DNA of 64,000 nucleotides from Lentiprolixibacter aurantiacus. Lineage in GTDB: Bacteria > Bacteroidota > Bacteroidia > Flavobacteriales > Flavobacteriaceae. Below are positions 1-64,000 of this stretch, one piece after another. The translations under genes were made by a program, and so were the position numbers. The DNA is taken from positions 248,001 through 312,000 of the forward strand of contig NZ_JAPFQP010000001.1 of NCBI RefSeq assembly GCF_026241225.1. The letters run 5' to 3'. The notes under the pieces were generated by a model, which did no database searches, was not told where the DNA came from, and saw only the letters and a list, made by a program, of their open reading frames with translations. Position 1 is the stretch's first letter, and every line of letters starts with the position of its first letter.

Positions 1-1248
1 GCAGTGGATAGGGTCACTAATATTATGGTTCATGACATATTCTCACCTCCTGTTGCCAGCCGGATATATGCCTATCCCAATATTGCTGCCTACGAAATCA
101 TGGCGTTGAACAATGAAGGGTACAATTCCCTTTCCGGACAGGTTCGCGACCTAAGTCCCATTCCAAAACCAGAAGCGGAAAAGGCCATAAATTACTCCCT
201 TGCCGCACTCATTGCCCATATGGATGTAAGCCGCCGACTGATCTTCACAGAGGAAATGATCGAGGTATTCCGCGACAGCCTCTATGGTGTTTGGGAAGGG
301 CAAAACAGCAAGGAATTTAACGAATCCAAAGAATACGGCCTTAGAGTAGCTGAACATATTGCTTCCTGGATGGATAAGGACAACTACAAGCAAACCAGGA
401 CCATGCCGAAGTTTACTGTTGATACGGACAATCCCGGGCGCTGGCAGCCTACACCTCCGGCCTATATGGATGGGATTGAACCTCACTGGAACAAAATCAG
501 GCCATTTGTGATTGACTCTGCCGATCAGTTCAAGCCTGTTCCCCCTCCTCCATTCTCCATGGAGGAAGGATCGGACTTTTATAAGGAGGTAAAGGAGGTA
601 TACGACATCAGCAATGAAATAACAGAAAAAGGAGATACTTCAGAGGAAATTGAAATTGCGCAGTTCTGGGATTGCAATCCCTATGTTTCCGTAACCCGGG
701 GACACCTGATGTTTGCCACCAAGAAAATCACTCCCGGAGCCCACTGGATTGGAATTACAAAGATAGCCTGCAGAAAAACCAACAGCTCCTTTGACGATGC
801 CCTGTATGCCTATACGAAAGCTTCCATTGCCATGGCCGATGCATTTATCAGTTGCTGGGATGAAAAATACCGCAGTAATCTGATACGGCCGGAAACTTTG
901 ATTAATGAACACTTTAACGACAACTGGAAACCCATTTTACAAACCCCTCCTTTTCCGGAATATACCAGTGGTCATAGTGTAGTTTCTGGAGCCGCAGCAA
1001 CCACCCTTACTAATATCTTCGGTGATAATTTCGCATTTGATGATGATACGGAACTGCGGTATGGACTGCCTGTGCGAAGTTTTAATTCCTTTAATGAAGC
1101 TGCAGATGAAGCTGCTATAAGTAGGATGTACGGGGGTATCCACTACAGGACGGCAGTAGAGGTTGGTGTTAAACAGGGGCGTGATCTTGGTAAATTTGTA
1201 TTGGAAAATCTAAATATGACTAAGGAAACAATAGTAGCTACTAAATAA
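1..1248 (+). CDS. Vanadium-dependent haloperoxidase / PAP2-type phosphatase family protein (5' partial)
   Basis: The reading frame is open at the left edge, so the N terminus (probably a signal peptide) lies outside the window; the GTG at 4 is only the first in-window start codon. Numbering from that codon, the vanadate/phosphate pocket motifs of the vanadium chloroperoxidase and PAP2 superfamily are all present: a K-x6-RP block (K288, R295), an SGH block with the acid/base histidine (H324) and an SR-x5-H block (R374, H380). The family either oxidises halides with peroxide or hydrolyses phosphate esters, usually outside the cytoplasm. The motifs cannot separate the two activities. The next gene starts 7 bases downstream, so they are probably cotranscribed. 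Confidence 0.85.
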   Translation, partial: AVDRVTNIMVHDIFSPPVASRIYAYPNIAAYEIMALNNEGYNSLSGQVRDLSPIPKPEAEKAINYSLAALIAHMDVSRRLIFTEEMIEVFRDSLYGVWEGQNSKEFNESKEYGLRVAEHIASWMDKDNYKQTRTMPKFTVDTDNPGRWQPTPPAYMDGIEPHWNKIRPFVIDSADQFKPVPPPPFSMEEGSDFYKEVKEVYDISNEITEKGDTSEEIEIAQFWDCNPYVSVTRGHLMFATKKITPGAHWIGITKIACRKTNSSFDDALYAYTKASIAMADAFISCWDEKYRSNLIRPETLINEHFNDNWKPILQTPPFPEYTSGHSVVSGAAATTLTNIFGDNFAFDDDTELRYGLPVRSFNSFNEAADEAAISRMYGGIHYRTAVEVGVKQGRDLGKFVLENLNMTKETIVATK

Positions 1249-1255
1249 CAAATCG

Positions 1256-2152
1256 ATGAAAAAGATTTTATTCGTTGTGGGCGTCTTATTAATAGGCGGT
1301 CTTGTTTGGTATTTATTTCTAAGGCCTTATGATTATGTGGTAAACTTTAAGGCTAAAACATTTCCGGGAGCAATTCAACAGACTATTCAGCTGTGGAATA
1401 ATAGACTCGATAACTCAGAGATAATAGCTAAAGAGGGAATTACTGAATTTACCCAGCAACTAAAATTCGGTGATTCGGTTCATATATACGAATGGCAGAT
1501 AATACGTATCAATGACTCGCTTTCCAAGATTAAGGTCTATGCCAGGGATCGGGATTATAGTTTGAGCAATAAAATTGCAATACCTTTTTCAGATACTGAC
1601 TTTGAAAAGCGAACCAGAAAAACCATTTTGGATCTTGGAGAAATGCTGGTAAACCATATCGATAAATTTAAGGTTGATGTAATAGGAAAGGAGCAACTGA
1701 AAAGTACATACTGTGCATGTACTACATTGCAGACCAACCAGTTAGACAAAACCAAGGCAATGAGGAATGACTTTCCTTTATTGGATAGTTTCTTTGTCAG
1801 CAATGATGTTCAGCTAAACGGGCAACCGTTTATTGAAGTAACGGCTTGGGATATGCTAAAGGATAGTATTCAATTTAACTTCTGCTACCCAATTATACAA
1901 CCAGAGCTCGATCCCTTCCATCCGGAGATAACCTACAAAAGACTTACTCGCCAGCAGGCAATAAAAGCAGTATACTATGGAAACTATACGACATCTGATA
2001 GAGCCTGGTACGCTTTGTTAGATTATGCGAAGGAAAATAATCTGGAAGTGACAGGCCTTCCTGTCGAATTTTTCTTTAACAACCCGAATTTGGGAGGGGA
2101 TGAACTGAATTGGAGAGCTGAAGTTTATATGCCCATTAAAGATGCGCTTTAG
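1256..2152 (+). CDS. Membrane-anchored SRPBCC domain plus GyrI-like effector-binding domain protein
   Basis: 298 residues. Residues 4-24 form one hydrophobic N-terminal segment, an uncleaved anchor or signal. Residues about 25-150 look like an SRPBCC (polyketide cyclase/START-like) fold. The C-terminal part, from about residue 210, has the pattern of a GyrI-like/AraC effector-binding domain: an ordered run from YYGNY through WYALLDYAKENNLE to an acidic VYMPIKD end. Such domains bind small molecules; no enzymatic residues are evident. The architecture is common in Bacteroidota but I know of no firm function. The gene lies 7 bases after the haloperoxidase-like gene and overlaps the next gene by 11 bases, which suggests one operon. 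Confidence 0.7.
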   Translation: MKKILFVVGVLLIGGLVWYLFLRPYDYVVNFKAKTFPGAIQQTIQLWNNRLDNSEIIAKEGITEFTQQLKFGDSVHIYEWQIIRINDSLSKIKVYARDRDYSLSNKIAIPFSDTDFEKRTRKTILDLGEMLVNHIDKFKVDVIGKEQLKSTYCACTTLQTNQLDKTKAMRNDFPLLDSFFVSNDVQLNGQPFIEVTAWDMLKDSIQFNFCYPIIQPELDPFHPEITYKRLTRQQAIKAVYYGNYTTSDRAWYALLDYAKENNLEVTGLPVEFFFNNPNLGGDELNWRAEVYMPIKDAL

Positions 2153-2996
2153 TCTCTTATTGGCTCTGCTTCCTTCGCTTTTTATCATGTGCGCCCAGTA
2201 CGGGCAGCTAACCCCCATAGCCGACCTCCCCAAAAGGCTCAATGAAAGCTCTGGGATGGTGGCAGTAAACGGGGAGGCCGTCTGGATCATAGAAGACAGT
2301 GGAAACCCGGATAAGATCTTTAAAGTGGATTTACAGGGAAAACTGCTTAAAGAGTTTAAGGTTAAAAATGCCCGTAACCACGACTGGGAAGCACTTGCGC
2401 AAGATCCTGAGGGCAATCTTTATGTTGGCGATATTGGGAATAATGAAAACCATAGGCAAGACCTGGTGATCTATAAACTGCCTGATCCGGATAAGGAAAA
2501 AGGGGATAAAATAGATTCGGAAAAGATTCATTATCGCTACCCGGACCAGGATAAATACCCCCCTAAACGAAAAGACTTTCGCTACAATGCAGAAGGGTTG
2601 TTTTACAAAGATGGCTTCCTCTATGTTGTAAGCAAGGATATGACTCGACCCTACCAGGGAGAAGCCCGAATCTATAAAATCCCTGCTGTGCCCGGAAAGC
2701 ATAAGGCTGAGCTTGTTTCGGTGATAAATACCTGTGATGATTCCCGCAGATGCTCTATAACCGGGGCAGACCTTTCTCCGGACGGAAAAACACTTGTTTT
2801 TCTTAGCTACGGTCAGCTATGGGTGTTTAAAGACTTCAAGGGCGATGATTTTACTTCAGGAACAATAGACCTCATAGACCTGAGAGCCAATACACAACTG
2901 GAAGCCATTACATTCCTGGACAATAATACCCTCTTGCTCTCCGATGAATGGAGCGGGGGTGGCGGGAGGAACCTTTACCGCTACACCCTCAATTAA
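2142..2996 (+). CDS. Secreted beta-propeller-like protein of unknown function
   Basis: 284 residues with an N-terminal hydrophobic signal of about 18 residues. A cysteine at the end of this segment (FIMC) is a poor lipobox, so lipidation is uncertain. The mature part has recurring short beta-strand blades (DWEALAQDPEGNLYVGDIGNN, a YNAEGLFY blade, a TGADLSPDGKTLVFLSYG blade, then LEAITFLDNNTLLLSDEW), the pattern of a six-bladed propeller related to SdiA-regulated/NHL-type proteins. No catalytic motif is apparent. It starts inside the preceding gene and its stop overlaps the stop of the convergent phosphoesterase gene. Confidence 0.6.
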   Translation: MRFSLLLALLPSLFIMCAQYGQLTPIADLPKRLNESSGMVAVNGEAVWIIEDSGNPDKIFKVDLQGKLLKEFKVKNARNHDWEALAQDPEGNLYVGDIGNNENHRQDLVIYKLPDPDKEKGDKIDSEKIHYRYPDQDKYPPKRKDFRYNAEGLFYKDGFLYVVSKDMTRPYQGEARIYKIPAVPGKHKAELVSVINTCDDSRRCSITGADLSPDGKTLVFLSYGQLWVFKDFKGDDFTSGTIDLIDLRANTQLEAITFLDNNTLLLSDEWSGGGGRNLYRYTLN

Positions 2997-5900
2997 AATC
3001 CAAATCCCAGAGCGAAAGCAAACCGCAGACCATCGTCGCTGTTGAACAGGGATATGCTCCCGGCAATAACATCAGCAGCATTTACAAAAAAGCCTGCCCC
3101 TACGGAGGTATTCCATTGCTCTTCATTGAAGTCGGGGTTCAATAAAAGGTTGTCGTCTACCCAAACTCTTCCTACATCAAATCCTCCAAAAAGACCCGTC
3201 TCTATGGGTAAAATACCTGTCTTCTTCCTGCCGAAATTCCATCTGATATCAGAGCTTTGATAAAAGGCATTTTTTCCTGAAAACCGCTGGAAACGGTAGC
3301 CTCTAAGACCATCATTCCCACCAATACTAGCCGCCTGGTAAAACTCAAAATCATCCCCAAAATTCAAGTGCGCCTTAGAACGGGTGGCAAATACCAAATC
3401 TCCGGAAGGTATGAGGCGATAAGCAAAATCAAGAGAGGGGATCAGGTAGCCAAAGCCATTAGATTCATCAAGGTTTTGGGTATACCCAAATTGTAGCGCA
3501 AACTTCATCCCCAAGGTGGGGAAGGCCGGATTGTCGCTGTTTTCAAAAACATAGGAGGCCTCTGTATTCAGGAAGGTTTTTTGTTGGTCCGAGGGAAAAG
3601 CTACTACATAGTTTTCAATAAAACGCCCCTCGGTTTCTTCCAGTTCAAAGGATTGATAATTGACCCCGATATTAAACATTCCTCCATGTTCACCACGGTG
3701 AACCAGTCCGGTTCCGAAACTCAGTTTCCCCAGCTTTACACGGTTGTAATCCAGGTCAAAATTATCGTCATCCTCTGCATTGGGGTTGGGCGTTGAGTTT
3801 CCGTAACCAAAGAAGTTCCTCGCAAAATTGGGGCTGGTGAATTCGCCTCCTAAAGTCAGGTTCCAGGAGCCCAGCACATTGGCAAATTCCCCCTGGTATG
3901 CCAGTTCAAAACCACTTGTAGCCGTATAGAAAAAGCCACTAATAGTGTGCTGTGAGGTAAAGGGGTTTCGTTCAAATCCATTGACGGTATAAGTATTGGT
4001 CAATCCTACTTTAATTCCGTCATCCGGATTGCCCCCTATTCCCGGGATCAGCAAGTTGGAATTATACCTGGGCTTTTTATAATCATAATTGTTGGTTTCG
4101 TAATCGTCCCGTATATGCCTTATGCCTTTACCGGTAATAAAAGTATTTGGCTTGCTACTGTAATCATATAAATGCACCTTGTTCCCATTCTCAATCTCGT
4201 AAACATCATTGTTTAGTCCGCCTATCAGTCTTACCTTAATAAGGTCATCCCCTTCGCCATCTACATAAAAATGGTCATCATCATCCAGGGCATAGATCCA
4301 GATTTCTCTGGTGCTTTTGCGATTGTAAACGCGGTTATGGATAACATCGGCTTTTTCTCCATCCTTTATACGATATCCAACCACCCTGGTATCACCATTG
4401 GGCAAGCGGGTAATATCGAACCGGTCGTCCTTATCAGTTCCCGTTACAATGGCATATTTGTTTACCACATCGGCATAGCGGCCAGCTATGTCCACAATAT
4501 TGGCCCTTCTCCCTTTTAGTTTCTTTTTTATGTCTTCCAGGCTGGCATCCTGCACTTCCCCTGGAACCTTTTTGAAAGCAGTTTCAATTACGTCATCGGT
4601 CAAATTCTGCTGAATAAAAGCGGCTTCTGCCAGCCACACGGATTTACCTGAATTACCAACTAATGCCACATCCAATGGATAGGGTTCCACATTCATCCAG
4701 TCTACATATTTCAATTCTTCGTCATAGGCATTTAAAAGTCTTATGGGTGGTACGAGGGCAGTGGCTATTCCCATAATAAAACCATCATCCATCTTGGAAA
4801 AGGCCTGGTCGCGGTCACGGGGCACAGGACGGTAAAGCGTTGTGTCTCCTTCCTCAAAAACGGCCCATCGCCATTGGTCCTGGTGCCGATCCCAGTCGCC
4901 TATCAGCATATCAAATACACGGGCACGGATATAGGCCTTTTCATCTATTTTGTACTCCTCATCCTTGCGTAATTTGTCCAGCATGTCATGGGTGCTGATC
5001 AACTCATCGGAATACCCGAATCCTGGGTTCTTGCCATGCCCATCACCTGCCCGCTCTTCAATCATATACAGGGCATCCCCGAATTCGTCATTAAACCGGC
5101 CAATAGCTTTTTGTCTGGGAACATAGTAAAGTTCCGGGTTGGTATGGTATACCCCTGCGGCATCGGAAAGGGTTCCTATAGCCAGAAAGGTATAAGGGTG
5201 GGAGGCCGTGAAGCCATCCATGAAAAGCGCCTCAACTCCTGTATCCTCAAATTCCTCTTTCACATACTGGTCCCTGAAGGCAACCGCCTGTATATACTGG
5301 AGTGCATTTTTACGAATAGCCCGCATCATGAATTCCCTACCTTCGGAATCCTCGAAACGCAGTGAGTTCGACTGGTTTCCCCCTCCTTTTCTAACCGGGG
5401 TTAATCCGCCAAACAAAGTGTCCAGGTTTACTGTGGGAACCTCAATCTCCCGGCTGAAAAGCTCCCTGTACTTTTCGCCCCAAAACCACTTATAAAAATT
5501 AGATTTATTTGTTTCGGAACTCGAATAGACTGAAGACTTTACCTTCTCAGGATAGGTGGAAAAAGTAAATTCCTCCTCCTTTTCTTCCCCGAAAACATCG
5601 GTTTCATAAACCAGTTTGTTACCGGCGGTGTAATAGCGCACATAGGAAGAACCATCCTTAAAAACATCCAAACGGGCATATCCCTGGGCCCCATAACTAA
5701 ATTGTCCATAGCCCACATTTCGGGTCGGATTTAGCTTGGACCCGGAACCACTAACGATCTGCCTTAAATTCTGATCTACCAGATACTGCAGGTTGTGCTC
5801 ATGACCAGACACAAAAACTACTTTGTTATTTTCCCGGGACAGTGTAGTAATACGATCAATTAATTCCCTGTAACGCCTGTGCTGCTGATCGGCCGGGGAT

Positions 5901-6682
5901 ACACCTCCGGTTTTACGAACCACATTCTTAAGTGTTCCCAGACCCGGTAACGGGGTTAAATGCGACTTGAAGGAGAATTGCCCACCATGCGGGCCATTGG
6001 TATACATGGGGTGGTGGATGGCTACCACGGTTGTCTTACCCCTTGCTTTTTTGATCAGGCTTGCGTACTCATCAAAAAAGCGGTTCCTGTTCCGGATTTC
6101 ACAATCGTCATTGATCCCGGGAAACTTGTCCCATTTAGCCACATACCATTCCGAATCCACAATGATCAGTACTGCCTCATCATTGATATCTACCTTAGTG
6201 ATCGGGCATCCATTTTCCGGGAGGAAGGAATCTTTCCCCAGCAGGTCTTCCACAAATTCTTCCTGCCGCTTTAACCCTTTTGGGCCATCGCTATACCAGT
6301 CGTGATTACCAGGAATGAAGATGGTATTTCCTTTAAATAATTTGGCGACCCCGGCCTGTGCCTTTAGCTGATGTTCCGCAAAGTCCCTGCCCCTGGTATT
6401 TTTTTTAGGCAACCCATGGGGGTAAATATTATCTCCCAGGTACAGCAGTGTACTATTAGCCGGAGCACGGTCAATAATTTTCTCCAGGCCTGAAAGCGCC
6501 GGAGACTTGCTCCCCATTGGAGAGTTGCCCGCATCCCCAACGAGATAAAAACTATGTGCAATGGCCTTATCGGGAAATCTGGAAATGCTCGTTGGTTCCT
6601 TGTATTGAGGCGTATAGGTTGCGCACCCTACAAGAAGGGACAGCAGGGTAATGCTGCAATGTTTTCTGAACTTCAACGTCAA
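2993..6682 (-). CDS. Outer-membrane lipoprotein: calcineurin-like phosphoesterase, kinase-like motif region, BamA/Omp85-type beta-barrel
   Basis: 1229 residues. Residues 1-20 are a lipoprotein signal with lipobox LVGC (C20). A calcineurin-like metallophosphoesterase domain follows with D50, GDN at 83-85, GNHD at 125-128, a paired HH near 223-224 and GHEH at 293-296, so its metal site appears complete. Around residues 594-629 sits a second motif block, GDWDRHQDQ followed by PRDRDQAF, which resembles the catalytic Asp and metal-binding Asp of CotH/HipA/Fam20-type atypical kinases. The last roughly 350 residues are amphipathic strands with a GLRGYRFQRF segment and a terminal phenylalanine, as in Omp85/surface-antigen barrels. 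Bacteroidota homologues are usually named only metallophosphoesterase. The substrate is unknown. The gene is divergent from the HD-PycTM gene with about 30 bases between starts. Confidence 0.8.
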   Translation of the reverse strand: MTLKFRKHCSITLLSLLVGCATYTPQYKEPTSISRFPDKAIAHSFYLVGDAGNSPMGSKSPALSGLEKIIDRAPANSTLLYLGDNIYPHGLPKKNTRGRDFAEHQLKAQAGVAKLFKGNTIFIPGNHDWYSDGPKGLKRQEEFVEDLLGKDSFLPENGCPITKVDINDEAVLIIVDSEWYVAKWDKFPGINDDCEIRNRNRFFDEYASLIKKARGKTTVVAIHHPMYTNGPHGGQFSFKSHLTPLPGLGTLKNVVRKTGGVSPADQQHRRYRELIDRITTLSRENNKVVFVSGHEHNLQYLVDQNLRQIVSGSGSKLNPTRNVGYGQFSYGAQGYARLDVFKDGSSYVRYYTAGNKLVYETDVFGEEKEEEFTFSTYPEKVKSSVYSSSETNKSNFYKWFWGEKYRELFSREIEVPTVNLDTLFGGLTPVRKGGGNQSNSLRFEDSEGREFMMRAIRKNALQYIQAVAFRDQYVKEEFEDTGVEALFMDGFTASHPYTFLAIGTLSDAAGVYHTNPELYYVPRQKAIGRFNDEFGDALYMIEERAGDGHGKNPGFGYSDELISTHDMLDKLRKDEEYKIDEKAYIRARVFDMLIGDWDRHQDQWRWAVFEEGDTTLYRPVPRDRDQAFSKMDDGFIMGIATALVPPIRLLNAYDEELKYVDWMNVEPYPLDVALVGNSGKSVWLAEAAFIQQNLTDDVIETAFKKVPGEVQDASLEDIKKKLKGRRANIVDIAGRYADVVNKYAIVTGTDKDDRFDITRLPNGDTRVVGYRIKDGEKADVIHNRVYNRKSTREIWIYALDDDDHFYVDGEGDDLIKVRLIGGLNNDVYEIENGNKVHLYDYSSKPNTFITGKGIRHIRDDYETNNYDYKKPRYNSNLLIPGIGGNPDDGIKVGLTNTYTVNGFERNPFTSQHTISGFFYTATSGFELAYQGEFANVLGSWNLTLGGEFTSPNFARNFFGYGNSTPNPNAEDDDNFDLDYNRVKLGKLSFGTGLVHRGEHGGMFNIGVNYQSFELEETEGRFIENYVVAFPSDQQKTFLNTEASYVFENSDNPAFPTLGMKFALQFGYTQNLDESNGFGYLIPSLDFAYRLIPSGDLVFATRSKAHLNFGDDFEFYQAASIGGNDGLRGYRFQRFSGKNAFYQSSDIRWNFGRKKTGILPIETGLFGGFDVGRVWVDDNLLLNPDFNEEQWNTSVGAGFFVNAADVIAGSISLFNSDDGLRFAFALGFGF

Positions 6683-6714
6683 AATTTCGTAATTTGGAAC
6701 TTCAATTTTATAGT

Positions 6715-7902
6715 ATGTCGGATATACTGCAAAAAACTGAACACTACGTAGTAGATTTATTGACGAATCATTTGGATTCGAACTACCGATACCACAACCT
6801 CAAACATACCCAACGAGTAGTTAAAAGTACCAAAGAATTATTGAACCACCACAATTTGTCGGAGGAGGATCAGGTAGCGCTCATCCTGACTGCCTGGCTG
6901 CATGATACAGGATACACGCAGGGCACCGATGAACATGAAAAAAAAAGTTGTGGCATTGCCCGGAAATTCCTGAAAGAACAAGGCGTGGAAAAAGCAATAA
7001 TCGATAAGGTGGAAACCTATATTATGGCCACTAAACGATATTACCAGCCCACTTCCGAACAGGAAAAAATTATCCGGGACGCAGATTCTTCACATTTTGG
7101 CAAAAAGTCTTACTGGGAAACCGCAGAAGAATTGAAAACCGAGCTTGAGCTATTAGGACTTGCGAGTTACAGCGGTCAGGAATGGAGAGAGGTTAATATA
7201 GACTTTTTCAAAAAAGAACACGAGTTCTACACGGACTACGCCAAAGAACAGTGGCAAGCGGGAAAGGATAAGAACCTCAGTAAACTGATCAAGGATAAAA
7301 AAACGGAATATGATATCGCCAAAAAAGAGAAGCTGAAAGCAAAATATAAGCGCGAATCCCCGGACAGAGGTATACAGACCTTGTACAGGGTAACTCTCAA
7401 GAATCACCTCACCCTGAGTAATATTGCCGATACCAAAGCCAATATCTTACTTTCTGTAAATGCCATAATCATTTCCCTTGCCCTGTCTAACCTGATCCCC
7501 AAACTGGATAATCCTTCCAATACCTATTTGATCTATCCAACGGTGATATTCATTGTTTTTAGTGTGGCGTCAATGGTACTGGCCGTGCTGGCTACCAGAC
7601 CCAATGTTACTCGCGGGAAGTTTACCATGGAAGATGTGAAACAAAAGAAAGTGAACCTGCTTTTTTTTGGCAACTTTCACAAAATGAAGCTGGACGACTA
7701 CGAATGGGCTATTGGAGAGCTGGTGAAGGATAAGGATTACATCTATTCCTCACTGACCAAAGACCTGTACTTCCTGGGTTTGGTACTGAATAGAAAGTAC
7801 AATATCCTGAGATGGACCTACACCATCTTTATGATTGGGATTATTGTTTCGGTGATTTCTTTCGGGGTCGCTTTTAAATATTTTGGCCCGGATAGGATCT
7901 AA
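6715..7902 (+). CDS. HD-domain phosphohydrolase fused to a Pycsar-effector-like (PycTM/DUF5706) membrane domain
   Basis: 395 residues from the ATG at 6715; an in-frame ATG at 6694 would add seven residues and lies closer to the divergent gene. The N-terminal half is an HD domain with a full metal set: H31 in YHNLKHTQRV, the H63-D64 pair and an Asp at 122/124 (RDAD). After a charged, probably coiled linker (about 190-225) comes the SNIADTKANILLSVNAIIIS stretch and three membrane segments (about 240-262, 272-295, 364-388). This is the pattern of the PycTM effector domain of Pycsar cyclic-pyrimidine immune systems. HD proteins hydrolyse nucleotide or phosphate bonds. No pyrimidine cyclase is nearby, so a Pycsar role is inference; a stand-alone nucleotide-responsive membrane protein is equally possible. 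Confidence 0.85.
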   Translation: MSDILQKTEHYVVDLLTNHLDSNYRYHNLKHTQRVVKSTKELLNHHNLSEEDQVALILTAWLHDTGYTQGTDEHEKKSCGIARKFLKEQGVEKAIIDKVETYIMATKRYYQPTSEQEKIIRDADSSHFGKKSYWETAEELKTELELLGLASYSGQEWREVNIDFFKKEHEFYTDYAKEQWQAGKDKNLSKLIKDKKTEYDIAKKEKLKAKYKRESPDRGIQTLYRVTLKNHLTLSNIADTKANILLSVNAIIISLALSNLIPKLDNPSNTYLIYPTVIFIVFSVASMVLAVLATRPNVTRGKFTMEDVKQKKVNLLFFGNFHKMKLDDYEWAIGELVKDKDYIYSSLTKDLYFLGLVLNRKYNILRWTYTIFMIGIIVSVISFGVAFKYFGPDRI

Positions 7903-7909
7903 GCAGGCT

Positions 7910-10282
7910 CTAGTCTTCTAGCTCCTGCATGAGCTCTTCATAGGTATAGGTTTTTTCGGACTCTTTCCCTTTATGGTAAAGGATCTCAGCACGAATAGCC
8001 TTAAGGCCGGTAACCCCTTGCAATCCTTCCAGTTCTACGATTTCAATATTGTTTGTGAAGTATCCCTTTGATTTCAGGAAGCGGATATACCTGAGGTACT
8101 CCATTTCATCTTCTTTCTGTGAATAGATAATGACCATCTTACCACTTTGGGTTACCCGCTCATTGGTGCCTTTTACATAAGATTTGTCAATCCTCTTCTT
8201 GATGATCTCGTAGCGGGCATTATAGGTGCCATCCACATCAAACCGCTTTTCGTCCATACGGAAACGAATAGACAGGGAGGTGTTGTAAACCAGGATCAGA
8301 GAAGCTATGTCCAGCTTCACAGGCAACTCTGCCTTAAGGTTGTAATAGCGGTTCTCCATATCCACCATAGTCTGCAGTTCCCATAGTCTCAGGTTGTTCA
8401 GGAAAAGCCTGTTAAACTTCTGATCGCCGGAGATGGACTCCCCTATGTACATATTGTGCTCTACCCCATCGGTTTTATACCGCTCAAAATAATGCGGGAA
8501 CATTTCCTGGGCTGCCAGCTGTTTCTGATCCAGTACCTCTGCCAGCTCCTGGTTGATCTTCATTACACTCTCGTCATAATTTCTGCGGTGGTCATAATAG
8601 GTACCAGTATGCTTGTCGATGGTAGACTCATAGGCAGTAATGGATTTGCCTATCTCCTCATCGGTTTCTTTGAGGTAATTAAAAACGGGTAACACATCTT
8701 CCTGAACAAAATTAAAGATGAGTTGTTCACTATTAGTATGCAGCACTTCCTTAATGTCGTCTACAAGGCTTTTGACGCGATATTTCAGCTCTTCGTAGAT
8801 GGGTAGCCTGTATTTGACCCTTGCTTGTTCAAGAACCTGACTGATTGCGATAAGCTGTATTATCATGTCCCGCTGAATAGCCTCATTACGCGCCCTGGAA
8901 GAACTTCTTATATCTACCTGACCATAAAGGGGGTAAACATTTTCAAAGACGATTTCCCTGAAAGTGGGTTTATTCCCCTGCAGCTGATCTGTTATGAACT
9001 GCTGGGCTTCCTCCCTGAATTTCCAGTAAACGGATTCATGCACCGAGGTACATTCGTTTTGAATGACTGCGTCAATTAGGTTTGCTTCTTCGATCTTGGA
9101 ACGAACCACGGCCGAAACAATGTAAGGCATTACATCGTCCAGTTTAGTGGCATTTACCCCATTCAGCTCATTTTTAATGGTGGAAACCACTTCCAGTACC
9201 CCTAAAAGTTCACCCTGGGAAGCAATGGGAGCGAGAATAGCACTTTTAATTCCCTGCTCATGCAGGGGTTTATAGGGTGCTGCCCCCTCCGAAAGAGTAT
9301 AGTATTTTTCTACATCCGGGATAGCGAAATAGGTATTTTGCTTTAGGAGCTTTTCGTAAGAACCCTGGCAGAGGGCCTCGTCACAGACCTCTGTCTCTTT
9401 ATCGTGCAGAAGAAAACTGCTCATCTTTTTCCCGTGGATCCTTTTAAAATAATTGGCTTTGGGGTCGTAGGCTACAAATCCTACTTTTAGGTTTTTGGAA
9501 CGGAAGAACGAGCGGAAAGTTTCCTGCAGGTCTTCCATGAAATTTTCATTTCCACGTTTATCACTCGCTATCAGGGCCGATTTGATATCGGAAATGGTTT
9601 GGTCCGATGTAACATCGAACATATTGGAGATTACAAAACCCTTGGATATGAAACTGCCTGGGGGTATTTTCTCCTTCCACAACTCCAGGTTGTCCGGGTT
9701 TTCGAGTAACTGGTCCAGATCGTCCTGGTTAAGGTCTTTAGCAAGTTCTGTGGGATAAAGGTCCATAAAATCGGCATTGTACAAAATCCGATAATGCCGG
9801 ATTACCCCATTGGCGTCCGGGATATCATAGAAATAAGGTCTTCCAAAATCCAGGTTAAACCCATAATGGAATTTCAGGATTACGGTACTGGCCATCATAT
9901 AGTCAACCCCTTCTTCGCGATGACTTATATCCAATCGATAATTGGCTCCTGCCTCATCAAGGATCTTTTGAAATCTCCTGGATGGATTAAACATCAGATT
10001 GAAATAGGGCAGTGAAGCTGCTTTAATCTCGTTATCTCCAAGGATATCACTAAACGCGTCCTGTAAAATGATCCGGATTACGTCTTTGTGCTTCTCTAAA
10101 AGGCTCATATCTGTGAAACCTTCCCGCAATTCAGGATATGGGGCCTGAGCCTCAAGTATATTCCTGGCCTTTGCTGCAAGCAAGGGGTCCTCACTTTCTA
10201 CCATAGCGTCGTACTGCCTCAGGTACCTGTCAAAGCTGATAAGTGGCTTAATCGGAAAATCCTTCTCTGGGTTTCTATTCAT
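7910..10282 (-). CDS. GAF-domain protein, probable cytoplasmic sensor
   Basis: 790 residues, with no signal peptide or membrane segment. A GAF-like domain spans roughly residues 230-390, with a typical IKSAILAPIASQGELLGVLE core. It is followed by a long helical region with coiled-coil character (about 390-600) and an acidic C-terminal part of unknown fold. GAF domains bind small ligands such as cyclic nucleotides or haem, but the sequence does not show which. No kinase, cyclase, GGDEF or DNA-binding output domain is visible, so it may act by protein contact. It converges on the HD-PycTM gene (7 bases between stops). A TAATTTTG -7-like box lies 34 bases upstream of its ATG. Confidence 0.75.
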   Translation of the reverse strand: MNRNPEKDFPIKPLISFDRYLRQYDAMVESEDPLLAAKARNILEAQAPYPELREGFTDMSLLEKHKDVIRIILQDAFSDILGDNEIKAASLPYFNLMFNPSRRFQKILDEAGANYRLDISHREEGVDYMMASTVILKFHYGFNLDFGRPYFYDIPDANGVIRHYRILYNADFMDLYPTELAKDLNQDDLDQLLENPDNLELWKEKIPPGSFISKGFVISNMFDVTSDQTISDIKSALIASDKRGNENFMEDLQETFRSFFRSKNLKVGFVAYDPKANYFKRIHGKKMSSFLLHDKETEVCDEALCQGSYEKLLKQNTYFAIPDVEKYYTLSEGAAPYKPLHEQGIKSAILAPIASQGELLGVLEVVSTIKNELNGVNATKLDDVMPYIVSAVVRSKIEEANLIDAVIQNECTSVHESVYWKFREEAQQFITDQLQGNKPTFREIVFENVYPLYGQVDIRSSSRARNEAIQRDMIIQLIAISQVLEQARVKYRLPIYEELKYRVKSLVDDIKEVLHTNSEQLIFNFVQEDVLPVFNYLKETDEEIGKSITAYESTIDKHTGTYYDHRRNYDESVMKINQELAEVLDQKQLAAQEMFPHYFERYKTDGVEHNMYIGESISGDQKFNRLFLNNLRLWELQTMVDMENRYYNLKAELPVKLDIASLILVYNTSLSIRFRMDEKRFDVDGTYNARYEIIKKRIDKSYVKGTNERVTQSGKMVIIYSQKEDEMEYLRYIRFLKSKGYFTNNIEIVELEGLQGVTGLKAIRAEILYHKGKESEKTYTYEELMQELED

Positions 10283-10315
10283 GACGCATTAGTCTCAGAA
10301 CTTCCTATAAAATTA

Positions 10316-10323
10316 CAAAATTA
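10316..10323 (-). promoter_or_regulatory. Candidate -7 box of the GAF-protein gene
   Basis: On the minus strand this reads TAATTTTG, an exact match to the Bacteroidota -7 consensus TAnnTTTG, 34 bases before the start codon. No clear TTG -33 element sits at the usual spacing. Confidence 0.4.
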
Positions 10324-10396
10324 GCAGGGTATTTGCTTGTTCTGGCATAATTACGGTGTTCCGTTGATTTTTTGGATATTAGTACAAACTAGCAGA

Positions 10397-11290
10397 ATGT
10401 CTACCAATAAGAGGTTAAATAGAGCCTATTCCAAAGCGAAGCGTATTCCGTTTACGAACAGGTCCAGGTTTATTCTGTTTAGCGATTGTCACAGGGGAGA
10501 CAATAGTTTTGCGGATGATTTTGCCAATAACCGGAACATCTACTTTCACGCCTTAAGCCATTATTACCGGGAGGGATTTGAGTACTTTGAACTGGGCGAT
10601 GGGGACGAGCTATGGGAAAATATTCATTTTGAGGACTTATTCGAGGCCCACAAAAATGTCTACCAGCTGCTCCAAAAATTCCATCTGGATGGCCGTCTGC
10701 ATATGATATGGGGCAACCACGACATGGTCTATAAAGACCCCGATTATGTGAAGAAACATCTCGGCAGCTACTTTGAGCCCATTGAGGAACGGGACAAGGA
10801 ACTTTTCAAAGACATTACCTATCACGAGTCACTGGTGTTAAAACACGAGGAAAGCGGACAGGAATTATTTCTTCTGCACGGTCACCAGGCCGACTGGTTT
10901 AATTATACCTTCTGGCGATGGGGGCGCTTTCTGGTAAGGATCCTTTGGAAACCCTTGCAGGTCTGGGGTATAGCAGACCCGACCAGTCCGGCTAAAAACT
11001 ACAGGGAACTGATAAAAATAGAACGCCGGATGAAAAAGTGGATCCTGCGAAACAATATGCAGCTCACCATCGCCGGGCATACGCACAGGCCTAGATTTCC
11101 CGAACCCGGGGAAATCCCCTTTTTCAATGACGGCAGTTGCGTGCATCCCAGGAGTATTACGGGAATAGAAATTGTGGAAGGAACAATTTCCCTTATCAAA
11201 TGGCATATAGCTACCAAGGAAGACGGTACTCTGCAAATTGTAAGGGTATTGCTTGAAGGTCCGCAAAAATTGCTGGATTACAAGGATTAA
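10397..11290 (+). CDS. Cytoplasmic calcineurin-like metallophosphoesterase
   Basis: 297 residues from the ATG at 10397; upstream in-frame codons add only a non-conserved hydrophobic stretch. The metallophosphoesterase motifs are present in order: DCHRGDN (where DxH is expected), GDGDE (GD-x-x-E), GNHD, an HGH block and GHTHRP. The subfamily resembles LpxH/YbbF-like cytosolic phosphoesterases, but the length and the FNDGSCVHPRSITGIEI tail fit a separate Bacteroidota group. The substrate is unknown. It diverges from the GAF-protein gene, with 114 bases between start codons. Confidence 0.8.
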   Translation: MSTNKRLNRAYSKAKRIPFTNRSRFILFSDCHRGDNSFADDFANNRNIYFHALSHYYREGFEYFELGDGDELWENIHFEDLFEAHKNVYQLLQKFHLDGRLHMIWGNHDMVYKDPDYVKKHLGSYFEPIEERDKELFKDITYHESLVLKHEESGQELFLLHGHQADWFNYTFWRWGRFLVRILWKPLQVWGIADPTSPAKNYRELIKIERRMKKWILRNNMQLTIAGHTHRPRFPEPGEIPFFNDGSCVHPRSITGIEIVEGTISLIKWHIATKEDGTLQIVRVLLEGPQKLLDYKD

Positions 11291-11312
11291 AATCACTTAT
11301 AGAAATAAAAAA

Positions 11313-11332
11313 AGGGCCCATTTCTGGGCCCT
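11313..11332 (-). terminator. Rho-independent terminator of tonB
   Basis: A perfect 8-bp stem (AGGGCCCA/TGGGCCCT) with a 4-base loop. On the minus strand it is followed by a run of seven T, so it terminates the tonB transcript; it may also slow transcription from the phosphoesterase side. Confidence 0.8.
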
Positions 11333-11359
11333 ACCTTCAACAAACTTCTGCCTTTAAGG

Positions 11360-12082
11360 CTATTGTATCATGAAGTTGATCGGGATGCTGTAAGGTACTT
11401 TTACTGCCTGTCCGCGCTGCGTTCCCGGCTTCATTTTTGGAAGTGAAGCAATAATTCTGGCAGCTTCCTTTTCCAGTAATTTATCCGGTCCGCGAGTCCT
11501 TATGCCGCTGATCAGTCCTTTTGAATTAATCTCAAACTGTACAAAAACGCGTCCTTTAATACCCAATTCAAGGGCAGATTGCGGATAGGTGAACTCTTTT
11601 CTTACATGCTCCTGGATTTTTTCCTGGAAGCATAACTTTCTTTCATCATTATTCTTCGCACTTTCACATCCCGGGAAAATCGGAACATTTTCAATAACCG
11701 CAAACGGAACTGATATTTCCTCTTCTTCTTCCCCAACTTCTACATCATCCACATCAATAGCTTCTTCCACTACTGCATCCTGGCTGGTTTCGGTACTTTC
11801 GATAATGGTTTCCTCGATCTCTTCGGTGTCTTCCACTACTTCAATTACTTCGGGAGCCGCAGGTGGAGGTGGAGGTGGAGGCGTTTTAATGTTTTGGGTA
11901 ACGGGTACATCTTCCTTGAGATCATCTACCGCTTCAGCAATCTCAATGGTAAATTCGTCTTTCTCGTAGGACTTATATTCCAAAGCCCTCCATGTTAAGA
12001 ATAGCACAATAGTGAGTCCAATCACAAAATACAATCCACTATTTCTATTCAGATCTGCTTCTGGATTTTTTTTGACTTGCAT
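11360..12082 (-). CDS. tonB: TonB-family energy transducer
   Basis: 240 residues. One N-terminal membrane anchor (about 15-33) precedes an acidic, proline-rich periplasmic linker with a PPPPPPP run and repeated E/D/V. The C-terminal TonB domain (about 150-240) contains GRVFVQFEINSKG, LLEKEAARIIASLPKMKPG and ends in IPINFMIQ. TonB couples the proton-motive force through ExbBD to outer-membrane TonB-dependent receptors. No exbB, exbD or receptor gene is adjacent, so this is a stand-alone copy of a kind that is frequent in Bacteroidota. An ATGATATTTATCAG palindrome lies about 52 bases upstream, similar to the site found before the ferredoxin genes. Confidence 0.9.
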   Translation of the reverse strand: MQVKKNPEADLNRNSGLYFVIGLTIVLFLTWRALEYKSYEKDEFTIEIAEAVDDLKEDVPVTQNIKTPPPPPPPAAPEVIEVVEDTEEIEETIIESTETSQDAVVEEAIDVDDVEVGEEEEEISVPFAVIENVPIFPGCESAKNNDERKLCFQEKIQEHVRKEFTYPQSALELGIKGRVFVQFEINSKGLISGIRTRGPDKLLEKEAARIIASLPKMKPGTQRGQAVKVPYSIPINFMIQ

Positions 12083-12133
12083 GATACAATGATTTTGTTT
12101 TTACTAATGTACCTTTAATACACTCCCCATTTT

Positions 12134-12147
12134 ATGATATTTATCAG
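12134..12147. promoter_or_regulatory. Candidate Crp/Fnr-type operator upstream of tonB
   Basis: ATGATATTTATCAG contains the perfect palindrome TGATA-TT-TATCA, matching the Fnr core TGAT-N4-ATCA. It resembles the sites at 24894, 25450 and 33975. It lies 52 bases upstream of the tonB start codon. Confidence 0.4.
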
Positions 12148-12206
12148 TTTTTCAGGAAGTTAGCTTTTTTAACATCAAGGATTTGGCCTGAGTTAGTATC
12201 ATAAAA

Positions 12207-12230
12207 AAACAGGCCCGGGAGAGCCTGTTT
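12207..12230 (-). terminator. Rho-independent terminator of the Gfo/Idh gene
   Basis: An 8-bp stem (AAACAGGC/GCCTGTTT) with an 8-base loop. On the minus strand it runs into a T tract, 28 bases after the oxidoreductase stop codon. Confidence 0.8.
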
Positions 12231-12257
12231 AACTATAGAACGGTATTTATTTTAACA

Positions 12258-13838
12258 CTAAGTGCTTCTGAGCAAAACCTCATCAAAATCAATTCCATCA
12301 ATAGGCACGAGTTGTTCGGAAACGGGATCCCAGTCGATCCTCCTTCCCAGTTTATAGGAAAGTCCGGCCATATGGGCAGAAATGGCTTCATCAAAGCCCT
12401 CATCAATACCACAACTCAATTTGCCTCCGTTTCGCGTTGCACTGAGCCATTCCCGAAGGTGGAGGAAAGTAGAATCTACGCGCTTTCCGTCGATATAGGT
12501 CCACATCAGGCCCTTATCTGCAAAATACTGGGAAGTAGCTGAAGAAACTGCATCAGGTGCACTAGCCGCAGGATCATACTGATAAATGGGCACACGCGGA
12601 TTCATTTTTTCCGCTTCAATCATTTCCGCATATTTTGTAGAGCCACTTTCCGGCCAGATAGTAAGCCTGTTGCCCAGCTCCATGGTAGCATCATGGCCCA
12701 TTAATATGGTTGGCCTGCTGAAACCATTTCCAAGAGTAGCACTGTAAACAAATGTCATCCCTTTTTCTTTTCCCTTTACCTGGCTGCTTCCGGTACTGTA
12801 GTCTGAAAATTCCATGTTTACCTGCAATACATCCGGAACATTGCGGCCGTCATTATGGGTATAGATACCACCGGAAGCCATTACACTATTAGGTATACCC
12901 ATATTAAGCACGCAATTCAAACGGTCGTAGTCATGTGTCAACAGATCCCCGGAAAGACCGGATCCATACGCCCACCACTTCCTCCACCTGAAGAAGTGGT
13001 TCTTATTGAAGGGTATTTTTGGTGCACTGCCCAGGAACATCTCCCAATCGATGGTATTCTCATTGGCCTGCTCGTGAATATCATAGTTCCAGGCCCCGTT
13101 GTCATCATTCCTGTTGGTATTGGTCTGGATCAGGGAAACATGTCCCAGTATACCTTTTTCGATAATATCCTGGGCTGTCTGGAAGCTCAGCGTTTGCCTG
13201 TGCTGGTGCCCAACCATCAACAATGCTTTAGATTTACGTGCTGCTTCCCTCAATCTATACGTTTCTTCAATGGTATGGGTCATGGGTTTTTCCACATAGG
13301 CGTGTACACCATTCTCTAGGGCATCAATGGCCATAGGGGCATGCCAGTGGTCTGGCGTGGCGATAATAACAGCATCTACTTCACCACTGCGGATCATTTC
13401 CTCGTGGGTCCTGAATCGCTTTAAAGGCTTATACGGATTTAGTTTTCTGGCCTGCTCAGCCCGAACGTCAAAAATATCGCATACGGCTACAAGGTCTACA
13501 TTGAGCTTTTCCTGATCCAGAAAATCCTGAAGTTGATTGTTTTTCGGATCTTCTTCATGCGCAATGCGCATGGCCTCTTTCCATTCCTCCGTGGCATATC
13601 CCAATGCCCGGCACAATTGCTCCCCTCGTATCCCAAAACCTATAATTCCTATACGAATGGGGTTTCCACTTATGGCCTTAACAGCACTGGGTAGTGAAGG
13701 GTCTATTTTCAATTGTTCGAGAATTGCAGATCGTTCCCTGTTTTTGGATACTGTATTTGATGCGCCGGCCCACCAGACTGCTCCTAGTATAGGAATTCCA
13801 CCAAGGCCTTTGAGAACATCTCGTCTAGTCCATTTCAT
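12258..13838 (-). CDS. Tat-exported Gfo/Idh/MocA-family oxidoreductase
   Basis: 526 residues. The N terminus has a twin-arginine signal (TRRDVLKGLGG followed by a hydrophobic stretch), predicting export of the folded, cofactor-bound enzyme. A Rossmann NAD(P)-binding motif, IGIIGFGIRG, starts at about residue 63, and the family's EKP motif (YVEKPMTH) sits near residue 190. A C-terminal dehydrogenase domain follows. Members oxidise or reduce sugars and related polyols; the substrate here cannot be read from sequence. The gene overlaps the DoxX gene by 4 bases and is last in its operon. Confidence 0.85.
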   Translation of the reverse strand: MKWTRRDVLKGLGGIPILGAVWWAGASNTVSKNRERSAILEQLKIDPSLPSAVKAISGNPIRIGIIGFGIRGEQLCRALGYATEEWKEAMRIAHEEDPKNNQLQDFLDQEKLNVDLVAVCDIFDVRAEQARKLNPYKPLKRFRTHEEMIRSGEVDAVIIATPDHWHAPMAIDALENGVHAYVEKPMTHTIEETYRLREAARKSKALLMVGHQHRQTLSFQTAQDIIEKGILGHVSLIQTNTNRNDDNGAWNYDIHEQANENTIDWEMFLGSAPKIPFNKNHFFRWRKWWAYGSGLSGDLLTHDYDRLNCVLNMGIPNSVMASGGIYTHNDGRNVPDVLQVNMEFSDYSTGSSQVKGKEKGMTFVYSATLGNGFSRPTILMGHDATMELGNRLTIWPESGSTKYAEMIEAEKMNPRVPIYQYDPAASAPDAVSSATSQYFADKGLMWTYIDGKRVDSTFLHLREWLSATRNGGKLSCGIDEGFDEAISAHMAGLSYKLGRRIDWDPVSEQLVPIDGIDFDEVLLRST

Positions 13839-14329
13839 TGCGCTTCGGATTTATTTAGTGATTTATTTCGATTCCAAATATTGCCAAGGCCAAATATTTG
13901 GGCTGTTGGATGTTGCAGTACGATCAGGCATGCTACAAGTTCAATCAGGTTCTTGTTTACAAACCAGTAGCTCCCTTCCACATTTACCTGCTCTAACCAG
14001 GGAAAAGGCGGATGAGCCAGGTAATACAGGGCCAGAAGAAATATACCTACCCCTGCACCCCATTTTTCAAAGACTCCAAGGGTGAGGGTAATGCCCACAA
14101 ACATCAGGGCCATCCAGTTCAGGTTATCTGCCCAAACCAAAAAAGGCTCCTGACTAATAGCTAAAAAAACTGGTTTAAAAGGTCCTTGTGCTGAAGCCAG
14201 ATACCCGAAAGAGGTCCAGTCCGGGTTATATAATTTGATCACACCTTCGTACAGAAAGTGCCAGCCAATTAAAATCCTCATGAGAACTATGCTATGCTTT
14301 AGTTCCCACCTCGTTTTTGATCCTGACAT
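13835..14329 (-). CDS. DoxX-family membrane protein
   Basis: 164 residues with four predicted membrane helices, beginning with the MRILIGWHFLYEGVIKLYNP segment typical of DoxX/DoxD-like proteins in Bacteroidota. The family includes subunits linked to quinol oxidation and thiosulfate metabolism, but most members have no proven role. Its 4-base overlap with the Tat-exported Gfo/Idh oxidoreductase suggests the pair works together, with DoxX possibly passing electrons from the periplasmic enzyme to the membrane; that is inference. Confidence 0.75.
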   Translation of the reverse strand: MSGSKTRWELKHSIVLMRILIGWHFLYEGVIKLYNPDWTSFGYLASAQGPFKPVFLAISQEPFLVWADNLNWMALMFVGITLTLGVFEKWGAGVGIFLLALYYLAHPPFPWLEQVNVEGSYWFVNKNLIELVACLIVLQHPTAQIFGLGNIWNRNKSLNKSEAQ

Positions 14330-14484
14330 ACTATTTGAATTAATTATTTTTTATCGTTTAAGTCCTGCCGTTAGAGGAATAAATCTATCTGAGATAAAAC
14401 TCCCAAAACTAAACCTTGTCCAACAGGACAACTATGATTTTTGTCAGGGCTTAAGCCTGTTTGCTGTTCTTCCTTTCTCATTCT

Positions 14485-15753
14485 TCAAACCCGTGATGCC
14501 AATTCCTTCATTGCACTGATAAAGCGATCCAGTTCTGCAGTGGTTGTATAAACATTTGGAGTAATCCTGCAACCCCGGACATTTGCATGGTCTATGGCAA
14601 CGGTAAATATATTGAATTCTTCCAGGAGGGTTTTGGCAAGGTCCGCAGGTTTCATATGGTTAATCCCCACGTTAGCAATACCACAACTCCTGCCCTTTTC
14701 CTCCGGAGTGTTTACTTCTATGTTTTTAACCTTGCGCAAGGGTTCGCTCCAGTATCGCTGAAGGAAACGCATGCGATTTTCTTTGCGTTCCAGTCCAATA
14801 AGCTCCAGATAATCAATGGCATTGTCAATGGCAAGGTCTGTATGCACCGGATGGGTGCCTGTATGGTTTAAACGACCAATATCCCCTGCTTCGCGTCTGT
14901 GTTCCGCGAGTAGTGGCCAGATCTTCGGTATATGATCCTTTTTCACATATAAAAGTCCTGCGCCAAGAGGAGTACTCAGCCATTTATGGAGGCTTGAACC
15001 ATAGTAATCGCATTTCAGACCGGGAATATCCACCTGAATATGGCCAATGCAATGAGCCCCGTCTACCATGACCTCCACCCCATAGCGATGCGCCATTTCA
15101 CAGATCTTTCGAACAGGCATGATTTGCCCCGTGATATTGATCATATGGCACAGCATGATCAGCCTGGTCCTGGGCGTGATCTGCTCCTCGTAAAGGGCTA
15201 CTAGCTCTTCATCTGATTTCGGATGATTCGGAATTGATATCTCTTTATTGACTACCCCATGGCGTTTGGCCACCTGCTGAAAATGCATTCGCATGGCACC
15301 GTAATCCTGAATGGCATAGATGGCTTCATCCCCTTCTTGCCAGGGAAATCCACCGATGATCATATCCAGAGATTCCGTGGTGTTCCGGGTAATGATCACT
15401 TCTTCAGAGTTGCACCCCACAAGGGCAGCAAGCCGGGCTGTTATACGCTTTTTGTTGTCCCACTGAACCGTTCTCATATAATACGAACCCTGGTAGTTCA
15501 CCTCCTGAATATGCCCCCAGAATTTTTGCAGAGTAGGAATGGGGGCAATGTTGTAATAACCATTTTCCAGGTTGATGTAGTCCGGTTTCAGGGCATAGTC
15601 CTTCCGGATCCTCTCCCAGAACTTATCTTCACCCCAAACATCATATGGATCCCGATCAGCCGGTTCAGACCCAAAAGAGGCTATGGGGACAGCCAAAAAT
15701 GGTGAAGCCAGAGCGCCCTTGCCTAATTGCTTCAGAAAATCCCTTTTGTGCAT
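14485..15753 (-). CDS. Exported class-V aminotransferase, isopenicillin-N-epimerase-like
   Basis: 422 residues from the ATG at 15753; an upstream in-frame start at 15774 would put seven residues before the signal. The start is a Tat-like signal, KRDFLKQLGKGALASPF. The PLP enzyme core has NTTESLDMII, a VDGAHCIGH block holding the cofactor-binding Asp, and the PLP lysine K257 in SSLHKWLS. The fold is shared by cysteine desulfurases, kynureninases and isopenicillin N epimerases; this sequence is closest in pattern to the epimerase-like group. It diverges from the GntP operon with about 100 bases between starts, so a link to D-amino acids is attractive but unproven. Confidence 0.8.
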   Translation of the reverse strand: MHKRDFLKQLGKGALASPFLAVPIASFGSEPADRDPYDVWGEDKFWERIRKDYALKPDYINLENGYYNIAPIPTLQKFWGHIQEVNYQGSYYMRTVQWDNKKRITARLAALVGCNSEEVIITRNTTESLDMIIGGFPWQEGDEAIYAIQDYGAMRMHFQQVAKRHGVVNKEISIPNHPKSDEELVALYEEQITPRTRLIMLCHMINITGQIMPVRKICEMAHRYGVEVMVDGAHCIGHIQVDIPGLKCDYYGSSLHKWLSTPLGAGLLYVKKDHIPKIWPLLAEHRREAGDIGRLNHTGTHPVHTDLAIDNAIDYLELIGLERKENRMRFLQRYWSEPLRKVKNIEVNTPEEKGRSCGIANVGINHMKPADLAKTLLEEFNIFTVAIDHANVRGCRITPNVYTTTAELDRFISAMKELASRV

Positions 15754-15857
15754 AGTCGAGGAGTATACCTCCACAAGATAAAAAATGTATGCTATTCCTT
15801 ACGCTTCAAAATGGTATATTTAATCCAGATATGAACCGCCTTAACCAACACAGCTGA

Positions 15858-17174
15858 ATGCCTTTATTTATAGTAATTCTTGGGATCCTTCTCCTGTTCG
15901 TCCTTATTGCCCGCTATAAGCTTAACGCCTTTATCGCCTTTACCCTGGTTTCCCTGCTTGTTGGCATTGCAGAGGGTATGCCGCTACTAGAGGTGGTAGG
16001 TGCCATTCAGAAGGGTATTGGAGACACCCTTGGCTTTTTGATCCTGATCCTTGGTTTTGGTGCCATGTTGGGCAAATTGGTGGCAGACAGCGGAGCCGCG
16101 CAGCGAATCACAACCCAACTGATTGCCCGTTTTGGTAAACGCAATATACAGTGGGCAGTTGTACTCACTGGTTTTATTGTTGGAATCCCCATGTTCTATA
16201 CGGTAGGGTTTGTTATCCTGGTACCACTGGTCTTTACTGTGGCTGCATCAACAGGCCTGCCATTGATCTACGTTGGCCTGCCAATGCTGGCCTCTCTTTC
16301 TGTTACCCACGGATATCTTCCGCCACACCCGGCACCCACAGCCATAACAGCTATGTTCAATGCCGATCTTGGCAAAACACTATTGTATGGTATTGCGATA
16401 GCCATACCTGCTATTGTAGTTGCTGGTCCATTCTTTTCCCGGACATTGAAAAACATACCGGCGGCCCCACTAAAGGAGTTTGTAAATCCCAGGGTGCTTA
16501 CGGATGAAGAGATGCCTGGCACCGCAATAAGCATCTTTACAGCCCTGCTTCCAGTGGTTCTGATCACACTGGCGACAATAATGGAAATGATACTCCCTGC
16601 CGGATCCCAGGTACTGCAGATTATTCAATTTGCTGGTGATCCTGTAATCGCCATGTTGATTTCCGTTCTTGTAGCCATTTACACCCTTGGTCTTTCACGT
16701 GGGAGGAAAATGAAAGAAGTAATGGATTCTGTGGGGAATTCAATTTCCGGAATTACCATGGTCTTACTAATCATTGCCGGTGCAGGAGCATTAAAACAAG
16801 TCCTGGTAGAAAGTGGAGTCAGCGAATACATTGCTGATTTATTGCGGGGTTCAACTCTTTCACCACTTTTCCTTGCCTGGCTGATCGCCACCGTGCTAAG
16901 GGTTTGCGTGGGATCTGCCACGGTTGCCGGACTTACGGCAGCCGGTATAGTGGCCCCACTGGTTAACGCCCCGGGGGTAAGCGCAGAACTCATGGTGCTG
17001 GCCATAGGTTCCGGCAGCCTCATGCTCTCACATGTAAATGATGGGGGGTTCTGGCTATTCAAGGAATATTTCAGCCTGTCTGTGAAAGATACCCTGAGAA
17101 GCTGGACCATTATGGAAACTACCGTAGGTGTAATGGGGCTCATTGGCGTTTTAATTCTTAATACCATCATTTAA
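15858..17174 (+). CDS. GntP-family permease (gluconate or D-serine type)
   Basis: 438 residues and about twelve membrane segments. The LGFGAMLGKLVADSGAAQRI block near residues 66-85 and the LPPHPAPTAI motif are characteristic of the GntP proton symporter family, which includes gluconate carriers and the D-serine carrier DsdX. The gene is first in a tight operon with RidA, a D-serine dehydratase-like enzyme and an M19 dipeptidase. Context therefore favours a D-amino acid over gluconate, and no gluconate kinase is nearby. Confidence 0.85.
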   Translation: MPLFIVILGILLLFVLIARYKLNAFIAFTLVSLLVGIAEGMPLLEVVGAIQKGIGDTLGFLILILGFGAMLGKLVADSGAAQRITTQLIARFGKRNIQWAVVLTGFIVGIPMFYTVGFVILVPLVFTVAASTGLPLIYVGLPMLASLSVTHGYLPPHPAPTAITAMFNADLGKTLLYGIAIAIPAIVVAGPFFSRTLKNIPAAPLKEFVNPRVLTDEEMPGTAISIFTALLPVVLITLATIMEMILPAGSQVLQIIQFAGDPVIAMLISVLVAIYTLGLSRGRKMKEVMDSVGNSISGITMVLLIIAGAGALKQVLVESGVSEYIADLLRGSTLSPLFLAWLIATVLRVCVGSATVAGLTAAGIVAPLVNAPGVSAELMVLAIGSGSLMLSHVNDGGFWLFKEYFSLSVKDTLRSWTIMETTVGVMGLIGVLILNTII

Positions 17175-17184
17175 TTATACTACA

Positions 17185-17649
17185 ATGAATACAAAACCAT
17201 CACAGAGAATTTCCTCATTAGGCCTAGCCCTGCCACCCGCCCCTCCGCCTGCAGGATTGTACAAACCCGTTCTGGTAGTTGGTAATTTCCTGTATGTTTC
17301 CGGACAGGGGCCTATGCTGTCCGATGGCAGTTATATGACCGGCTGTGTAGGCGATGACCTCAACCTTGGAGAGGCTAAGCTTGCTGCTGAGCAGGTGGGC
17401 TTAACCATGCTCTCGACAATTAAAACTCATTTTGGTGATATAGACCGGATAAAACGCCTGGTCAAGACGTTGGGCATGGTAAATTCCACGCCAGACTTTG
17501 ATCAGCAACCGCTTGTAATCAATGGCTTTAGCGAATTGATGGCGGATGTATTTGGCACTGAAATGGGTGTTGGAGTCAGGAGTGCTGTTGGCATGATACT
17601 GCCGGGAAATGTGCCGGTTGAAATTGAAGCCATGTTCGAGCTCCACTAA
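17185..17649 (+). CDS. RidA-family enamine/imine deaminase
   Basis: 154 residues with the RidA fold signature: LYVSGQGP near the N terminus and RSAVGMILPGNVPVEIEAMFEL at the end. The latter contains the conserved substrate-carboxylate Arg and the catalytic-region Glu. RidA proteins hydrolyse 2-aminoacrylate and related imines released by PLP enzymes. It lies 10 bases after the permease and 12 bases before a PLP enzyme that could generate 2-aminoacrylate, so its likely role is clearing that intermediate. Confidence 0.85.
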   Translation: MNTKPSQRISSLGLALPPAPPPAGLYKPVLVVGNFLYVSGQGPMLSDGSYMTGCVGDDLNLGEAKLAAEQVGLTMLSTIKTHFGDIDRIKRLVKTLGMVNSTPDFDQQPLVINGFSELMADVFGTEMGVGVRSAVGMILPGNVPVEIEAMFELH

Positions 17650-17661
17650 AGAATTACAGGT

Positions 17662-18774
17662 ATGGATACTGAGAATTGGTACGAGCTAAAAGACACAGAC
17701 CAACTGGTAACTCCCTGCTTGCTTGTCTATCCCGATCGTATAAGTAAGAATATAGAACGCATGGTCGAAATAGCCGGGACCCCTTCGCGGCTAAGACCGC
17801 ACATCAAAACCCATAAAACAGCTGAGATCATACAAATGCAGATGGATAAGGGGATAAATCAATTCAAGTGTGCCACCATAGCTGAGGCCGAACTCCTGGG
17901 CAACTGTAAAGCCCCGGATGTACTTCTCGCAATGCAACCAGTGGGTTTTAATATAGTGCGCCTGTTTAACCTCATAGAAACCTTCCCGGAAACCCGTTTC
18001 TCTGCCCTGGTAGACTGTATGGAAATACGGGAGCAATTAGAACAGGAAGCTCGTAAACGCCATATTAAATTAGGCATATACCTCGATTTGAATACCGGCA
18101 TGAACCGGACAGGCATTATTCCCGGAAACAAAGCGCTGGAATTGTATCGTTCGATCTGGGGGTCCGAAAATCTTGAAGCCGAAGGACTTCATGCATATGA
18201 CGGACATATCCGAAACACCGATTTTGAAGAACGCAGAACCGTATGTAAAAAGGCCTTTGAGCCCGTTCAAAAATTGAAAGAAGATATCGAAAGGGAAGGG
18301 ATGTCTGTCAAGTTTATAATCGCCGGTGGTTCTCCCTCCTTCCCGGTGCATGCTTTGAATGAGGAAGTGATCACCAGCCCTGGCACCACCTTGCTATGGG
18401 ATGCCCGCTACGAATCCCTGTTTCCTGAAATGAAGATGCTCACTGCTGCGGTATTATGTTCGAGGGTAATAAGCAGGCCTGCGCCAAATGTCATTTGCCT
18501 TGACCTCGGCCATAAGGCCCTGGCACCGGAAATGCCCTTTCCCAGGGTAGAATTATTAGATATAGACAACTGCAGGCAAATCAGCCAAAGCGAAGAGCAT
18601 CTTGTGCTGGAATGTTCAGACCCTGAACAATTCCAAATTGGTGATGTGGTGTATGCTATCCCGATGCATATCTGCCCCACTGTTGCAAAATACCGGCAGC
18701 TGATCACCGTATCAAAAGGAAAAGTAACCGGGTCATGGAAAGTAGCCGCCCGTGACCACCAACTAACAATTTAG
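17662..18774 (+). CDS. D-serine dehydratase / D-threonine aldolase family PLP enzyme
   Basis: 370 residues. The PLP lysine is K49 in RPHIKTHK, the signature of fold-type III D-threonine aldolases and eukaryotic-type D-serine dehydratases. An H-x-C pair (H336, C338) near the C terminus matches the zinc ligands of D-serine dehydratase; related aldolases carry a metal site at the same place. The enzyme would turn D-serine into pyruvate and ammonia through 2-aminoacrylate, or cleave D-threonine to glycine and acetaldehyde. The RidA gene next door favours the dehydratase reading. Sequence alone does not settle it. Confidence 0.8.
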   Translation: MDTENWYELKDTDQLVTPCLLVYPDRISKNIERMVEIAGTPSRLRPHIKTHKTAEIIQMQMDKGINQFKCATIAEAELLGNCKAPDVLLAMQPVGFNIVRLFNLIETFPETRFSALVDCMEIREQLEQEARKRHIKLGIYLDLNTGMNRTGIIPGNKALELYRSIWGSENLEAEGLHAYDGHIRNTDFEERRTVCKKAFEPVQKLKEDIEREGMSVKFIIAGGSPSFPVHALNEEVITSPGTTLLWDARYESLFPEMKMLTAAVLCSRVISRPAPNVICLDLGHKALAPEMPFPRVELLDIDNCRQISQSEEHLVLECSDPEQFQIGDVVYAIPMHICPTVAKYRQLITVSKGKVTGSWKVAARDHQLTI

Positions 18775-18781
18775 AGCAACT

Positions 18782-19852
18782 GTGTTTGTATTCGATGCAC
18801 ATCTTGACCTGGCGATGAATGCCATGGAATGGAACCGGGACCTGAGGCTGCCTGTAAGGGCTATCAGAGAACGGGAAGCTCATCTCAAGGACAAACCGGA
18901 CCGGGGAAAAAACACCGTTTCCTTCCCTGCCATGAGGGCAGGTAATATTGGGCTGTGCATGGCTACGCAGATTGCCCGCTATGTTAAGGAAAATAACCCC
19001 CTTCCGGGATGGCATTCCCCTGAACAGGCCTGGGCACAGACCCAGGGTCAGTTATCCTGGTACCGGGCTATGGAATCAGCGGGAGAGCTGGTACAGATCA
19101 GATCCCTGGACCAGCTGGAAAAGCATCTGGAACTTTGGTCAGTTCCGCCTGGAGACAAAAGACCTATCGGGTATATACTTACCCTGGAAGGGGCAGATTC
19201 TATCGTTAACCTGGATTATTTACAGCAGGCTCACCAGCAAGGGCTAAGGGCTATTGGCCCGGCACATTACGGCCCGGGGACTTATGCTCAGGGGACGAAC
19301 GCCAGTGGCGGGATCGGTGAAAAAGGGAAGGCCTTGTTAAGGGAAATGGAAAACCTCAATATAATCCTTGATGTTACCCACCTTTGCGACCAAAGCTTCT
19401 GGGAGGCACTGGATCACTTTAATGGCCCTGTTTGGGCAAGTCATAACAACTGCCGTTCCCTGGTACCTCACAACAGGCAATTCTCCGACGATCAGATCAG
19501 GGCATTGATCGAAAGGGAGGCTGTAATTGGCATTGCCCTGGATACATGGATGCTTGTACCGGGATGGGAAAAAGGGATATCTCTACCAAAGGAGATGGGT
19601 GCAAACCTTAATTCGGCCGTGGAGCATATGGACCATATCTGCCAGCTGGCAGGCAATGCTATGCATGTGGGTATAGGAACGGACCTTGACGGAGGCTTTG
19701 GCAAAGAACAAAGTCCGGCAGACCTCGATACTATTGCCGATTTGCAGAAGTTTATTCCACTGCTCAATCAACGGGGATATTCTGAAACAGAAATAGAAAA
19801 TTTTATGCACGGTAATTTCCTGAGGTTTCTCAGAAAAGCCTGGCAAAAATAA
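18782..19852 (+). CDS. Membrane (renal) dipeptidase family, peptidase M19
   Basis: 356 residues with a GTG start at 18782, seven bases after the previous stop; no ATG fits better. Zinc ligands of family M19 are present: H-x-D in DAHLDLAMN at the N terminus, the Glu in LTLEGADS, H in VTHLCDQSF, H in WASHNNCRS, and the GIGTDLDGGFG segment. M19 enzymes hydrolyse dipeptides and accept a D-residue at the C-terminal position. No signal peptide is seen, so it should be cytosolic. It would feed D-amino acids released from L-D dipeptides to the PLP enzyme upstream. Confidence 0.9.
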   Translation: MFVFDAHLDLAMNAMEWNRDLRLPVRAIREREAHLKDKPDRGKNTVSFPAMRAGNIGLCMATQIARYVKENNPLPGWHSPEQAWAQTQGQLSWYRAMESAGELVQIRSLDQLEKHLELWSVPPGDKRPIGYILTLEGADSIVNLDYLQQAHQQGLRAIGPAHYGPGTYAQGTNASGGIGEKGKALLREMENLNIILDVTHLCDQSFWEALDHFNGPVWASHNNCRSLVPHNRQFSDDQIRALIEREAVIGIALDTWMLVPGWEKGISLPKEMGANLNSAVEHMDHICQLAGNAMHVGIGTDLDGGFGKEQSPADLDTIADLQKFIPLLNQRGYSETEIENFMHGNFLRFLRKAWQK

Positions 19853-19876
19853 ATCCTCCCTGTTGAGGAAGGATTT
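19851..19876 (-). terminator. Probable terminator of the convergent 258-aa secreted protein gene
   Basis: Arms AAATCCT and AGGATTT form an imperfect hairpin between the two converging genes. On the minus strand it is followed by ATTTTT, so it most likely ends the gene at 19908-20684. Confidence 0.5.
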
Positions 19877-19907
19877 ACCGAATAAATAATTAACTAATTA
19901 AATAAAA

Positions 19908-20684
19908 CTAACGCACTTTCTTTACCAGGGTTCCGAAAACTGTTGATTTAATATCCCTTATTTCGGCTATTTTATCACCCGCTTCCTGTTGTTCAGGGGT
20001 CCATTCTATATTGGGTGAAGCATTGAAATACTGATCCCAATCCTTGAACATATCCACTGTAATATGGGATGCATAGGCTTCAGTAGTATAACCCATCATA
20101 TTTCTGAGCAATCCCCAGCTTGCCATAGCACCAGCTTTTATACGCCGCTCGTGAATCCCTCTGAATACTGTAGCTTCCATCTCCTCATAGGTGCCAGCTT
20201 CTCCAGTTTTGGCCTTCATAAAGTTAATCTGTGCAAGGGTCCCAAGCGGCATCTCAAAATCATCCCCTGCTCCGGCAATTTGTTGTAGATACACTATTAC
20301 CGCAAGATCCCTGCTTTTCACAGTTTGATCCATTTGTTTGTCTATTTCAAATTGTGACATTTTCGGATAGGCGCCTTCCATTGTCTTATCAAAGTCTGTT
20401 CCCCCTCCCATCATTTTTACAGGGTCACTGTACAAGGTAACGGTCATATACTGATGTCCCTGATTTGTACCGGAAGGAGAGAGTGCCCAGAGGTCCCAGC
20501 CAATAATATCTCCATCTTTTACCCTTTGCTCATGGATTTTTTCCCAGAAGGATTCTGTTTCCCAGTAATCAGCCCCCATTCCTTCCTCAACCTTCATAAA
20601 TTCGAAAGTGAGGTACAGGGGTTCCTGCGAATAGGCGCCCAAACTGAACAGGGCGGCCATGAAAATAAGAAGTAGTTTTTTCAT
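19908..20684 (-). CDS. Secreted protein of unknown function
   Basis: 258 residues with a clear signal peptide (MKKLLLIFMAALFSLGAYSQ, cleavage after Ser-Gln, typical for flavobacteria). The mature part appears to contain two similar halves with an EKIHEQRVKDGDIIGWDLW segment and a later FRGIHERRIKAGAMASWGLL segment. This suggests an internal duplication of a ferredoxin-like alpha/beta module. I do not recognise a characterised family. It stands alone between the dipeptidase operon and the HEPN-like gene. Confidence 0.65.
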   Translation of the reverse strand: MKKLLLIFMAALFSLGAYSQEPLYLTFEFMKVEEGMGADYWETESFWEKIHEQRVKDGDIIGWDLWALSPSGTNQGHQYMTVTLYSDPVKMMGGGTDFDKTMEGAYPKMSQFEIDKQMDQTVKSRDLAVIVYLQQIAGAGDDFEMPLGTLAQINFMKAKTGEAGTYEEMEATVFRGIHERRIKAGAMASWGLLRNMMGYTTEAYASHITVDMFKDWDQYFNASPNIEWTPEQQEAGDKIAEIRDIKSTVFGTLVKKVR

Positions 20685-20812
20685 CTTGATTAGGTTTTAA
20701 GGGTTGTAGACCTAAAAAAGATGATCTGTGGCAATATTCAAAACCAGGCAGGACGAAGCTATGGATTTGATGTCCGAATCCCCATATTTAATTATCAACC
20801 AGAATCCGAGAC

Positions 20813-21187
20813 CTACCGGATAATGCGTTCCTCCCTGAAGAAACTATCGAGACTGTCCGCGATATTAAAACACCGGCTCTGGCTTTCTGCTCCATTGCAG
20901 AAACGCGACTCTACATGTACATCACATTCCAAACCGGAAAGGTTTATTTTATCGAAATGTGGGTTAATGCTCCTGCACTTTTCGTAAAGCCGATCTAAAC
21001 TCTCCCCTTCCACGGGGCTGACACTATTTGCCATGAGATATCCCTTCAGGTAATTCAATATAGCCTCCTGTGAATTTTTACAAACTACCGGAGCTACAAC
21101 GTCTTCCTCGGGACGGCATAATTCATCATTAGCCTCTCTTAGTTTTTCAATGGCCTTGTCAAAAAGTGCAGTCGCATTAGTTTCCAT
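20813..21187 (-). CDS. HEPN-like helical protein, unknown function
   Basis: 124 residues, all helical. The spacing of an FDKAIEKLREANDEL helix, an SQEAILNYLKGYLMANS helix and an LDRLYEKCRSINPHF helix resembles HEPN domains. The R-x4-6-H RNase motif of toxin-type HEPN proteins is not visible and no nucleotidyltransferase partner lies beside it, so a toxin role is unlikely. It lies 45 bases after nifJ on the same strand and may be the last gene of that transcript. Assignment is by pattern only. Confidence 0.5.
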   Translation of the reverse strand: METNATALFDKAIEKLREANDELCRPEEDVVAPVVCKNSQEAILNYLKGYLMANSVSPVEGESLDRLYEKCRSINPHFDKINLSGLECDVHVESRFCNGAESQSRCFNIADSLDSFFREERIIR

Positions 21188-21232
21188 ACCACGTATTAAC
21201 TTTTGTTTCTGTATTTACTATAAACCCACCTC

Positions 21233-24200
21233 TTACATACTGCGGAAGAGTTCCAGTCTTTCCCACTTGGTATCTACTTCTTCCTGGGCTTGTTTCAGGA
21301 GCTTCTCACCGAGTTCCGCATTCTCCTTAACCACTCTGGTAAATCGGGTTTCATTGTACATGAAATCCTCAAGAGGTCTTGTTGGAGGTTTGGAATCCAG
21401 CCTGAATTTCTTCCCTTTGGGTTTGGAAGGATCAAAGCGGAATAATGGCCAGTAACCGGTTTCTACCGCTTTCTCCTGATGGAGTGCTCCTTCTTCCAAT
21501 CCGTATCCGTGTTCACCACAATGTGAGTATGCCACGATCAGTGATGGTCCCGGGTAGGCTGCTGCTTCTTCAATAGCCTGAAGGGTTTGCCGGTCTTTGG
21601 CTCCCATGGCAACCTGGGCCACGTAGACATTCTCATAAGATACGGCCTGCAGTGCCAGGCTCTTTTTGCCTGTCTTCTTACCAGAGACAGAGAATTTGGC
21701 ACTTGCGCCCAAAGGAGTAGCCTTAGATGTCTGTCCGCCTGTATTGGAATACACCTCGGTATCCAGCACCATTATATTGATATCTTCACCGGAAGCCAAC
21801 ACGTGGTCTACACCTCCATATCCAATATCGTAGGCCCATCCGTCACCTCCGAGTATCCATACGGCTTTCTTCCTTAGGTATTCACTGAGCTGACTGAGCT
21901 TGACTGCTTTCTTATTATCCGGGAGCGTATTGAGTATTTGAGTGACTTTTTCAATATCGTCCAGTTTCTGTTTGCGTTCCAGTTCGTTGGACTCCGGATT
22001 ATTGATAATGGCATTGACCAGTTCTTCACCGATCTCGGCTTCGAGTTCCTTCAACAACCCAACGGCGATCTCCTGTTTCTTGGTCAGCGCCAGTTTCATG
22101 CCAAATCCAAACTCCGCATTATCTTCAAACAATGAGTTTGCCCATGCCGGTCCGCGACCTTCTTTATTCTTCTTATAAGGAGTCGTTGGCAGGTTACCAC
22201 CGTAGATTGACGAACATCCAGTGGCATTCGCAATCATGATTGAATCCCCGTACAACTGTGTAAGCATTTTGATATAAGGGGTTTCCCCGCAACCGGAACA
22301 GGCTCCTGAAAATTCAAACAGGGGTTCCAGGAACTGAGATCCTTTCACGTTGGTAATCTGCAATGCAGTACGGTCGTAATCCGGTAAATCAACAAAGTAA
22401 TCCCAGTTGGTATTCTCGGCCTTTTCAACATCCAGTTTACGACGCATGTTAATGGCCTTGAAGTCTTCTATTTCCTTGCTTTCAGCAGGACATACCGCTA
22501 CACACAGATCACAACCGGTACAATCTTCCGGAGATACCTGAAGTATGTAGGATTCCGTTTCTTTGGAGAATGGGCGCCCTTTTGCCGGCGCGGTCTTCAT
22601 AGAAGCCGGAGCATTATCCAGTTCCATATTGGAAACCACCTTGGCCCGTATGGCCGCATGCGGACAAATAGCCACACATTTATTACACTGGGTGCAGAGT
22701 TGTTCATCGTCCCAGACAGGAATAAAATCAGCTATTCCACGCTTCTCATATTGGGTGGTTCCCGTTGGGAAAGTACCATCAACAGGGAAGGCTGAAACAG
22801 GCAATTCATCTCCTCTGCCTGCCAGGATTTTACCTAAAACCTCACGAACAAACGGATCGGGATCACCGCTCATAATGGGTTTAAGTGACCTGTCGTTAGT
22901 TGTCTCTTTGGGGTATTCCACCTTTTGGAGGTATTCCAGGGATTTGTCTACCGCATTAAAGTTCATTTCAACCACATCTTCGCCCTTATGCGAATACGTT
23001 TTCACGATGGCGTTCTTGATGCGTTCAATAGCTTCTTCCTTGGGCAGTATTCCAGAAATTGCAAAGAAGCAGGTTTGCAGAACGGTATTGGTCCTTTTAC
23101 CCAACTGTGCTTCGTGGGCCACTTTTGTAGCGTCAACAACATAGAATTCCAGTTCATTCTGGATAATTTCTTCCTGCATGATTCTTGGCAGCTGATTCCA
23201 GATCTCTTCTGCAGAGTATGGGGCATTCAACAAGAAAGTACCGCCTTTTTTGACGTGCTTCAGCACATCGTATTTCTCAATAAAATTGAACTGATGGCAG
23301 GCCACGAAGTCTGCTGTGTTGATCAGATAGGAGGAATAGATAGGGTCTGGTCCAAACCGCAGGTGCGAAACAGTCTGTGCACCTGCCTTTTTGGAATCGT
23401 ACACAAAATATCCCTGAACAAAATTGTCTGTAGTTTCTCCAATGATCTTGATGGAGTTTTTATTGGCCCCCACAGTACCATCGGAACCCAGGCCATAGAA
23501 CATACAGTTAAAGGTAGATTTTTTGGTCTCAAATACCGGGTTATAATCCAGGCTCATATGACTTACATCATCCTGAATACCTATGGTAAAGTGATTTTTG
23601 GGCTTTTCTTTGAGCAACTCGTCGTAAATGGCTTTCACCATGGCCGGGTTGAATTCTTTGGAAGACAATCCATACCGACCGCCAACGATTACCGGAGTTT
23701 CCCTTTCGTGTTCGGCAAAAGCAGTAACTACATCGAGGTATAGGGGTTCACCGGTACTGCCAGGTTCCTTAGTACGGTCCAGCACTGCTATCTTACTTAC
23801 CGTTTTGGGCAAGCTGTCTATGAAGTGTTTTACTGAGAAGGGACGATACAACCTTACAAAAACGGCACCAACTTTTTCACCATTGGCAACCATTGTATCT
23901 ACAGTCTCCTTGACGGCGCCTTCACCAGAACCCATAATCACAACAACTCGTTCTGCTTCAGGATGACCTACATAATAAAATAAGGTATAGCGCCTTCCGG
24001 TATGCTGATAGAATTCGTCCATTACTTCCTGAACAATTCCCGGAACTTTATCATAAAAAGGATTGGCAGCTTCCCTTGCCTGGAAGAATACATCGGGATT
24101 CTGAGAAGTACCGCGAACTACAGGATGGTCTGGATCCAGGCTGCGTTTTTTATGAGCCATTATAGCTTCTTCGGGCATCATGGCTTTAATAACCTCATCC

Positions 24201-24766
24201 GGTATAGCATTGATTTTGGAAATCTCATGCGAAGTCCGGAAACCATCGAATATATTAAGGAAAGGTACCCTGGACTTCAGCGAAGCCACCTGAGCGATCA
24301 AAGCGAAATCCATGGATTCCTGTACGGAACCTCCGAACAACATGGAAAAACCTGTCTGGCGGGTAGCCATAACATCAGAGTGATCCCCAAAAATGGAAAG
24401 CGCATGGGTAGCTACTGTCCTGGCTGCAACATGGATTACAGAAGGAAGCAATTCCCCGGCTATCTTGAACATATTGGGTATCATCAACAGCAAACCCTGC
24501 GAGGCTGTAAAGGTTGTGGTGAGGGCCCCTGCCTGCAGGGATCCGTGAACTGCACCTGAGGCGCCGCCTTCACTCTGCATTTCCACAATCCTTGGAACAT
24601 TGCCCCATATATTGGTCATACCCCGGGCACTGAAAACATCAACATGCTCCCCCATAGGAGATGCAGGGGTAATGGGATATATGGCACAAACCTCATTAGT
24701 CTTGTGAGCTATTCGGGCCACTGCTTCATTAGCATCGCAAATTAGTTTCGGATTCTCGCTTTTCAT
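21233..24766 (-). CDS. nifJ: Pyruvate:ferredoxin (flavodoxin) oxidoreductase
   Basis: 1177 residues, the usual length of the single-chain homodimeric enzyme. Order: N-terminal pyrimidine-binding domain with YPITPASPMGEHVD, gamma domain, two 4Fe-4S clusters (CTQCNKCVAICP near residue 690 and CTGCDLCVAVCP near 745), then a C-terminal TPP/Mg domain with CSGCGETPYIKML and GGDGWAYDIGYGG. It oxidises pyruvate with CoA to acetyl-CoA and CO2 and reduces ferredoxin or flavodoxin in the cytoplasm. With a ferredoxin gene, korAB and rnf nearby, the likely sink is RNF or biosynthesis. A candidate Fnr/Crp-like site lies about 128 bases upstream. Confidence 0.95.
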   Translation of the reverse strand: MKSENPKLICDANEAVARIAHKTNEVCAIYPITPASPMGEHVDVFSARGMTNIWGNVPRIVEMQSEGGASGAVHGSLQAGALTTTFTASQGLLLMIPNMFKIAGELLPSVIHVAARTVATHALSIFGDHSDVMATRQTGFSMLFGGSVQESMDFALIAQVASLKSRVPFLNIFDGFRTSHEISKINAIPDEVIKAMMPEEAIMAHKKRSLDPDHPVVRGTSQNPDVFFQAREAANPFYDKVPGIVQEVMDEFYQHTGRRYTLFYYVGHPEAERVVVIMGSGEGAVKETVDTMVANGEKVGAVFVRLYRPFSVKHFIDSLPKTVSKIAVLDRTKEPGSTGEPLYLDVVTAFAEHERETPVIVGGRYGLSSKEFNPAMVKAIYDELLKEKPKNHFTIGIQDDVSHMSLDYNPVFETKKSTFNCMFYGLGSDGTVGANKNSIKIIGETTDNFVQGYFVYDSKKAGAQTVSHLRFGPDPIYSSYLINTADFVACHQFNFIEKYDVLKHVKKGGTFLLNAPYSAEEIWNQLPRIMQEEIIQNELEFYVVDATKVAHEAQLGKRTNTVLQTCFFAISGILPKEEAIERIKNAIVKTYSHKGEDVVEMNFNAVDKSLEYLQKVEYPKETTNDRSLKPIMSGDPDPFVREVLGKILAGRGDELPVSAFPVDGTFPTGTTQYEKRGIADFIPVWDDEQLCTQCNKCVAICPHAAIRAKVVSNMELDNAPASMKTAPAKGRPFSKETESYILQVSPEDCTGCDLCVAVCPAESKEIEDFKAINMRRKLDVEKAENTNWDYFVDLPDYDRTALQITNVKGSQFLEPLFEFSGACSGCGETPYIKMLTQLYGDSIMIANATGCSSIYGGNLPTTPYKKNKEGRGPAWANSLFEDNAEFGFGMKLALTKKQEIAVGLLKELEAEIGEELVNAIINNPESNELERKQKLDDIEKVTQILNTLPDNKKAVKLSQLSEYLRKKAVWILGGDGWAYDIGYGGVDHVLASGEDINIMVLDTEVYSNTGGQTSKATPLGASAKFSVSGKKTGKKSLALQAVSYENVYVAQVAMGAKDRQTLQAIEEAAAYPGPSLIVAYSHCGEHGYGLEEGALHQEKAVETGYWPLFRFDPSKPKGKKFRLDSKPPTRPLEDFMYNETRFTRVVKENAELGEKLLKQAQEEVDTKWERLELFRSM

Positions 24767-24893
24767 GATATACTTTTTATGTTGTTCGGTACATTAATTC
24801 TTCTTGTTTTCTTAATTCGATATCCAATTGGAAGGCATAATTCTCCACAGAATCAAATCGCTATAAAAGTATGGTCATTGCCGCGCGCAGACT

Positions 24894-24907
24894 ATGATAA
24901 ATGTCAG
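24894..24907. promoter_or_regulatory. Candidate Crp/Fnr-type operator upstream of nifJ
   Basis: ATGATAAATGTCAG, a near-palindrome (TGATA-AA-TGTCA), sits in the intergenic region before nifJ. An identical 14-mer precedes the rseC-rnf operon, and a close relative lies between the ferredoxin gene and korA. Confidence 0.5.
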
Positions 24908-24936
24908 GTATGGAAAGGGGGTTAGCCCATAAACAA

Positions 24937-24968
24937 TCACCCCTTTGCAACATTGTACAAAGGGGTGA
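24937..24968 (-). terminator. Hairpin, probable terminator of the ferredoxin gene
   Basis: A perfect 11-bp stem (TCACCCCTTTG/CAAAGGGGTGA) with a 10-base loop, about 75 bases after the ferredoxin stop codon on the minus strand. It is followed there by TTGTTTATG, a weak T tract. Two further hairpins lie just to the right. Confidence 0.55.
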
Positions 24969-24977
24969 CCCACTGGT

Positions 24978-25013
24978 GTTCCCCGTTGGGGAACTTCCAG
25001 TAATTATGGAAGT
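24978..25013. repeat. Two abutting stem-loops downstream of the ferredoxin gene
   Basis: A 7-bp hairpin GTTCCCC/GGGGAAC with a 3-base loop (24978-24994) abuts a second 7-bp hairpin ACTTCCA/TGGAAGT (24993-25013). Together with the hairpin at 24937 they make three consecutive stem-loops in 77 bases. Confidence 0.5.
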
Positions 25014-25043
25014 ATAAGTTCTTAAACTATGTGCCGGATTGCA

Positions 25044-25394
25044 CTATTCCCCGTGCATCCAGACTTTCTTAGCCAGGAGTTGTTCCTCAGTCTCAACGTG
25101 ATCCTCATCGGGAACACAGCAATCAACCGGACAAACGGCAGCACATTGAGGTTCATCGTGGAAGCCTTTGCACTCGGTACATTTATCGGGAACTATAAAA
25201 TAAAACTCCTCAGATATCGGTTCGTTTTCGGCGTCTGCATCCACCTCTTCCCCATAAGGCGTGGTGGTCATTCCGCTGAGCTCTGTTTCATCTGAATAAG
25301 ACCATTCCTGATCGGGCTCATAAATGGCATTATTTGGGCATTCGGAAACACAGGCATCGCAATTAATACATTCGTCGGTGATGATAATAGCCAT
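25044..25394 (-). CDS. 2x[4Fe-4S] ferredoxin
   Basis: 116 residues. The first cluster motif is CINCDACVSECP near the N terminus. The second is CTECKGFHDEPQCAAVCP, with an eight-residue insertion between the second and third cysteines as in YfhL/Alvin-type ferredoxins. An acidic insert (residues about 27-60) and an acidic C terminus fit an electron carrier for basic partner surfaces. It lies between nifJ and korAB and is divergent from korA, so it is the obvious candidate acceptor for both oxidoreductases and donor to RNF. I cannot see which partner is preferred. Confidence 0.92.
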   Translation of the reverse strand: MAIIITDECINCDACVSECPNNAIYEPDQEWSYSDETELSGMTTTPYGEEVDADAENEPISEEFYFIVPDKCTECKGFHDEPQCAAVCPVDCCVPDEDHVETEEQLLAKKVWMHGE

Positions 25395-25449
25395 AACTTC
25401 AGTTTTAAAAATACTACCGCTAAAATACTGTGACCTTTCCTAGCCATTA

Positions 25450-25463
25450 ATGATATATGTCAT
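25450..25463. promoter_or_regulatory. Candidate Crp/Fnr-type operator between ferredoxin gene and korA
   Basis: ATGATATATGTCAT is palindromic apart from one pair (ATGAyATATrTCAT). It lies 55 bases upstream of the ferredoxin start and 92 upstream of korA, so it could control both directions. Confidence 0.5.
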
Positions 25464-25518
25464 ATTTTCACTATGAAAGAAGGGGTAATTTTCAGACCTT
25501 TGAAAGAACTTACTTTTA

Positions 25519-25535
25519 AGCGTAATCCTTACGCT
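25519..25535. promoter_or_regulatory. Perfect inverted repeat just upstream of korA
   Basis: AGCGTAA-TCC-TTACGCT, a 7-bp perfect inverted repeat with a 3-base centre. It ends 20 bases before the korA ATG and immediately follows a TACTTTTA -7-like box, the position of a repressor operator or a 5' UTR hairpin. Confidence 0.45.
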
Positions 25536-25555
25536 AATCTGATAAATAAATATCC

Positions 25556-27412
25556 ATGACAACGGTAAAAACAAAACAATCGGAACAAGCTCTTGAGGCT
25601 GTTGTTGTTCGTTTTGCCGGAGATTCAGGAGATGGTATGCAATTAACCGGCACCCAGTTCTCAGATACTTCGGCAATGTTTGGAAATGATGTAGCTACCT
25701 TCCCTAATTACCCTGCTGAAATCCGTGCCCCTCAGGGGAGTTTATACGGAGTTTCAGGATTCCAGGTACATATTGGAAGTGTTGAGATAAGTACACCGGG
25801 GGACAATGTGGATCTTCTGGTAGCCATGAACCCGGCGGGTCTTAAAACCAACCTGCATGCGGTGAAGGCTGGCCACGGGATTATTGTAGACACAGATGCA
25901 TTTACCCATAAAAATCTGGAGAAAGCACAGTATAGCTCAAACCCTCTTGAAGACGGAAGCCTAGATGGATATCAGGTTATTGAAGTCAGCATGACCTCAT
26001 TGACCAAGGAGGCCCTGAAAGATGTGGAGGGCCTGGATAATAAAAGCATTACCCGAAGCAAAAATATGTTTGCCCTGGGTATGGTCTACTGGATGTACCA
26101 TAGGTCACGGGAGCATACCATAGATTTTTTCAAAAAGAAATTTAAGGGGAAACCAGCCCTGATCGAAGCAAATACCAAGGTGCTCAATGCCGGTTTTTAC
26201 TTCGCCGAAACCCTGGAACTGATCCCTAATTCCTACACCGTGGCCCCGGCAAAAATGCCTTCGGGGAAATACAGGATAATCATGGGGAATACAGCTACTG
26301 CATGGGGTTTCCTGGCAGCGGCAGAAAAGTCCGGGCTGGAATTGTTCCTGGGATCCTACCCTATAACTCCGGCTTCAGATATCCTTCATGAGCTTGCCAA
26401 GCACAAGCATTTTGGGGTAAAATCACTTCAGGCCGAAGACGAAATTGCGGGAATAGGCTCGGCTATTGGCGCCTCCTTTGCAGGAGATCTGGCCATCACC
26501 ACCACATCAGGCCCCGGGTTGGCTCTGAAAAGTGAAGCGCTGGGCCTGGCCATGATGCTGGAACTGCCCCTCGTGGTTGTCGACGTGCAACGGGGAGGGC
26601 CCTCTACCGGTTTACCCACCAAGACAGAACAATCAGACCTGCTACAGGCCATGTACGGACGAAATGGAGAGAGCCCGGTAATTGTTATCGCCGCAAGTAC
26701 TCCTGCAAATTGCTTCAATTTTGCCTATGAGGCCTGCAAGCTTACCCTGGAGCATATGACCCCGGTTATTTTGCTTACTGATGGTTATATCGCCAATGGT
26801 TCTGCTCCGTGGAAGATCAAAAGTGTATCCGAAATGCCGGATATCAAACATCGTATCATAAGGGAAGCAAAGAATACCTGGCATCCCTACGAACGGGATA
26901 AGGATACCCTTGCCCGGGATTGGGCTGTTCCTGGAACTGCAGGACTTGAGCATAGGGTTGGAGGCCTCGAAAAAGACAAACTCAGCGGACAGGTTTCCTA
27001 TGTTCCGGAAAACCATGAACATATGACTCAGGTGCGTGCGGAAAAGATCAAAAAAGTTCAGAACTACATTCCGGATCTGGAAGTGAAATTCGCCGAGGAA
27101 GGCGAGTTACTGGTCGTAGGCTGGGGTGGCACCTATGGAACACTTTATGCGGCAGTAAAGGAATTGGCCTCAAGTGGGGTTTCCGGGGTTGGCCTGGCCC
27201 ATTTCAATTACATCAACCCACTTCCGAAGAATACGGAAGAGGTATTAAGGCGATTTAAAAAGATAGTTGTCTGCGAACTGAATAACGGACAATTCGTTTC
27301 GATACTCAGAATGAATTTCAACGGTATTTCCTTTGAACAGTTTAATAAGGTTCAGGGGCTGCCCTTTGGAAATGCAGAATTAATTAAACGATTTAAAGAA
27401 CTCCTGGGATAA
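25556..27412 (+). CDS. korA: 2-oxoacid:ferredoxin oxidoreductase, fused gamma-alpha subunit
   Basis: 618 residues. The N-terminal gamma domain (about 15-200) begins VVRFAGDSGDGMQLTGTQF, and the alpha (pyrimidine-binding) part begins near residue 240 with ELFLGSYPITPASDIL. This gamma-alpha fusion is the form called KorA or OorA in many Bacteroidota. With KorB it oxidatively decarboxylates a 2-oxoacid, most often 2-oxoglutarate, to the acyl-CoA and reduces ferredoxin. The beta gene follows after 2 bases. Substrate choice between 2-oxoglutarate and other 2-oxoacids cannot be fixed from motifs. Confidence 0.93.
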   Translation: MTTVKTKQSEQALEAVVVRFAGDSGDGMQLTGTQFSDTSAMFGNDVATFPNYPAEIRAPQGSLYGVSGFQVHIGSVEISTPGDNVDLLVAMNPAGLKTNLHAVKAGHGIIVDTDAFTHKNLEKAQYSSNPLEDGSLDGYQVIEVSMTSLTKEALKDVEGLDNKSITRSKNMFALGMVYWMYHRSREHTIDFFKKKFKGKPALIEANTKVLNAGFYFAETLELIPNSYTVAPAKMPSGKYRIIMGNTATAWGFLAAAEKSGLELFLGSYPITPASDILHELAKHKHFGVKSLQAEDEIAGIGSAIGASFAGDLAITTTSGPGLALKSEALGLAMMLELPLVVVDVQRGGPSTGLPTKTEQSDLLQAMYGRNGESPVIVIAASTPANCFNFAYEACKLTLEHMTPVILLTDGYIANGSAPWKIKSVSEMPDIKHRIIREAKNTWHPYERDKDTLARDWAVPGTAGLEHRVGGLEKDKLSGQVSYVPENHEHMTQVRAEKIKKVQNYIPDLEVKFAEEGELLVVGWGGTYGTLYAAVKELASSGVSGVGLAHFNYINPLPKNTEEVLRRFKKIVVCELNNGQFVSILRMNFNGISFEQFNKVQGLPFGNAELIKRFKELLG

Positions 27413-27414
27413 TT

Positions 27415-28425
27415 ATGGAAACAGCAGAAAAACAATATACGTTTAAGGACTTTGCCAGCGACCAGGAGGTGCGTTGGTGTCCGGGATGTGATGATTACGT
27501 GATCTTAAGGGCCATGCAAAAGGCATTGCCTGAACTGGGCGTAAGAAAGGAAGATGTAGTATTTATATCCGGAATTGGGTGTTCTTCCCGCTTTCCGTAT
27601 TACATGGACACCTATGGCATGCACAGTATCCACGGAAGGGCTCCCGCGATCGCTTCTGGGGTAAAACTGGCGAATCCGGATCTCAGTGTCTGGGTTATCA
27701 CCGGAGACGGGGATGCCATGGCAATTGGTGGGAACCATTTTATCCACCTGCTGAGGCGTAATCTGGACATCAACATTGTCCTTTTTAACAATGAGATCTA
27801 TGGCCTCACCAAAGGACAATTTTCCCCTACATCTACTGTGGGCCAGCGAACCAAATCATCCCCTTATGGAAATATCCAGCCCCCTTTCCTGCCCGGAGAA
27901 TTAGCTATTGGGGCTCAGGCCCGGTTCTTTGCCCGTGTAGGAGGTAATACCCCTAAGGAAATGACCGAGGTGTTTGTAGAAGCTGCTAAATTCAAGGGTA
28001 CTTCCCTTGTTGAAGTCCTTCAGAATTGCCCGATCTTCAATAATGGTGCTTTTGCCAAGTATACCGATAAGGCGGTTCGAGCTGACAAACAATTGTTTGT
28101 GGAGCATGGAAAGCCTATGATCTTTGGAAAAGAAAGGAATAAGGGCTTAGTGCTTAACGGGCTCAAACTGGAAGTGGTAACCATAGGAGAGAATGGTATT
28201 ACGGAGGAAGACCTGCTGGTTCACGATGCCCAGATGCAGGATCCCACACTGCATCAAATGCTGGTACGCAGTGAGTATCCCCTGGTAACGGGAATTATAC
28301 GGGGCTTTCCCGATATTACTTTTGAAGAAAGAGCAGCCGATAAAACGGAAAAAGTGAAGAGAGACTCTAATTTCCATAAAACGGATGATCTCTTCTTTTC
28401 AGGAGAGACCTACGAGGTAGATTAG
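27415..28425 (+). CDS. korB: 2-oxoacid:ferredoxin oxidoreductase, beta (TPP) subunit
   Basis: 336 residues. CPGCDDYVILRAM near the N terminus, SGIGCSSRFPYYMDTYGMH and the TPP-binding GDGDAMAIGGNHFIHLLRRN with NNEIYGLTKGQFSPTS are the hallmarks of the beta subunit. Cysteines in these segments ligate the single 4Fe-4S cluster of the family. It is translationally close to korA (2 bases) and the two form the active complex in the cytoplasm. The gene converges on rnfA, with 21 bases between stops and no obvious terminator. Confidence 0.93.
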   Translation: METAEKQYTFKDFASDQEVRWCPGCDDYVILRAMQKALPELGVRKEDVVFISGIGCSSRFPYYMDTYGMHSIHGRAPAIASGVKLANPDLSVWVITGDGDAMAIGGNHFIHLLRRNLDINIVLFNNEIYGLTKGQFSPTSTVGQRTKSSPYGNIQPPFLPGELAIGAQARFFARVGGNTPKEMTEVFVEAAKFKGTSLVEVLQNCPIFNNGAFAKYTDKAVRADKQLFVEHGKPMIFGKERNKGLVLNGLKLEVVTIGENGITEEDLLVHDAQMQDPTLHQMLVRSEYPLVTGIIRGFPDITFEERAADKTEKVKRDSNFHKTDDLFFSGETYEVD

Positions 28426-28446
28426 CCTGGGACGGCGTACCAAAGA

Positions 28447-29022
28447 TTAAACAAGGCCCGCAAATCCTAAAAAGGCCAGGGATAATAGCCCGGCTACGAG
28501 TAAATTAATCGGCACGCCTTTCATTCCCTCGGGCAGATCTGCCAGTTCCAGGAACTCGCGTATACTTGCGAAGACAATCAGTGCCAGGGCAAATCCTACC
28601 GAACTGGAGAAAGCGAAGAATACGGCCTTAAGCAAGCTTCCATTCTCCATACCCAGGGCCAGGATAGCCACACCCAGGACTGCACAGTTAGTGGTGATCA
28701 AAGGTAAAAAGACCCCAAGTGCCTGGTATAAAGGCGGGCTTACTTTCTTGAGAATAATCTCTACCATTTGCACCAGGGCAGCAATAACCAGAATAAAGGT
28801 TATGGTCCTCAAATAATCCAGGCCCATGGGGACCAGGATATATTGATGCAATAAATAAGTAACCGTAGTGGCGATGGTCATTACAAAAAGTACTGCCCCT
28901 GACATCCCTGCCGAGGTTGATATTTTGTTGGAAACCCCCAGGAATGGGCATATCCCCAGAAACTGTGACAATACGATGTTATTGACGAAAACGGCACCTA
29001 CAAATATTACCCAATATTCCAT
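28447..29022 (-). CDS. rnfA: RNF electron-transport complex subunit A
   Basis: 191 residues with six membrane helices. The start VNNIVLSQFLGICPFLGVS and the inner TNCAVLGVAIL segment are the paired Cys-containing motifs of RnfA/NqrE, which hold a membrane Fe-S cluster in solved RNF/NQR structures. It is the last gene of the rnfBCDGEA operon, 1 base after rnfE. Confidence 0.93.
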   Translation of the reverse strand: MEYWVIFVGAVFVNNIVLSQFLGICPFLGVSNKISTSAGMSGAVLFVMTIATTVTYLLHQYILVPMGLDYLRTITFILVIAALVQMVEIILKKVSPPLYQALGVFLPLITTNCAVLGVAILALGMENGSLLKAVFFAFSSSVGFALALIVFASIREFLELADLPEGMKGVPINLLVAGLLSLAFLGFAGLV

Positions 29023-29023
29023 A

Positions 29024-29629
29024 CTACAAGACTTTATGAGTTAACCTGTTGAACGCAATGGCCAGATAGGCAAGCGCCACAAAAGCCCCCGGGGGTAATA
29101 TAAAAAGGATCAGGGTATTGGCATCTTCGGATACAAACCTGAACTCAAAGATGCTGCCGCTACCAAGAATCTCCCGGGTTGCCCCCAAAGCAGTAAGTGC
29201 GATAACAAATCCAATTCCCATACCGAGGGCATCAACCACTGAAGCCATCAGGTTATTTTTAGAGGCAAAGGCTTCTGCCCTGCCCAGTATAAGGCAGTTA
29301 ACCACTATAAGTGGAATAAAAATCCCCAGTTGTTCATATAAAAATGGAATATAGGCCTCCAGTACCATTTCCACAATGGTGACAAAGGAAGCAATGATCA
29401 CGATAAAAGCAGGAATCCGTACTTTATTCGGAATCTGGGATTTGATGATGGAAACTACAATATTAGACATAAGCAAAACAAACAGGGTTGCCAGGCCCAT
29501 ACCAAGGCCATTAAAGGCTGAGGAGGTTACCCCAAGGGTGGGACACATCCCAAGAAGCATCACAAAGACCGGGTTTTCTTTGATGATGCCCTTCAGGAAA
29601 TTTTGTTTGAGTTCTCCAGAGTTACCCAT
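29024..29629 (-). CDS. rnfE: RNF electron-transport complex subunit E
   Basis: 201 residues with six membrane helices and the RnfE/NqrD signature: [18 protein letters not shown] near the start and [15 protein letters not shown] mid-chain, the mirror-image partner of RnfA. It lies 5 bases from rnfG and 1 base from rnfA. Together RnfA and RnfE form the membrane cluster-binding core. Confidence 0.93.
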
Positions 29630-29634
29630 ATCCT

Positions 29635-30237
29635 TTACTTATCCGATTTTAAATTCCTTTCCCTAAACGCCAAATACGCATCGTAGGCCTGCTGTGTGGC
29701 CTCAGAAAAAGCTCTTGTGCTAATAGTGGCTCCGGCAAGGGCATCCACTTCACCTCCGTCTTTCCTTACCTTAAGGTCAAAATCTGCCGGATGCTTTCCC
29801 CGGAACTGCCGCAAGAACTTTTCACCCTTCATTTTGGTACCCAACCCAGGGGTTTCCTTTTGTTCGAGCACGGCAATATTTATAATATTCCCGTCGGGTT
29901 CAAAGCCCACCATGAGTTTTACCAGTCCGCTGTATCCCCTTTCGGATACGCCGGTAACTGCAGCCCCCACAAAGACGCCGTCTTTAGCCGCCGGATAGAT
30001 CTCCACGCTATCTTTTACATCCGCCATTTTCATCAAATGCCCTTCGCTGATAGGATTATTATTGAACTGGGGAAGGACCACATTAAGAGCCCTCATTTTT
30101 TTGGCGAGCCGCGCTTTTGCCTTGGGCTCCAGTGTGATATCATTAACATATCCCAGGGAAAGGCCTGCGGCCAGGGTGATTAAAAAAAGTACAATCACCA
30201 TATTGATAAGCGTTGATTCTTTCTTTTTCACCATCAA
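29635..30237 (-). CDS. rnfG: RNF electron-transport complex subunit G (covalent FMN)
   Basis: 200 residues: one N-terminal membrane helix (about 12-30) and a periplasmic FMN-binding domain. The motif [10 protein letters not shown] near residue 170 contains the Thr that carries the covalently linked FMN in RnfG/NqrC proteins. It overlaps rnfD by 4 bases, suggesting translational coupling. Confidence 0.93.
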
Positions 30238-31244
30238 ATTATTTTAGCTTTGATTTTAGACCCGAACCTCCTGGGCTTGAAATAGCTGTTGATCAGTGGC
30301 ACAAAAGCATTCATTATCAGTATGGCGAATGAAATACCTTCCGGGTAGGCACCCCATAATCGGATAACCACAGTAATCACCCCGATCCCGATCGCAAAAA
30401 CAACCATGCCTTTCTTGGTGACCGGACTGGTTACCAGATCGGTTGCCATGAAGAATGCACCTAATATAGCCCCTCCGGAAAGCACATGGATAAGCGGACT
30501 GGCATATTGTTCAGGGTCTATCAACCAGAAAATGCCGGTCATAATTGCAATAGTTACCAGAACTGTAACAGGGATATGCCAGGAAATCACCTTTCGAACG
30601 ATAAGAAAAACCCCTCCAACGAGCAGGGCAAGGGCCGACATTTCTCCTATGGAACCGGCTGTTATGCCATAGAACATATCCATGGCAGAGGGAAGTTGTG
30701 CACTGATTTCCGACATAGTCTGCCCAAATTGCACACCTTCTTTAATAAGTCCCAGGGTAGTGGCACCGGTTACGGCATCCACCAGGGTAGTGTTATTCTC
30801 AACAGCCGTTGGCCACAGCGTCATTTCCACAGGGAAAGATACCAGCAGGAACACCCTGCCCACCAAAGCCGGGTTGAATATGTTATACCCAAGACCCCCA
30901 AAGGACAACTTAGCCACACCTATAGCCACCAGGCTACCAATAACGATCATCCATATCGGAATCCCTGCGGGCAGGTTAAACGCCAGCAGGATTCCCGTGA
31001 TCAGGGCAGAACCATCCCCAATGGTAACACTGCTTTTTAAAATATAACGCTGAATGAGGTATTCGAAAAGAATACAGGAAACAACTGCTGCAGCAGTGGC
31101 AATAAAGGCATTAATTCCAAACACATAAAGCGAAACCAGAAATACGGGAATCAGTGCAATGACAACATCGTACATGAGCTTTTCGGAGGTCCGCTCTGAA
31201 TGAACGTGGGGAGATGCTGAAACAATGAAGGGTTGTCCGCTCAT
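30234..31244 (-). CDS. rnfD: RNF electron-transport complex subunit D (covalent FMN, ion channel)
   Basis: 336 residues and about nine to ten membrane segments. The DAVTGATTLG motif (about residues 155-165) is the FMN attachment site of RnfD/NqrB proteins. FNPALVGRVFLLVSFP and the C-terminal GISFAILIMNAFVPLI segment are also typical. This subunit is thought to form the path for Na+ or H+ translocation; the coupling ion cannot be inferred here. It lies 1 base from rnfC. Confidence 0.93.
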   Translation of the reverse strand: MSGQPFIVSASPHVHSERTSEKLMYDVVIALIPVFLVSLYVFGINAFIATAAAVVSCILFEYLIQRYILKSSVTIGDGSALITGILLAFNLPAGIPIWMIVIGSLVAIGVAKLSFGGLGYNIFNPALVGRVFLLVSFPVEMTLWPTAVENNTTLVDAVTGATTLGLIKEGVQFGQTMSEISAQLPSAMDMFYGITAGSIGEMSALALLVGGVFLIVRKVISWHIPVTVLVTIAIMTGIFWLIDPEQYASPLIHVLSGGAILGAFFMATDLVTSPVTKKGMVVFAIGIGVITVVIRLWGAYPEGISFAILIMNAFVPLINSYFKPRRFGSKIKAKII

Positions 31245-31245
31245 A

Positions 31246-32574
31246 TTAGGCCGATTTCGTTTCCAGTTGTTTTACAATAGATTTACCGAATCGAATATAG
31301 TCGAGAAGCGGACGATGCGACGGGCACACATAGCTGCAGGAACCACATTCTATACAGGTGAGAATATCTTCCTGTGATGCTTTTTCATACATGCCCTTTT
31401 CTGAAAGGTTCATCAACAAGTGGGGCTCCAGTCCCATAGGGCAGACATCCACACATTCCCCGCAGCGGATGCAATTCTTGGGAGCGCCCCTGCTTGCCTC
31501 ATCCTCTGAAATAACAAGAATACCAGAGGTGCCTTTTGTAACCGGAACATCCATATTTTTGAGGGCCATACCCATCATGGGACCTCCGCTCACAATTTTG
31601 CGTGTATTTTCCGGTACGCCACCGACGGCATCTATCAGATCACTGATAGGTGTTCCTATTTTTACCCAGAAGTTTGAGGGTTGATCCAGTTTTTTCCCGG
31701 TTACGGTCACTACACGTTCCAGCAAGGGACGGTTATGCTGAACCGCCTGATAGATGGCATAAACAGTACCTACATTATGCACTACAACACCCACATCGAG
31801 GGGCAGTCCATTTTTGGGCACTTCCCTTTTTAACAGGGCCCGGACCAATTGCTTTTCTCCCCCCTGAGGATATTTCACCTTCAATGCCGCGATCTGTATC
31901 CCGGATTCATTGGTGGTTAACTTTTTAAAAAGGTCTATCGCATCCCTTTTATTGTTTTCAATTCCAATTATCGCCCTGTCTACATGCAGTGCGTGCATCA
32001 GTATTCGGATGCCAACCAGGATTTCTTCAGAATGCTCCAGCATAAGCCTGTGATCTGCAGTAAGGTAAGGCTCACACTCCACGCCATTAATGATCAGGCA
32101 GTCTAGTTTTTTTCCCTCTTTGATCTGAAGCTTCACATGCGATGGAAACGTAGCTCCCCCCAGTCCAACAATACCGTAATCCGATATACGCTGTAAAATT
32201 TCTTCAGGTTCCAGTTCTATTTCCTTCCTGAGCGGATATTCTATTTCCTCCAGGTTGGATTCATTCTTGGCATCTGTCCTGATAACAATACACTGCTTCT
32301 TATAACCACGGGTATCTACTATCTTGTCCAGTTTAGTTACCGTGCCGGCCACAGGCGCGTGAATATTGGAAGAAACGAAGCCTCCGGATTTTGCAATAAC
32401 CTGACCAATCTCTACCTTGTCTTTCCTGTCCACAATTATTTCTGCCGGGATCCCGATATGCTGGGAAATGGGGACATAGACTACTTTAGGCAAAGGGAGC
32501 CTTTTAATAGGTTTCGAAGAAGTCAACTTATTTTCTGGAGGATGAATTCCCCCTTTTGGAAATGTCCTAAGCAT
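31246..32574 (-). CDS. rnfC: RNF electron-transport complex subunit C (NADH-binding)
   Basis: 442 residues, a soluble peripheral subunit. It has an N-terminal barrel-sandwich domain, a flavin/NADH-binding core (GLGGATFPSHVKL with a glycine-rich loop near residues 137-150) and two C-terminal 4Fe-4S motifs, CIRCGECVDVCP and CIECGSCSYVCP. It exchanges electrons with NAD. Its start overlaps the rnfB stop by 8 bases. Confidence 0.93.
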   Translation of the reverse strand: MLRTFPKGGIHPPENKLTSSKPIKRLPLPKVVYVPISQHIGIPAEIIVDRKDKVEIGQVIAKSGGFVSSNIHAPVAGTVTKLDKIVDTRGYKKQCIVIRTDAKNESNLEEIEYPLRKEIELEPEEILQRISDYGIVGLGGATFPSHVKLQIKEGKKLDCLIINGVECEPYLTADHRLMLEHSEEILVGIRILMHALHVDRAIIGIENNKRDAIDLFKKLTTNESGIQIAALKVKYPQGGEKQLVRALLKREVPKNGLPLDVGVVVHNVGTVYAIYQAVQHNRPLLERVVTVTGKKLDQPSNFWVKIGTPISDLIDAVGGVPENTRKIVSGGPMMGMALKNMDVPVTKGTSGILVISEDEASRGAPKNCIRCGECVDVCPMGLEPHLLMNLSEKGMYEKASQEDILTCIECGSCSYVCPSHRPLLDYIRFGKSIVKQLETKSA

Positions 32575-33460
32575 CTTTTTGCACCTTTACCGATTCAACT
32601 TTAGCTGCAACCTCAGGTTCTGCCTTTTTCACTTTCCTGGGTGGAAAGTTGGTTTCAATTATCGAATTAGTCGGGCATACGGGAACACATTTCCTGCACA
32701 GGGTGCAGTAAGCGGGATCGATGTATGCCAGGTTGTTTTCTACCACTATGGCATCTTTGGGACAGGCATCTACACATTTAGAGCAGCCAATACAGGCTAC
32801 AGAACAGGCCTTTCTGGCGATACCGCCTTTCTCCTCGTTCAGGCACCCCACATATATCTTCAGATCCCTTTTCTTTTTCGGGCGCATTTCAATAATATTC
32901 CGTGGGCAGGCATCCACACACATTCCGCAGGAGGTACATTTATCTGTGATCACCACAGGGAGTCCCGTGGCTTCATCCATGTACATGGCATCAAAAGAGC
33001 AGGCCGCCACACAATCCCCGTCGCCCAGACAACCATACTGACAATCCGTTTCGCCGCTGTATATCAAAGCAGAAATTGCACAGGATTTTGGGCCCTGGTA
33101 TTCTGTGGTTTTGGGCCGGACCTCACAACTTCCCTGGCAACGTACCACGGCTACGGTGGGATCTTTCTCCGCCACTTCCTTACCCAGGGTTTCGGAAACC
33201 AGCTTCATAACTTCATTTCCCCCAACCGGACAGAAAAGATCTGATATATCTTCGGTGTTTACGAGTTTTTCTGCAAATGCTTTACAGCCCGGAGAACCAC
33301 AGCCTGCGCAGTTGGCTGCGGGAAGAAGATCCTCCACTTCAGCAATCAAAGGATTTTCGTAGACATAGAATTTTTTGGATACCACGAAGAGTACCAGGGC
33401 TGCCACTGTTCCCAGCAAGGCCAACAAAATTGCACTATGTAATATGGAATCTGTCATCAT
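32567..33460 (-). CDS. rnfB: RNF electron-transport complex subunit B (ferredoxin-like)
   Basis: 297 residues. A membrane anchor (about 8-27) is followed by an Fe-S domain with C51, C54, C59 and C77 (CAGCGSPGC...C). Several further ferredoxin-type cysteine motifs follow (CTSCGMCVDACP, CIGCSKCVDACP, CTLCRKCVPVCP and a CLGDGDCVAAC variant). This subunit is the entry point for electrons from reduced ferredoxin. It lies 3 bases after the rseC-like gene and overlaps rnfC. Confidence 0.93.
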   Translation of the reverse strand: MMTDSILHSAILLALLGTVAALVLFVVSKKFYVYENPLIAEVEDLLPAANCAGCGSPGCKAFAEKLVNTEDISDLFCPVGGNEVMKLVSETLGKEVAEKDPTVAVVRCQGSCEVRPKTTEYQGPKSCAISALIYSGETDCQYGCLGDGDCVAACSFDAMYMDEATGLPVVITDKCTSCGMCVDACPRNIIEMRPKKKRDLKIYVGCLNEEKGGIARKACSVACIGCSKCVDACPKDAIVVENNLAYIDPAYCTLCRKCVPVCPTNSIIETNFPPRKVKKAEPEVAAKVESVKVQKDA

Positions 33461-33463
33461 ATA

Positions 33464-33892
33464 TCAAATACTCAGCACCGAAATCCTGAATTTCTTTTTG
33501 AAGTAATCTTTAAATGCATATACGGTTCCGTAATATGGGATAAGGATCAGGAGCGACAATAAACCTGCCATCCATTCCGGAAGGAATAAGGAAGAAGTTA
33601 CCAGAGTTGCCAGCACAAGAAGGAAAGGGAAGATATAGGCCCAGTAGACCGCTTTTTGCCCTAAATCCTTTTTCAGGATTACTTCCACAGGCTGGTTGAG
33701 CTTAAAGGAGCCTTCCGGATTGTTAATTTCAACAGTTTTGTTTACCGTATCCGTTACACCACAGGCACCTCTTGCATTACAGGACTCGCAATGGACATTC
33801 TTGTCCAGCGAAACAATAATAGAGCTTCCTTTCATTTCAGAAACCACACCTGTGTGAACAAATGCCTCTGTTTCTTCTGCCTTTATACCCAT
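33464..33892 (-). CDS. rseC: RseC/SoxR-reducing-system family membrane protein
   Basis: 142 residues from the ATG at 33892; a GTG at 33940 would add 16 poorly conserved residues, and I cannot exclude it. A cytoplasmic beta domain carries the cysteine cluster CESCNARGACG (four Cys, as in RseC), followed by two membrane helices (about 80-125). RseC-like proteins accompany RNF/RSX operons, and in E. coli the complex keeps SoxR reduced. It is first in the operon, 3 bases before rnfB. A candidate Fnr/Crp-like site lies about 83 bases upstream of the ATG. Confidence 0.85.
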   Translation of the reverse strand: MGIKAEETEAFVHTGVVSEMKGSSIIVSLDKNVHCESCNARGACGVTDTVNKTVEINNPEGSFKLNQPVEVILKKDLGQKAVYWAYIFPFLLVLATLVTSSLFLPEWMAGLLSLLILIPYYGTVYAFKDYFKKKFRISVLSI

Positions 33893-34203
33893 GGCTCTTG
33901 AATTTAATCCTTTCAATTTTAGTGAATACCAATAATTCACGAGGTAAAACTAACATATCCGTTTTAGCCATTTCATGATAAATGTCAGCGTTCTGATTTG
34001 TACATCTGCAGGGTATTTTGGCTGGAAATAGCTTCCTGAAGCCAATATTTAAAGCATTTTGTGATGTCCATTTGTAAAGATTACCGCTGTTTAGCCCCAA
34101 TTAGCGGATTATGAAGTGTTTAAAACCGGGCATTGATCGAATTTAACAGCATTTTTTAACCCTGTGGCAAGGTATTTGCTAATTTTATGGAAAAATAAAA
34201 GCT
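33893..34203. other. Intergenic region between the rnf operon and a divergent secreted-protein gene
   Basis: About 310 bases, AT-rich, with no credible gene. It holds the operator-like site at 33975-33988 for the rnf operon and a TAATTTTA -7-like box at 34180-34187 before the rightward gene. No RNA structure stands out. Confidence 0.5.
33975..33988. promoter_or_regulatory. Candidate Crp/Fnr-type operator upstream of the rseC-rnf operon
   Basis: ATGATAAATGTCAG, identical over 14 bases to the site upstream of nifJ, located 83 bases before the ATG of the first gene of the operon. Confidence 0.5.
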
Positions 34204-34851
34204 ATGAAATCGGCTTTTCTCCTCATTTCAGCATTGATCTTTACCTGCACAGGCTGGGGGCAAACGGATATACCCAAAAGGCAGCCTCTGAAAATTTCTG
34301 CTGAGAAAAAGCTAGAGGTAAAAAGTATCCCCAATAAAGGCACGGCTCTGAATATGCCTTCTATCCTCGACAAAAACCCTGATGCCAAATTCAAAGATCC
34401 TCTTAAGGAACGCAACGTAAAAATGCTCCCGGAAAAGCAATTGAAACAGGCAGGTTTTGATATGAAAATCGATCCCAAAGTGGGCGAAGGAGAACGCAAT
34501 AGTTCAGGCAAATTCTTTGGTGATATGTACCTTGGAGATGTAAAGACCAGTTCAAAATTTATTGGAGTGGTTTGCAGGGATCACGAATTTGTGGACGGGG
34601 ATCGGGTAAAGGTCTATGTCAATGATATTGTTGTTGAACCCAACATCCTGCTTACCGGCAATTTTAAGGGTGTCAATATTGATCTGGACAAGGGTTTTAA
34701 TCGCCTGGATTTTGAGGCCCTTAACCAGGGAACCAGCGGGCCTAATACGGCCCAGGTAGATGTGTTCGACGAAAATGGAAAGCTGCTTTATTCCAACAAA
34801 TGGCTGTTATCTACAGGTTCCAAGGCTTCCCTTATCGTAGTGCAGGAATAA
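34204..34851 (+). CDS. Secreted protein of unknown function
   Basis: 215 residues. A signal peptide (MKSAFLLISALIFTCTGWGQ, Gly-Gln at the cut) is followed by a basic, probably disordered stretch to about residue 100. A beta-rich domain with FGDMYLGDVKTS, VNDIVVEPNILLTGNFKGVNIDLDKGFNRLDFEALNQG and a final TGSKASLIVVQE follows. I have no characterised family for it; the pattern looks widespread in flavobacteria. It converges on the penicillin-acylase gene with 3 bases between stops. Confidence 0.65.
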   Translation: MKSAFLLISALIFTCTGWGQTDIPKRQPLKISAEKKLEVKSIPNKGTALNMPSILDKNPDAKFKDPLKERNVKMLPEKQLKQAGFDMKIDPKVGEGERNSSGKFFGDMYLGDVKTSSKFIGVVCRDHEFVDGDRVKVYVNDIVVEPNILLTGNFKGVNIDLDKGFNRLDFEALNQGTSGPNTAQVDVFDENGKLLYSNKWLLSTGSKASLIVVQE

Positions 34852-34854
34852 TCC

Positions 34855-37029
34855 TTATCGCTCCCCGGGTTTATAGGTTTCCCTGGCCCGTTTCAGCACA
34901 TCCTCCTTGTAATACGCAGCATCTTTGAACTCCATGTCTGCATACCGCTGTGCCTGGTCATTGAAGTGCGGAGATGCAGGATCACCACTCTGACCCCCTG
35001 CCAGGATGGTTTTTGCCTTTACTTTTTCACCAAACTCAACTACCGCTACAAAGCTATTCCCACGGGTTCCATAAATCTTTCTGGTATTATTGGTATAACG
35101 CGCGCCATAGGCCGCAAGTGCTCCCCATCGGCCAGAGGCAAATCCAATAGGGATGCTGGGTTTGTTGTCATTGAAGGGTTGGCGAAGGTCCCCGTTAAGT
35201 CTCTGGTAGCGGTGGACCTCGCCCCAGGGCATATTCCAGGTCCCGAAATCTTCAGTCAATTGATCCAGTACCCCTTTGAAAATAGCAAGGCGTTCTTCCT
35301 CCGGAGAATCCTTGCCAAAATAGGTCATGAGTTCCATATCACTCATCTGAAACGGCCGATCACCTTTGCGCCCGTAATGAGTACCATAGTAGTGCGCCAG
35401 GGTCATGGCTACAGAAGATTTTGAAGTGCGGTAATCCCAATTCCGGAGCACCTCTATTGCTTCCTTCATACTCTGATTGGCTTGAGGAAGAGCATCATAA
35501 GCGGCTACCAGACCTGGTATCAGTGCGGCAAAAGCCGGGAGGTAAGGATCATGGGCAAGGGCAATAAGGCTGTCGATCGTATATCCTTCCCGGTCCTTTA
35601 AAAGGTCTATAGCGTGAATACCACGGAAATTTTCGCGATCACGGGACATGTATTTTGGGTAATCCTCCCGCTTTGGACTGTATTCCAGAGCAGCCGTAAA
35701 AGGAGTAGAATTACAGTTCTGAATCCACCCGTTGGCAGGATTCAGTATAAGAATGTTTTCATCTACGGTGTGAAGCCCCTTCCAGTCTGTTGCTGGATTG
35801 GTTCCGTCAACAGGTTTCGTATAGTCAAAGAGGGTATCCCTTCTGGGAATGAAATTCCCGTGAAAATAGGCTATGTTCCCATCGGCATCGGCATAAACCG
35901 TATTGTTTGATGAATTGGTCCGGATATCCATCATTTTGCGAAAACCCTGATAATTATCCTGCTTGGTGCGAACATACGATTGCTCAAGGGCCTTAACCGG
36001 ATCCCACATCATGGCAGTTGCAACAGGCCTTTCCCCCTCCTTATGGGTCAGGGGCCCGTGATGGGTCCGGTATGCCGGAAAGGTCCTCGACTTCATCCCA
36101 TCTTCCGTTTTAAACTTAAGGGTCACCTCCGAGGTTTCCACCGGCCTTAACTCCTCCCCATAAACATAAAAAGGCTCTCCTTGCACCTCTACTATTTCTT
36201 CAACAAACTCGTCAATCACATCAGTATATGTTGATGTATGGATCCATCCCGTTTTTTCGTTAAATCCCTGATAGACGAAAAACTGTCCCCAGGTTACCGC
36301 TCCATAGGCATTCAAACCCTCCTCGCTAACCGCGTGTACCTCTCCCCTGAAATAAAAAGAAGTGTGAGGGTTAATCAGCAGCATGGCATTTCCCGACTGG
36401 GTGAGATTGCCCGAGATGGCTATTCCATTTGAACCCTGAGGTTCTATTTCGGCCTTTTTGCGTTCTTCCAATTCGCTATGGGCCTCTGGAAAAGTGATTC
36501 CTCCTTCATAAAAACTGCGTAATTTGCTTACGGACACCCGTTCAATGTCCCCCCCTATGGACCCCTCACTGAAATACATTGGCATCCAGGGTTCAAAGTG
36601 TGTAAGCAATTTTGGCTGCACTTCGGGATGGGTGTGCAGGTAATAATTAATGCCATCCGCAAATGCCCTGCAGAGCTCTTTTAGCCATTCCGGGCTTGAT
36701 TCATAGGCCTCTATAGCCTCTTCCTTAGTCATGAACAAACGGGCCCTCAGGTCACTGTAAAGGGCGCTCTCCCCTTCCACTTCTGCCAGTCGCCCAATAG
36801 CCCAGATGTAGTTTCTTTCCACCCTGGGGAAGTCGTCTTCACACTGGGTGTAAAGCAGCCCAAACACGGCATCAGCATCGGTCTTGCCATATATGTGGGG
36901 TACCCCAAAGTCATCCCGGATAATGGTAGTATTGGAGGCATGAGATTCCCAACGATTCCTTTCTGGCATTTCCTGATTGCCTGCACAAGACAGGAATAAC
37001 AGTGTTAAGAGTATTCCCAGATATTTCAT
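34855..37029 (-). CDS. Penicillin acylase (S45) family lipoprotein
   Basis: 724 residues from the ATG at 37029, which places a lipoprotein signal (LLTLLFLSC) at the N terminus; upstream in-frame codons would bury that signal and are rejected. The Ntn-hydrolase core has a propeptide region followed by GSNG, whose Ser (S200) becomes the N-terminal nucleophile after self-cleavage. Later beta-subunit motifs include HTSTYTDVIDEF and NPANGWIQNCN. S45 enzymes cleave amides such as acyl-homoserine lactones, aculeacin or phenylacetyl groups. The substrate is unknown. As a lipoprotein it should be periplasmic or surface-exposed. Confidence 0.88.
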   Translation of the reverse strand: MKYLGILLTLLFLSCAGNQEMPERNRWESHASNTTIIRDDFGVPHIYGKTDADAVFGLLYTQCEDDFPRVERNYIWAIGRLAEVEGESALYSDLRARLFMTKEEAIEAYESSPEWLKELCRAFADGINYYLHTHPEVQPKLLTHFEPWMPMYFSEGSIGGDIERVSVSKLRSFYEGGITFPEAHSELEERKKAEIEPQGSNGIAISGNLTQSGNAMLLINPHTSFYFRGEVHAVSEEGLNAYGAVTWGQFFVYQGFNEKTGWIHTSTYTDVIDEFVEEIVEVQGEPFYVYGEELRPVETSEVTLKFKTEDGMKSRTFPAYRTHHGPLTHKEGERPVATAMMWDPVKALEQSYVRTKQDNYQGFRKMMDIRTNSSNNTVYADADGNIAYFHGNFIPRRDTLFDYTKPVDGTNPATDWKGLHTVDENILILNPANGWIQNCNSTPFTAALEYSPKREDYPKYMSRDRENFRGIHAIDLLKDREGYTIDSLIALAHDPYLPAFAALIPGLVAAYDALPQANQSMKEAIEVLRNWDYRTSKSSVAMTLAHYYGTHYGRKGDRPFQMSDMELMTYFGKDSPEEERLAIFKGVLDQLTEDFGTWNMPWGEVHRYQRLNGDLRQPFNDNKPSIPIGFASGRWGALAAYGARYTNNTRKIYGTRGNSFVAVVEFGEKVKAKTILAGGQSGDPASPHFNDQAQRYADMEFKDAAYYKEDVLKRARETYKPGER

Positions 37030-37179
37030 AAGTCTAGTAAATTTTGGTGTTGAAAATACTTCACACAGGGCGTATTTGCTAATTTTAGACTTTAATTCTG
37101 GTACGTTCTCATCCATGGCAACTGACCTATTTAGCCTATCTTGCAACGTCCAATTTATGGAGCCATCCAAAAATAAACT

Positions 37180-38916
37180 ATGTCCGAAAAACGGGTAAGC
37201 ATTTTAAAAGCCTTCCAAACCATAATCTGGCCTCGTCGCAATCTGGTTTTTATTGGTTTACTGCTGATCGTCATTAGCAAGGCGGCAAGTTTTGTTGCCC
37301 CTATGTCCCTGAAATATCTGATGGACGACATAATTCCCAACAAGGATGTCTCCATGTTGAAAATCCTGGTGGGCATTGTCATTGCTGCTATCCTCATTCA
37401 AGCTGTAACCTCATTCCTGTTGACCAGAATTCTCAGTGTGCAGGCCCAGTTTATGATATCCGAATTGCGGGCACAAGTACAAAAGAAGGTGCTCTCATTA
37501 CCTATTCGCTTTTTTGACAATACCAAGTCCGGCGAGCTGGTTTCCCGCATCATGTCTGATGTGGAAGGAGTGCGCAATCTTATTGGTACGGGGCTTGTTC
37601 AGTTGGTAGGAGGCACCGTAACGGCCGTGGTTTCCCTCATTCTGCTCTTGAGGATTAGTCCCAGCATGACATTGTTTGCCCTGATCCCCCTGTGCATCTT
37701 TGCAGTTATTGCCCTGAAAGCCTTTAAAATAATCCGGCCAATATTCAGAAACCGGGGCAAGATCAATGCCGAGGTAACCGGGCGCCTTACGGAAACCCTC
37801 GGGGGAATCCGGGTAATCAAAGGCTTCAATGCTGAAGTACAGGAGCACGGTGTATTTGAGGAAGGTGTCCACAGGTTATACCAGAACATCAAAAAAAGCC
37901 TTACCGCTACAGCTGTCATGACCAGTTCATCCACTTTTCTGCTGGGAGTAGCAACAACTGGTATCATGGGACTTGGTGGGTACAAAATCATGATGGATAC
38001 CCTGACGGTGGGGGAATTCCTCACCTTCACCTTCCTTTTGGGTCTGATGGTGGCACCAATCGTACAAATGAGCAATATCGGGAGCCAGCTAACAGAAGCC
38101 CTTGCCGGGCTGGATCGTACGGAAGAGCTGATGAATATGGAACCGGAAGCCCTGGAAGAAGAAAGATCAGAGCGTATTCCGGAAGTATTGGGGCATGTTG
38201 TTTTTGAGGCGGTATCTTTTGCTTATGAGGAGGACAAACTGGTACTGGAAGACATCAATTTTGAGGTTACACCGGGTTCAGTTGTTGCCCTTGTTGGAAG
38301 TTCAGGTTCCGGAAAAAGCACGATTGCCGGCCTGGCAGCCAGTTTCCTTACGCCCGGGAAAGGAAAAATCACGGTTGATGGATACGACCTTTCAAAGGTC
38401 AATCTGGAAAGTTATCGCAAACACCTGGGTGTTGTACTGCAGGACGATTTCCTTTTTGAAGGAACCATACGCGAAAACATATTGTTTCCCCGTCCCCAGG
38501 CTTCAGACGCTGACCTCACGAATGCTGTTCGTTCCGCCTATGTTGATGAGTTTACAGATCGGTTCGATGATGGCCTTGATACCCTGATCGGCGAGCGGGG
38601 TATAAAACTGTCCGGCGGACAAAGACAACGTATTGCTATTGCCCGTGCCATCCTGGCCAACCCCAGGATACTCATTCTGGATGAAGCAACATCCAATTTA
38701 GACACTGAAAGCGAGGCACTGATCCAAAAGAGCCTTGCATCCTTAACAGCTGGAAGGACAACCTTTGTCATTGCTCACCGCCTTAGTACAATCCGAAAGG
38801 CAGATCAAATTTTGGTAATAGAAGACGGGCGTATTGCAGAACGCGGCACCCATGACGAATTGATATCAAAAGAAGGGAGGTACTATCATCTCTTTACCTA
38901 CCAGGCAAGGATTTAA
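37180..38916 (+). CDS. ABC exporter, fused membrane and ATPase domains (MsbA-like)
   Basis: 578 residues. A six-helix exporter domain (about 20-310) is followed by an ATPase with Walker A GSSGSGKST near residue 372, signature LSGGQRQR and Walker B ILILDEATS. This half-transporter layout is that of lipid A flippase MsbA and of multidrug exporters, and works as a homodimer in the inner membrane. The cargo is not readable from sequence. It is divergent from the penicillin-acylase gene and converges with nifU after 2 bases. Confidence 0.88.
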   Translation: MSEKRVSILKAFQTIIWPRRNLVFIGLLLIVISKAASFVAPMSLKYLMDDIIPNKDVSMLKILVGIVIAAILIQAVTSFLLTRILSVQAQFMISELRAQVQKKVLSLPIRFFDNTKSGELVSRIMSDVEGVRNLIGTGLVQLVGGTVTAVVSLILLLRISPSMTLFALIPLCIFAVIALKAFKIIRPIFRNRGKINAEVTGRLTETLGGIRVIKGFNAEVQEHGVFEEGVHRLYQNIKKSLTATAVMTSSSTFLLGVATTGIMGLGGYKIMMDTLTVGEFLTFTFLLGLMVAPIVQMSNIGSQLTEALAGLDRTEELMNMEPEALEEERSERIPEVLGHVVFEAVSFAYEEDKLVLEDINFEVTPGSVVALVGSSGSGKSTIAGLAASFLTPGKGKITVDGYDLSKVNLESYRKHLGVVLQDDFLFEGTIRENILFPRPQASDADLTNAVRSAYVDEFTDRFDDGLDTLIGERGIKLSGGQRQRIAIARAILANPRILILDEATSNLDTESEALIQKSLASLTAGRTTFVIAHRLSTIRKADQILVIEDGRIAERGTHDELISKEGRYYHLFTYQARI

Positions 38917-38918
38917 TA

Positions 38919-39161
38919 CTAGGCGTCGATATTGGTAACTTTTTCGATCTGAGGAGCGTGCTTCTTGATGGTCATTTCTACCCCGCTTTTCAGGGTCATC
39001 TGGTTAACGCTGCAACCAACACAATTACCCTCAAGCCGTACCACAACTTCCTTGTCGTTTTCAATACCTATCAGGGATATATTACCCCCATCGCTTTGCA
39101 GAAACGGACGTATCTCATCCAGAGCGTTCTCAACTTTTATTTTTAATTCCTCTGAAGTCAT
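38919..39161 (-). CDS. NifU-like C-terminal domain protein (Fe-S scaffold/carrier)
   Basis: 80 residues, essentially only the NifU C-terminal (Nfu) domain. The cluster-binding CVGC (C47, C50) is intact in LEGNCVGCSVNQMTL. Such short Nfu proteins carry 4Fe-4S clusters to target enzymes. It lies 2 bases after the Mrp/ApbC gene on the same strand, and both factors serve cluster delivery. Proximity to the Fe-S-rich nifJ/kor/rnf block about 5 kb away is consistent with that need but not proof. Confidence 0.9.
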   Translation of the reverse strand: MTSEELKIKVENALDEIRPFLQSDGGNISLIGIENDKEVVVRLEGNCVGCSVNQMTLKSGVEMTIKKHAPQIEKVTNIDA

Positions 39162-39163
39162 AT

Positions 39164-40309
39164 CTATTTTTTCTTCACAGCGGAGCAGCCCGCCATGGTA
39201 GTTATTTTTATTGCCTCTGTTGGGGGCAGGTCTTTGTTCCTTGCAACCAATTCACTAACCACATTTCTGGTCAGGGATTCAAAAGCAATTTCAACGGGTG
39301 TAGCCGTTTGCATAGCTGCGGGTCTTCCCACGTCGCCAGCTTCCCGAATACTCTGAACCAGGGGTATCTCTCCAAGGAAGGGAACCTTCAGGTCTTCAGC
39401 CAGATTTTTGGCACCTTCTTTCCCAAAGATGTAATATTTATTATCAGGGAGTTCCTGCGGGGTAAAGTAAGCCATGTTTTCCACTATTCCCAGTACAGGA
39501 ACATTTATCGCTTCCTGCTGGAACATAGCTACGCCTTTACGCGCATCGGCCAGTGCAACTTCCTGGGGTGTACTCACCACAACTGCACCGGTAATTGGCA
39601 GGGATTGCATAATACTCAGGTGGATATCGCCAGTTCCGGGAGGCAGATCGATCAGCAAGAAATCCAGTTCCTCCCAATGGGCATCAAAAATCATCTGGTT
39701 CAGGGCTTTGGCTGCCATGGGACCTCTCCAGATTACCGCCTGGTTTGGCTGTGTGAAAAACCCAATGGAAAGCATCTTTACCCCGTAGTTTTCAACCGGG
39801 ACCATTCTGGACTTACCACCAACATCTGCTGCCAGGGGTTTGGCCTGGGCCACATCGAACATTATGGGCATGGAAGGGCCATAGATATCGGCGTCCAGCA
39901 GGCCTACCCTAAATCCCATTTTAGCCAGGGAAACGGCAAGATTAGCTGTTACCGTAGATTTTCCAACCCCTCCTTTACCGGATGCAACCGCAATGATATT
40001 GCTAATTCCAGGTATGGGCTTACCCTTAATCTCATTTGCCTTTTGCTGTGCAGGGGCATCTACCTTGACATTAACAGTAATTTTGGCCTTCTGGTAAACC
40101 TTGTCATGGATAGTCTTCAGGATCTCAACCTCAGTTTTTTTCCTCGCCTGCAGACTGGGGTTTTGGATTGTGATATCCACCACTACCTCATCTCCAAAAA
40201 CCTGTACGTTCTTAACAGCTCCACTTTCAACCATATTCTGTCCCTCCCCGGGAACACTTATGGATTCTAAAGCCTGTAAAACCTGATTTTTAGTGAATAA
40301 TGCTGCCAT
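39164..40309 (-). CDS. apbC: Mrp/NBP35-family Fe-S cluster carrier ATPase
   Basis: 381 residues. An N-terminal DUF59/MIP18-like domain (about 1-90) precedes the deviant Walker A motif ASGKGGVGKST near residue 110, with later switch motifs LLDADIYGPS and LIDLPPGTGD. Proteins of this type bind and transfer 4Fe-4S clusters. The usual C-terminal CxxC is not obvious; a single Cys near the C terminus (AGCSAV) is seen. It is operonic with the NifU-like gene. A TATCTTTG box lies about 36 bases upstream. Confidence 0.9.
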   Translation of the reverse strand: MAALFTKNQVLQALESISVPGEGQNMVESGAVKNVQVFGDEVVVDITIQNPSLQARKKTEVEILKTIHDKVYQKAKITVNVKVDAPAQQKANEIKGKPIPGISNIIAVASGKGGVGKSTVTANLAVSLAKMGFRVGLLDADIYGPSMPIMFDVAQAKPLAADVGGKSRMVPVENYGVKMLSIGFFTQPNQAVIWRGPMAAKALNQMIFDAHWEELDFLLIDLPPGTGDIHLSIMQSLPITGAVVVSTPQEVALADARKGVAMFQQEAINVPVLGIVENMAYFTPQELPDNKYYIFGKEGAKNLAEDLKVPFLGEIPLVQSIREAGDVGRPAAMQTATPVEIAFESLTRNVVSELVARNKDLPPTEAIKITTMAGCSAVKKK

Positions 40310-40344
40310 TTGCTGATGTTCTGTAGTTTAAGCTCAATAGGCTG

Positions 40345-40352
40345 CAAAGATA
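40345..40352 (-). promoter_or_regulatory. Candidate -7 box of apbC
   Basis: The minus strand reads TATCTTTG, an exact TAnnTTTG match, 36 bases before the apbC start. No TTG was found at the usual -33 distance. Confidence 0.4.
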
Positions 40353-40428
40353 AGGTTTGACCGGGAAATTAGGAAGAGGAACTCCTGAAAAGGAGGTGAT
40401 TAGGGAATTCTTCATACTTATCCCTGAT

Positions 40429-40761
40429 TTACAATTCCCTGGCCGGATCCCAGAAATGGCTATCAAAATCCACAACCTGATCATCCTTAATCCTTACCCC
40501 TTCGTTTTCAAGGAGTTGCTGCATCAGTTTGCTGCCGCCAAAATGGTTTTTCCCCGTAAGTAATCCCTTGCGGTTCACCACTCTGTGTGCAGGAACATCT
40601 TCCCGGGCTACAGCACCGTTCATGGCATAGCCTACCATACGTGCGCTACGTGCTGAACCGAGGTAGCGGGCTATAGCGCCATAGGAGGTTACCATGCCGT
40701 AGGGTATCTGACTGGCTACCTGGTATACCGATTCAAAAAAATTTTGCTTGTCTGTTTTCAT
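40429..40761 (-). CDS. Alkyltransferase-like (ATL) DNA repair protein, MGMT family without active cysteine
   Basis: 110 residues, only the DNA-binding/active-site domain of O6-alkylguanine-DNA alkyltransferase. The PCHR active-site motif is PAHR here (A58 in place of Cys), while the flanking YGMVTSYG helix and the SARMVGYAM segment are kept. ATL proteins bind alkylated guanine and recruit nucleotide excision repair instead of accepting the alkyl group. The gene starts exactly where the LysE-family gene ends, so they are cotranscribed with trmB. Confidence 0.9.
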   Translation of the reverse strand: MKTDKQNFFESVYQVASQIPYGMVTSYGAIARYLGSARSARMVGYAMNGAVAREDVPAHRVVNRKGLLTGKNHFGGSKLMQQLLENEGVRIKDDQVVDFDSHFWDPAREL

Positions 40762-41391
40762 CTACCTGTAGAAGATTCGGATAATGGTGATCATAAGCAG
40801 CACTAGCATCAGCAAACTCAGGACATAATTTGAATTGCGAGAAAAGGCGCTCGTTTTTTTCTCCAGTTTATTAAAGTAAACGGTATACAAGTAAAGTACG
40901 GTAAAAGTGCCGGAGCCCGCTGCCAGTATAAATGTAAGCACGTCCCATAGCTCGAATTTTATCCAGCCAGAGGCATTCCACATGGCATTTATTCCGGCAT
41001 AATAGGGTATTGTAAGAAGATTCAGGGCAGCGAGCAGCAGCCCTTTCAGAAAGCTGTTCTTTCTGCTAACCTTGGTAAGTCTCAGTTTTTTCTTCTTGTG
41101 ATTCTTGGCAGATATAAAGAAATAAACCGCAAAGAATGCAAATATTGCAATCGCCAGTTTCAACAGAAAATCGATCACCTCCGGATTTCGATAAAGGAAC
41201 TTGGAAATGAGCACTGCTACATAGGCCTGCAGCATAATCATTGTTGAAACGCCAAGGCTAAAAATAATGCCATTGGCCTTGCCCTTCTCCACACTGGTTT
41301 TGGCGGCATTCATATTCAGGAGGCCAGGAGGAACGGTAGCCATAAAAGCGGCGGAGAATGTGGCAAAAAACAGAATGAGCAAATGAGACAT
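40762..41391 (-). CDS. LysE-family amino-acid exporter-like membrane protein
   Basis: 209 residues and six membrane helices. The first helix carries the VPPGLLNMNAAKTSVEKG pattern of LysE/RhtB exporters (PGP in classical members, PPG here), with a basic loop (KNHKKKKLRL) at about residues 95-105. Substrate unknown. It lies 3 bases after trmB and abuts the ATL gene. Confidence 0.75.
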   Translation of the reverse strand: MSHLLILFFATFSAAFMATVPPGLLNMNAAKTSVEKGKANGIIFSLGVSTMIMLQAYVAVLISKFLYRNPEVIDFLLKLAIAIFAFFAVYFFISAKNHKKKKLRLTKVSRKNSFLKGLLLAALNLLTIPYYAGINAMWNASGWIKFELWDVLTFILAAGSGTFTVLYLYTVYFNKLEKKTSAFSRNSNYVLSLLMLVLLMITIIRIFYR

Positions 41392-41394
41392 GGG

Positions 41395-42066
41395 TCAGCT
41401 TAGCCTGAACTTGATGTATGTGATTGGTTTTCCTTCCTCAAGATACTGATTTTCGTAAAATGTCTGTATTTCGAGTACTTCAGGCGGACTCCCTTCATTA
41501 ACGTACACATTGTGGTTGGCATACAGTACCTCCTGCCGTAAACCGTGCAGCAATCCAAGGGCATAACCGTGCATGAATTCACTATCGGTTTTCAGATGCA
41601 CAACGCCATCATCCTTGAGTATGGATCGGTATTTATCCAGGAATCGCTCATTGATCAGGCGATGCTTGGTCCGTTTGTACTTAATCTGGGGGTCCGGAAA
41701 GGTTATCCATATCTCGGAAACTTCATTTTCGGCAAAAAGAAGGTCAATCAATTCAATCTGGGACCTCAAGAAAGCAACCTGCTTTAAGCCTTCTTCCACG
41801 GCAGTTTTTGCACCCCTCCAGAACCGGGCACCCTTAATATCGACCCCGATATAGTTGCGATCCGGAAATTTCCTGGCCAGCCCTACGGTATACTCGCCCT
41901 TCCCGCAACCCAGTTCCAGAACAATAGGCAGATCGTTACCAAAATATTCAGACCAGCGCCCGCGATATGAAAAATCTCCGTCTACTACCTCCTGCCTGGT
42001 TGGTTGAATTACATTGCCGAAGGTTTTATTTTCCCGAAAACGCTTTAGCTTGTTTTTACTCCCCAC
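41395..42066 (-). CDS. trmB: tRNA (guanine-N7)-methyltransferase
   Basis: 223 residues. SAM-binding motif VLELGCGKGEYTVGLA, followed by YIGVDIKGARFWRGA, and the substrate/catalysis block WITFPDPQIKYKRTKHRL that identifies TrmB. It makes m7G46 in tRNA variable loops. First gene of the trmB-lysE-atl unit, with a TAGCTTTG -7 box and a TTG 16 bases further upstream. Confidence 0.95.
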   Translation of the reverse strand: MGSKNKLKRFRENKTFGNVIQPTRQEVVDGDFSYRGRWSEYFGNDLPIVLELGCGKGEYTVGLARKFPDRNYIGVDIKGARFWRGAKTAVEEGLKQVAFLRSQIELIDLLFAENEVSEIWITFPDPQIKYKRTKHRLINERFLDKYRSILKDDGVVHLKTDSEFMHGYALGLLHGLRQEVLYANHNVYVNEGSPPEVLEIQTFYENQYLEEGKPITYIKFRLS

Positions 42067-42085
42067 AGAATAAGATTTTATTTAG

Positions 42086-42112
42086 CAAAGCTAAGGAAAC
42101 ATCTATTGTCAA
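42086..42112 (-). promoter_or_regulatory. Promoter of the trmB operon
   Basis: On the minus strand TTG (42112-42110) is followed after 16 bases by TAGCTTTG (42093-42086), matching the Bacteroidota TTG/TAnnTTTG pair with spacing about one base short of the usual range, 20 bases before the start codon. Confidence 0.5.
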
Positions 42113-42178
42113 AAAGAGGAAGATATGCTATGCCTGTGATTTTCTTAGACCGTTAAAACATTGAAAACAGGCATTAAG

Positions 42179-43279
42179 TTATGCCTGGTTGAGCAGTTCT
42201 GATTCTGAAGAAGACTGAGTTGGTTCATTTGTGGTCTTTTCCAGTGTGAATGAGAACTCTGAACCCACATCGGGAACGCTTTCCACATAGATCTTTTCAC
42301 CATGTGCTTCTATGATATGTTTCACAATAGACAAACCAAGTCCTGACCCCCCTTCTTTGCGGCTACCACTTTTATCTACCCTGTAGAACCTTTCGAAAAT
42401 CCGCGAAATATGCTCCTGAGGTATTCCTTCCCCATTATCGGTTATCCTGACAATGACCTTGTTCTTTATCAGGTTTTCAACGCTAATTTCAGTGGTCCCG
42501 TTGTACTGGCCGTATTTTATGGAGTTTACAAGGAGATTACTAACCACCTGCTGTATCTTTTCCCGATCTGCATGCACCATTATAGGCTCCTTGTAATCCA
42601 TATCAAAGGTTAGTGCAATCTCTTTCTTGGCAGCTTTCATCTCGAGCAGGTCAAATACATTCTGAATCAGTTCAATGATGTCGAAATCTTCCAGTTTGAG
42701 GTTCAGATCGCCTATTTCCAGCTTGGTGATCATGTCCAGGTCCTTCACAATATATATCAATCGCTCTACCCCTTTAGCTGCTCGCTGTAAATACTTCTTT
42801 CGCACATTCTTGTCGTCCATAGCACCATCTAACAAGGTCAGGATATAGCCCTGCACGGTAAACAAAGGAGTCTTTAGTTCGTGCGAGATATTACCCAGGA
42901 AATCCTTGCGGTATTCTTCCCGGATCTTCAGGGTGTCAATCTCTATTTTTTTGTCTTCGGCAAACTTTTCTATCTCCCGGGTAAGAGTGGCCATATCCGT
43001 GATTACGGGATTGGATCTAAGCGGACTGGACTCCAGCAGGGAGACATCGTCATAAATGCGTTTTATACGACGATATATAAAGCGCTCAACTCGGATCTGA
43101 ATGACAAGGAAGCAGGAAAGAAAAATAGCTAAGGCAACAATAGGGATGTAATACCAATTCTGCTCCAAATCGTCTACATACCACAGCCATGTGATGAAGA
43201 GCCCTACAACTAATATGGAAATATAGATGGCTGAACGGAGGGCAAATTTATACGATTTCTTGAGACGGGTTGCGGACAT
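42179..43279 (-). CDS. PhoR-like sensor histidine kinase
   Basis: 366 residues. Two N-terminal membrane helices (about 14-33 and 43-62) with only a short periplasmic loop between them, then an H-box ISHELKTP (H133), N-box NLLVNSIKYG and the ATP-lid motifs DNGEGIP and GSGLGLSIVKHI. It shares a 1-base TAATG overlap with the response regulator before it, so they form one two-component pair. The loop is too short for a large sensor domain. The signal could be membrane-derived or pass through a partner, as for PhoR with Pst, but no pst genes are here. Confidence 0.9.
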   Translation of the reverse strand: MSATRLKKSYKFALRSAIYISILVVGLFITWLWYVDDLEQNWYYIPIVALAIFLSCFLVIQIRVERFIYRRIKRIYDDVSLLESSPLRSNPVITDMATLTREIEKFAEDKKIEIDTLKIREEYRKDFLGNISHELKTPLFTVQGYILTLLDGAMDDKNVRKKYLQRAAKGVERLIYIVKDLDMITKLEIGDLNLKLEDFDIIELIQNVFDLLEMKAAKKEIALTFDMDYKEPIMVHADREKIQQVVSNLLVNSIKYGQYNGTTEISVENLIKNKVIVRITDNGEGIPQEHISRIFERFYRVDKSGSRKEGGSGLGLSIVKHIIEAHGEKIYVESVPDVGSEFSFTLEKTTNEPTQSSSESELLNQA

Positions 43280-43968
43280 TACAACACAAACTTGTACCCC
43301 ACTCCTTTAACCGTTTTGAAGTGCTGGTCCCCTATTTTTTCCCTCAGTTTGCGAATATGCACGTCGATGGTCCGACCTCCAACAACCACCTCCTGCCCCC
43401 AGACCTTATCCAGGATTACCTCCCTTTTAAATACTTTGTTGGGCTTTGATGCCAGCAGGGCAAGCAATTCGAATTCCTTCCTGGGGAGTATTATTTCCTG
43501 GCCTTTGTTCATAACCTTGTACTCTTCCCGGTTAATTACAATATGGCCTACTTTCATCACCTCATCCTGCTTCATGCCCTCGTCTTCCTTAAGCCTTCTC
43601 AACAAGGCCTTGATCTTGCTTAGCAGAACCTTAGGTTTGATGGGCTTGGTAATATAATCATCCGCCCCCGCATCAAAGCCTGCTACCTGGGAATAATCTT
43701 CTCCCCTGGCTGTGAGGAAAGTGATGATAGTGTTCTCAAGGCCCTTGGTACGCCTAATGATTTCACAAGCTTCAATACCGTCCATTTCGGGCATCATCAC
43801 ATCAAGAATAATGAGGTGAGGTTGTTTCTTTTTGGCTTTCTCAACACCTTCTGCCCCGTTTTTTGCAGTGTATACCTGATATCCCTGTGAGGAAAGATTG
43901 TATTTTAAAATTTCAAGAATATCTGGCTCGTCGTCAACCAAAAGTATTTTTGTGTCCTCCTTTTTCAT
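43279..43968 (-). CDS. OmpR/PhoB-family response regulator
   Basis: 229 residues. Receiver domain with DD at 12-13, phospho-acceptor D56 in LIILDVMMPEMDG and the switch lysine in ITKPIKP near 109. The C-terminal winged helix ends RKLREKIGDQHFKTVKGVGYKFVL. Overlaps the kinase gene by one base. A TACTTTTG box lies 24 bases upstream of the start. Confidence 0.93.
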   Translation of the reverse strand: MKKEDTKILLVDDEPDILEILKYNLSSQGYQVYTAKNGAEGVEKAKKKQPHLIILDVMMPEMDGIEACEIIRRTKGLENTIITFLTARGEDYSQVAGFDAGADDYITKPIKPKVLLSKIKALLRRLKEDEGMKQDEVMKVGHIVINREEYKVMNKGQEIILPRKEFELLALLASKPNKVFKREVILDKVWGQEVVVGGRTIDVHIRKLREKIGDQHFKTVKGVGYKFVL

Positions 43969-43991
43969 GGTCCCAAGTTGGTTAATCCCAT

Positions 43992-43999
43992 CAAAAGTA
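43992..43999 (-). promoter_or_regulatory. Candidate -7 box of the two-component operon
   Basis: The minus strand reads TACTTTTG, an exact TAnnTTTG match, 24 bases before the response-regulator ATG. No matching TTG at -33. Confidence 0.4.
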
Positions 44000-44132
44000 A
44001 AGATAATACTTCTAGGTATAATGAGGTTAACATTGATTTAAACGGCGGTAACGTTTTCCTAACATTGGCCGTGCTTATACGCCAATTTTGCCGGTTGGTG
44101 CACACTTATTTGCATACTGCTTCCTTATTTTC

Positions 44133-44163
44133 ACCGATAAAATGCTCGCAATTATCGATAAAG
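44133..44163. promoter_or_regulatory. Inverted-repeat element A upstream of the first T9SS miniprotein gene
   Basis: CGATAAAATG (44135) and TTATCGAT (44152-44159) enclose a TCG centre; arms CGATAA/TTATCG are 11 bases apart. 21 of 25 bases match element B at 44608-44632 with no gaps. It lies about 100 bases before the gene start and 45 before the -33 box. Confidence 0.5.
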
Positions 44164-44204
44164 TGCATTTCAACGAATTTTTGGTTAAAATTCAATTGCC
44201 CTTC

Positions 44205-44234
44205 TTGACGCGATTTTCAAAAAAGCTATCTTTG
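44205..44234 (+). promoter_or_regulatory. Promoter of the first T9SS miniprotein gene
   Basis: TTG (44205-44207), 19 bases, then TATCTTTG (44227-44234): a full match to the Bacteroidota -33/-7 promoter, 27 bases before the ATG at 44262. Confidence 0.65.
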
Positions 44235-44261
44235 TGGTATACAATTTGTTATATAGCTTGC

Positions 44262-44570
44262 ATGAAGCACTTTTACCTTGTATGCTTACTGGTCTTTTGT
44301 TCCCTGTCTTACGCACAGGAAAAACCGTCATCTGGAGATATAAAGGGCTTCAAAGTTTATCCCAACCCTGTAACTAACGGCAAGGTCTTCATTCAGACCG
44401 ATCAGAATGCACCCAAAAAAATCCTCATCTTCGATGTTTTTGGGACCCAGGTTAAAGAAACTACTATACTGGGCAATGAACTTAATCTTTCGGACCTGGT
44501 AGCCGGGATCTATGTGCTCCGCGTTTTTGAAAAGGACAAGGTTGCGACACGTAAGCTTATCGTAAAATAA
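44262..44570 (+). CDS. T9SS type-A sorting-domain miniprotein 1
   Basis: 102 residues from the ATG at 44262; longer upstream readings would bury the signal peptide and cover the promoter. A signal peptide of about 19 residues (ends YAQ) is followed after a few residues by FKVYPNPVTNGKVFIQT, and the chain runs as a complete type-A sorting domain to the terminal ATRKLIVK. Nothing else is encoded: there is no cargo domain. Sorting domains normally send large proteins through the type IX machinery to the surface and are cut off. The second copy lies downstream. Function unknown. Confidence 0.85.
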   Translation: MKHFYLVCLLVFCSLSYAQEKPSSGDIKGFKVYPNPVTNGKVFIQTDQNAPKKILIFDVFGTQVKETTILGNELNLSDLVAGIYVLRVFEKDKVATRKLIVK

Positions 44571-44605
44571 ACCAGGATTTCAAGTAAAAATCAGTTTAAC
44601 TCTCA

Positions 44606-44632
44606 ATCGATAAAATGTTCGGTTTTATCGAT
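44606..44632. promoter_or_regulatory. Inverted-repeat element B upstream of the second T9SS miniprotein gene
   Basis: ATCGATAAAA-N7-TTTTATCGAT, a perfect 10-bp inverted repeat and the sequence twin of element A. It ends 105 bases before the ATG at 44738. The same 12-mer ATCGATAAAATG also occurs at 58621-58632 as a lone half. Confidence 0.55.
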
Positions 44633-44743
44633 GAATGGGAGGATGGTTTTTCTTTACCTACAAAATCTGCGCGTTCACAACAAATCCCTCGGAACTGTTT
44701 ATTAAAAACATATTTTTAAGGTGTTGATCCCAAATCAATGTGC

Positions 44744-45067
44744 ATGAAGTTAATCTACTTACTCCTTTTTATGGGTCTGGCTTTGCCTGTTTCTGCTCAG
44801 CAGGAAGTAGGTATCACTTCAGTTGCAGATACCGAAATAACCAACTTCAACCTCTATCCAAACCCGGCTTATAACAACGTGGTTTATATAACAACGAAAA
44901 ACAATGCGGTTAAGGATATCTCCGTATTTGACGTATTCGGGAAAGTAGTACTAACCGACAGGATGCGAACAAACGCTCTGGATATCTCCAGGCTTGTCCC
45001 GGGAGTTTATGTAATTCAGGTTGTTGAGAACAAAAAAACCATGAGGCGCAAACTGGTGGTGAAATAA
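44744..45067 (+). CDS. T9SS type-A sorting-domain miniprotein 2
   Basis: 107 residues from the ATG at 44744; an in-frame ATG at 44738 would add Met-Cys. A signal peptide of about 19 residues (ends VSAQ) is followed by a short linker, then FNLYPNPAYNNVVYITT through DVFGKVVL and LVPGVYVIQV to RRKLVVK, a whole type-A sorting domain. It is a diverged paralogue of the gene upstream; the domain cores align without large gaps. A terminator follows. Its role may be as a sorting-domain decoy, a chaperone of sorting or a small surface protein; none of these is shown. Confidence 0.85.
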   Translation: MKLIYLLLFMGLALPVSAQQEVGITSVADTEITNFNLYPNPAYNNVVYITTKNNAVKDISVFDVFGKVVLTDRMRTNALDISRLVPGVYVIQVVENKKTMRRKLVVK

Positions 45068-45090
45068 CACCAGCCTTACCCCAAAGAAAT

Positions 45091-45113
45091 AAGCACTGTC
45101 AAAAGCAGTGCTT
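45091..45113 (+). terminator. Rho-independent terminator after the second T9SS miniprotein gene
   Basis: 8-bp stem AAGCACTG/CAGTGCTT with a 7-base loop and a T-rich tail (TTATTTTGG), 24 bases past the stop codon. Confidence 0.75.
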
Positions 45114-45150
45114 TTATTTTGGCTATTTTTGCTGGAGGTATAAAAGGATA

Positions 45151-46125
45151 ATGGATTCCCGGAAAATATTTACTTGCAGTCCTACCGAATTCGACTCTCT
45201 TGCTCTGGAAATTTTCCGTTATCAATATCGGGAAAACATTGTCTACAATGCATTTTGCAAACACCTTCAGTTAAGCCCTGACAAGGTGCGTAAGGTTGAA
45301 GAAATCCCCTTCCTGCCTATACAGTTTTTCAAATCCCATCAGATTTTAACCGGTAAAATTACTCCTGAGCTAACCTTTACAAGCAGCGGTACAACGGGTC
45401 AGCTTACTAGCAAACACCTTGTGGCAAAGGCTTCTGTATACAGAAACAGTTTCCTGAAATCCTTCCGGCTTTTCTATGGGGATCCAGAAGACTACTGCAT
45501 CCTTGCCCTGTTGCCTTCCTATCTGGAAAGGGAAGGGTCCTCACTGGTATACATGGTTAATGACCTTATCAATAAATCTGGCCATCCGGAGAGCGGATTT
45601 TACCTCCACGAGCATAAGAAACTTGCCCAGAAGTTGGTCGAACTGGACTCCAGTGGAATCAGGGTATTACTAATTGGCGTTTCCTTTGCTTTGCTCGATC
45701 TTGTCCAGAAATACACCTTTTCCTTAAAAAATACAGTGGTTATGGAGACTGGTGGCATGAAGGGAAGGAAAAAAGAAATGATCAGGGAAGAACTTCATAC
45801 CCTATTAAAACAGGGGTTTGGCACAGTCAATATCCATAGTGAATACGGAATGACCGAATTATTATCACAGGCCTATTCCAGGGGACATGGAAAATTTGAA
45901 TGTCCTACCTGGATGCGGGTAATGATAAGGGATCCTGAAGATCCTTTGACACTTTTATCCCATGGTAAATCCGGGGGTGTGAATATAATAGACCTTGCCA
46001 ACCTGTATTCCTGCAGCTTTATAGCCACCCAGGACCTTGGGAAACTGCATCCCGGAGGAAGCTTTGAAATTCTGGGAAGATTTGACCATTCTGATCTCCG
46101 GGGCTGTAACCTCATGGCCTTGTAG
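45151..46125 (+). CDS. LuxE/PaaK-like acyl-activating (acyl-protein synthetase) enzyme
   Basis: 324 residues. The ATP-binding loop FTSSGTTGQLTSKH near residue 75 and the IHSEYGMTELLSQ segment near 230 mark the ANL/acyl-protein-synthetase superfamily. Length and layout match LuxE, the fatty-acid-activating partner of the bioluminescence reductase. No luxCDAB genes are here. It probably adenylates a fatty or aryl acid and passes it to an unknown acceptor. Stand-alone LuxE-like genes are frequent in Bacteroidota. Confidence 0.8.
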   Translation: MDSRKIFTCSPTEFDSLALEIFRYQYRENIVYNAFCKHLQLSPDKVRKVEEIPFLPIQFFKSHQILTGKITPELTFTSSGTTGQLTSKHLVAKASVYRNSFLKSFRLFYGDPEDYCILALLPSYLEREGSSLVYMVNDLINKSGHPESGFYLHEHKKLAQKLVELDSSGIRVLLIGVSFALLDLVQKYTFSLKNTVVMETGGMKGRKKEMIREELHTLLKQGFGTVNIHSEYGMTELLSQAYSRGHGKFECPTWMRVMIRDPEDPLTLLSHGKSGGVNIIDLANLYSCSFIATQDLGKLHPGGSFEILGRFDHSDLRGCNLMAL

Positions 46126-46136
46126 GCAGGTCTGTA

Positions 46137-47432
46137 TTATTCCACAATCAGAACGTAATAATTTTTTTTGCCTCGTTGGAGCAAAATATACTTGTCGTTA
46201 ATCAGGTCTTTTTCTTCAAGGGCGTAGTCTTCAGATACCTTTTCCTTGTTAACAGAAATGGATTGTTGTTTTAATTCCCTCCTGGCCTCACCATTGGATT
46301 TTAAGAACCCTGTTTTTGCAGCAAGGGCCCCAATCATATCCAGCCCGGAAACTACTTCCGCCCTGGCAATTCTTGCCTGGGGAACCCCGTCAAAAACCTC
46401 CAGAAAGGTATCCTCATCAAGATATTTAAGGTCTTCCGAGGTAGATTTGCCAAAAAGAATATCACTGGCCTTAACTGCTTTTTGAAGATCCTCTTCTGAA
46501 TGCACGGCCACGGTAACCTCCTCAGCGAGTTTGCGCTGAAGTGCCCTGAGATGCGGGGCTTCCTTATGCTGCTGTATCAGGTTTTCAATTTCTTCCCTGT
46601 TCAAAAAGGTGAAGATCTTAATGTATTTCTCTGCATCCTCATCGGAGGTGTTCAGCCAGTACTGATAGAATTTGTAGGGAGAAGTGCGATGTGCATCAAG
46701 CCAGATATTCCCGCTTTCGGTCTTGCCAAACTTTGTGCCATCGGCCTTGGTAATCAAAGGACAGGTCAGGGCATATCCCTTCCCTCCGCCAATACGCCGG
46801 ATAAGTTCTGTCCCCGTGGTGATATTCCCCCACTGATCGCTGCCACCCATTTGTAAGGTACAGCCCAGGTTCTCGAAGAGGTACAGAAAATCATAGCCCT
46901 GAACAAGCTGGTAGGTGAATTCCGTAAAGGACATACCCTCTTTCGCGTCTGCAGATAGCCTCTTTTTTACGGAATCCTTTGCCATCATGTAATTGACTGT
47001 AATATGCTTGCCCACATCCCGGATAAAATCCAGGAAGGAGAACCCCTTCATCCAATCGTAATTGTTGACCAGTAACGCCCCGTTATCCGTTTCGCTGTCA
47101 AAGTCCAGAAAGCGTGAAAGCTGCTGTTTGATGGCTTCCTGATTCATTCGCAGTGTGGTTTCATCGAGCAGGTTCCTTTCCTGGGATTTCCCGGACGGAT
47201 CGCCTATCATCCCGGTTGCCCCGCCGATAAGGGCAATGGGTTTATGCCCGGCGAGTTGAAAATGCCTCAGCATCATAACTCCAACCAGATGGCCAATATG
47301 AAGGGAATCTGCTGTTGGGTCGATACCTACATAGGCCGATTGCATTCCGCTTAAGAGGTGTTCTTCCGTTCCCGGCATAACATCGTGCAGCATGCCGCGC
47401 CATTTCAACTCCTGAACAAAATTCTTCACCAT
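46137..47432 (-). CDS. tyrS: Tyrosyl-tRNA synthetase
   Basis: 431 residues. Class I signatures: HIGH in SLHIGHLVG near residue 45 and a KFGKT version of KMSKS near 237. A C-terminal S4-type RNA-binding domain includes [13 protein letters not shown]. Charges tRNA-Tyr. A TATCTTTG box lies upstream at 47457-47464. Confidence 0.96.
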
Positions 47433-47456
47433 GGTCTTTCTCTAAATGAATTCGTG

Positions 47457-47464
47457 CAAAGATA
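47457..47464 (-). promoter_or_regulatory. Candidate -7 box of tyrS
   Basis: The minus strand reads TATCTTTG (TAnnTTTG), 25 bases before the tyrS ATG. No TTG at the -33 position. Confidence 0.45.
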
Positions 47465-47518
47465 AAAGAATTCCCTATCCGGCTTCCTATGGCCTTAAAA
47501 TATGTCGGGTCTAATAAG

Positions 47519-47526
47519 TACCTTTG
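47519..47526 (+). promoter_or_regulatory. -7 box four bases before a start codon (possibly leaderless epimerase gene)
   Basis: TACCTTTG matches TAnnTTTG exactly and ends 4 bases before the ATG at 47531, so transcription would begin at or very near the start codon. Confidence 0.45.
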
Positions 47527-47530
47527 ATCC

Positions 47531-48544
47531 ATGATTCTAGTAACGGGCGGAACGGGTTTGGTGGGGGCACACCTCTTGTTAAAACTGACTCAGGGCGGGG
47601 AGCCGGTCAGGGCTACTTTCAGGTCCGGCAGTAAATTGGAAAGAGTCCGAAAATTGTTCATTTCGGAACATCCCGAAGGGTCCCGTTTATTTGAGAAAAT
47701 AGAATGGGCAGAGGCCGATATACTCAACCTGCCCCAGTTGGAAAAAGCATTTGAAGGGATCACCCATGTTTATCACTGTGCTGCTCTTATATCTTTTGAC
47801 CCACGGGATTTCAGGAAATTGAAACGCGTAAATGTGAGAGGCACTGCCAATGTGGTTAACCTCTGCCTTGCCTTAAACATTAGCAAGCTGTGTTACGTAA
47901 GCTCCATTGCTGCTTTCTCACACAACGATGGCAAAACACCCATTACGGAAGAGAACGAATGGATTGGCGCCGCCAATGTCTATGGGTTATCGAAATACCT
48001 GGCCGAGATGGAAGTCTGGCGGGGGGCACAGGAAGGAGTCCCGGTAGTGATTGTCAATCCCGGTGTAATAATCGGACCTGGCTTTTGGTACCAGGGAAGT
48101 GGATCACTCTTCAGGGCAGCGGCAAAAGCCCCAAAATATTTCCCCCCAGGAGGCACGGGATTTATCACAGTAAAGGACACCATAGAAATCATGACCGGGC
48201 TAATGGATTCAGATATTCAGGGTGAGCGATACATACTGATCAGTAAAAACCTTTCTTTTGAAACCGTGATGCAACAAATGGCGGCAGGGTTGGAATTGAA
48301 AAAACCAGTGAAAAAATTGAGCAACCTGCAACTTGAAATACTATGGCGACTGGACTGGCTCAGATGTGTTATCAGACGAAAAAGGAGGAGGCTTAGCCGG
48401 GAGCAGGCAAAGTCACTGAAACACCCGGTAACTTACAGCAATGCAAAAATCAAAAATACCCTGGGTTATCAATTCGAGGATATGGAAAAGGCCATAAACC
48501 ACTGTTGTATGCTATACAAGAGGGATGTAGGTATCACTCCATAA
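47531..48544 (+). CDS. NAD-dependent epimerase/dehydratase (extended SDR)
   Basis: 337 residues. Glycine-rich NAD motif GGTGLVGAHLL at the N terminus, the catalytic YxxxK in VYGLSKYLAEM (about residues 154-164) and the dinucleotide-fold motifs of extended short-chain dehydrogenases. A basic patch (IRRKRRRLSREQ) lies near residue 285. Acts on a nucleotide sugar, a flavonoid-like or a sterol-like substrate; the substrate cannot be read. Its last 11 bases overlap the stop of the convergent lipoprotein gene. Confidence 0.85.
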   Translation: MILVTGGTGLVGAHLLLKLTQGGEPVRATFRSGSKLERVRKLFISEHPEGSRLFEKIEWAEADILNLPQLEKAFEGITHVYHCAALISFDPRDFRKLKRVNVRGTANVVNLCLALNISKLCYVSSIAAFSHNDGKTPITEENEWIGAANVYGLSKYLAEMEVWRGAQEGVPVVIVNPGVIIGPGFWYQGSGSLFRAAAKAPKYFPPGGTGFITVKDTIEIMTGLMDSDIQGERYILISKNLSFETVMQQMAAGLELKKPVKKLSNLQLEILWRLDWLRCVIRRKRRRLSREQAKSLKHPVTYSNAKIKNTLGYQFEDMEKAINHCCMLYKRDVGITP

Positions 48545-48944
48545 TGTCTTTTCGAACCTTTTCAGGAACATCATAACCGGTGGTATCTATTTTTGCCTTC
48601 TGTACCCTCTCCTCATCCAGCCGAAGCCTTTCCGCCTCGAGACGTTCTTCAAGCAGGGTATAGATAACTTCATATTCCGAGGGAATTGCCGCGTAATACA
48701 AGTCGCTCTTAACGAATTGCGCACTGTCTATCCCATGCCTGGCGTAGACATAGCTCATGGGTTCAATCTGATTTTCCTCCATCACATTTGGGTCAATGGC
48801 CTTACCTGCATTGATCAGGGCCAGGTCGAAAAGTATGTCTACCATTTTCTCCCGGGCAATAAGATCCTCGGGTTTTTCAATAACCTTTTCGTTGCAGGCT
48901 CCGAACAGAATTAGGAACACAACTAAATACCGGAATTTTTTCAT
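48534..48944 (-). CDS. DUF4296 lipoprotein
   Basis: 136 residues. Lipobox LFGAC at about residues 13-17 and the DUF4296 pattern (LIAREKMVDILFDLALINAG, then YVYARHGIDSAQFVKSDLYYA and a charged C-terminal helix). Restricted to Bacteroidota, unknown function. It directly abuts pyrC and is the last gene of the DPM1-pyrC-DUF4296 operon. Confidence 0.85.
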   Translation of the reverse strand: MKKFRYLVVFLILFGACNEKVIEKPEDLIAREKMVDILFDLALINAGKAIDPNVMEENQIEPMSYVYARHGIDSAQFVKSDLYYAAIPSEYEVIYTLLEERLEAERLRLDEERVQKAKIDTTGYDVPEKVRKDIME

Positions 48945-50279
48945 TTACCTGTCAAATGTTAATCTCATCCCCTTCCGCTGCTCGGAATAATTCCCGTTGT
49001 GATAGGCCAAATGGCCATTAACCCAGGTATGGGTAACTTTGGATTTAAACTGATGTCCTTCAAAAGGAGACCATCCGCACTTATAGGCGATGTTCTCTTT
49101 GCTTACTTTCCAGGAGCCCTTGAGGTCTACTGCTGCCAGATCTGCATAATAGCCTTCACGTATAAAGCCTCGTTTCTCAATATCGAAAAGTCTGGCCGGG
49201 TTGTGGCACATTTTTTCCACAATCTTCTCCAGACCAATAACTCCTTCATGGTACTTATCGAGCATAGCAGGGAGGGCATGTTGAACCAGTGGCCCTCCGG
49301 AAGGTGCCTTGGTATAGACCTGGCTTTTTTCTTCCAGGGTATGTGGCGCATGGTCTGTAGCAACAACATCTATACGATCATCCAGCAGGGCCTTCCAAAG
49401 TTCATCACGGTCGGTTGCTGTTTTTACGGCAGGGTTCCATTTAATGAGGGTTCCTTTATCCTTATAATCTTCATCACTGAACCAGAGGTGGTGAATACAG
49501 ACTTCTGCGGTAATTTGTTTGTCCTCAAGGGGGATCTCATTGGTAAAAAGATCCATTTCCTTTCCGGTAGACAAGTGAAATACATGCAGCCGTGCACCTG
49601 TTTTTCTGGCCAGGGCGATGGCTTTTGAAGAACTCAGGTAACAAGCCTGCTCACTGCGAATGAGGGGATGGTACTGCACGGGGATATCGTCTCCATACTT
49701 GCTCCGATAACGCTCCATATTTTCCCGTATGGTGGTTTCATCCTCGCAGTGGGCAGATATGACCATTTCGGTATTGCTGAATATACTTTCCAGTACCTGC
49801 TCATCGTCTACCAGCATATTCCCGGTTGAGGACCCGAGAAATAGCTTCACTCCAGAACAACTTTTTTTGTCAAGGCGTTTTAATTCTTCCAGATTGTCGT
49901 TTGTCCCCCCGAACAAAAAGGAATAGTTCGCTGACGACCTACCGGCGGCAAGCGCAAATTTAGCTTCCAGTTTTTCCAGGGTGGTTGTCTGCGGATTGGT
50001 ATTGGGCTGCTCCATATACGTAGTAATCCCGCCAGCTACTGCCGCCCTGCTTTCCGAAGCTATGTCCCCTTTGTGCGTGAGGCCAGGTTCCCTGAAATGC
50101 ACCTGGTCATCAATAATACCGGGGAGCAGAAGATTTCCCTGCAAATCCACTACGGAATGATCGGCAGCCGGGATTTGCCCGCTTATTTTTTCAATTCTTC
50201 CGGATCTGACCAGAACATCCGCCTCAAACTTTTGGCCTTCATTAACAACAAGGGCGTTTTTGATCAATGTACTATCCAT
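48945..50279 (-). CDS. pyrC: Dihydroorotase, Bacteroidota type
   Basis: 444 residues. The amidohydrolase start LLPGIIDDQVHFREPGLTHKGD is that of the Bacteroidota dihydroorotase group, in which the first His of the usual H-x-H zinc pair is Gln (QVHFR). Other features are a KLFLGSSTGN lysine segment, histidines in ISAHCEDE and HVFHLSTG, and the catalytic Asp in VATDHAPHT. Converts carbamoyl-aspartate to dihydroorotate in pyrimidine synthesis. It lies 2 bases after the glycosyltransferase gene. Confidence 0.92.
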   Translation of the reverse strand: MDSTLIKNALVVNEGQKFEADVLVRSGRIEKISGQIPAADHSVVDLQGNLLLPGIIDDQVHFREPGLTHKGDIASESRAAVAGGITTYMEQPNTNPQTTTLEKLEAKFALAAGRSSANYSFLFGGTNDNLEELKRLDKKSCSGVKLFLGSSTGNMLVDDEQVLESIFSNTEMVISAHCEDETTIRENMERYRSKYGDDIPVQYHPLIRSEQACYLSSSKAIALARKTGARLHVFHLSTGKEMDLFTNEIPLEDKQITAEVCIHHLWFSDEDYKDKGTLIKWNPAVKTATDRDELWKALLDDRIDVVATDHAPHTLEEKSQVYTKAPSGGPLVQHALPAMLDKYHEGVIGLEKIVEKMCHNPARLFDIEKRGFIREGYYADLAAVDLKGSWKVSKENIAYKCGWSPFEGHQFKSKVTHTWVNGHLAYHNGNYSEQRKGMRLTFDR

Positions 50280-50281
50280 AT

Positions 50282-51010
50282 CTAAAAACCACTTCTTTTA
50301 AAAATACTCCGAAATTTCATATTGATTACACCAAATACAGCCTCCCAGATAATAGAAGAACTCATTTTCGATTTGCCTTTTTCCCGGTCCGTAAAGATGA
50401 TAGAAACCTCTTCGATCTTAAATCCCTTTTTATAGGCCCGAAACTTCATTTCGATCTGAAACGCGTATCCGATGAATTTGATCTTATCCAGTGGTATAGC
50501 TTCCAAAACCTGCCTTTTGTAGCAAATGAACCCAGCCGTGGGATCATGGACGCGCATACCGGTAATCAATTTCACATAGAAGGAAGCCCCATAGGACAGC
50601 AAAACACGATGCAATGGCCAGTTCACTACATTAACGCCTCGTTTGTACCGGGACCCTACCGCCACGTCTGCCCCATTGGCGCATGCCCGGTATAGCCTGG
50701 GAAGGTCCGATGGACGATGGGAAAAATCGGCATCCATTTCAAAGATGTACTGATAGTCCCTGTTCAGAGCCCACCTGAAACCATGGATATAGGCTACCCC
50801 CAGTCCGGATTTTTCTTCCCGCTGCTCCAGGTGAAGACGGTTGGGAAATTTTTGCTGCAGGGCGGTAACAGCTGCCGCTGTGCCATCAGGTGAATTGTCA
50901 TCAACCACAAGTATGTCAAAGTCCTTGTTCAGGTCAAACACCGCCCTAATAATCGCCTCAATATTTTCAATCTCGTTATAGGTTGGTATAATCACTAAGC
51001 TATCAGACAT
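50282..51010 (-). CDS. Polyprenol monophosphomannose synthase (DPM1-like GT2)
   Basis: 242 residues, a soluble family-2 glycosyltransferase. N-terminal VIIPTYNEIENIEAII and DILVVDDNSPDGTA, then FEMDADFSHRP with the metal-binding DxD and GSRYKRGVNVVNWP. The length lacks the C-terminal membrane domain of some relatives. Transfers mannose (or another sugar) from a nucleotide to polyprenyl phosphate. The next gene, divergent from it, encodes a GT39-type transferase that uses such lipid-linked sugars, so the two may work in sequence. Confidence 0.88.
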   Translation of the reverse strand: MSDSLVIIPTYNEIENIEAIIRAVFDLNKDFDILVVDDNSPDGTAAAVTALQQKFPNRLHLEQREEKSGLGVAYIHGFRWALNRDYQYIFEMDADFSHRPSDLPRLYRACANGADVAVGSRYKRGVNVVNWPLHRVLLSYGASFYVKLITGMRVHDPTAGFICYKRQVLEAIPLDKIKFIGYAFQIEMKFRAYKKGFKIEEVSIIFTDREKGKSKMSSSIIWEAVFGVINMKFRSIFKRSGF

Positions 51011-51029
51011 AGGGCTTATTCAATTTTAG

Positions 51030-51037
51030 CAAAAGTA
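51030..51037 (-). promoter_or_regulatory. Candidate -7 box of the DPM1-pyrC-DUF4296 operon
   Basis: The minus strand reads TACTTTTG (TAnnTTTG), 20 bases before the ATG at 51010. Confidence 0.45.
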
Positions 51038-51109
51038 CTACTTTATAGAATGTTCAGCTGTAAAACCGGCATTTTAGGTTTCCCTGAAATACATTTGCCC
51101 GCTTCTTTG

Positions 51110-51117
51110 TAATTTTG
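51110..51117 (+). promoter_or_regulatory. Candidate -7 box of the GT39-like gene
   Basis: TAATTTTG matches the -7 consensus and ends 19 bases before the ATG at 51137. A TTTG at 51094 is too close for a standard -33. Confidence 0.45.
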
Positions 51118-51136
51118 GCAGGAAGAATTGGAAAGC

Positions 51137-52801
51137 ATGATATCAAAACTGCCCAGATTATTTCTTCTTTTGTTAGGTGCAGTCCTTCTGATCAACCTGG
51201 TTCAGGCGCATGTTACTCCCCTGATCTTTGACGAATCTTACTATTGGCATTACGCAAGCAATATGGCGTGGGGTTATTTTGACCATCCACCAATGGTAGC
51301 GGCACTGATCAAAGCCGGCAGTTTACTTTTTGAAGGTGAACTGGGCCTTAGGCTTTTTAGCTGCCTGATGGCCGTAGGAACACCAATCCTGTTATGGGAC
51401 TGTATTAGTAATAAAGCAAAGAACCAATTTGTGCCGCATTTTTTTGTGCTGCTCTTTTCCATGACACTGTTCCACGCTTATGGGTTCCTTATGCTTCCTG
51501 ATACACCTTTGCTTTTTTTTACTGCTCTGTTCCTCTGGTTTTACAAGAGATTTCTGACTAACCCGGGGATTGGCATTGCAATTGGACTGGGACTTACCAT
51601 GGCAGCCCTGATGTACAGCAAATATCACGCAATACTGGTCATCCTCTTTGTCTTGCTGTCCAACATCCGCCTTGTGCTAAATCCAAGGGCATGGCTAGCC
51701 GTATTGATTGCACTTGCAGCATACACCCCTCATTTGGTATGGCTGTTTGAAAATGATTTTATCCCGGTTAACTACCACCTTTTTGAACGCCCAAACCGTG
51801 CCTATGAATTTAATGACTTTACCCTGGGGTATTTTCTGAACCTGGTGGTCCTGTTTGGCCTCACTTTTCCCTGGGTATACCTGGCGCTTTTCAGGAGCAG
51901 GCCTAAAGACCTCTTTTCACGAGCCCTGGTTTTTCTGACTTATGGTGTCTTGTTATTCTTCCTGGTTTCCAGTATTCAGAGGAGGATTCAGACCCAGTGG
52001 CTAATCGTGATTTGTGTCCCTATGGCACTACTTGTCTTTGAATACATGATCCATAATGCAAATTCCCGAAAATGGATTTACCGCGCTGGGATTGCCAATA
52101 TCGCAATATTGTTTTTTTTGCGGATAGGCCTGGTATATCAGCCTCTATTCCCGATTGTTTACGAAACACATGGAAACAAAGAATGGGTGAAAGAAGTTCA
52201 GGAAAAGGCAGGAGGTGCTCCAGTGGTTTTCGAGAATTCCTATCGTCTGGCTTCCATGTTTGGTTTCTATTCTGGAGAACCGTCTTTTACTCTGAACAAC
52301 ATCATGTTCAGAAAAAACCAATACTCCATTGATAATTCGGAAGAGAAATTTCGGGGAAAAAAAGTGGCCTATATCAGTCGCTATGTCAATTCCGGCGATT
52401 TTAGTTTTGAAGATGCGAAGGGGACCCTTTTTTACGGCAGGTTCATCGAAGACTTTGAATCGTTCAGGAGGTTAGAGGCTATGGTGGACCCGGAAGGGGA
52501 CTATGCGATTGGCAGCGAAACAGGGCTCATGATTTACAATCCTTATCCGGAAGACATTCCGCTAACCAAGATCAGGTTTGGCATCACCTACCTCAACTCC
52601 TACAAACAGGTAAAGGAAACTATTCCCATGGAAGTACGGGCAGACAAAGTTGGAGCAAATGTGCTAAAAGCCCGGGATACCACCCTTTTCTATTTCCAAA
52701 GGCCTGTTCCTAAAACATCAGATCCCTCTTACTTTAAAATAACACTTTCTGAAAATGGTTTGCACTGGGGGCTCAATGGCAATAACGTAAAGATCAGGTA
52801 A
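51137..52801 (+). CDS. GT39/ArnT-like membrane glycosyltransferase
   Basis: 554 residues from the ATG at 51137 (a TTG at 51128 would add three). About ten membrane helices in the first 350 residues, with the family's acidic first-loop motif FDESYYWHYASNMAWGYFDHPP, then a C-terminal periplasmic domain (about 360-554). Such enzymes move mannose or aminoarabinose from polyprenyl-phosphate to proteins or lipid A. It abuts the DUF4271 gene, whose start overlaps its stop codon by one base. Confidence 0.85.
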   Translation: MISKLPRLFLLLLGAVLLINLVQAHVTPLIFDESYYWHYASNMAWGYFDHPPMVAALIKAGSLLFEGELGLRLFSCLMAVGTPILLWDCISNKAKNQFVPHFFVLLFSMTLFHAYGFLMLPDTPLLFFTALFLWFYKRFLTNPGIGIAIGLGLTMAALMYSKYHAILVILFVLLSNIRLVLNPRAWLAVLIALAAYTPHLVWLFENDFIPVNYHLFERPNRAYEFNDFTLGYFLNLVVLFGLTFPWVYLALFRSRPKDLFSRALVFLTYGVLLFFLVSSIQRRIQTQWLIVICVPMALLVFEYMIHNANSRKWIYRAGIANIAILFFLRIGLVYQPLFPIVYETHGNKEWVKEVQEKAGGAPVVFENSYRLASMFGFYSGEPSFTLNNIMFRKNQYSIDNSEEKFRGKKVAYISRYVNSGDFSFEDAKGTLFYGRFIEDFESFRRLEAMVDPEGDYAIGSETGLMIYNPYPEDIPLTKIRFGITYLNSYKQVKETIPMEVRADKVGANVLKARDTTLFYFQRPVPKTSDPSYFKITLSENGLHWGLNGNNVKIR

Positions 52802-53457
52802 TGGACCCAATTTACAGAAGCGTCACTTCCCTGGACTGGATTACCGCTATAATCCTGCTAAGCCTGCTTATTCTGGTTATTGCAAAGCGTTTATTTTCCA
52901 TACGATTCACCAACTTTGTCATCCTTCCGTTCAACAGCAAATATGTCTTTTTATACAATAAAAAAGATCGGTTGAACCATGGTTTTCACCTCTTCCTGAC
53001 GGTTTTCCAGTTGTTGAATTTATCCCTTTACCTTTTCTGGATAGTGAATATTTTTAACGGGCCTGATAGGGATTTATCCCCGCTTTCCTTTCTGATGATA
53101 CTTGGGCTGGTGCTTATTTTCTTTCTTACCAAGATCATCCTGCAACTTGGGAATGCGGTGGTTTTCGACAATTTCAGAATCATCTCGGAATTTATCTTTA
53201 AAAAAGTTTCCTACCTGAATTACAGCGGTGGCGTAATGTTGATTGCCAATGTGATCTTTACCTATATAGATCCGGGAGCATTGACTGTATTTTATATAAG
53301 TTTTGTACTGATTCTATTAATAAATATCGTGGGCTGGGTCAATATAATCAAGAGCAGGCAAAAATTCATTCTTTCCTACTTTTTCTATTTTATTTTGTAC
53401 CTTTGCGCACTTGAAATTAGCCCCCTGGTGATCATTGCTCACTATCTAAATGCCTAA
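52801..53457 (+). CDS. DUF4271 membrane protein
   Basis: 218 residues and about six membrane helices. The VILPFNSKYVFLYNKKDRLNHGFHLF block is the DUF4271 signature, a family confined to Bacteroidota with no known function. It is regularly found just upstream of a uroporphyrinogen-III synthase-like gene, as here (5 bases). Confidence 0.8.
   Translation: MDPIYRSVTSLDWITAIILLSLLILVIAKRLFSIRFTNFVILPFNSKYVFLYNKKDRLNHGFHLFLTVFQLLNLSLYLFWIVNIFNGPDRDLSPLSFLMILGLVLIFFLTKIILQLGNAVVFDNFRIISEFIFKKVSYLNYSGGVMLIANVIFTYIDPGALTVFYISFVLILLINIVGWVNIIKSRQKFILSYFFYFILYLCALEISPLVIIAHYLNA
53398..53405 (+). promoter_or_regulatory. Internal -7 box ahead of hemD
   Basis: TACCTTTG (TAnnTTTG) lies inside the end of the DUF4271 gene, 57 bases before the hemD ATG, so hemD may also be transcribed alone. 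Confidence 0.4.
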
Positions 53458-53462
53458 GGTAA

Positions 53463-54209
53463 ATGAAAGTAAAAACAATTTTAGTTTCCCAGCCAGAACC
53501 TAAAATGGAGAACTCTCCCTATTTGCGTCTCATTGAAAAAGAAAAGGTTAAAGTAGATTTCCGGCCTTTTATCCATGTTGAAGGCGTTGATGCAAAAAGT
53601 GTAAGGCAACAGAAAATAGATCTCAACGATTATACTGCCATTATCCTTACCAGCAGAAATTCTGTAGATCACTTCTTTCGCATTGCTGAGGAAATGCGTT
53701 TCAAAGTGCCGGATACTATGAAGTACTTCTGCCAGTCTGAAGCCGTTGCCTACTATCTCCAGAAATACGTGGTTTACCGGAAGCGCAAGATCTATGTGGG
53801 CAAGCGTACCTTCAATGAATTGATTCCTTTGATTAAGAAATACAAGGATGAAAAATTCCTTTTGCCTTCATCAGATGTGCTTAAAACGACTATACCAAAT
53901 GCCCTGGATGATCTTGGGATTAACTGGACCCGTGGTATTTTTTACAAAACAGTGATCAGCGATCTTTCGGACTTGAGGAACGTGTATTACGATATACTGG
54001 TTTTCTTCAGCCCGTCCGGAATCGAGTCACTATTGAAGAACTTCCCGGATTTTGAACAAAACAATACCCGCATAGCCGTTTTTGGGAATTCCACAATGAA
54101 AACGGCCACAGATGCCGGACTCAGGATCGATATTAAGGCACCAACACCGGAAACACCTTCCATGACGATGGCCCTTCAGAAATACATAACCAACGTCAAC
54201 AAAAAATAA
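53463..54209 (+). CDS. hemD: Uroporphyrinogen-III synthase family protein
   Basis: 248 residues without a signal peptide. The two-lobed HemD fold is suggested by ILTSRNSVDHFF at about residue 60 and DILVFFSPSGIESLL near 180, and by the closing VFGNSTMKTATDAGLRIDIKAPTPETPSMTMAL. It closes hydroxymethylbilane with inversion of ring D on the way to haem. Sequence conservation in this family is weak, so the call rests on motif order and on the common DUF4271 neighbour. A strong terminator follows. Confidence 0.8.
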   Translation: MKVKTILVSQPEPKMENSPYLRLIEKEKVKVDFRPFIHVEGVDAKSVRQQKIDLNDYTAIILTSRNSVDHFFRIAEEMRFKVPDTMKYFCQSEAVAYYLQKYVVYRKRKIYVGKRTFNELIPLIKKYKDEKFLLPSSDVLKTTIPNALDDLGINWTRGIFYKTVISDLSDLRNVYYDILVFFSPSGIESLLKNFPDFEQNNTRIAVFGNSTMKTATDAGLRIDIKAPTPETPSMTMALQKYITNVNKK

Positions 54210-54215
54210 TTCATA

Positions 54216-54241
54216 ACCCCGGTAAGCACCGGGGTTTTTTG
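54216..54241 (+). terminator. Rho-independent terminator of hemD
   Basis: 9-bp stem AACCCCGGT/ACCGGGGTT with a 4-base loop and a run of six T, 7 bases after the hemD stop codon. Confidence 0.9.
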
Positions 54242-54268
54242 TTCCTTACAGAAACTTAAGCTTCCAGG

Positions 54269-54667
54269 TTAGTCGTTGCCGGCTGACTTGAATCTGACTG
54301 CCCCTATCCCCAGAAGAACCCACGCCGAAATCATCAGCAGTCCGCCAATGGGGGTAACAAACCCGATAGCCCTGAAATCAAATCCAGTGAGGTCATTGGT
54401 AGCCAGAAAGTAAATGGAGAAAGAAAAAAACACTACCCCAAAGACCGTGAGGTAGAATGCTGTTTTCAGATATTTAGCCGATATCCCTTTTAGTTGTGAT
54501 ACTATCAACAGAAGCAGGGCATGGTACATCTGATATTTCACACCCGTTTCAAAAGTGTCCAACTGAGACCCGGCAAGCACGGCTTCCAGTCCATGGGCGC
54601 CAAAGGCTCCTAAAATAATAGCCATAACACCAAATAGAATTCCCACGAGAAATATTGTTTTGTTCAT
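54269..54667 (-). CDS. DUF423 (YgdD-like) membrane protein
   Basis: 132 residues, four membrane helices. Opening MNKTIFLVGILFGVMAIILG followed by FGAHGLEAVLAGSQLDTFETG is the DUF423/YgdD signature. The function is unknown. A TATCTTTG box lies on the minus strand at 54726-54733, 59 bases upstream of its start. Confidence 0.88.
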   Translation of the reverse strand: MNKTIFLVGILFGVMAIILGAFGAHGLEAVLAGSQLDTFETGVKYQMYHALLLLIVSQLKGISAKYLKTAFYLTVFGVVFFSFSIYFLATNDLTGFDFRAIGFVTPIGGLLMISAWVLLGIGAVRFKSAGND

Positions 54668-54751
54668 AACTTAAAGGGTAAGTTTTCTTATAAATATCAC
54701 AATTTGATACCTTAGCTCAGGTAGTCAAAGATAATCACAGTTGATAATAGA

Positions 54752-56122
54752 ATGAGAAAAATACTGGTCATCGGGGCGGGCAAATCAACTGCCTACCTGA
54801 TGAATTACTTCCTTGAAAAATCGGACTCGGAACAACTGGAGCTCCATGTGGCAGATCTAAACCCTGAAAATGTTCCCTTCTTTGTAAGTTCGCACCCTTC
54901 ATGCAAAGTGATCCCTCTGGATATCATGGACGATTCCCAGAGGATCTCCTGTATTAAGGAGGCAGATATTGTGGTATCCATGTTACCCGCCAGGTTCCAC
55001 ATCAAAGTAGCTGAAGATTGTCTCAACTTTGGCAAGCATCTGGTTACTGCTTCTTACATCAGCAAAGAAATCCGGGCCCTGGATAATGCCGTAAAGGAAA
55101 AAGGGCTTGTATTCATGAATGAAATAGGCCTGGATCCTGGAATAGATCATATGAGTGCTATGAAAATCATTGATAGCATTCGTGATAAGGGAGGTAAAAT
55201 GCTGCTGTTTGAGTCCTTTACCGGCGGGCTGGTTGCACCTGAAAGCGATAATAACCTGTGGAACTACAAGTTCACCTGGAACCCCAGGAATGTTGTCATG
55301 GCTGGTCAGGGGGGAGCAGCTAAATTTATACAGGAAGGCACCTATAAATATATCCCATACCATAAGTTGTTCCGCAGGACAGAGTTTCTGGATATTCCCG
55401 GATATGGCAAATTTGAAGCCTATCCTAATAGGGATTCGCTCAATTACCGTGAAGATTATGGCCTGAAGGACGTGTTAACCCTGTACCGGGGTACCATGCG
55501 GCGTGTTGGTTTTTCAAAAGCCTGGAACATGTTTGTACAGCTGGGAATGACAGATGACCAGTATGTGATTGAAAATTCAGAAGGCATGTCTTATCGTGAT
55601 TTTACGAACCTCTTCCTTCCCTATTCTCCCACAGATTCGGTGGAGTTGAAATTAAGACACTACCTGAAAATTGACCAGGACGACATTATGTGGGAAAAGC
55701 TGATTGAACTGGACCTTTTCAATCCCCATAAATTCTTTACCCTTAAAAATGCTACCCCAGCCCAGTTATTGCAGAAAATACTGGAAGAAAAATGGACCCT
55801 GAACGAAGACGAAAAGGATATGATTGTGATGTATCATAAGTTTGGTTATGAACTTAAGGGTCAGAAAAAACAAATAGATGCCAATATGGTGGTTATAGGG
55901 GAGGACCGCACCTATACGGCAATGGCAAAAACGGTAGGCCTGCCTGTTGCTATAGCTACCCTGGCTATCCTTAATGGAAGGATCAAAACACCGGGCGTGC
56001 AGATCCCCATAAGGAAAGAAGTATATGAACCCATACTCAAAGAGCTCGCTTCCCATGATGTTGTTTTCCAGGAATATCAAGTTCCCTATCTGGGATATAA
56101 TCCTGACTCAGTAGCGAGTTAA
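54752..56122 (+). CDS. Saccharopine dehydrogenase family (reductase) protein
   Basis: 456 residues. N-terminal Rossmann start ILVIGAGKSTAYLMNYFL, then MLPARFHIKVAEDCLNFGKHLVTASY and the family segment EIGLDPGIDHMSAMKIID. The length matches the glutamate-forming saccharopine reductase of lysine metabolism, and similar enzymes act in carboxyspermidine and related pathways. An Lrp-type regulator follows after 70 bases. The exact substrate is not certain. Confidence 0.88.
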   Translation: MRKILVIGAGKSTAYLMNYFLEKSDSEQLELHVADLNPENVPFFVSSHPSCKVIPLDIMDDSQRISCIKEADIVVSMLPARFHIKVAEDCLNFGKHLVTASYISKEIRALDNAVKEKGLVFMNEIGLDPGIDHMSAMKIIDSIRDKGGKMLLFESFTGGLVAPESDNNLWNYKFTWNPRNVVMAGQGGAAKFIQEGTYKYIPYHKLFRRTEFLDIPGYGKFEAYPNRDSLNYREDYGLKDVLTLYRGTMRRVGFSKAWNMFVQLGMTDDQYVIENSEGMSYRDFTNLFLPYSPTDSVELKLRHYLKIDQDDIMWEKLIELDLFNPHKFFTLKNATPAQLLQKILEEKWTLNEDEKDMIVMYHKFGYELKGQKKQIDANMVVIGEDRTYTAMAKTVGLPVAIATLAILNGRIKTPGVQIPIRKEVYEPILKELASHDVVFQEYQVPYLGYNPDSVAS

Positions 56123-56192
56123 CATTTGTTATAAAAATAGTACCTTTCGCTTATCATTTAATTTAATAAACTAGTAATAGCCTAACATATTA

Positions 56193-56642
56193 ATGAAATT
56201 AGATGGAATAGATAAACGGATCCTCAGGCATCTCATGGAGGACGCCCGTACCCCTATCCTTGAAATTGCGAGAGATATAGGCATTTCCGGTGCAGCTATA
56301 CATCAGCGCCTCAGAAAGCTTGAAAAATCAGGCCTTATTTCTGGCTCAAAATTTGTGATCAACCCCAGGGTACTGGGCTACCGGACCATGGCGTATATTG
56401 GGATCTACCTGGATAAAGCCATGAGCAATCCCAAAGCAGTCAAGGAACTGGAAAAGATTCCCGAAGTTCTGGAGTGCCATTACACTACAGGGGACTGGTC
56501 TATCCTGATCAAGGTCCTATGCCGCGACAATGAACATTTAATGTTGCTTCTGAATAAGAAAATCCAGCAGATAGAAGGGGTTTCCCGCACGGAAACCTTT
56601 ATTTCCCTTGCCCAGCAAATTGACCGTCAGATCAGCATTTAG
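56193..56642 (+). CDS. Lrp/AsnC-family transcriptional regulator
   Basis: 149 residues. N-terminal helix-turn-helix (ILEIARDIGISGAAIHQRLRKLEKSG, about residues 18-43) and a C-terminal RAM ligand-binding domain (about 65-145) with YHYT-type GDWSILIKV core. Lrp proteins sense amino acids as octamers. Neighbours include a lysine-pathway dehydrogenase (upstream) and alanine dehydrogenase (about 0.8 kb away), which are plausible targets. Confidence 0.92.
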   Translation: MKLDGIDKRILRHLMEDARTPILEIARDIGISGAAIHQRLRKLEKSGLISGSKFVINPRVLGYRTMAYIGIYLDKAMSNPKAVKELEKIPEVLECHYTTGDWSILIKVLCRDNEHLMLLLNKKIQQIEGVSRTETFISLAQQIDRQISI

Positions 56643-56670
56643 GGAACCTAAATACTATAAGCCAGGTTGG

Positions 56671-57366
56671 CTAGTCACGTCCTCCAAAGACCTGCAACCC
56701 CCAGTAAACCAGGGTAGCCAGGGATCCGATAGCGGCTACAAGATAAGTTCGGGCTGCCCATTTCAATGCATCCTGAGAACCTTTGTACTCCTCCTGAGTA
56801 ACCATGTTTTTGCTGCGCAACCAGGCAAGCGCCCGGTTACTTGCATCATACTCCACCGGAAGGGTTATGAAGCTGAAGATAGTTGCCAGCCCCATCATTA
56901 TAAGCCCTGCAACTGCAATGTAAAAGCCAAGCCCAAGTCCTGCACCGGCACCTAACATAAGTCCACCGAATACGACCCACATAGACAGGCTGGAAGTTAC
57001 ACTTACCACAGGCACCAGTTTGGAACGCATGGTTAACCACTCATATGCCGTGGCGTGCTGAACCGCGTGCCCGCATTCATGGGCTGCTACGGCCGCAGCG
57101 GCGGCGTTTCGCTGACTGTATACTCCCTCACTTAGGTTTACTGTCTTATCCCTGGGATTATAGTGGTCCGAGAGCATTCCCGGAGTTGAGACCACCTTTA
57201 CGTCGTATATGCCGTGATCCGAAAGCATCTTCTCTGCAATTTCGGCCCCGCTCATTCCATTGCGAAGATGCACTTTGGAATAGTAGTTAAACTTACTTTT
57301 TAGCCTGCTGCTAACCAACCAGCTGATCAGTGCAATGGCTCCAATTAAGATATAATAGGACATCAT
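56671..57366 (-). CDS. YugP-type zinc metallopeptidase
   Basis: 231 residues from the first of two tandem ATG codons (57366 and 57363); an upstream in-frame start at 57396 would add ten charged residues. N-terminal helix, then the zincin motif HECGH (AAHECGHAVQHA, about residues 104-115) and several C-terminal membrane helices that form the neutral zinc metallopeptidase/DUF1751-like YugP fold. The role is probably membrane protein quality control; that is inference. Confidence 0.85.
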   Translation of the reverse strand: MMSYYILIGAIALISWLVSSRLKSKFNYYSKVHLRNGMSGAEIAEKMLSDHGIYDVKVVSTPGMLSDHYNPRDKTVNLSEGVYSQRNAAAAAVAAHECGHAVQHATAYEWLTMRSKLVPVVSVTSSLSMWVVFGGLMLGAGAGLGLGFYIAVAGLIMMGLATIFSFITLPVEYDASNRALAWLRSKNMVTQEEYKGSQDALKWAARTYLVAAIGSLATLVYWGLQVFGGRD

Positions 57367-57412
57367 AATTTCTCTGCGTTTATTATAAAAATACAATTTC
57401 TAAAAGCAAAAA

Positions 57413-57433
57413 TCCCGCCAAAAAATGGCGGGA
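57413..57433 (-). terminator. Rho-independent terminator of ald
   Basis: 8-bp stem TCCCGCCA/TGGCGGGA with a 5-base loop. On the minus strand it is followed by TTTTTGCTTTTAG, 25 bases after the ald stop codon. Confidence 0.85.
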
Positions 57434-57458
57434 CTTTAAAAACTGACAGATTGTACTA

Positions 57459-58559
57459 CTAAGCCATCTCAAGTTTTTCAGGAAATACTGATTTCAGTCC
57501 ATCGTATACGATTTCCCCGTTTACTATATTAAGGCCCTTTTGCAGGGTCATATCATCTGAACAGGCCTCCTCCCACCCTTTTTCAGCAAGCGACAGTACA
57601 TAAGGCAGGGTTACATTGGTGAGTGCCAGGGTAGAAGTGTAGGGAACTGCGCCCGGCATATTGGCCACACAATAATGGACTACATCGTCGATGATAAAGA
57701 TGGGATCCTCATGGGTTGTGGGTTTGCTGGTTTCCACACAGCCCCCCTGGTCTACAGCCACATCTACAATAACCGCACCCGGGTGCATGGTTTTCAGCAT
57801 ATCTCTTGTAATAAGTTTAGGCGCTTTAGCTCCTTTGATGAGAACACCCCCAACAATCAGGTCGTGGGTACGAACATGTTTACGGATGTTGTATTCACTG
57901 GAATATTGGGTCATTACATGTGGAGGCATAATATCATTAACATAGCGCAAACGCTTCATATCCACATCCAGTATAGTAACATGAGCCCCCAGGCCAGCCG
58001 CCATTTTGGCAGCCTGGATCCCCACTGTTCCGGCACCCAGCACAAGTACGCGTCCCGGAGGAACACCGGGAACACCACCAAGCAAAACACCTTTCCCCTT
58101 TACCGGTTTCTCCAAATATTTGGCCCCCTGTTGTATGGCCATCCTGCCCGCAACCTCAGACATAGGGGTCAGCAGGGGAAGCGTGCCATCAGTATCCTCC
58201 ACAGTCTCATAGGCAATACAGATAGCCTTGCTGTCTATCATTGCCCTGGTAAGCTTTTCGCTGGAGGCAAAATGAAAGTAGGTAAAGACTACCTGCCCTT
58301 CCCTTATCAGAGGGTATTCAGGAGGAGTAGGTTCCTTAACCTTGACAATCATCTCGCTCCTGGCGTATACCTCTTCAATCGTATCCAGGATTTCCGCCCC
58401 GTATTTTTCGTAAACATCGTTCGTAAATCCGCTACCTATGCCGGCACCAGATTGTACATAAACCGTGTGGCCCTTATGGGTTAGTTCCAGCACTCCGGCA
58501 GGGGTCATCCCAACCCTGCTTTCGTTGTTTTTGGTCTCTTTAGGAATCCCTACAATCAT
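57459..58559 (-). CDS. ald: Alanine dehydrogenase
   Basis: 366 residues, the usual family length. N-terminal [19 protein letters not shown] and the substrate-domain [10 protein letters not shown], then the NAD-binding [44 protein letters not shown] follows. Reversibly deaminates L-alanine to pyruvate and ammonia with NAD. Single gene with its own terminator. Its upstream region (58560-58815) contains a lone ATCGATAAAATG and a 10-bp hairpin. Confidence 0.95.
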
Positions 58560-58620
58560 TTTGTTCAGTTTTTAGTTTAGAAGTTAAAATTGTTTAGTTT
58601 GAAACAAAAAAACGAAATTA

Positions 58621-58632
58621 ATCGATAAAATG
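58621..58632 (-). promoter_or_regulatory. Lone half of the T9SS-gene element, upstream of ald
   Basis: ATCGATAAAATG, the same 12-mer as the left half of element B at 44606, 61 bases before the ald ATG. The other half is absent. Confidence 0.25.
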
Positions 58633-58668
58633 CAGGGGTAACAGTTTAAAAACTACTATTTTTTTGTT

Positions 58669-58695
58669 CACACCCCCTTATAATTAGGGGGTGTG
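58669..58695. repeat. Perfect 10-bp inverted repeat between ald and leuS
   Basis: CACACCCCCT-TATAATT-AGGGGGTGTG, a GC-rich stem of ten pairs with a 7-base loop in AT-rich surroundings. No T tract follows on either strand, so a terminator is unlikely; it could be an operator or 5' leader structure of ald. Confidence 0.5.
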
Positions 58696-58815
58696 TATGT
58701 ATAAAATATACTTTAAATAAGCCATACCACTAAAAAGGAAAGGTGCAGGATTATACTACCCCTGGCAAGGATTTATAGAATTAAAATTATTTAAGCAGCG
58801 TTTCTTCAGTACAGG

Positions 58816-61650
58816 CTAGCCAACGATATTGACAATTTTGCCCGGAACAACAATAACCCTTTTAGGAGTCCTTCCCTGCAATTGAGCCTGGGTTTTCTCA
58901 TGCTCCATAACCACTTTCTCAATTTCTTCTTTGCTCATATCCAGGGGAAGTTCAAGGGTAAAGCGCAACTTTCCATTGAAGGAAATAGGATAATCCTTGG
59001 TATCTTCTACCAGATACTTCGCATCAAAAACAGGAAATGGTGCGGTTGCAATTGAGGTGGTATGGCCCAGTTTATGCCACAGTTCTTCAGCAATATGGGG
59101 CGCATAGGGGGAAATAAGAACAGACAGGCCAGACAGGATTTCCCTGTTGCTACACTTTTGTGAAGAAAGTTCGTTAACGCAGATCATGAAGGTTGAAACC
59201 GAGGTGTTGAAGGAGAAATTCTCGATATCTTCCTCAACTTTCTTAATGGTTTTATGCAAACTTTTCAAGGCGGTCTTATCCGGTTCTCCTTCCTCCACAT
59301 AGAAACTCCCGTCGGCCCCGGAATGGTAGAGCTTCCATAATTTCTTCAGGAACCCATATACTCCTGTGATCCCGGCTGTATTCCAGGGCTTGGCCTGCTC
59401 CAGAGGCCCGAGGAACATTTCATAAAGTCTCAGCGCATCGGCCCCGTAATCTGTACATATCTCATCAGGGTTGACCACATTGTATTTGGATTTGGACATT
59501 TTTTCAACTTCCCGGCCCACAAGGTATTTGCCATCTTCCAGAATAAACTCACTGTCACTGAACTCAGGGCGCCATTGCTTAAATGCTTCAATATCCAGCT
59601 CATCCGAAGCATTGATCAGGGATACATCCGCATGAATAGGAGCAACTTTAGCATCTCCCACCAAACCTTTGGAGATCAACCTATTGGTGCCTTCTTCCCG
59701 GTAAACAAAAGCACTTGTTCCCAGGATCATCCCCTGATTGATCAATTTACATGCATATTCATCCACTGGGGCAATCCCCAGATCGAACATAAACTTTTGC
59801 CAGAACCTGGAATACAGAAGGTGGCCTGTGGCATGTTCTACCCCTCCGATGTACAGGTCCACTTCCCTCCAGTAATTTATCGCATCCTGGGAATAAATCT
59901 CATCATCATTCCATGGATCCATATATCGGTTGAAATACTGCGAACTCCCGGCCCATCCGGGCATTGTATTCAATTCCAGCGGAAATACGGTTTGGTTATC
60001 TATAAGGTCATTGGAAACTACCTGAGCTTTCGTCACATCCCAGGCCCAGACGCTCGCATTGCCCAAAGGCGGATCTCCGGTTTCGGTTGGCAGGTATTTC
60101 TCCACCTCCGGCAGGGTAAGCGGCAGATGTTCTTCCCCTATCAACTGGGGTAATCCTTCCCTGTAATAGACCGGGAAGGGTTCTCCCCAGTAGCGTTGCC
60201 GGCTGAATACCGCGTCCCTCAATCGATAATTGATCTTACCTTTACCCATTCCCAATTTTTCCAATTCTTCTATAACCTTCCTGGTGGCCTGTTTATAATT
60301 CAAACCATCCAGGAAATTAGAATTGGCAATTACAGTATTGGCCTTGTCCGCATAAGCTTCTTCGGAAATATCCACTCCCTCAAAGATATTGGGTATGGGA
60401 ATGTCAAAATATTTGGCAAAATCGTAGTCGCGCTGGTCGCCACAGGGAACAGACATTACAGCCCCCGTTCCATAACCGGCAAGCACATAATCTCCAATCC
60501 ATATCGGAATCTTTGCTCCGGTAAAAGGGTGTCTGGCATAGGCTCCGGTAAAAGCACCGCTAATCCGCTTCACATCGGACAAACGGTCTCGTTCTGAACG
60601 TTTGGCAGTTGCCTCAACATAGGATTCTACCTCATCACGTTGCGCCTCTGTAGTAATCTTCTGAACCAGCTCATGTTCCGGTGCCAATGTCATAAAGCTA
60701 ACCCCAAATATGGTGTCGGGTCTTGTGGTGAACACCTCAATGGGATACACTTTTCTGTCCCTTTCGGCCGGAAAAGTTTCAAAGGTAACCGAGGCCCCTT
60801 CAGACCTGCCTATCCAGTTGGTCTGTGCATCTTTAAGCGACTGAGGCCAGTCTACGGTGGCGAGTCCATCCAGCAACCTTTGGGCATAAGCCGTGATGCG
60901 CATGCTCCACTGAGTCATTTTCTTGCGTATCACAGGATGCCCTCCCCGTTCAGACACACCGTTGACCACTTCGTCATTGGCCAGTACAGTACCCAAAGCC
61001 GGGCACCAGTTTACCTCTGTATCTGCAAGGTAGGTGAGCCTGTACTTAAGCAGGATTTGCTGCCTGTGCTCCTCAGAGAAAGAATTCCATTCCCGGGCCG
61101 AAAATTCAGGGGTATCCTCATCGCATGCCGCGTTGAGATTTGTATTACCCTCCTTTTCGAATCGAGAGACCAGTTGTTCTATGGGCTCTGCCTTATCGGA
61201 TTTGTAGTTGTACCAGGACTTAAACAGTTGCATAAAGACCCACTGCGTCCATTTGTAATATTTCGGATCCGAAGTGCGCACTTCCCGGTCCCAGTCATAG
61301 GAGAACCCTATTTTATCCATCTGCTCCCGATAGCGCTTAATATTTTTCTCAGTGGTTATTGCGGGATGCTGTCCGGTTTGAATGGCGTATTGTTCAGCAG
61401 GAAGCCCAAAAGAATCGTAGCCCATAGGGTGCAGCACATTAAACCCCTTGTGCCTTTTATAGCGGGCGTAGATATCACTTGCGATATATCCTAGAGGGTG
61501 GCCAACATGCAAGCCGGCCCCGGATGGATACGGGAACATGTCCAGCACATAGTACTTTTTCTGCCCCGGATCATTAGTGGCTTTAAAAGTTTTATTTTCT
61601 GCCCAATATTTCTGCCAGCGGGCCTCTATTTCCCTGAAGTTATACTTCAT
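58816..61650 (-). CDS. leuS: Leucyl-tRNA synthetase
   Basis: 944 residues. The HIGH motif is HVGH in YPSGAGLHVGHPLGY, KMSKS in VEKMSKSKYNVVNPDE is intact, and a large CP1 editing domain lies between, with TTRPDTIFGVSFMTLAPEH. An anticodon-binding helical domain and a short C-terminal domain close the chain. Charges tRNA-Leu. A TATTTTTG box lies at 61708-61715, 58 bases upstream. Confidence 0.96.
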   Translation of the reverse strand: MKYNFREIEARWQKYWAENKTFKATNDPGQKKYYVLDMFPYPSGAGLHVGHPLGYIASDIYARYKRHKGFNVLHPMGYDSFGLPAEQYAIQTGQHPAITTEKNIKRYREQMDKIGFSYDWDREVRTSDPKYYKWTQWVFMQLFKSWYNYKSDKAEPIEQLVSRFEKEGNTNLNAACDEDTPEFSAREWNSFSEEHRQQILLKYRLTYLADTEVNWCPALGTVLANDEVVNGVSERGGHPVIRKKMTQWSMRITAYAQRLLDGLATVDWPQSLKDAQTNWIGRSEGASVTFETFPAERDRKVYPIEVFTTRPDTIFGVSFMTLAPEHELVQKITTEAQRDEVESYVEATAKRSERDRLSDVKRISGAFTGAYARHPFTGAKIPIWIGDYVLAGYGTGAVMSVPCGDQRDYDFAKYFDIPIPNIFEGVDISEEAYADKANTVIANSNFLDGLNYKQATRKVIEELEKLGMGKGKINYRLRDAVFSRQRYWGEPFPVYYREGLPQLIGEEHLPLTLPEVEKYLPTETGDPPLGNASVWAWDVTKAQVVSNDLIDNQTVFPLELNTMPGWAGSSQYFNRYMDPWNDDEIYSQDAINYWREVDLYIGGVEHATGHLLYSRFWQKFMFDLGIAPVDEYACKLINQGMILGTSAFVYREEGTNRLISKGLVGDAKVAPIHADVSLINASDELDIEAFKQWRPEFSDSEFILEDGKYLVGREVEKMSKSKYNVVNPDEICTDYGADALRLYEMFLGPLEQAKPWNTAGITGVYGFLKKLWKLYHSGADGSFYVEEGEPDKTALKSLHKTIKKVEEDIENFSFNTSVSTFMICVNELSSQKCSNREILSGLSVLISPYAPHIAEELWHKLGHTTSIATAPFPVFDAKYLVEDTKDYPISFNGKLRFTLELPLDMSKEEIEKVVMEHEKTQAQLQGRTPKRVIVVPGKIVNIVG

Positions 61651-61707
61651 ATCACATGGTTTTGTGGAATCCTAACCCGGGGCAAACCCCGGAATTTCAG
61701 TCAACCG

Positions 61708-61715
61708 CAAAAATA
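61708..61715 (-). promoter_or_regulatory. Candidate -7 box of leuS
   Basis: The minus strand reads TATTTTTG (TAnnTTTG), 58 bases before the leuS start. Confidence 0.4.
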
Positions 61716-61761
61716 AGTTTATTCGATTTACTTTCCTATTTTTACAGCATTATAAGGCATC

Positions 61762-62640
61762 ATGAGCAAATCTTTTGACCGGTTTCAAAGACGTAAATTA
61801 ATTACCTCATATTTTTCGGTAACCCTTAGTATATCACTGGTTCTTTTTTTGCTGGGGATCCTGGGGCTGCTTGTACTCAATACCCAGAAACTGGCCGACC
61901 ACTTCAAGGAGCAGATCACGGTTACCGTCTTCCTGAAAGATGCAGCTAAGCAGGTAGAAATAGATCAGCTCGAAAAGCGGCTAGCCATGGCAGAGTATAC
62001 AAAGTCTACCCGGTTTGTCTCAAAAGAAGAGGCTGCCGAATTACACAGCACTGAAATCGGGGAGAATTTTATTGATTTCCTTGGGTATAACCCGTTGAGA
62101 AATTCGATTGACCTGCAACTCAATGCCACCTTCGTAGATTCCGAGCAGATTGCCACTATAGCAGAAGAACTCAGCACCCTGAGCTATGTAGAAGAAGTGA
62201 GTTATGACCAACCGCTGATTGCCTTGCTGACTGAAAATGTTAAGCGGGTGAGTTTATGGATCCTTGTGGCCAGTGCTGCTTTTACGTTGATTGCCGTTCT
62301 TTTGATCAACAGCTCCATACGGCTTTCCATCTATTCCAAAAGGTTTATCATTAAAACCATGCAAATGGTAGGTGCCACCAAAAGATTTATCCGCAGGCCT
62401 TTCATATGGACCAACATTAAACTGGGTATGTTCGGGGCGATTATTGCTGTTGGAGGACTGGCCATTGTGCTGTATTATTTTGATCAGTACTTCCCAGAAC
62501 TCAACCTTACACAGGATATCCTTATGCTGGGCATCCTATTTGCCTCTGTATTTGCCCTGGGCATAGTTATTTCCCTGATCAGCACATTTTTTGCCACCCA
62601 GCGTTTCCTGAACCTGCGAACTGATGATTTATATTATTAA
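61762..62640 (+). CDS. ftsX: Cell-division ABC permease
   Basis: 292 residues. N-terminal membrane helix (about 20-40), a periplasmic domain (about 45-160) with ITVTVFLKDAAKQ, then three membrane helices in the C-terminal half with the family's NSSIRLSIYSKRFIIKTMQMVGATKRFI loop. FtsX with FtsE links the divisome to peptidoglycan hydrolases. No ftsE gene is adjacent, which is usual in Bacteroidota. It is first in an ftsX-DUF3098-uppP-truB operon. Confidence 0.9.
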   Translation: MSKSFDRFQRRKLITSYFSVTLSISLVLFLLGILGLLVLNTQKLADHFKEQITVTVFLKDAAKQVEIDQLEKRLAMAEYTKSTRFVSKEEAAELHSTEIGENFIDFLGYNPLRNSIDLQLNATFVDSEQIATIAEELSTLSYVEEVSYDQPLIALLTENVKRVSLWILVASAAFTLIAVLLINSSIRLSIYSKRFIIKTMQMVGATKRFIRRPFIWTNIKLGMFGAIIAVGGLAIVLYYFDQYFPELNLTQDILMLGILFASVFALGIVISLISTFFATQRFLNLRTDDLYY

Positions 62641-62649
62641 TTTTGGCCA

Positions 62650-62919
62650 ATGAAAAAACAAAAAAATCAACAGGAGGCTAAACCAAAGGCAGAATTCATT
62701 TTTCAAAGAAAGAATTACCTGTTCATGTTCATAGGGTTGATCTTCATTTCCCTTGGTTTCATTCTGATGAGTGGCGGTGGCAGCGACGATCCCAATTTTT
62801 TTAGCCCGGACATATACAACTTCAGGCGCATCAGGCTTGCTCCTACTCTGGTTTTGATCGGGCTCGGAATAGAGATATATGCCATATTGTTGAATCCTCA
62901 CAAGAAGAAGTCTAAATAA
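62650..62919 (+). CDS. DUF3098 membrane protein
   Basis: 89 residues, two membrane helices (about 26-44 and 60-80) with a short polar turn (SGGGSDDPNFFS). Basic N and C termini. DUF3098 is confined to Bacteroidota and typically sits between ftsX and uppP. Function unknown. Confidence 0.85.
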   Translation: MKKQKNQQEAKPKAEFIFQRKNYLFMFIGLIFISLGFILMSGGGSDDPNFFSPDIYNFRRIRLAPTLVLIGLGIEIYAILLNPHKKKSK

Positions 62920-62920
62920 C

Positions 62921-63715
62921 TTGGATGTCTTAGATGCCATACTGCTGGGAATTGTACAGGGCCTTACCGAATTCCTTCCCGTATCTTCCAGCGGACACCT
63001 GGAACTGGGAAAAGCCATTCTCGGAGACCAGTCCATCCCACAGGAAAGCCTTTTGTTTACCGTAGTATTGCATTTTGCAACGGCATTGAGCACAGTTGTT
63101 ATCTTTCGGAAAGATGTCTGGGACATTTTCAGAGGATTATTCCAGTTTAAATGGAACGAAGAAACCCGATTTTCACTGAAAATTATAATTTCCATGATCC
63201 CGGCAGCCTTACTGGGGATCCTTTTCGAGGATCAGATGGAACAGTTCTTTAGCGGCAATGTTCCCCTGGTTGGTTATATGCTGATCGTTACCGCACTATT
63301 ACTTTACCTTGCGGACAAGGCGAAAGACACCAATAAATCTGTCTCCAATTTAAATGCCCTGGTAATTGGCATCTCACAGGCTATTGCCGTTTTACCCGGA
63401 ATTTCACGTAGCGGAGCTACCATTTCCACCTCTGTCTTACTCGGTGTGGACAAGAGTAAAGCAGCACGATTTTCCTTTCTAATGGTTGTTCCCCTGATCA
63501 TCGGCAAAATGGTAAAGGACATATGGAGCGGGGATATTTCAATGGAAGACGACAATCTAATTATTCTTGGCTCTGGATTCCTCGCAGCTTTTTTCGCGGG
63601 ACTTTTTGCATGTGCCTGGATGATCCAACTGGTAAAGAAAAGTAAACTCACCTATTTTGCCCTGTATTGCCTACTGGTGGGCCTGATCGCAATAGGTTAT
63701 GGTTTCATCTCCTAG
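62921..63715 (+). CDS. uppP: Undecaprenyl-diphosphatase
   Basis: 264 residues starting at a TTG one base after the DUF3098 stop; no ATG is compatible with the conserved N terminus (LDAILLGIVQGLTEFLPVSS). Motif 1 is EFLPVSSSGHL, and motif 2 includes the PGISRSGATISTSVLLG phosphatase block. About eight membrane helices. Recycles undecaprenyl pyrophosphate to the monophosphate for peptidoglycan synthesis. Confidence 0.93.
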   Translation: MDVLDAILLGIVQGLTEFLPVSSSGHLELGKAILGDQSIPQESLLFTVVLHFATALSTVVIFRKDVWDIFRGLFQFKWNEETRFSLKIIISMIPAALLGILFEDQMEQFFSGNVPLVGYMLIVTALLLYLADKAKDTNKSVSNLNALVIGISQAIAVLPGISRSGATISTSVLLGVDKSKAARFSFLMVVPLIIGKMVKDIWSGDISMEDDNLIILGSGFLAAFFAGLFACAWMIQLVKKSKLTYFALYCLLVGLIAIGYGFIS

Positions 63716-63753
63716 AGAAAGATCACAGGAACCACTGAACATATAATAAAGAA

Positions 63754-64000
63754 TTGAAAACCAAGGATGAATTTTTAGAAGGGCAGGTACTCCTGATCGA
63801 CAAACCACTGGAATGGAGTTCATTCCAGGCTGTAAATGCCGTTCGCTGGGCAATTAGCAAACGATTCAAGATCAAAAAGATCAAAGTGGGGCATGCCGGC
63901 ACCCTTGACCCCCTTGCCACGGGTTTATTGCTGATCTGCACTGGAAAATACACCAAAAAAATAGCAGAACTACAGGGTCTGAACAAAGAATATACAGGTA
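63754..64000 (+). CDS. truB: tRNA pseudouridine-55 synthase (3' partial)
   Basis: The window contains the first 82 codons. The frame starts at a TTG (63754); the nearest upstream in-frame stop is at 63736 and no ATG occurs between. The catalytic segment VGHAGTLDPLATGLLLICTGKYTK with the active-site Asp is present, and LLIDKPLEWSSFQAVNAVR precedes it. It modifies U55 in the T loop. The rest lies beyond the window. Confidence 0.9.
   Translation, partial: MKTKDEFLEGQVLLIDKPLEWSSFQAVNAVRWAISKRFKIKKIKVGHAGTLDPLATGLLLICTGKYTKKIAELQGLNKEYTG

Follow-up and report, generated by a model that had tools for sequence, protein, structure and literature searches.

The question raised by this locus is whether a short palindrome repeated ahead of its ferredoxin genes is a real binding site and, if so, which regulator uses it. 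The window (the whole stretch of DNA analysed, 64,000 nucleotides) contains ATGATAAATGTCAG before nifJ and again before rseC-rnf, ATGATATATGTCAT between the divergent fdx and korA genes and ATGATATTTATCAG before tonB. These copies, which the first-pass annotation had reported and read as sites of one Crp/Fnr-type regulator, are all present at the positions it gave (Table 1). A further minus-strand copy, which that annotation had missed, precedes a 164-aa protein that appears by eye to be of membrane type and has no Pfam match at E 1e-6. The listed start codon of the rseC-like gene is probably too far upstream.

Table 1. Sites, promoter boxes and genes in the window.
Feature	Position	Strand	Basis
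Crp/Fnr-type site of tonB	12134..12147	-	motif match
Weak tonB -7 box TACATTAG	12104..12111	-	29.5 bp from site centre
tonB, 240 aa	11360..12082	-	Pfam TonB_C
Additional site, core TGACAAAAATCA at 14435-14446	14434..14447	-	motif and box
-7 box TAGTTTTG of additional site	14404..14411	-	same 29.5-bp spacing
164-aa membrane-type protein downstream of additional site	13835..14329	-	ORF
nifJ, pyruvate:ferredoxin oxidoreductase, 1177 aa	21233..24766	-	Pfam POR_N, POR, EKR, PFOR_II
nifJ -7 box TACTTTTA	24864..24871	-	site centre to first T, 29.5 bp
Crp/Fnr-type site of nifJ, read CTGACATTTATCAT	24894..24907	-	motif match; core in 44/51 nifJ loci
fdx, 116-aa ferredoxin (4Fe-4S dicluster domain)	25044..25394	-	Pfam Fer4_7, Fer4
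fdx -7 box TATTTTAG	25420..25427	-	29.5 bp from site centre
Crp/Fnr-type site common to divergent fdx/korA	25450..25463	.	motif match; conserved
korA -7 box TAATTTTC	25486..25493	+	29.5 bp from site centre
korA, 2-oxoacid:ferredoxin oxidoreductase alpha, 618 aa	25556..27412	+	Pfam POR_N, POR
korB, 336 aa	27415..28425	+	Pfam TPP_enzyme_C
rnf operon	28447..33460	-	Pfam for rnfB, rnfC; ORFs; four remaining frames named from order and size only
rnfC	31246-32574		Pfam
rnfB	32567-33460		Pfam
rseC-like gene, first of rnf operon	33464..33940	-	Pfam RseC_MucC
rseC-rnf -7 box TAGTTTTA	33945..33952	-	29.5 bp from site centre
Crp/Fnr-type site of rseC-rnf	33975..33988	-	motif match; core in 7/7 rseC loci

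The pattern ATGATAWWTRTCAK has 4 matches in the 64 kb against a mean of 0.06 expected, and 0 of 100 dinucleotide shuffles reach 4; this 14-mer was derived from the same window sites on which the enrichment was counted, and a genome-wide scan is the fairer test. In that scan ATGAYAWWTRTCAK was found at 16 distinct places in 3.13 Mb, 12 of them beyond the window, and the reversed pattern at 1 + 1 (the 16 places correspond to 22 rows, six of which are the palindrome's second strand). The loose core TGAT-N4-RTCA by itself showed no clear excess in the window: there were 9 matches where 5.45 would be expected, and 16 of 100 shuffles reach 9. Thus, later counts use the full motif or the motif together with a promoter box.

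None of the 16 genomic sites lies within a recognisable gene. Among them, site L016 overlaps a stop codon, site L013 falls within a 52-aa chance frame, and site L009 lies in an open frame ahead of the fnr-like gene, upstream of its homology-supported start. Neither of the two outcomes that the first-pass annotation had named as refuting its reading was observed. The core was found 27 times in 397,915 bp of coding sequence (nifJ, korA, korB and rnfC) and 210 times in 42,417 bp of upstream sequence (200 bp before nifJ, fdx, korA and rseC), a total in which the shared fdx/korA site is counted twice, once per gene. The core is also conserved upstream of orthologues, in 44 of 51 nifJ loci, 70 of 75 fdx loci, 71 of 80 korA loci and 7 of 7 rseC loci, and a similar site precedes tonB in other genomes (L198, L233, L234, L243).

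The promoters of nifJ, fdx, korA, rseC-rnf and tonB each carry a TAnnTTTG-like box, and the distance from the motif centre to the start of the box is exactly 29.5 bp in every case. Genome-wide, 14 of the 16 sites have a box (score of at least 5 of 6) at exactly this distance in at least one direction, and the chance expectation from other offsets is 1.9% per site. Among the named loci, 136 strict boxes were found at offset 29.5, 15 at 28.5 and at most 9 at any other offset between 14.5 and 58.5; the strict box stands at 29.5 bp in only 31 of 75 fdx loci and only 2 of 7 rseC loci. A 29.5-bp box spacing is the class II geometry of Crp and FNR, and the motif has the two-fold symmetry and the 14-16 bp length of a class II site. 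In PMC9723704 the flavobacterial box is located between -12 and -5, and with the 29.5-bp spacing this predicts a site centre at -41.5, as for a class II activator. It is thus very probable that the repeated motif before the ferredoxin genes is a genuine binding site, in the position from which a Crp/Fnr regulator would activate transcription.

A composite of the core and the strict box, TGAYNNNNRTCA-N23-TANNTTT, occurs 51 times in the genome and its reversed form 0 times. A frame of at least 60 aa starts within 250 bp downstream of 49 of the 51 composites, as an uncontrolled count, and the genes that follow include those for cbb3 oxidase, hemN and stress genes. The genome-wide motif scan, which the first-pass annotation had named as a check, returned ccoNO with ccoS, ccoI and hemN, and the site set also includes the fnr-like gene itself. 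Used as a scan pattern, the composite predicts about fifty targets in this genome, many of them of unknown function. Roughly five of these 51 promoters (L029, L035, L036 and L038 twice) look alike over their full length, and four of the five small proteins behind them are paralogues; these composites are therefore not independent. Outside Flavobacteriaceae the composite is much rarer, with a class-wide count still above the control. According to PMC9723704, oxygen limitation induces cbb3 oxidase and heme enzymes in one Flavobacteriaceae member. The motif belongs to a gene set that Flavobacteriaceae have in common and that probably serves a low-oxygen response; oxygen or redox control of the set is what we infer.

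The first candidate regulator is a 231-aa FNR-like protein, encoded at G000:C1:1116630-1117322 and adjoining ccoI. It contains cNMP_binding and HTH_Crp domains (Pfam), and its structure model (pLDDT 90) has the Crp fold and matches Crp and FNR structures. In a profile comparison it matched the chains of A. fischeri FNR with E-values between 1.6e-37 and 1.5e-36; against the NCBIfam Fnr model PRK11161.1 the protein scored 103.2 bits, below the cut-off of 228. Thirty loci were sampled for the gene neighbourhood and 29 were read (L160 gave no match); the gene lies beside ccoI in 25 of the 29 and has an upstream core site in 24. Four Cys residues (C7, C10, C56 and C109) are invariant in 26 orthologues, in an unusual arrangement; the alignment (A1) omitted L157-L159 as paralogues, of which L157 lacks all four Cys and L159 lacks C56. 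The cluster ligands of E. coli FNR are C20, C23, C29 and C122. Three of the four Cys align with FNR cluster ligands; no Cys equivalent to C29 is present in the alignment, and C56 is invariant instead. The FNR family recognises TTGAT half-sites with the residues E..SR, both of which are absent here, where E..IR and ATGAY are found. The FNR-like protein probably holds an Fe-S cluster and is probably active at low oxygen.

The second candidate, a receiver-Crp fusion, combines a receiver domain, cNMP_binding and HTH_Crp in one chain, behind a histidine kinase. Twenty loci were fetched and 18 read, and a kinase-type frame lies directly upstream of the fusion gene in 17 of these. In the window genome the kinase carries a LOV domain as well as a PAS domain similar to the heme PAS of FixL (1d06, E 1.5e-12); the PAS comparison covered this genome alone. 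Where a FixLJ-FixK cascade has separate FixJ and FixK proteins, the receiver and Crp parts are fused here.

Across 219 Flavobacteriaceae genomes, sites accompany either regulator, and genomes that lack both have almost none. The mean number of sites was 8.6 with both regulators (n=68), 4.2 with the FNR-like protein only (n=77), 5.4 with the receiver-Crp only (n=43) and 0.26 with neither (n=31). No site was found in 28 of the last 31 genomes, the exceptions being G140 with five sites, G178 with two and G040 with one; the strict A/T-centred site is absent from 7 of the 77 FNR-like-only genomes. Proteins were called at E <1e-45 (FNR-like) and E <1e-40 (receiver-Crp), thresholds chosen after the match lists had been viewed; genomes with no listed match were scored as lacking the protein, and one receiver-Crp match (G183) is partial. 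A one-to-one link between the sites and the FNR-like protein was ruled out by genomes such as G009 and G024, which lack the protein and have sites. A second regulator is therefore needed. The earlier interpretation is in the main upheld and made more precise. Beyond it, the analysis adds the promoter geometry, the candidate regulators and the fact that they are two.

For the named genes, a site was a core that lay within 250 bp of the gene and had a box scoring 4 of 6 or better, genes being accepted from 70% identity upwards, and the regulators were searched for 49 of 80 loci, covering 47 genomes (L071 and L121 outside). The nifJ site tracks the FNR-like protein: it was found in 22 of the 22 genomes that encode this protein and in 2 of the 7 that lack it; the five site-less nifJ loci belong to Gramella, Christiangramia, Salinimicrobium and Salegentibacter, and the co-occurrence statistics ignore phylogeny. 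The fdx and korA sites show no such link in their presence. The fdx site occurs in 22 of 35 genomes that have the protein and in 7 of 7 that lack it, and the korA site in 30 of 38 and 7 of 9, respectively. The centres of the nifJ, fdx and korA sites are 0% G+C with the protein and 25-39% without it. In addition, 67 sites were sampled from one-regulator genomes (31 sites from five genomes and 36 from six, the choice falling on genomes with listed sites), and none of them precedes nifJ, fdx, korA or rseC; within this sample G044 and G237 belong to the same genus, and L233 and L234 lie side by side. Because the motif is common to both regulators, the assignment of any single site is uncertain.

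We consider the following explanation as a whole likely. The motif would be a class II Crp/Fnr operator in a sigma-A promoter. A dimer would bind TGAYAWWTRTCA, whose centre would fall at -41.5 and 29.5 bp from the start of the TAnnTTTG-like -7 box, and would recruit RNA polymerase; an activating role, over other action, is what we infer. The likeliest activator of the window genes would be the FNR-like protein next to ccoI. With oxygen as the presumed signal, it would switch on ferredoxin producers (NifJ, KorAB) and a ferredoxin user (Rnf), and the same switch would cover cbb3 oxidase, heme synthesis and stress genes. The receiver-Crp would be the second regulator, recognising very similar sites and, in species that lack the FNR-like protein, serving much of the gene set alone.

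The assignment could also be reversed, with the window sites used mainly by the receiver-Crp, so that a histidine kinase, rather than a direct oxygen sensor, would control nifJ, kor and rnf. Both proteins have A[TS]E..IR-type residues in the recognition helix, fusion-only genomes have equally many A/T-centred sites, also before ccoNO, hemN, tonB and USP genes, and the fdx and korA sites exist without the FNR-like protein. However, without that protein nifJ sites are absent in five of seven genomes and site centres become G+C-containing; the four named window sites and the extra site at 14435 have pure A/T centres. We therefore regard this reversal as improbable. That either of the genome's two other Crp/Fnr paralogues (C4:466753, C4:151152) is the regulator is very unlikely. 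Two sites (L014, L016) lie within a few kb of these genes, but the recognition helices of the two paralogues, TSRVVISR and TVREVISR, are unlike those of the two candidates, and both paralogues were set aside on these grounds. Moreover, the FNR-like protein and the receiver-Crp account for nearly all sites in the 219 genomes, in a survey of these two only.

A perfect palindrome alone does not name a family, and the motif might be a repressor operator or the target of an unrelated palindrome-binding family; the fixed spacing, equal to that of class II Crp/FNR promoters, and the co-occurrence with two Crp/Fnr proteins make this highly improbable. Chance recurrence of an A/T-rich palindrome would fit the lack of enrichment of the loose core in the window. 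It is refuted by the counts, 51 against 0 in the genome and 1147 against 18 in the 219 genomes, and by conservation in the named loci, and can be practically dismissed.

A concrete operator, a promoter geometry and two candidate regulators are now on offer, all of them testable. An FNR-type regulon described for Flavobacteriaceae was not found in the open-access literature searched. The results suggest that the regulon is largely retained while its regulator swaps between a direct sensor and a two-component fusion. A wider joint reading is possible but doubtful. Under it, Flavobacteriaceae would have one low-oxygen set with two interchangeable activators, one a direct-sensing FNR whose cluster would have a new set of ligands (CxxC...C56...C109), the other a kinase-driven, one-protein FixJ-FixK (the receiver-Crp). 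In some genera FNR would have been lost and the fusion would run much of the set by itself, with nifJ dropping out. Since the kinase of the window genome joins a FixL-like heme PAS to a LOV domain, oxygen and blue light could jointly set ferredoxin metabolism and cbb3 respiration.

The FNR proteins known from E. coli and A. fischeri give class II activation at TTGATnnnnATCAA. The system described here resembles theirs in the two-fold symmetric 14-bp site, its predicted -41.5 position and the low-oxygen type of targets; the FNR-like protein also has the CxxC close to its N terminus and the Cys in the MVCEIP strand. It differs in its ATGAY half-site with an A/T-only centre, where FNR has TTGAT, in the Ile before the recognition-helix Arg, which is Ser in FNR, in the invariant C56 in place of a C29-aligned Cys, and in promoters with the Bacteroidota -7 box. 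As described in PMC4999443, the FixK/FnrN regulators of Alphaproteobacteria are also two related proteins on very similar sites, TTGANCNNGATCAANG, with cco and hemN targets; one has Fe-S cluster ligands and the other lacks them and stands behind a kinase (FixLJ-FixK). Unlike that system, the receiver is fused to the Crp part here with no separate FixJ, the phylum is another one, and the predicted targets include ferredoxin oxidoreductases and Rnf. Finally, PMC8510549 assigns CRP/FNR homologues in MAGs of Flavobacteriales, Saprospiraceae and Ignavibacteria to MalR. Those proteins are likewise Crp/Fnr members from Bacteroidota and relatives; however, carbon sensing was predicted there from the MalR matrix, whereas respiratory and stress-related genes make up the set found here.

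All four copies of the motif named by the first-pass annotation were found in the window at the positions it gives, where the 14-mer pattern matched 4 times against 0.06 expected. The looser core, TGAT-N4-RTCA, occurred 9 times against 5.45 expected, an enrichment that is not clear. In the full 3.13-Mb genome (9 contigs), ATGAYAWWTRTCAK was found at 16 distinct places, 4 of them in the window, and the reversed pattern at 1+1. None of the 16 places falls inside a gene that can be recognised. A stop codon is overlapped by one, a 52-aa chance frame contains another, and a third is in an open frame ahead of the homology-supported start of the fnr-like gene.

The class II position of the activators CRP and FNR is -41.5. 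In the window, a sigma-A box of the Bacteroidota type (TAnnTTTG-like, 5/6 matches) begins exactly 29.5 bp from the motif centre, and since this holds for both fdx and korA, the single site between them serves both divergent promoters. A box with at least 5/6 matches stands at this distance in one direction at 14 of the 16 genomic sites, where 1.9% per site is expected from other offsets. Because the TAnnTTTG box of Flavobacterium psychrophilum spans -12 to -5 (PMC9723704), the 29.5-bp spacing places the site centre at -41.5. A sixth window promoter has the same layout and was absent from the first-pass annotation. The start site predicted for rseC falls on its listed GTG, so the true start codon is probably downstream.

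Features of the proposed regulon (L, fetched locus; G000, genome of the window; C, contig of G000)
Feature	Sequence or location	Strand	Remark
nifJ box	TACTTTTA		29.5 bp from motif centre
fdx box	TATTTTAG		29.5 bp from motif centre
korA box	TAATTTTC		29.5 bp from motif centre
rseC-rnf box	TAGTTTTA		29.5 bp from motif centre
tonB box	TACATTAG		29.5 bp from motif centre
Sixth promoter	window 14404-14446		ahead of a 164-aa gene
rseC	window 33464-33940		predicted start site 33940
Histidine kinase	L161:4644-6533 (G000:C3:319000-331000)	minus	directly upstream of receiver-Crp gene
Sulfide:quinone reductase	L164:2210-3454 (G000:C4:138500-142500)	plus	composite site ahead
Metallo-beta-lactamase/rhodanese gene, L014	G000:C4 near 149.5 kb		Crp/Fnr paralogue at C4:151152
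Metallo-beta-lactamase/rhodanese gene, L016	G000:C4 near 463.2 kb		Crp/Fnr paralogue at C4:466753

The motif also held its place ahead of orthologous genes, with the core present at 44 of 51 nifJ, 70 of 75 fdx, 71 of 80 korA and 7 of 7 rseC loci. The 80 named loci fetched with KorA are labelled as genera of Flavobacteriaceae or as Flavobacteriaceae, Flavobacteriales, Bacteroidia or Bacteroidetes, except for two MAG records labelled Piscirickettsiaceae (L078) and Chlorobiota (L084). A strict TAnnTTT box accompanies the core at 29.5 bp in 38 nifJ, 31 fdx, 65 korA and 2 rseC loci; over the named loci, it occurs 136 times at 29.5 bp and 15 times at 28.5 bp, and no other offset from 14.5 to 58.5 has more than 9. 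Inside genes the core is far rarer than upstream: 27 occurrences in 397,915 bp of nifJ, korA, korB and rnfC coding sequence versus 210 in 42,417 bp of upstream sequence, a count that enters the shared fdx/korA site for both genes. Separate sites for fdx and korA are found in Gramella, Christiangramia, Salinimicrobium and Salegentibacter.

The composite TGAYNNNNRTCA-N23-TANNTTT matches the window's genome 51 times, its reversed control never. In an uncontrolled count, a frame of 60 aa or more starts within 250 bp after 49 of the 51; the other two are at L014 (chosen frame at 406 bp) and L030 (55-aa frame only). Among the genes near motif or composite sites are ccoS-ccoNO, ccoI and hemN, genes for cytochromes c, for a NuoEF-type oxidoreductase and for sulfide:quinone reductase, and an NrfD/DsrO-type operon. 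Others encode universal stress proteins, HSP20, PEP carboxykinase, a PPDK-type enzyme and a protein of the ribosome-hibernation type, and many genes downstream of composites fall outside any known family. About 5 of the 51 composites precede similar small proteins, four of which are paralogues. The small lipoprotein-like paralogues at L029, L035, L036 and L038 (contigs C1 and C2) have promoters alike over the 42-bp site-to-box stretch. The sulfide:quinone reductase is a full-length match to the NCBIfam 'type III, selenoprotein subtype' with no in-frame stop, and a second composite lies ahead of a divergent FadL-type gene. The two metallo-beta-lactamase/rhodanese genes adjoin motif copies that each lie a few kb from another Crp/Fnr paralogue.

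The window's genome encodes four cNMP_binding proteins above the search threshold. The gene of the FNR-like protein is divergent from ccoI, with a motif copy between the two; among 29 readable FNR-like loci (30 fetched), ccoI is adjacent in 25 and a core site lies upstream in 24. Across 26 aligned orthologues, C7, C10, C56 and C109 never vary; three more distant matches were excluded from this alignment (L157-L159; L157 lacks all four Cys, L159 lacks C56). In an alignment with A. fischeri FNR, three of the four Cys fall on cluster-ligand positions; the counterpart of E. coli FNR C29 is absent and C56 lies elsewhere. Structures matching the predicted model (pLDDT 90) are of the Crp/FNR kind, with a P. 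gingivalis Crp/Fnr protein at the top and A. fischeri FNR from rank 11. In the second candidate, receiver-Crp, a single 349-aa chain combines receiver, cNMP_binding and HTH_Crp domains. The recognition helices of both candidates carry A[TS]E..IR-type residues; those of the two remaining Crp/Fnr paralogues do not, and these are unlikely regulators of the sites.

A histidine-kinase-type frame lies directly upstream in 17 of the 18 receiver-Crp loci readable with the helix pattern used (20 fetched), and each resembles the kinase of the window's genome. The N-terminal PAS domain of the latter is FixL-like (1d06, E 1.5e-12), with a histidine that aligns with the FixL heme histidine. Its LOV domain (blue-light type) contains NCRFLQ and matches a LOV-FixL construct (E 5e-42); the same chain also has another PAS, HisKA and HATPase. 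None of the other 18 frames upstream of receiver-Crp genes showed NCRFLQ.

Sites and candidates were compared across 219 Flavobacteriaceae genomes (completeness 90% or more), in which the A/T-centred composite gave 1147 matches versus 18 reversed. Genomes with both regulators (68) have a mean of 8.6 sites and at least one each; those with only the FNR-like protein (77) have 4.2, seven being without any, and those with only receiver-Crp (43) have 5.4, two being without any. Where neither is present (31), the mean is 0.26 and 28 have none. Ten of the 11 such genomes of at least 2.9 Mb are also siteless, and thus small genome size alone does not explain missing sites. G140, a 4.3-Mb genome, has five A/T-centred composites and neither regulator at the thresholds used.

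The first-pass annotation had assigned the motif to one Crp/Fnr-type regulator. The class II spacing and this co-occurrence support the type, with two candidate regulators in place of one. Downstream genes matched the reference set of the window's genome at 19 of 31 sites from five receiver-Crp-only genomes and 17 of 36 from six FNR-like-only genomes. Genes behind the sites in both groups (receiver-Crp-only and FNR-like-only, respectively) are ccoNO (3, 3), hemN (3, 4), tonB (1, 3) and cytochrome c (2, 1), and also universal stress proteins; nifJ, fdx, korA and rseC lie behind none of these 67 sites. Among named genomes with known FNR-like status, in plain counts that ignore kinship, the nifJ site is present in 22/22 with the FNR-like protein and 2/7 without it (both MAGs, L088 and L097), the five siteless loci being from Gramella, Christiangramia, Salinimicrobium and Salegentibacter. 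Presence does not track the protein for fdx (22/35 with, 7/7 without) or korA (30/38, 7/9). The four central bases of the nifJ, fdx and korA sites have no G/C in genomes with the FNR-like protein and 25-39% in those without it. The tracking of the nifJ site and of the A/T centre favours the FNR-like protein as candidate regulator of nifJ and of A/T-centred sites like those of the window; fdx and korA can evidently be served by receiver-Crp through looser sites.

Most probably, enzymes making and using reduced ferredoxin are under class II activation at the motif sites, mainly by the FNR-like protein at low oxygen. The FNR-like protein would bind these sites, carry an Fe-S cluster and respond to oxygen, and receiver-Crp, of two-component type, would overlap with it on targets. 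For a flavobacterium, PMC9723704 reports increased cbb3 oxidase and heme enzymes when oxygen is limiting; its main text contains neither the word Fnr nor the word Crp.

In a class-wide sample, FNR-like homologues were found in 126 of 158 genomes (E 1e-20) and the A/T-centred composite in 49, only once in 29 of these. Outside Flavobacteriaceae the composite is much rarer, with 71 matches in 153 genomes versus 5 reversed (inside, 5.2 per genome), and this excess over the control may indicate a related system in other families. G002 and the window's genome are placed in one genus; identical hit coordinates suggest that G002 is the genome of Flavobacteriaceae bacterium D16. In a metatranscriptome study (PMC8510549), Crp/Fnr homologues from Flavobacteriales and related MAGs were classed as MalR and linked to carbon sensing; the respiratory gene set suggests that some of them may fall outside this assignment. 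The system described here departs from plain FNR in ligand pattern, recognition residues, half-site and curated score, and is therefore classed apart from it. Its working mode is like that of the FNR/FixK regulons, in which cco and hemN are known targets and two related regulators have common sites (PMC4999443).
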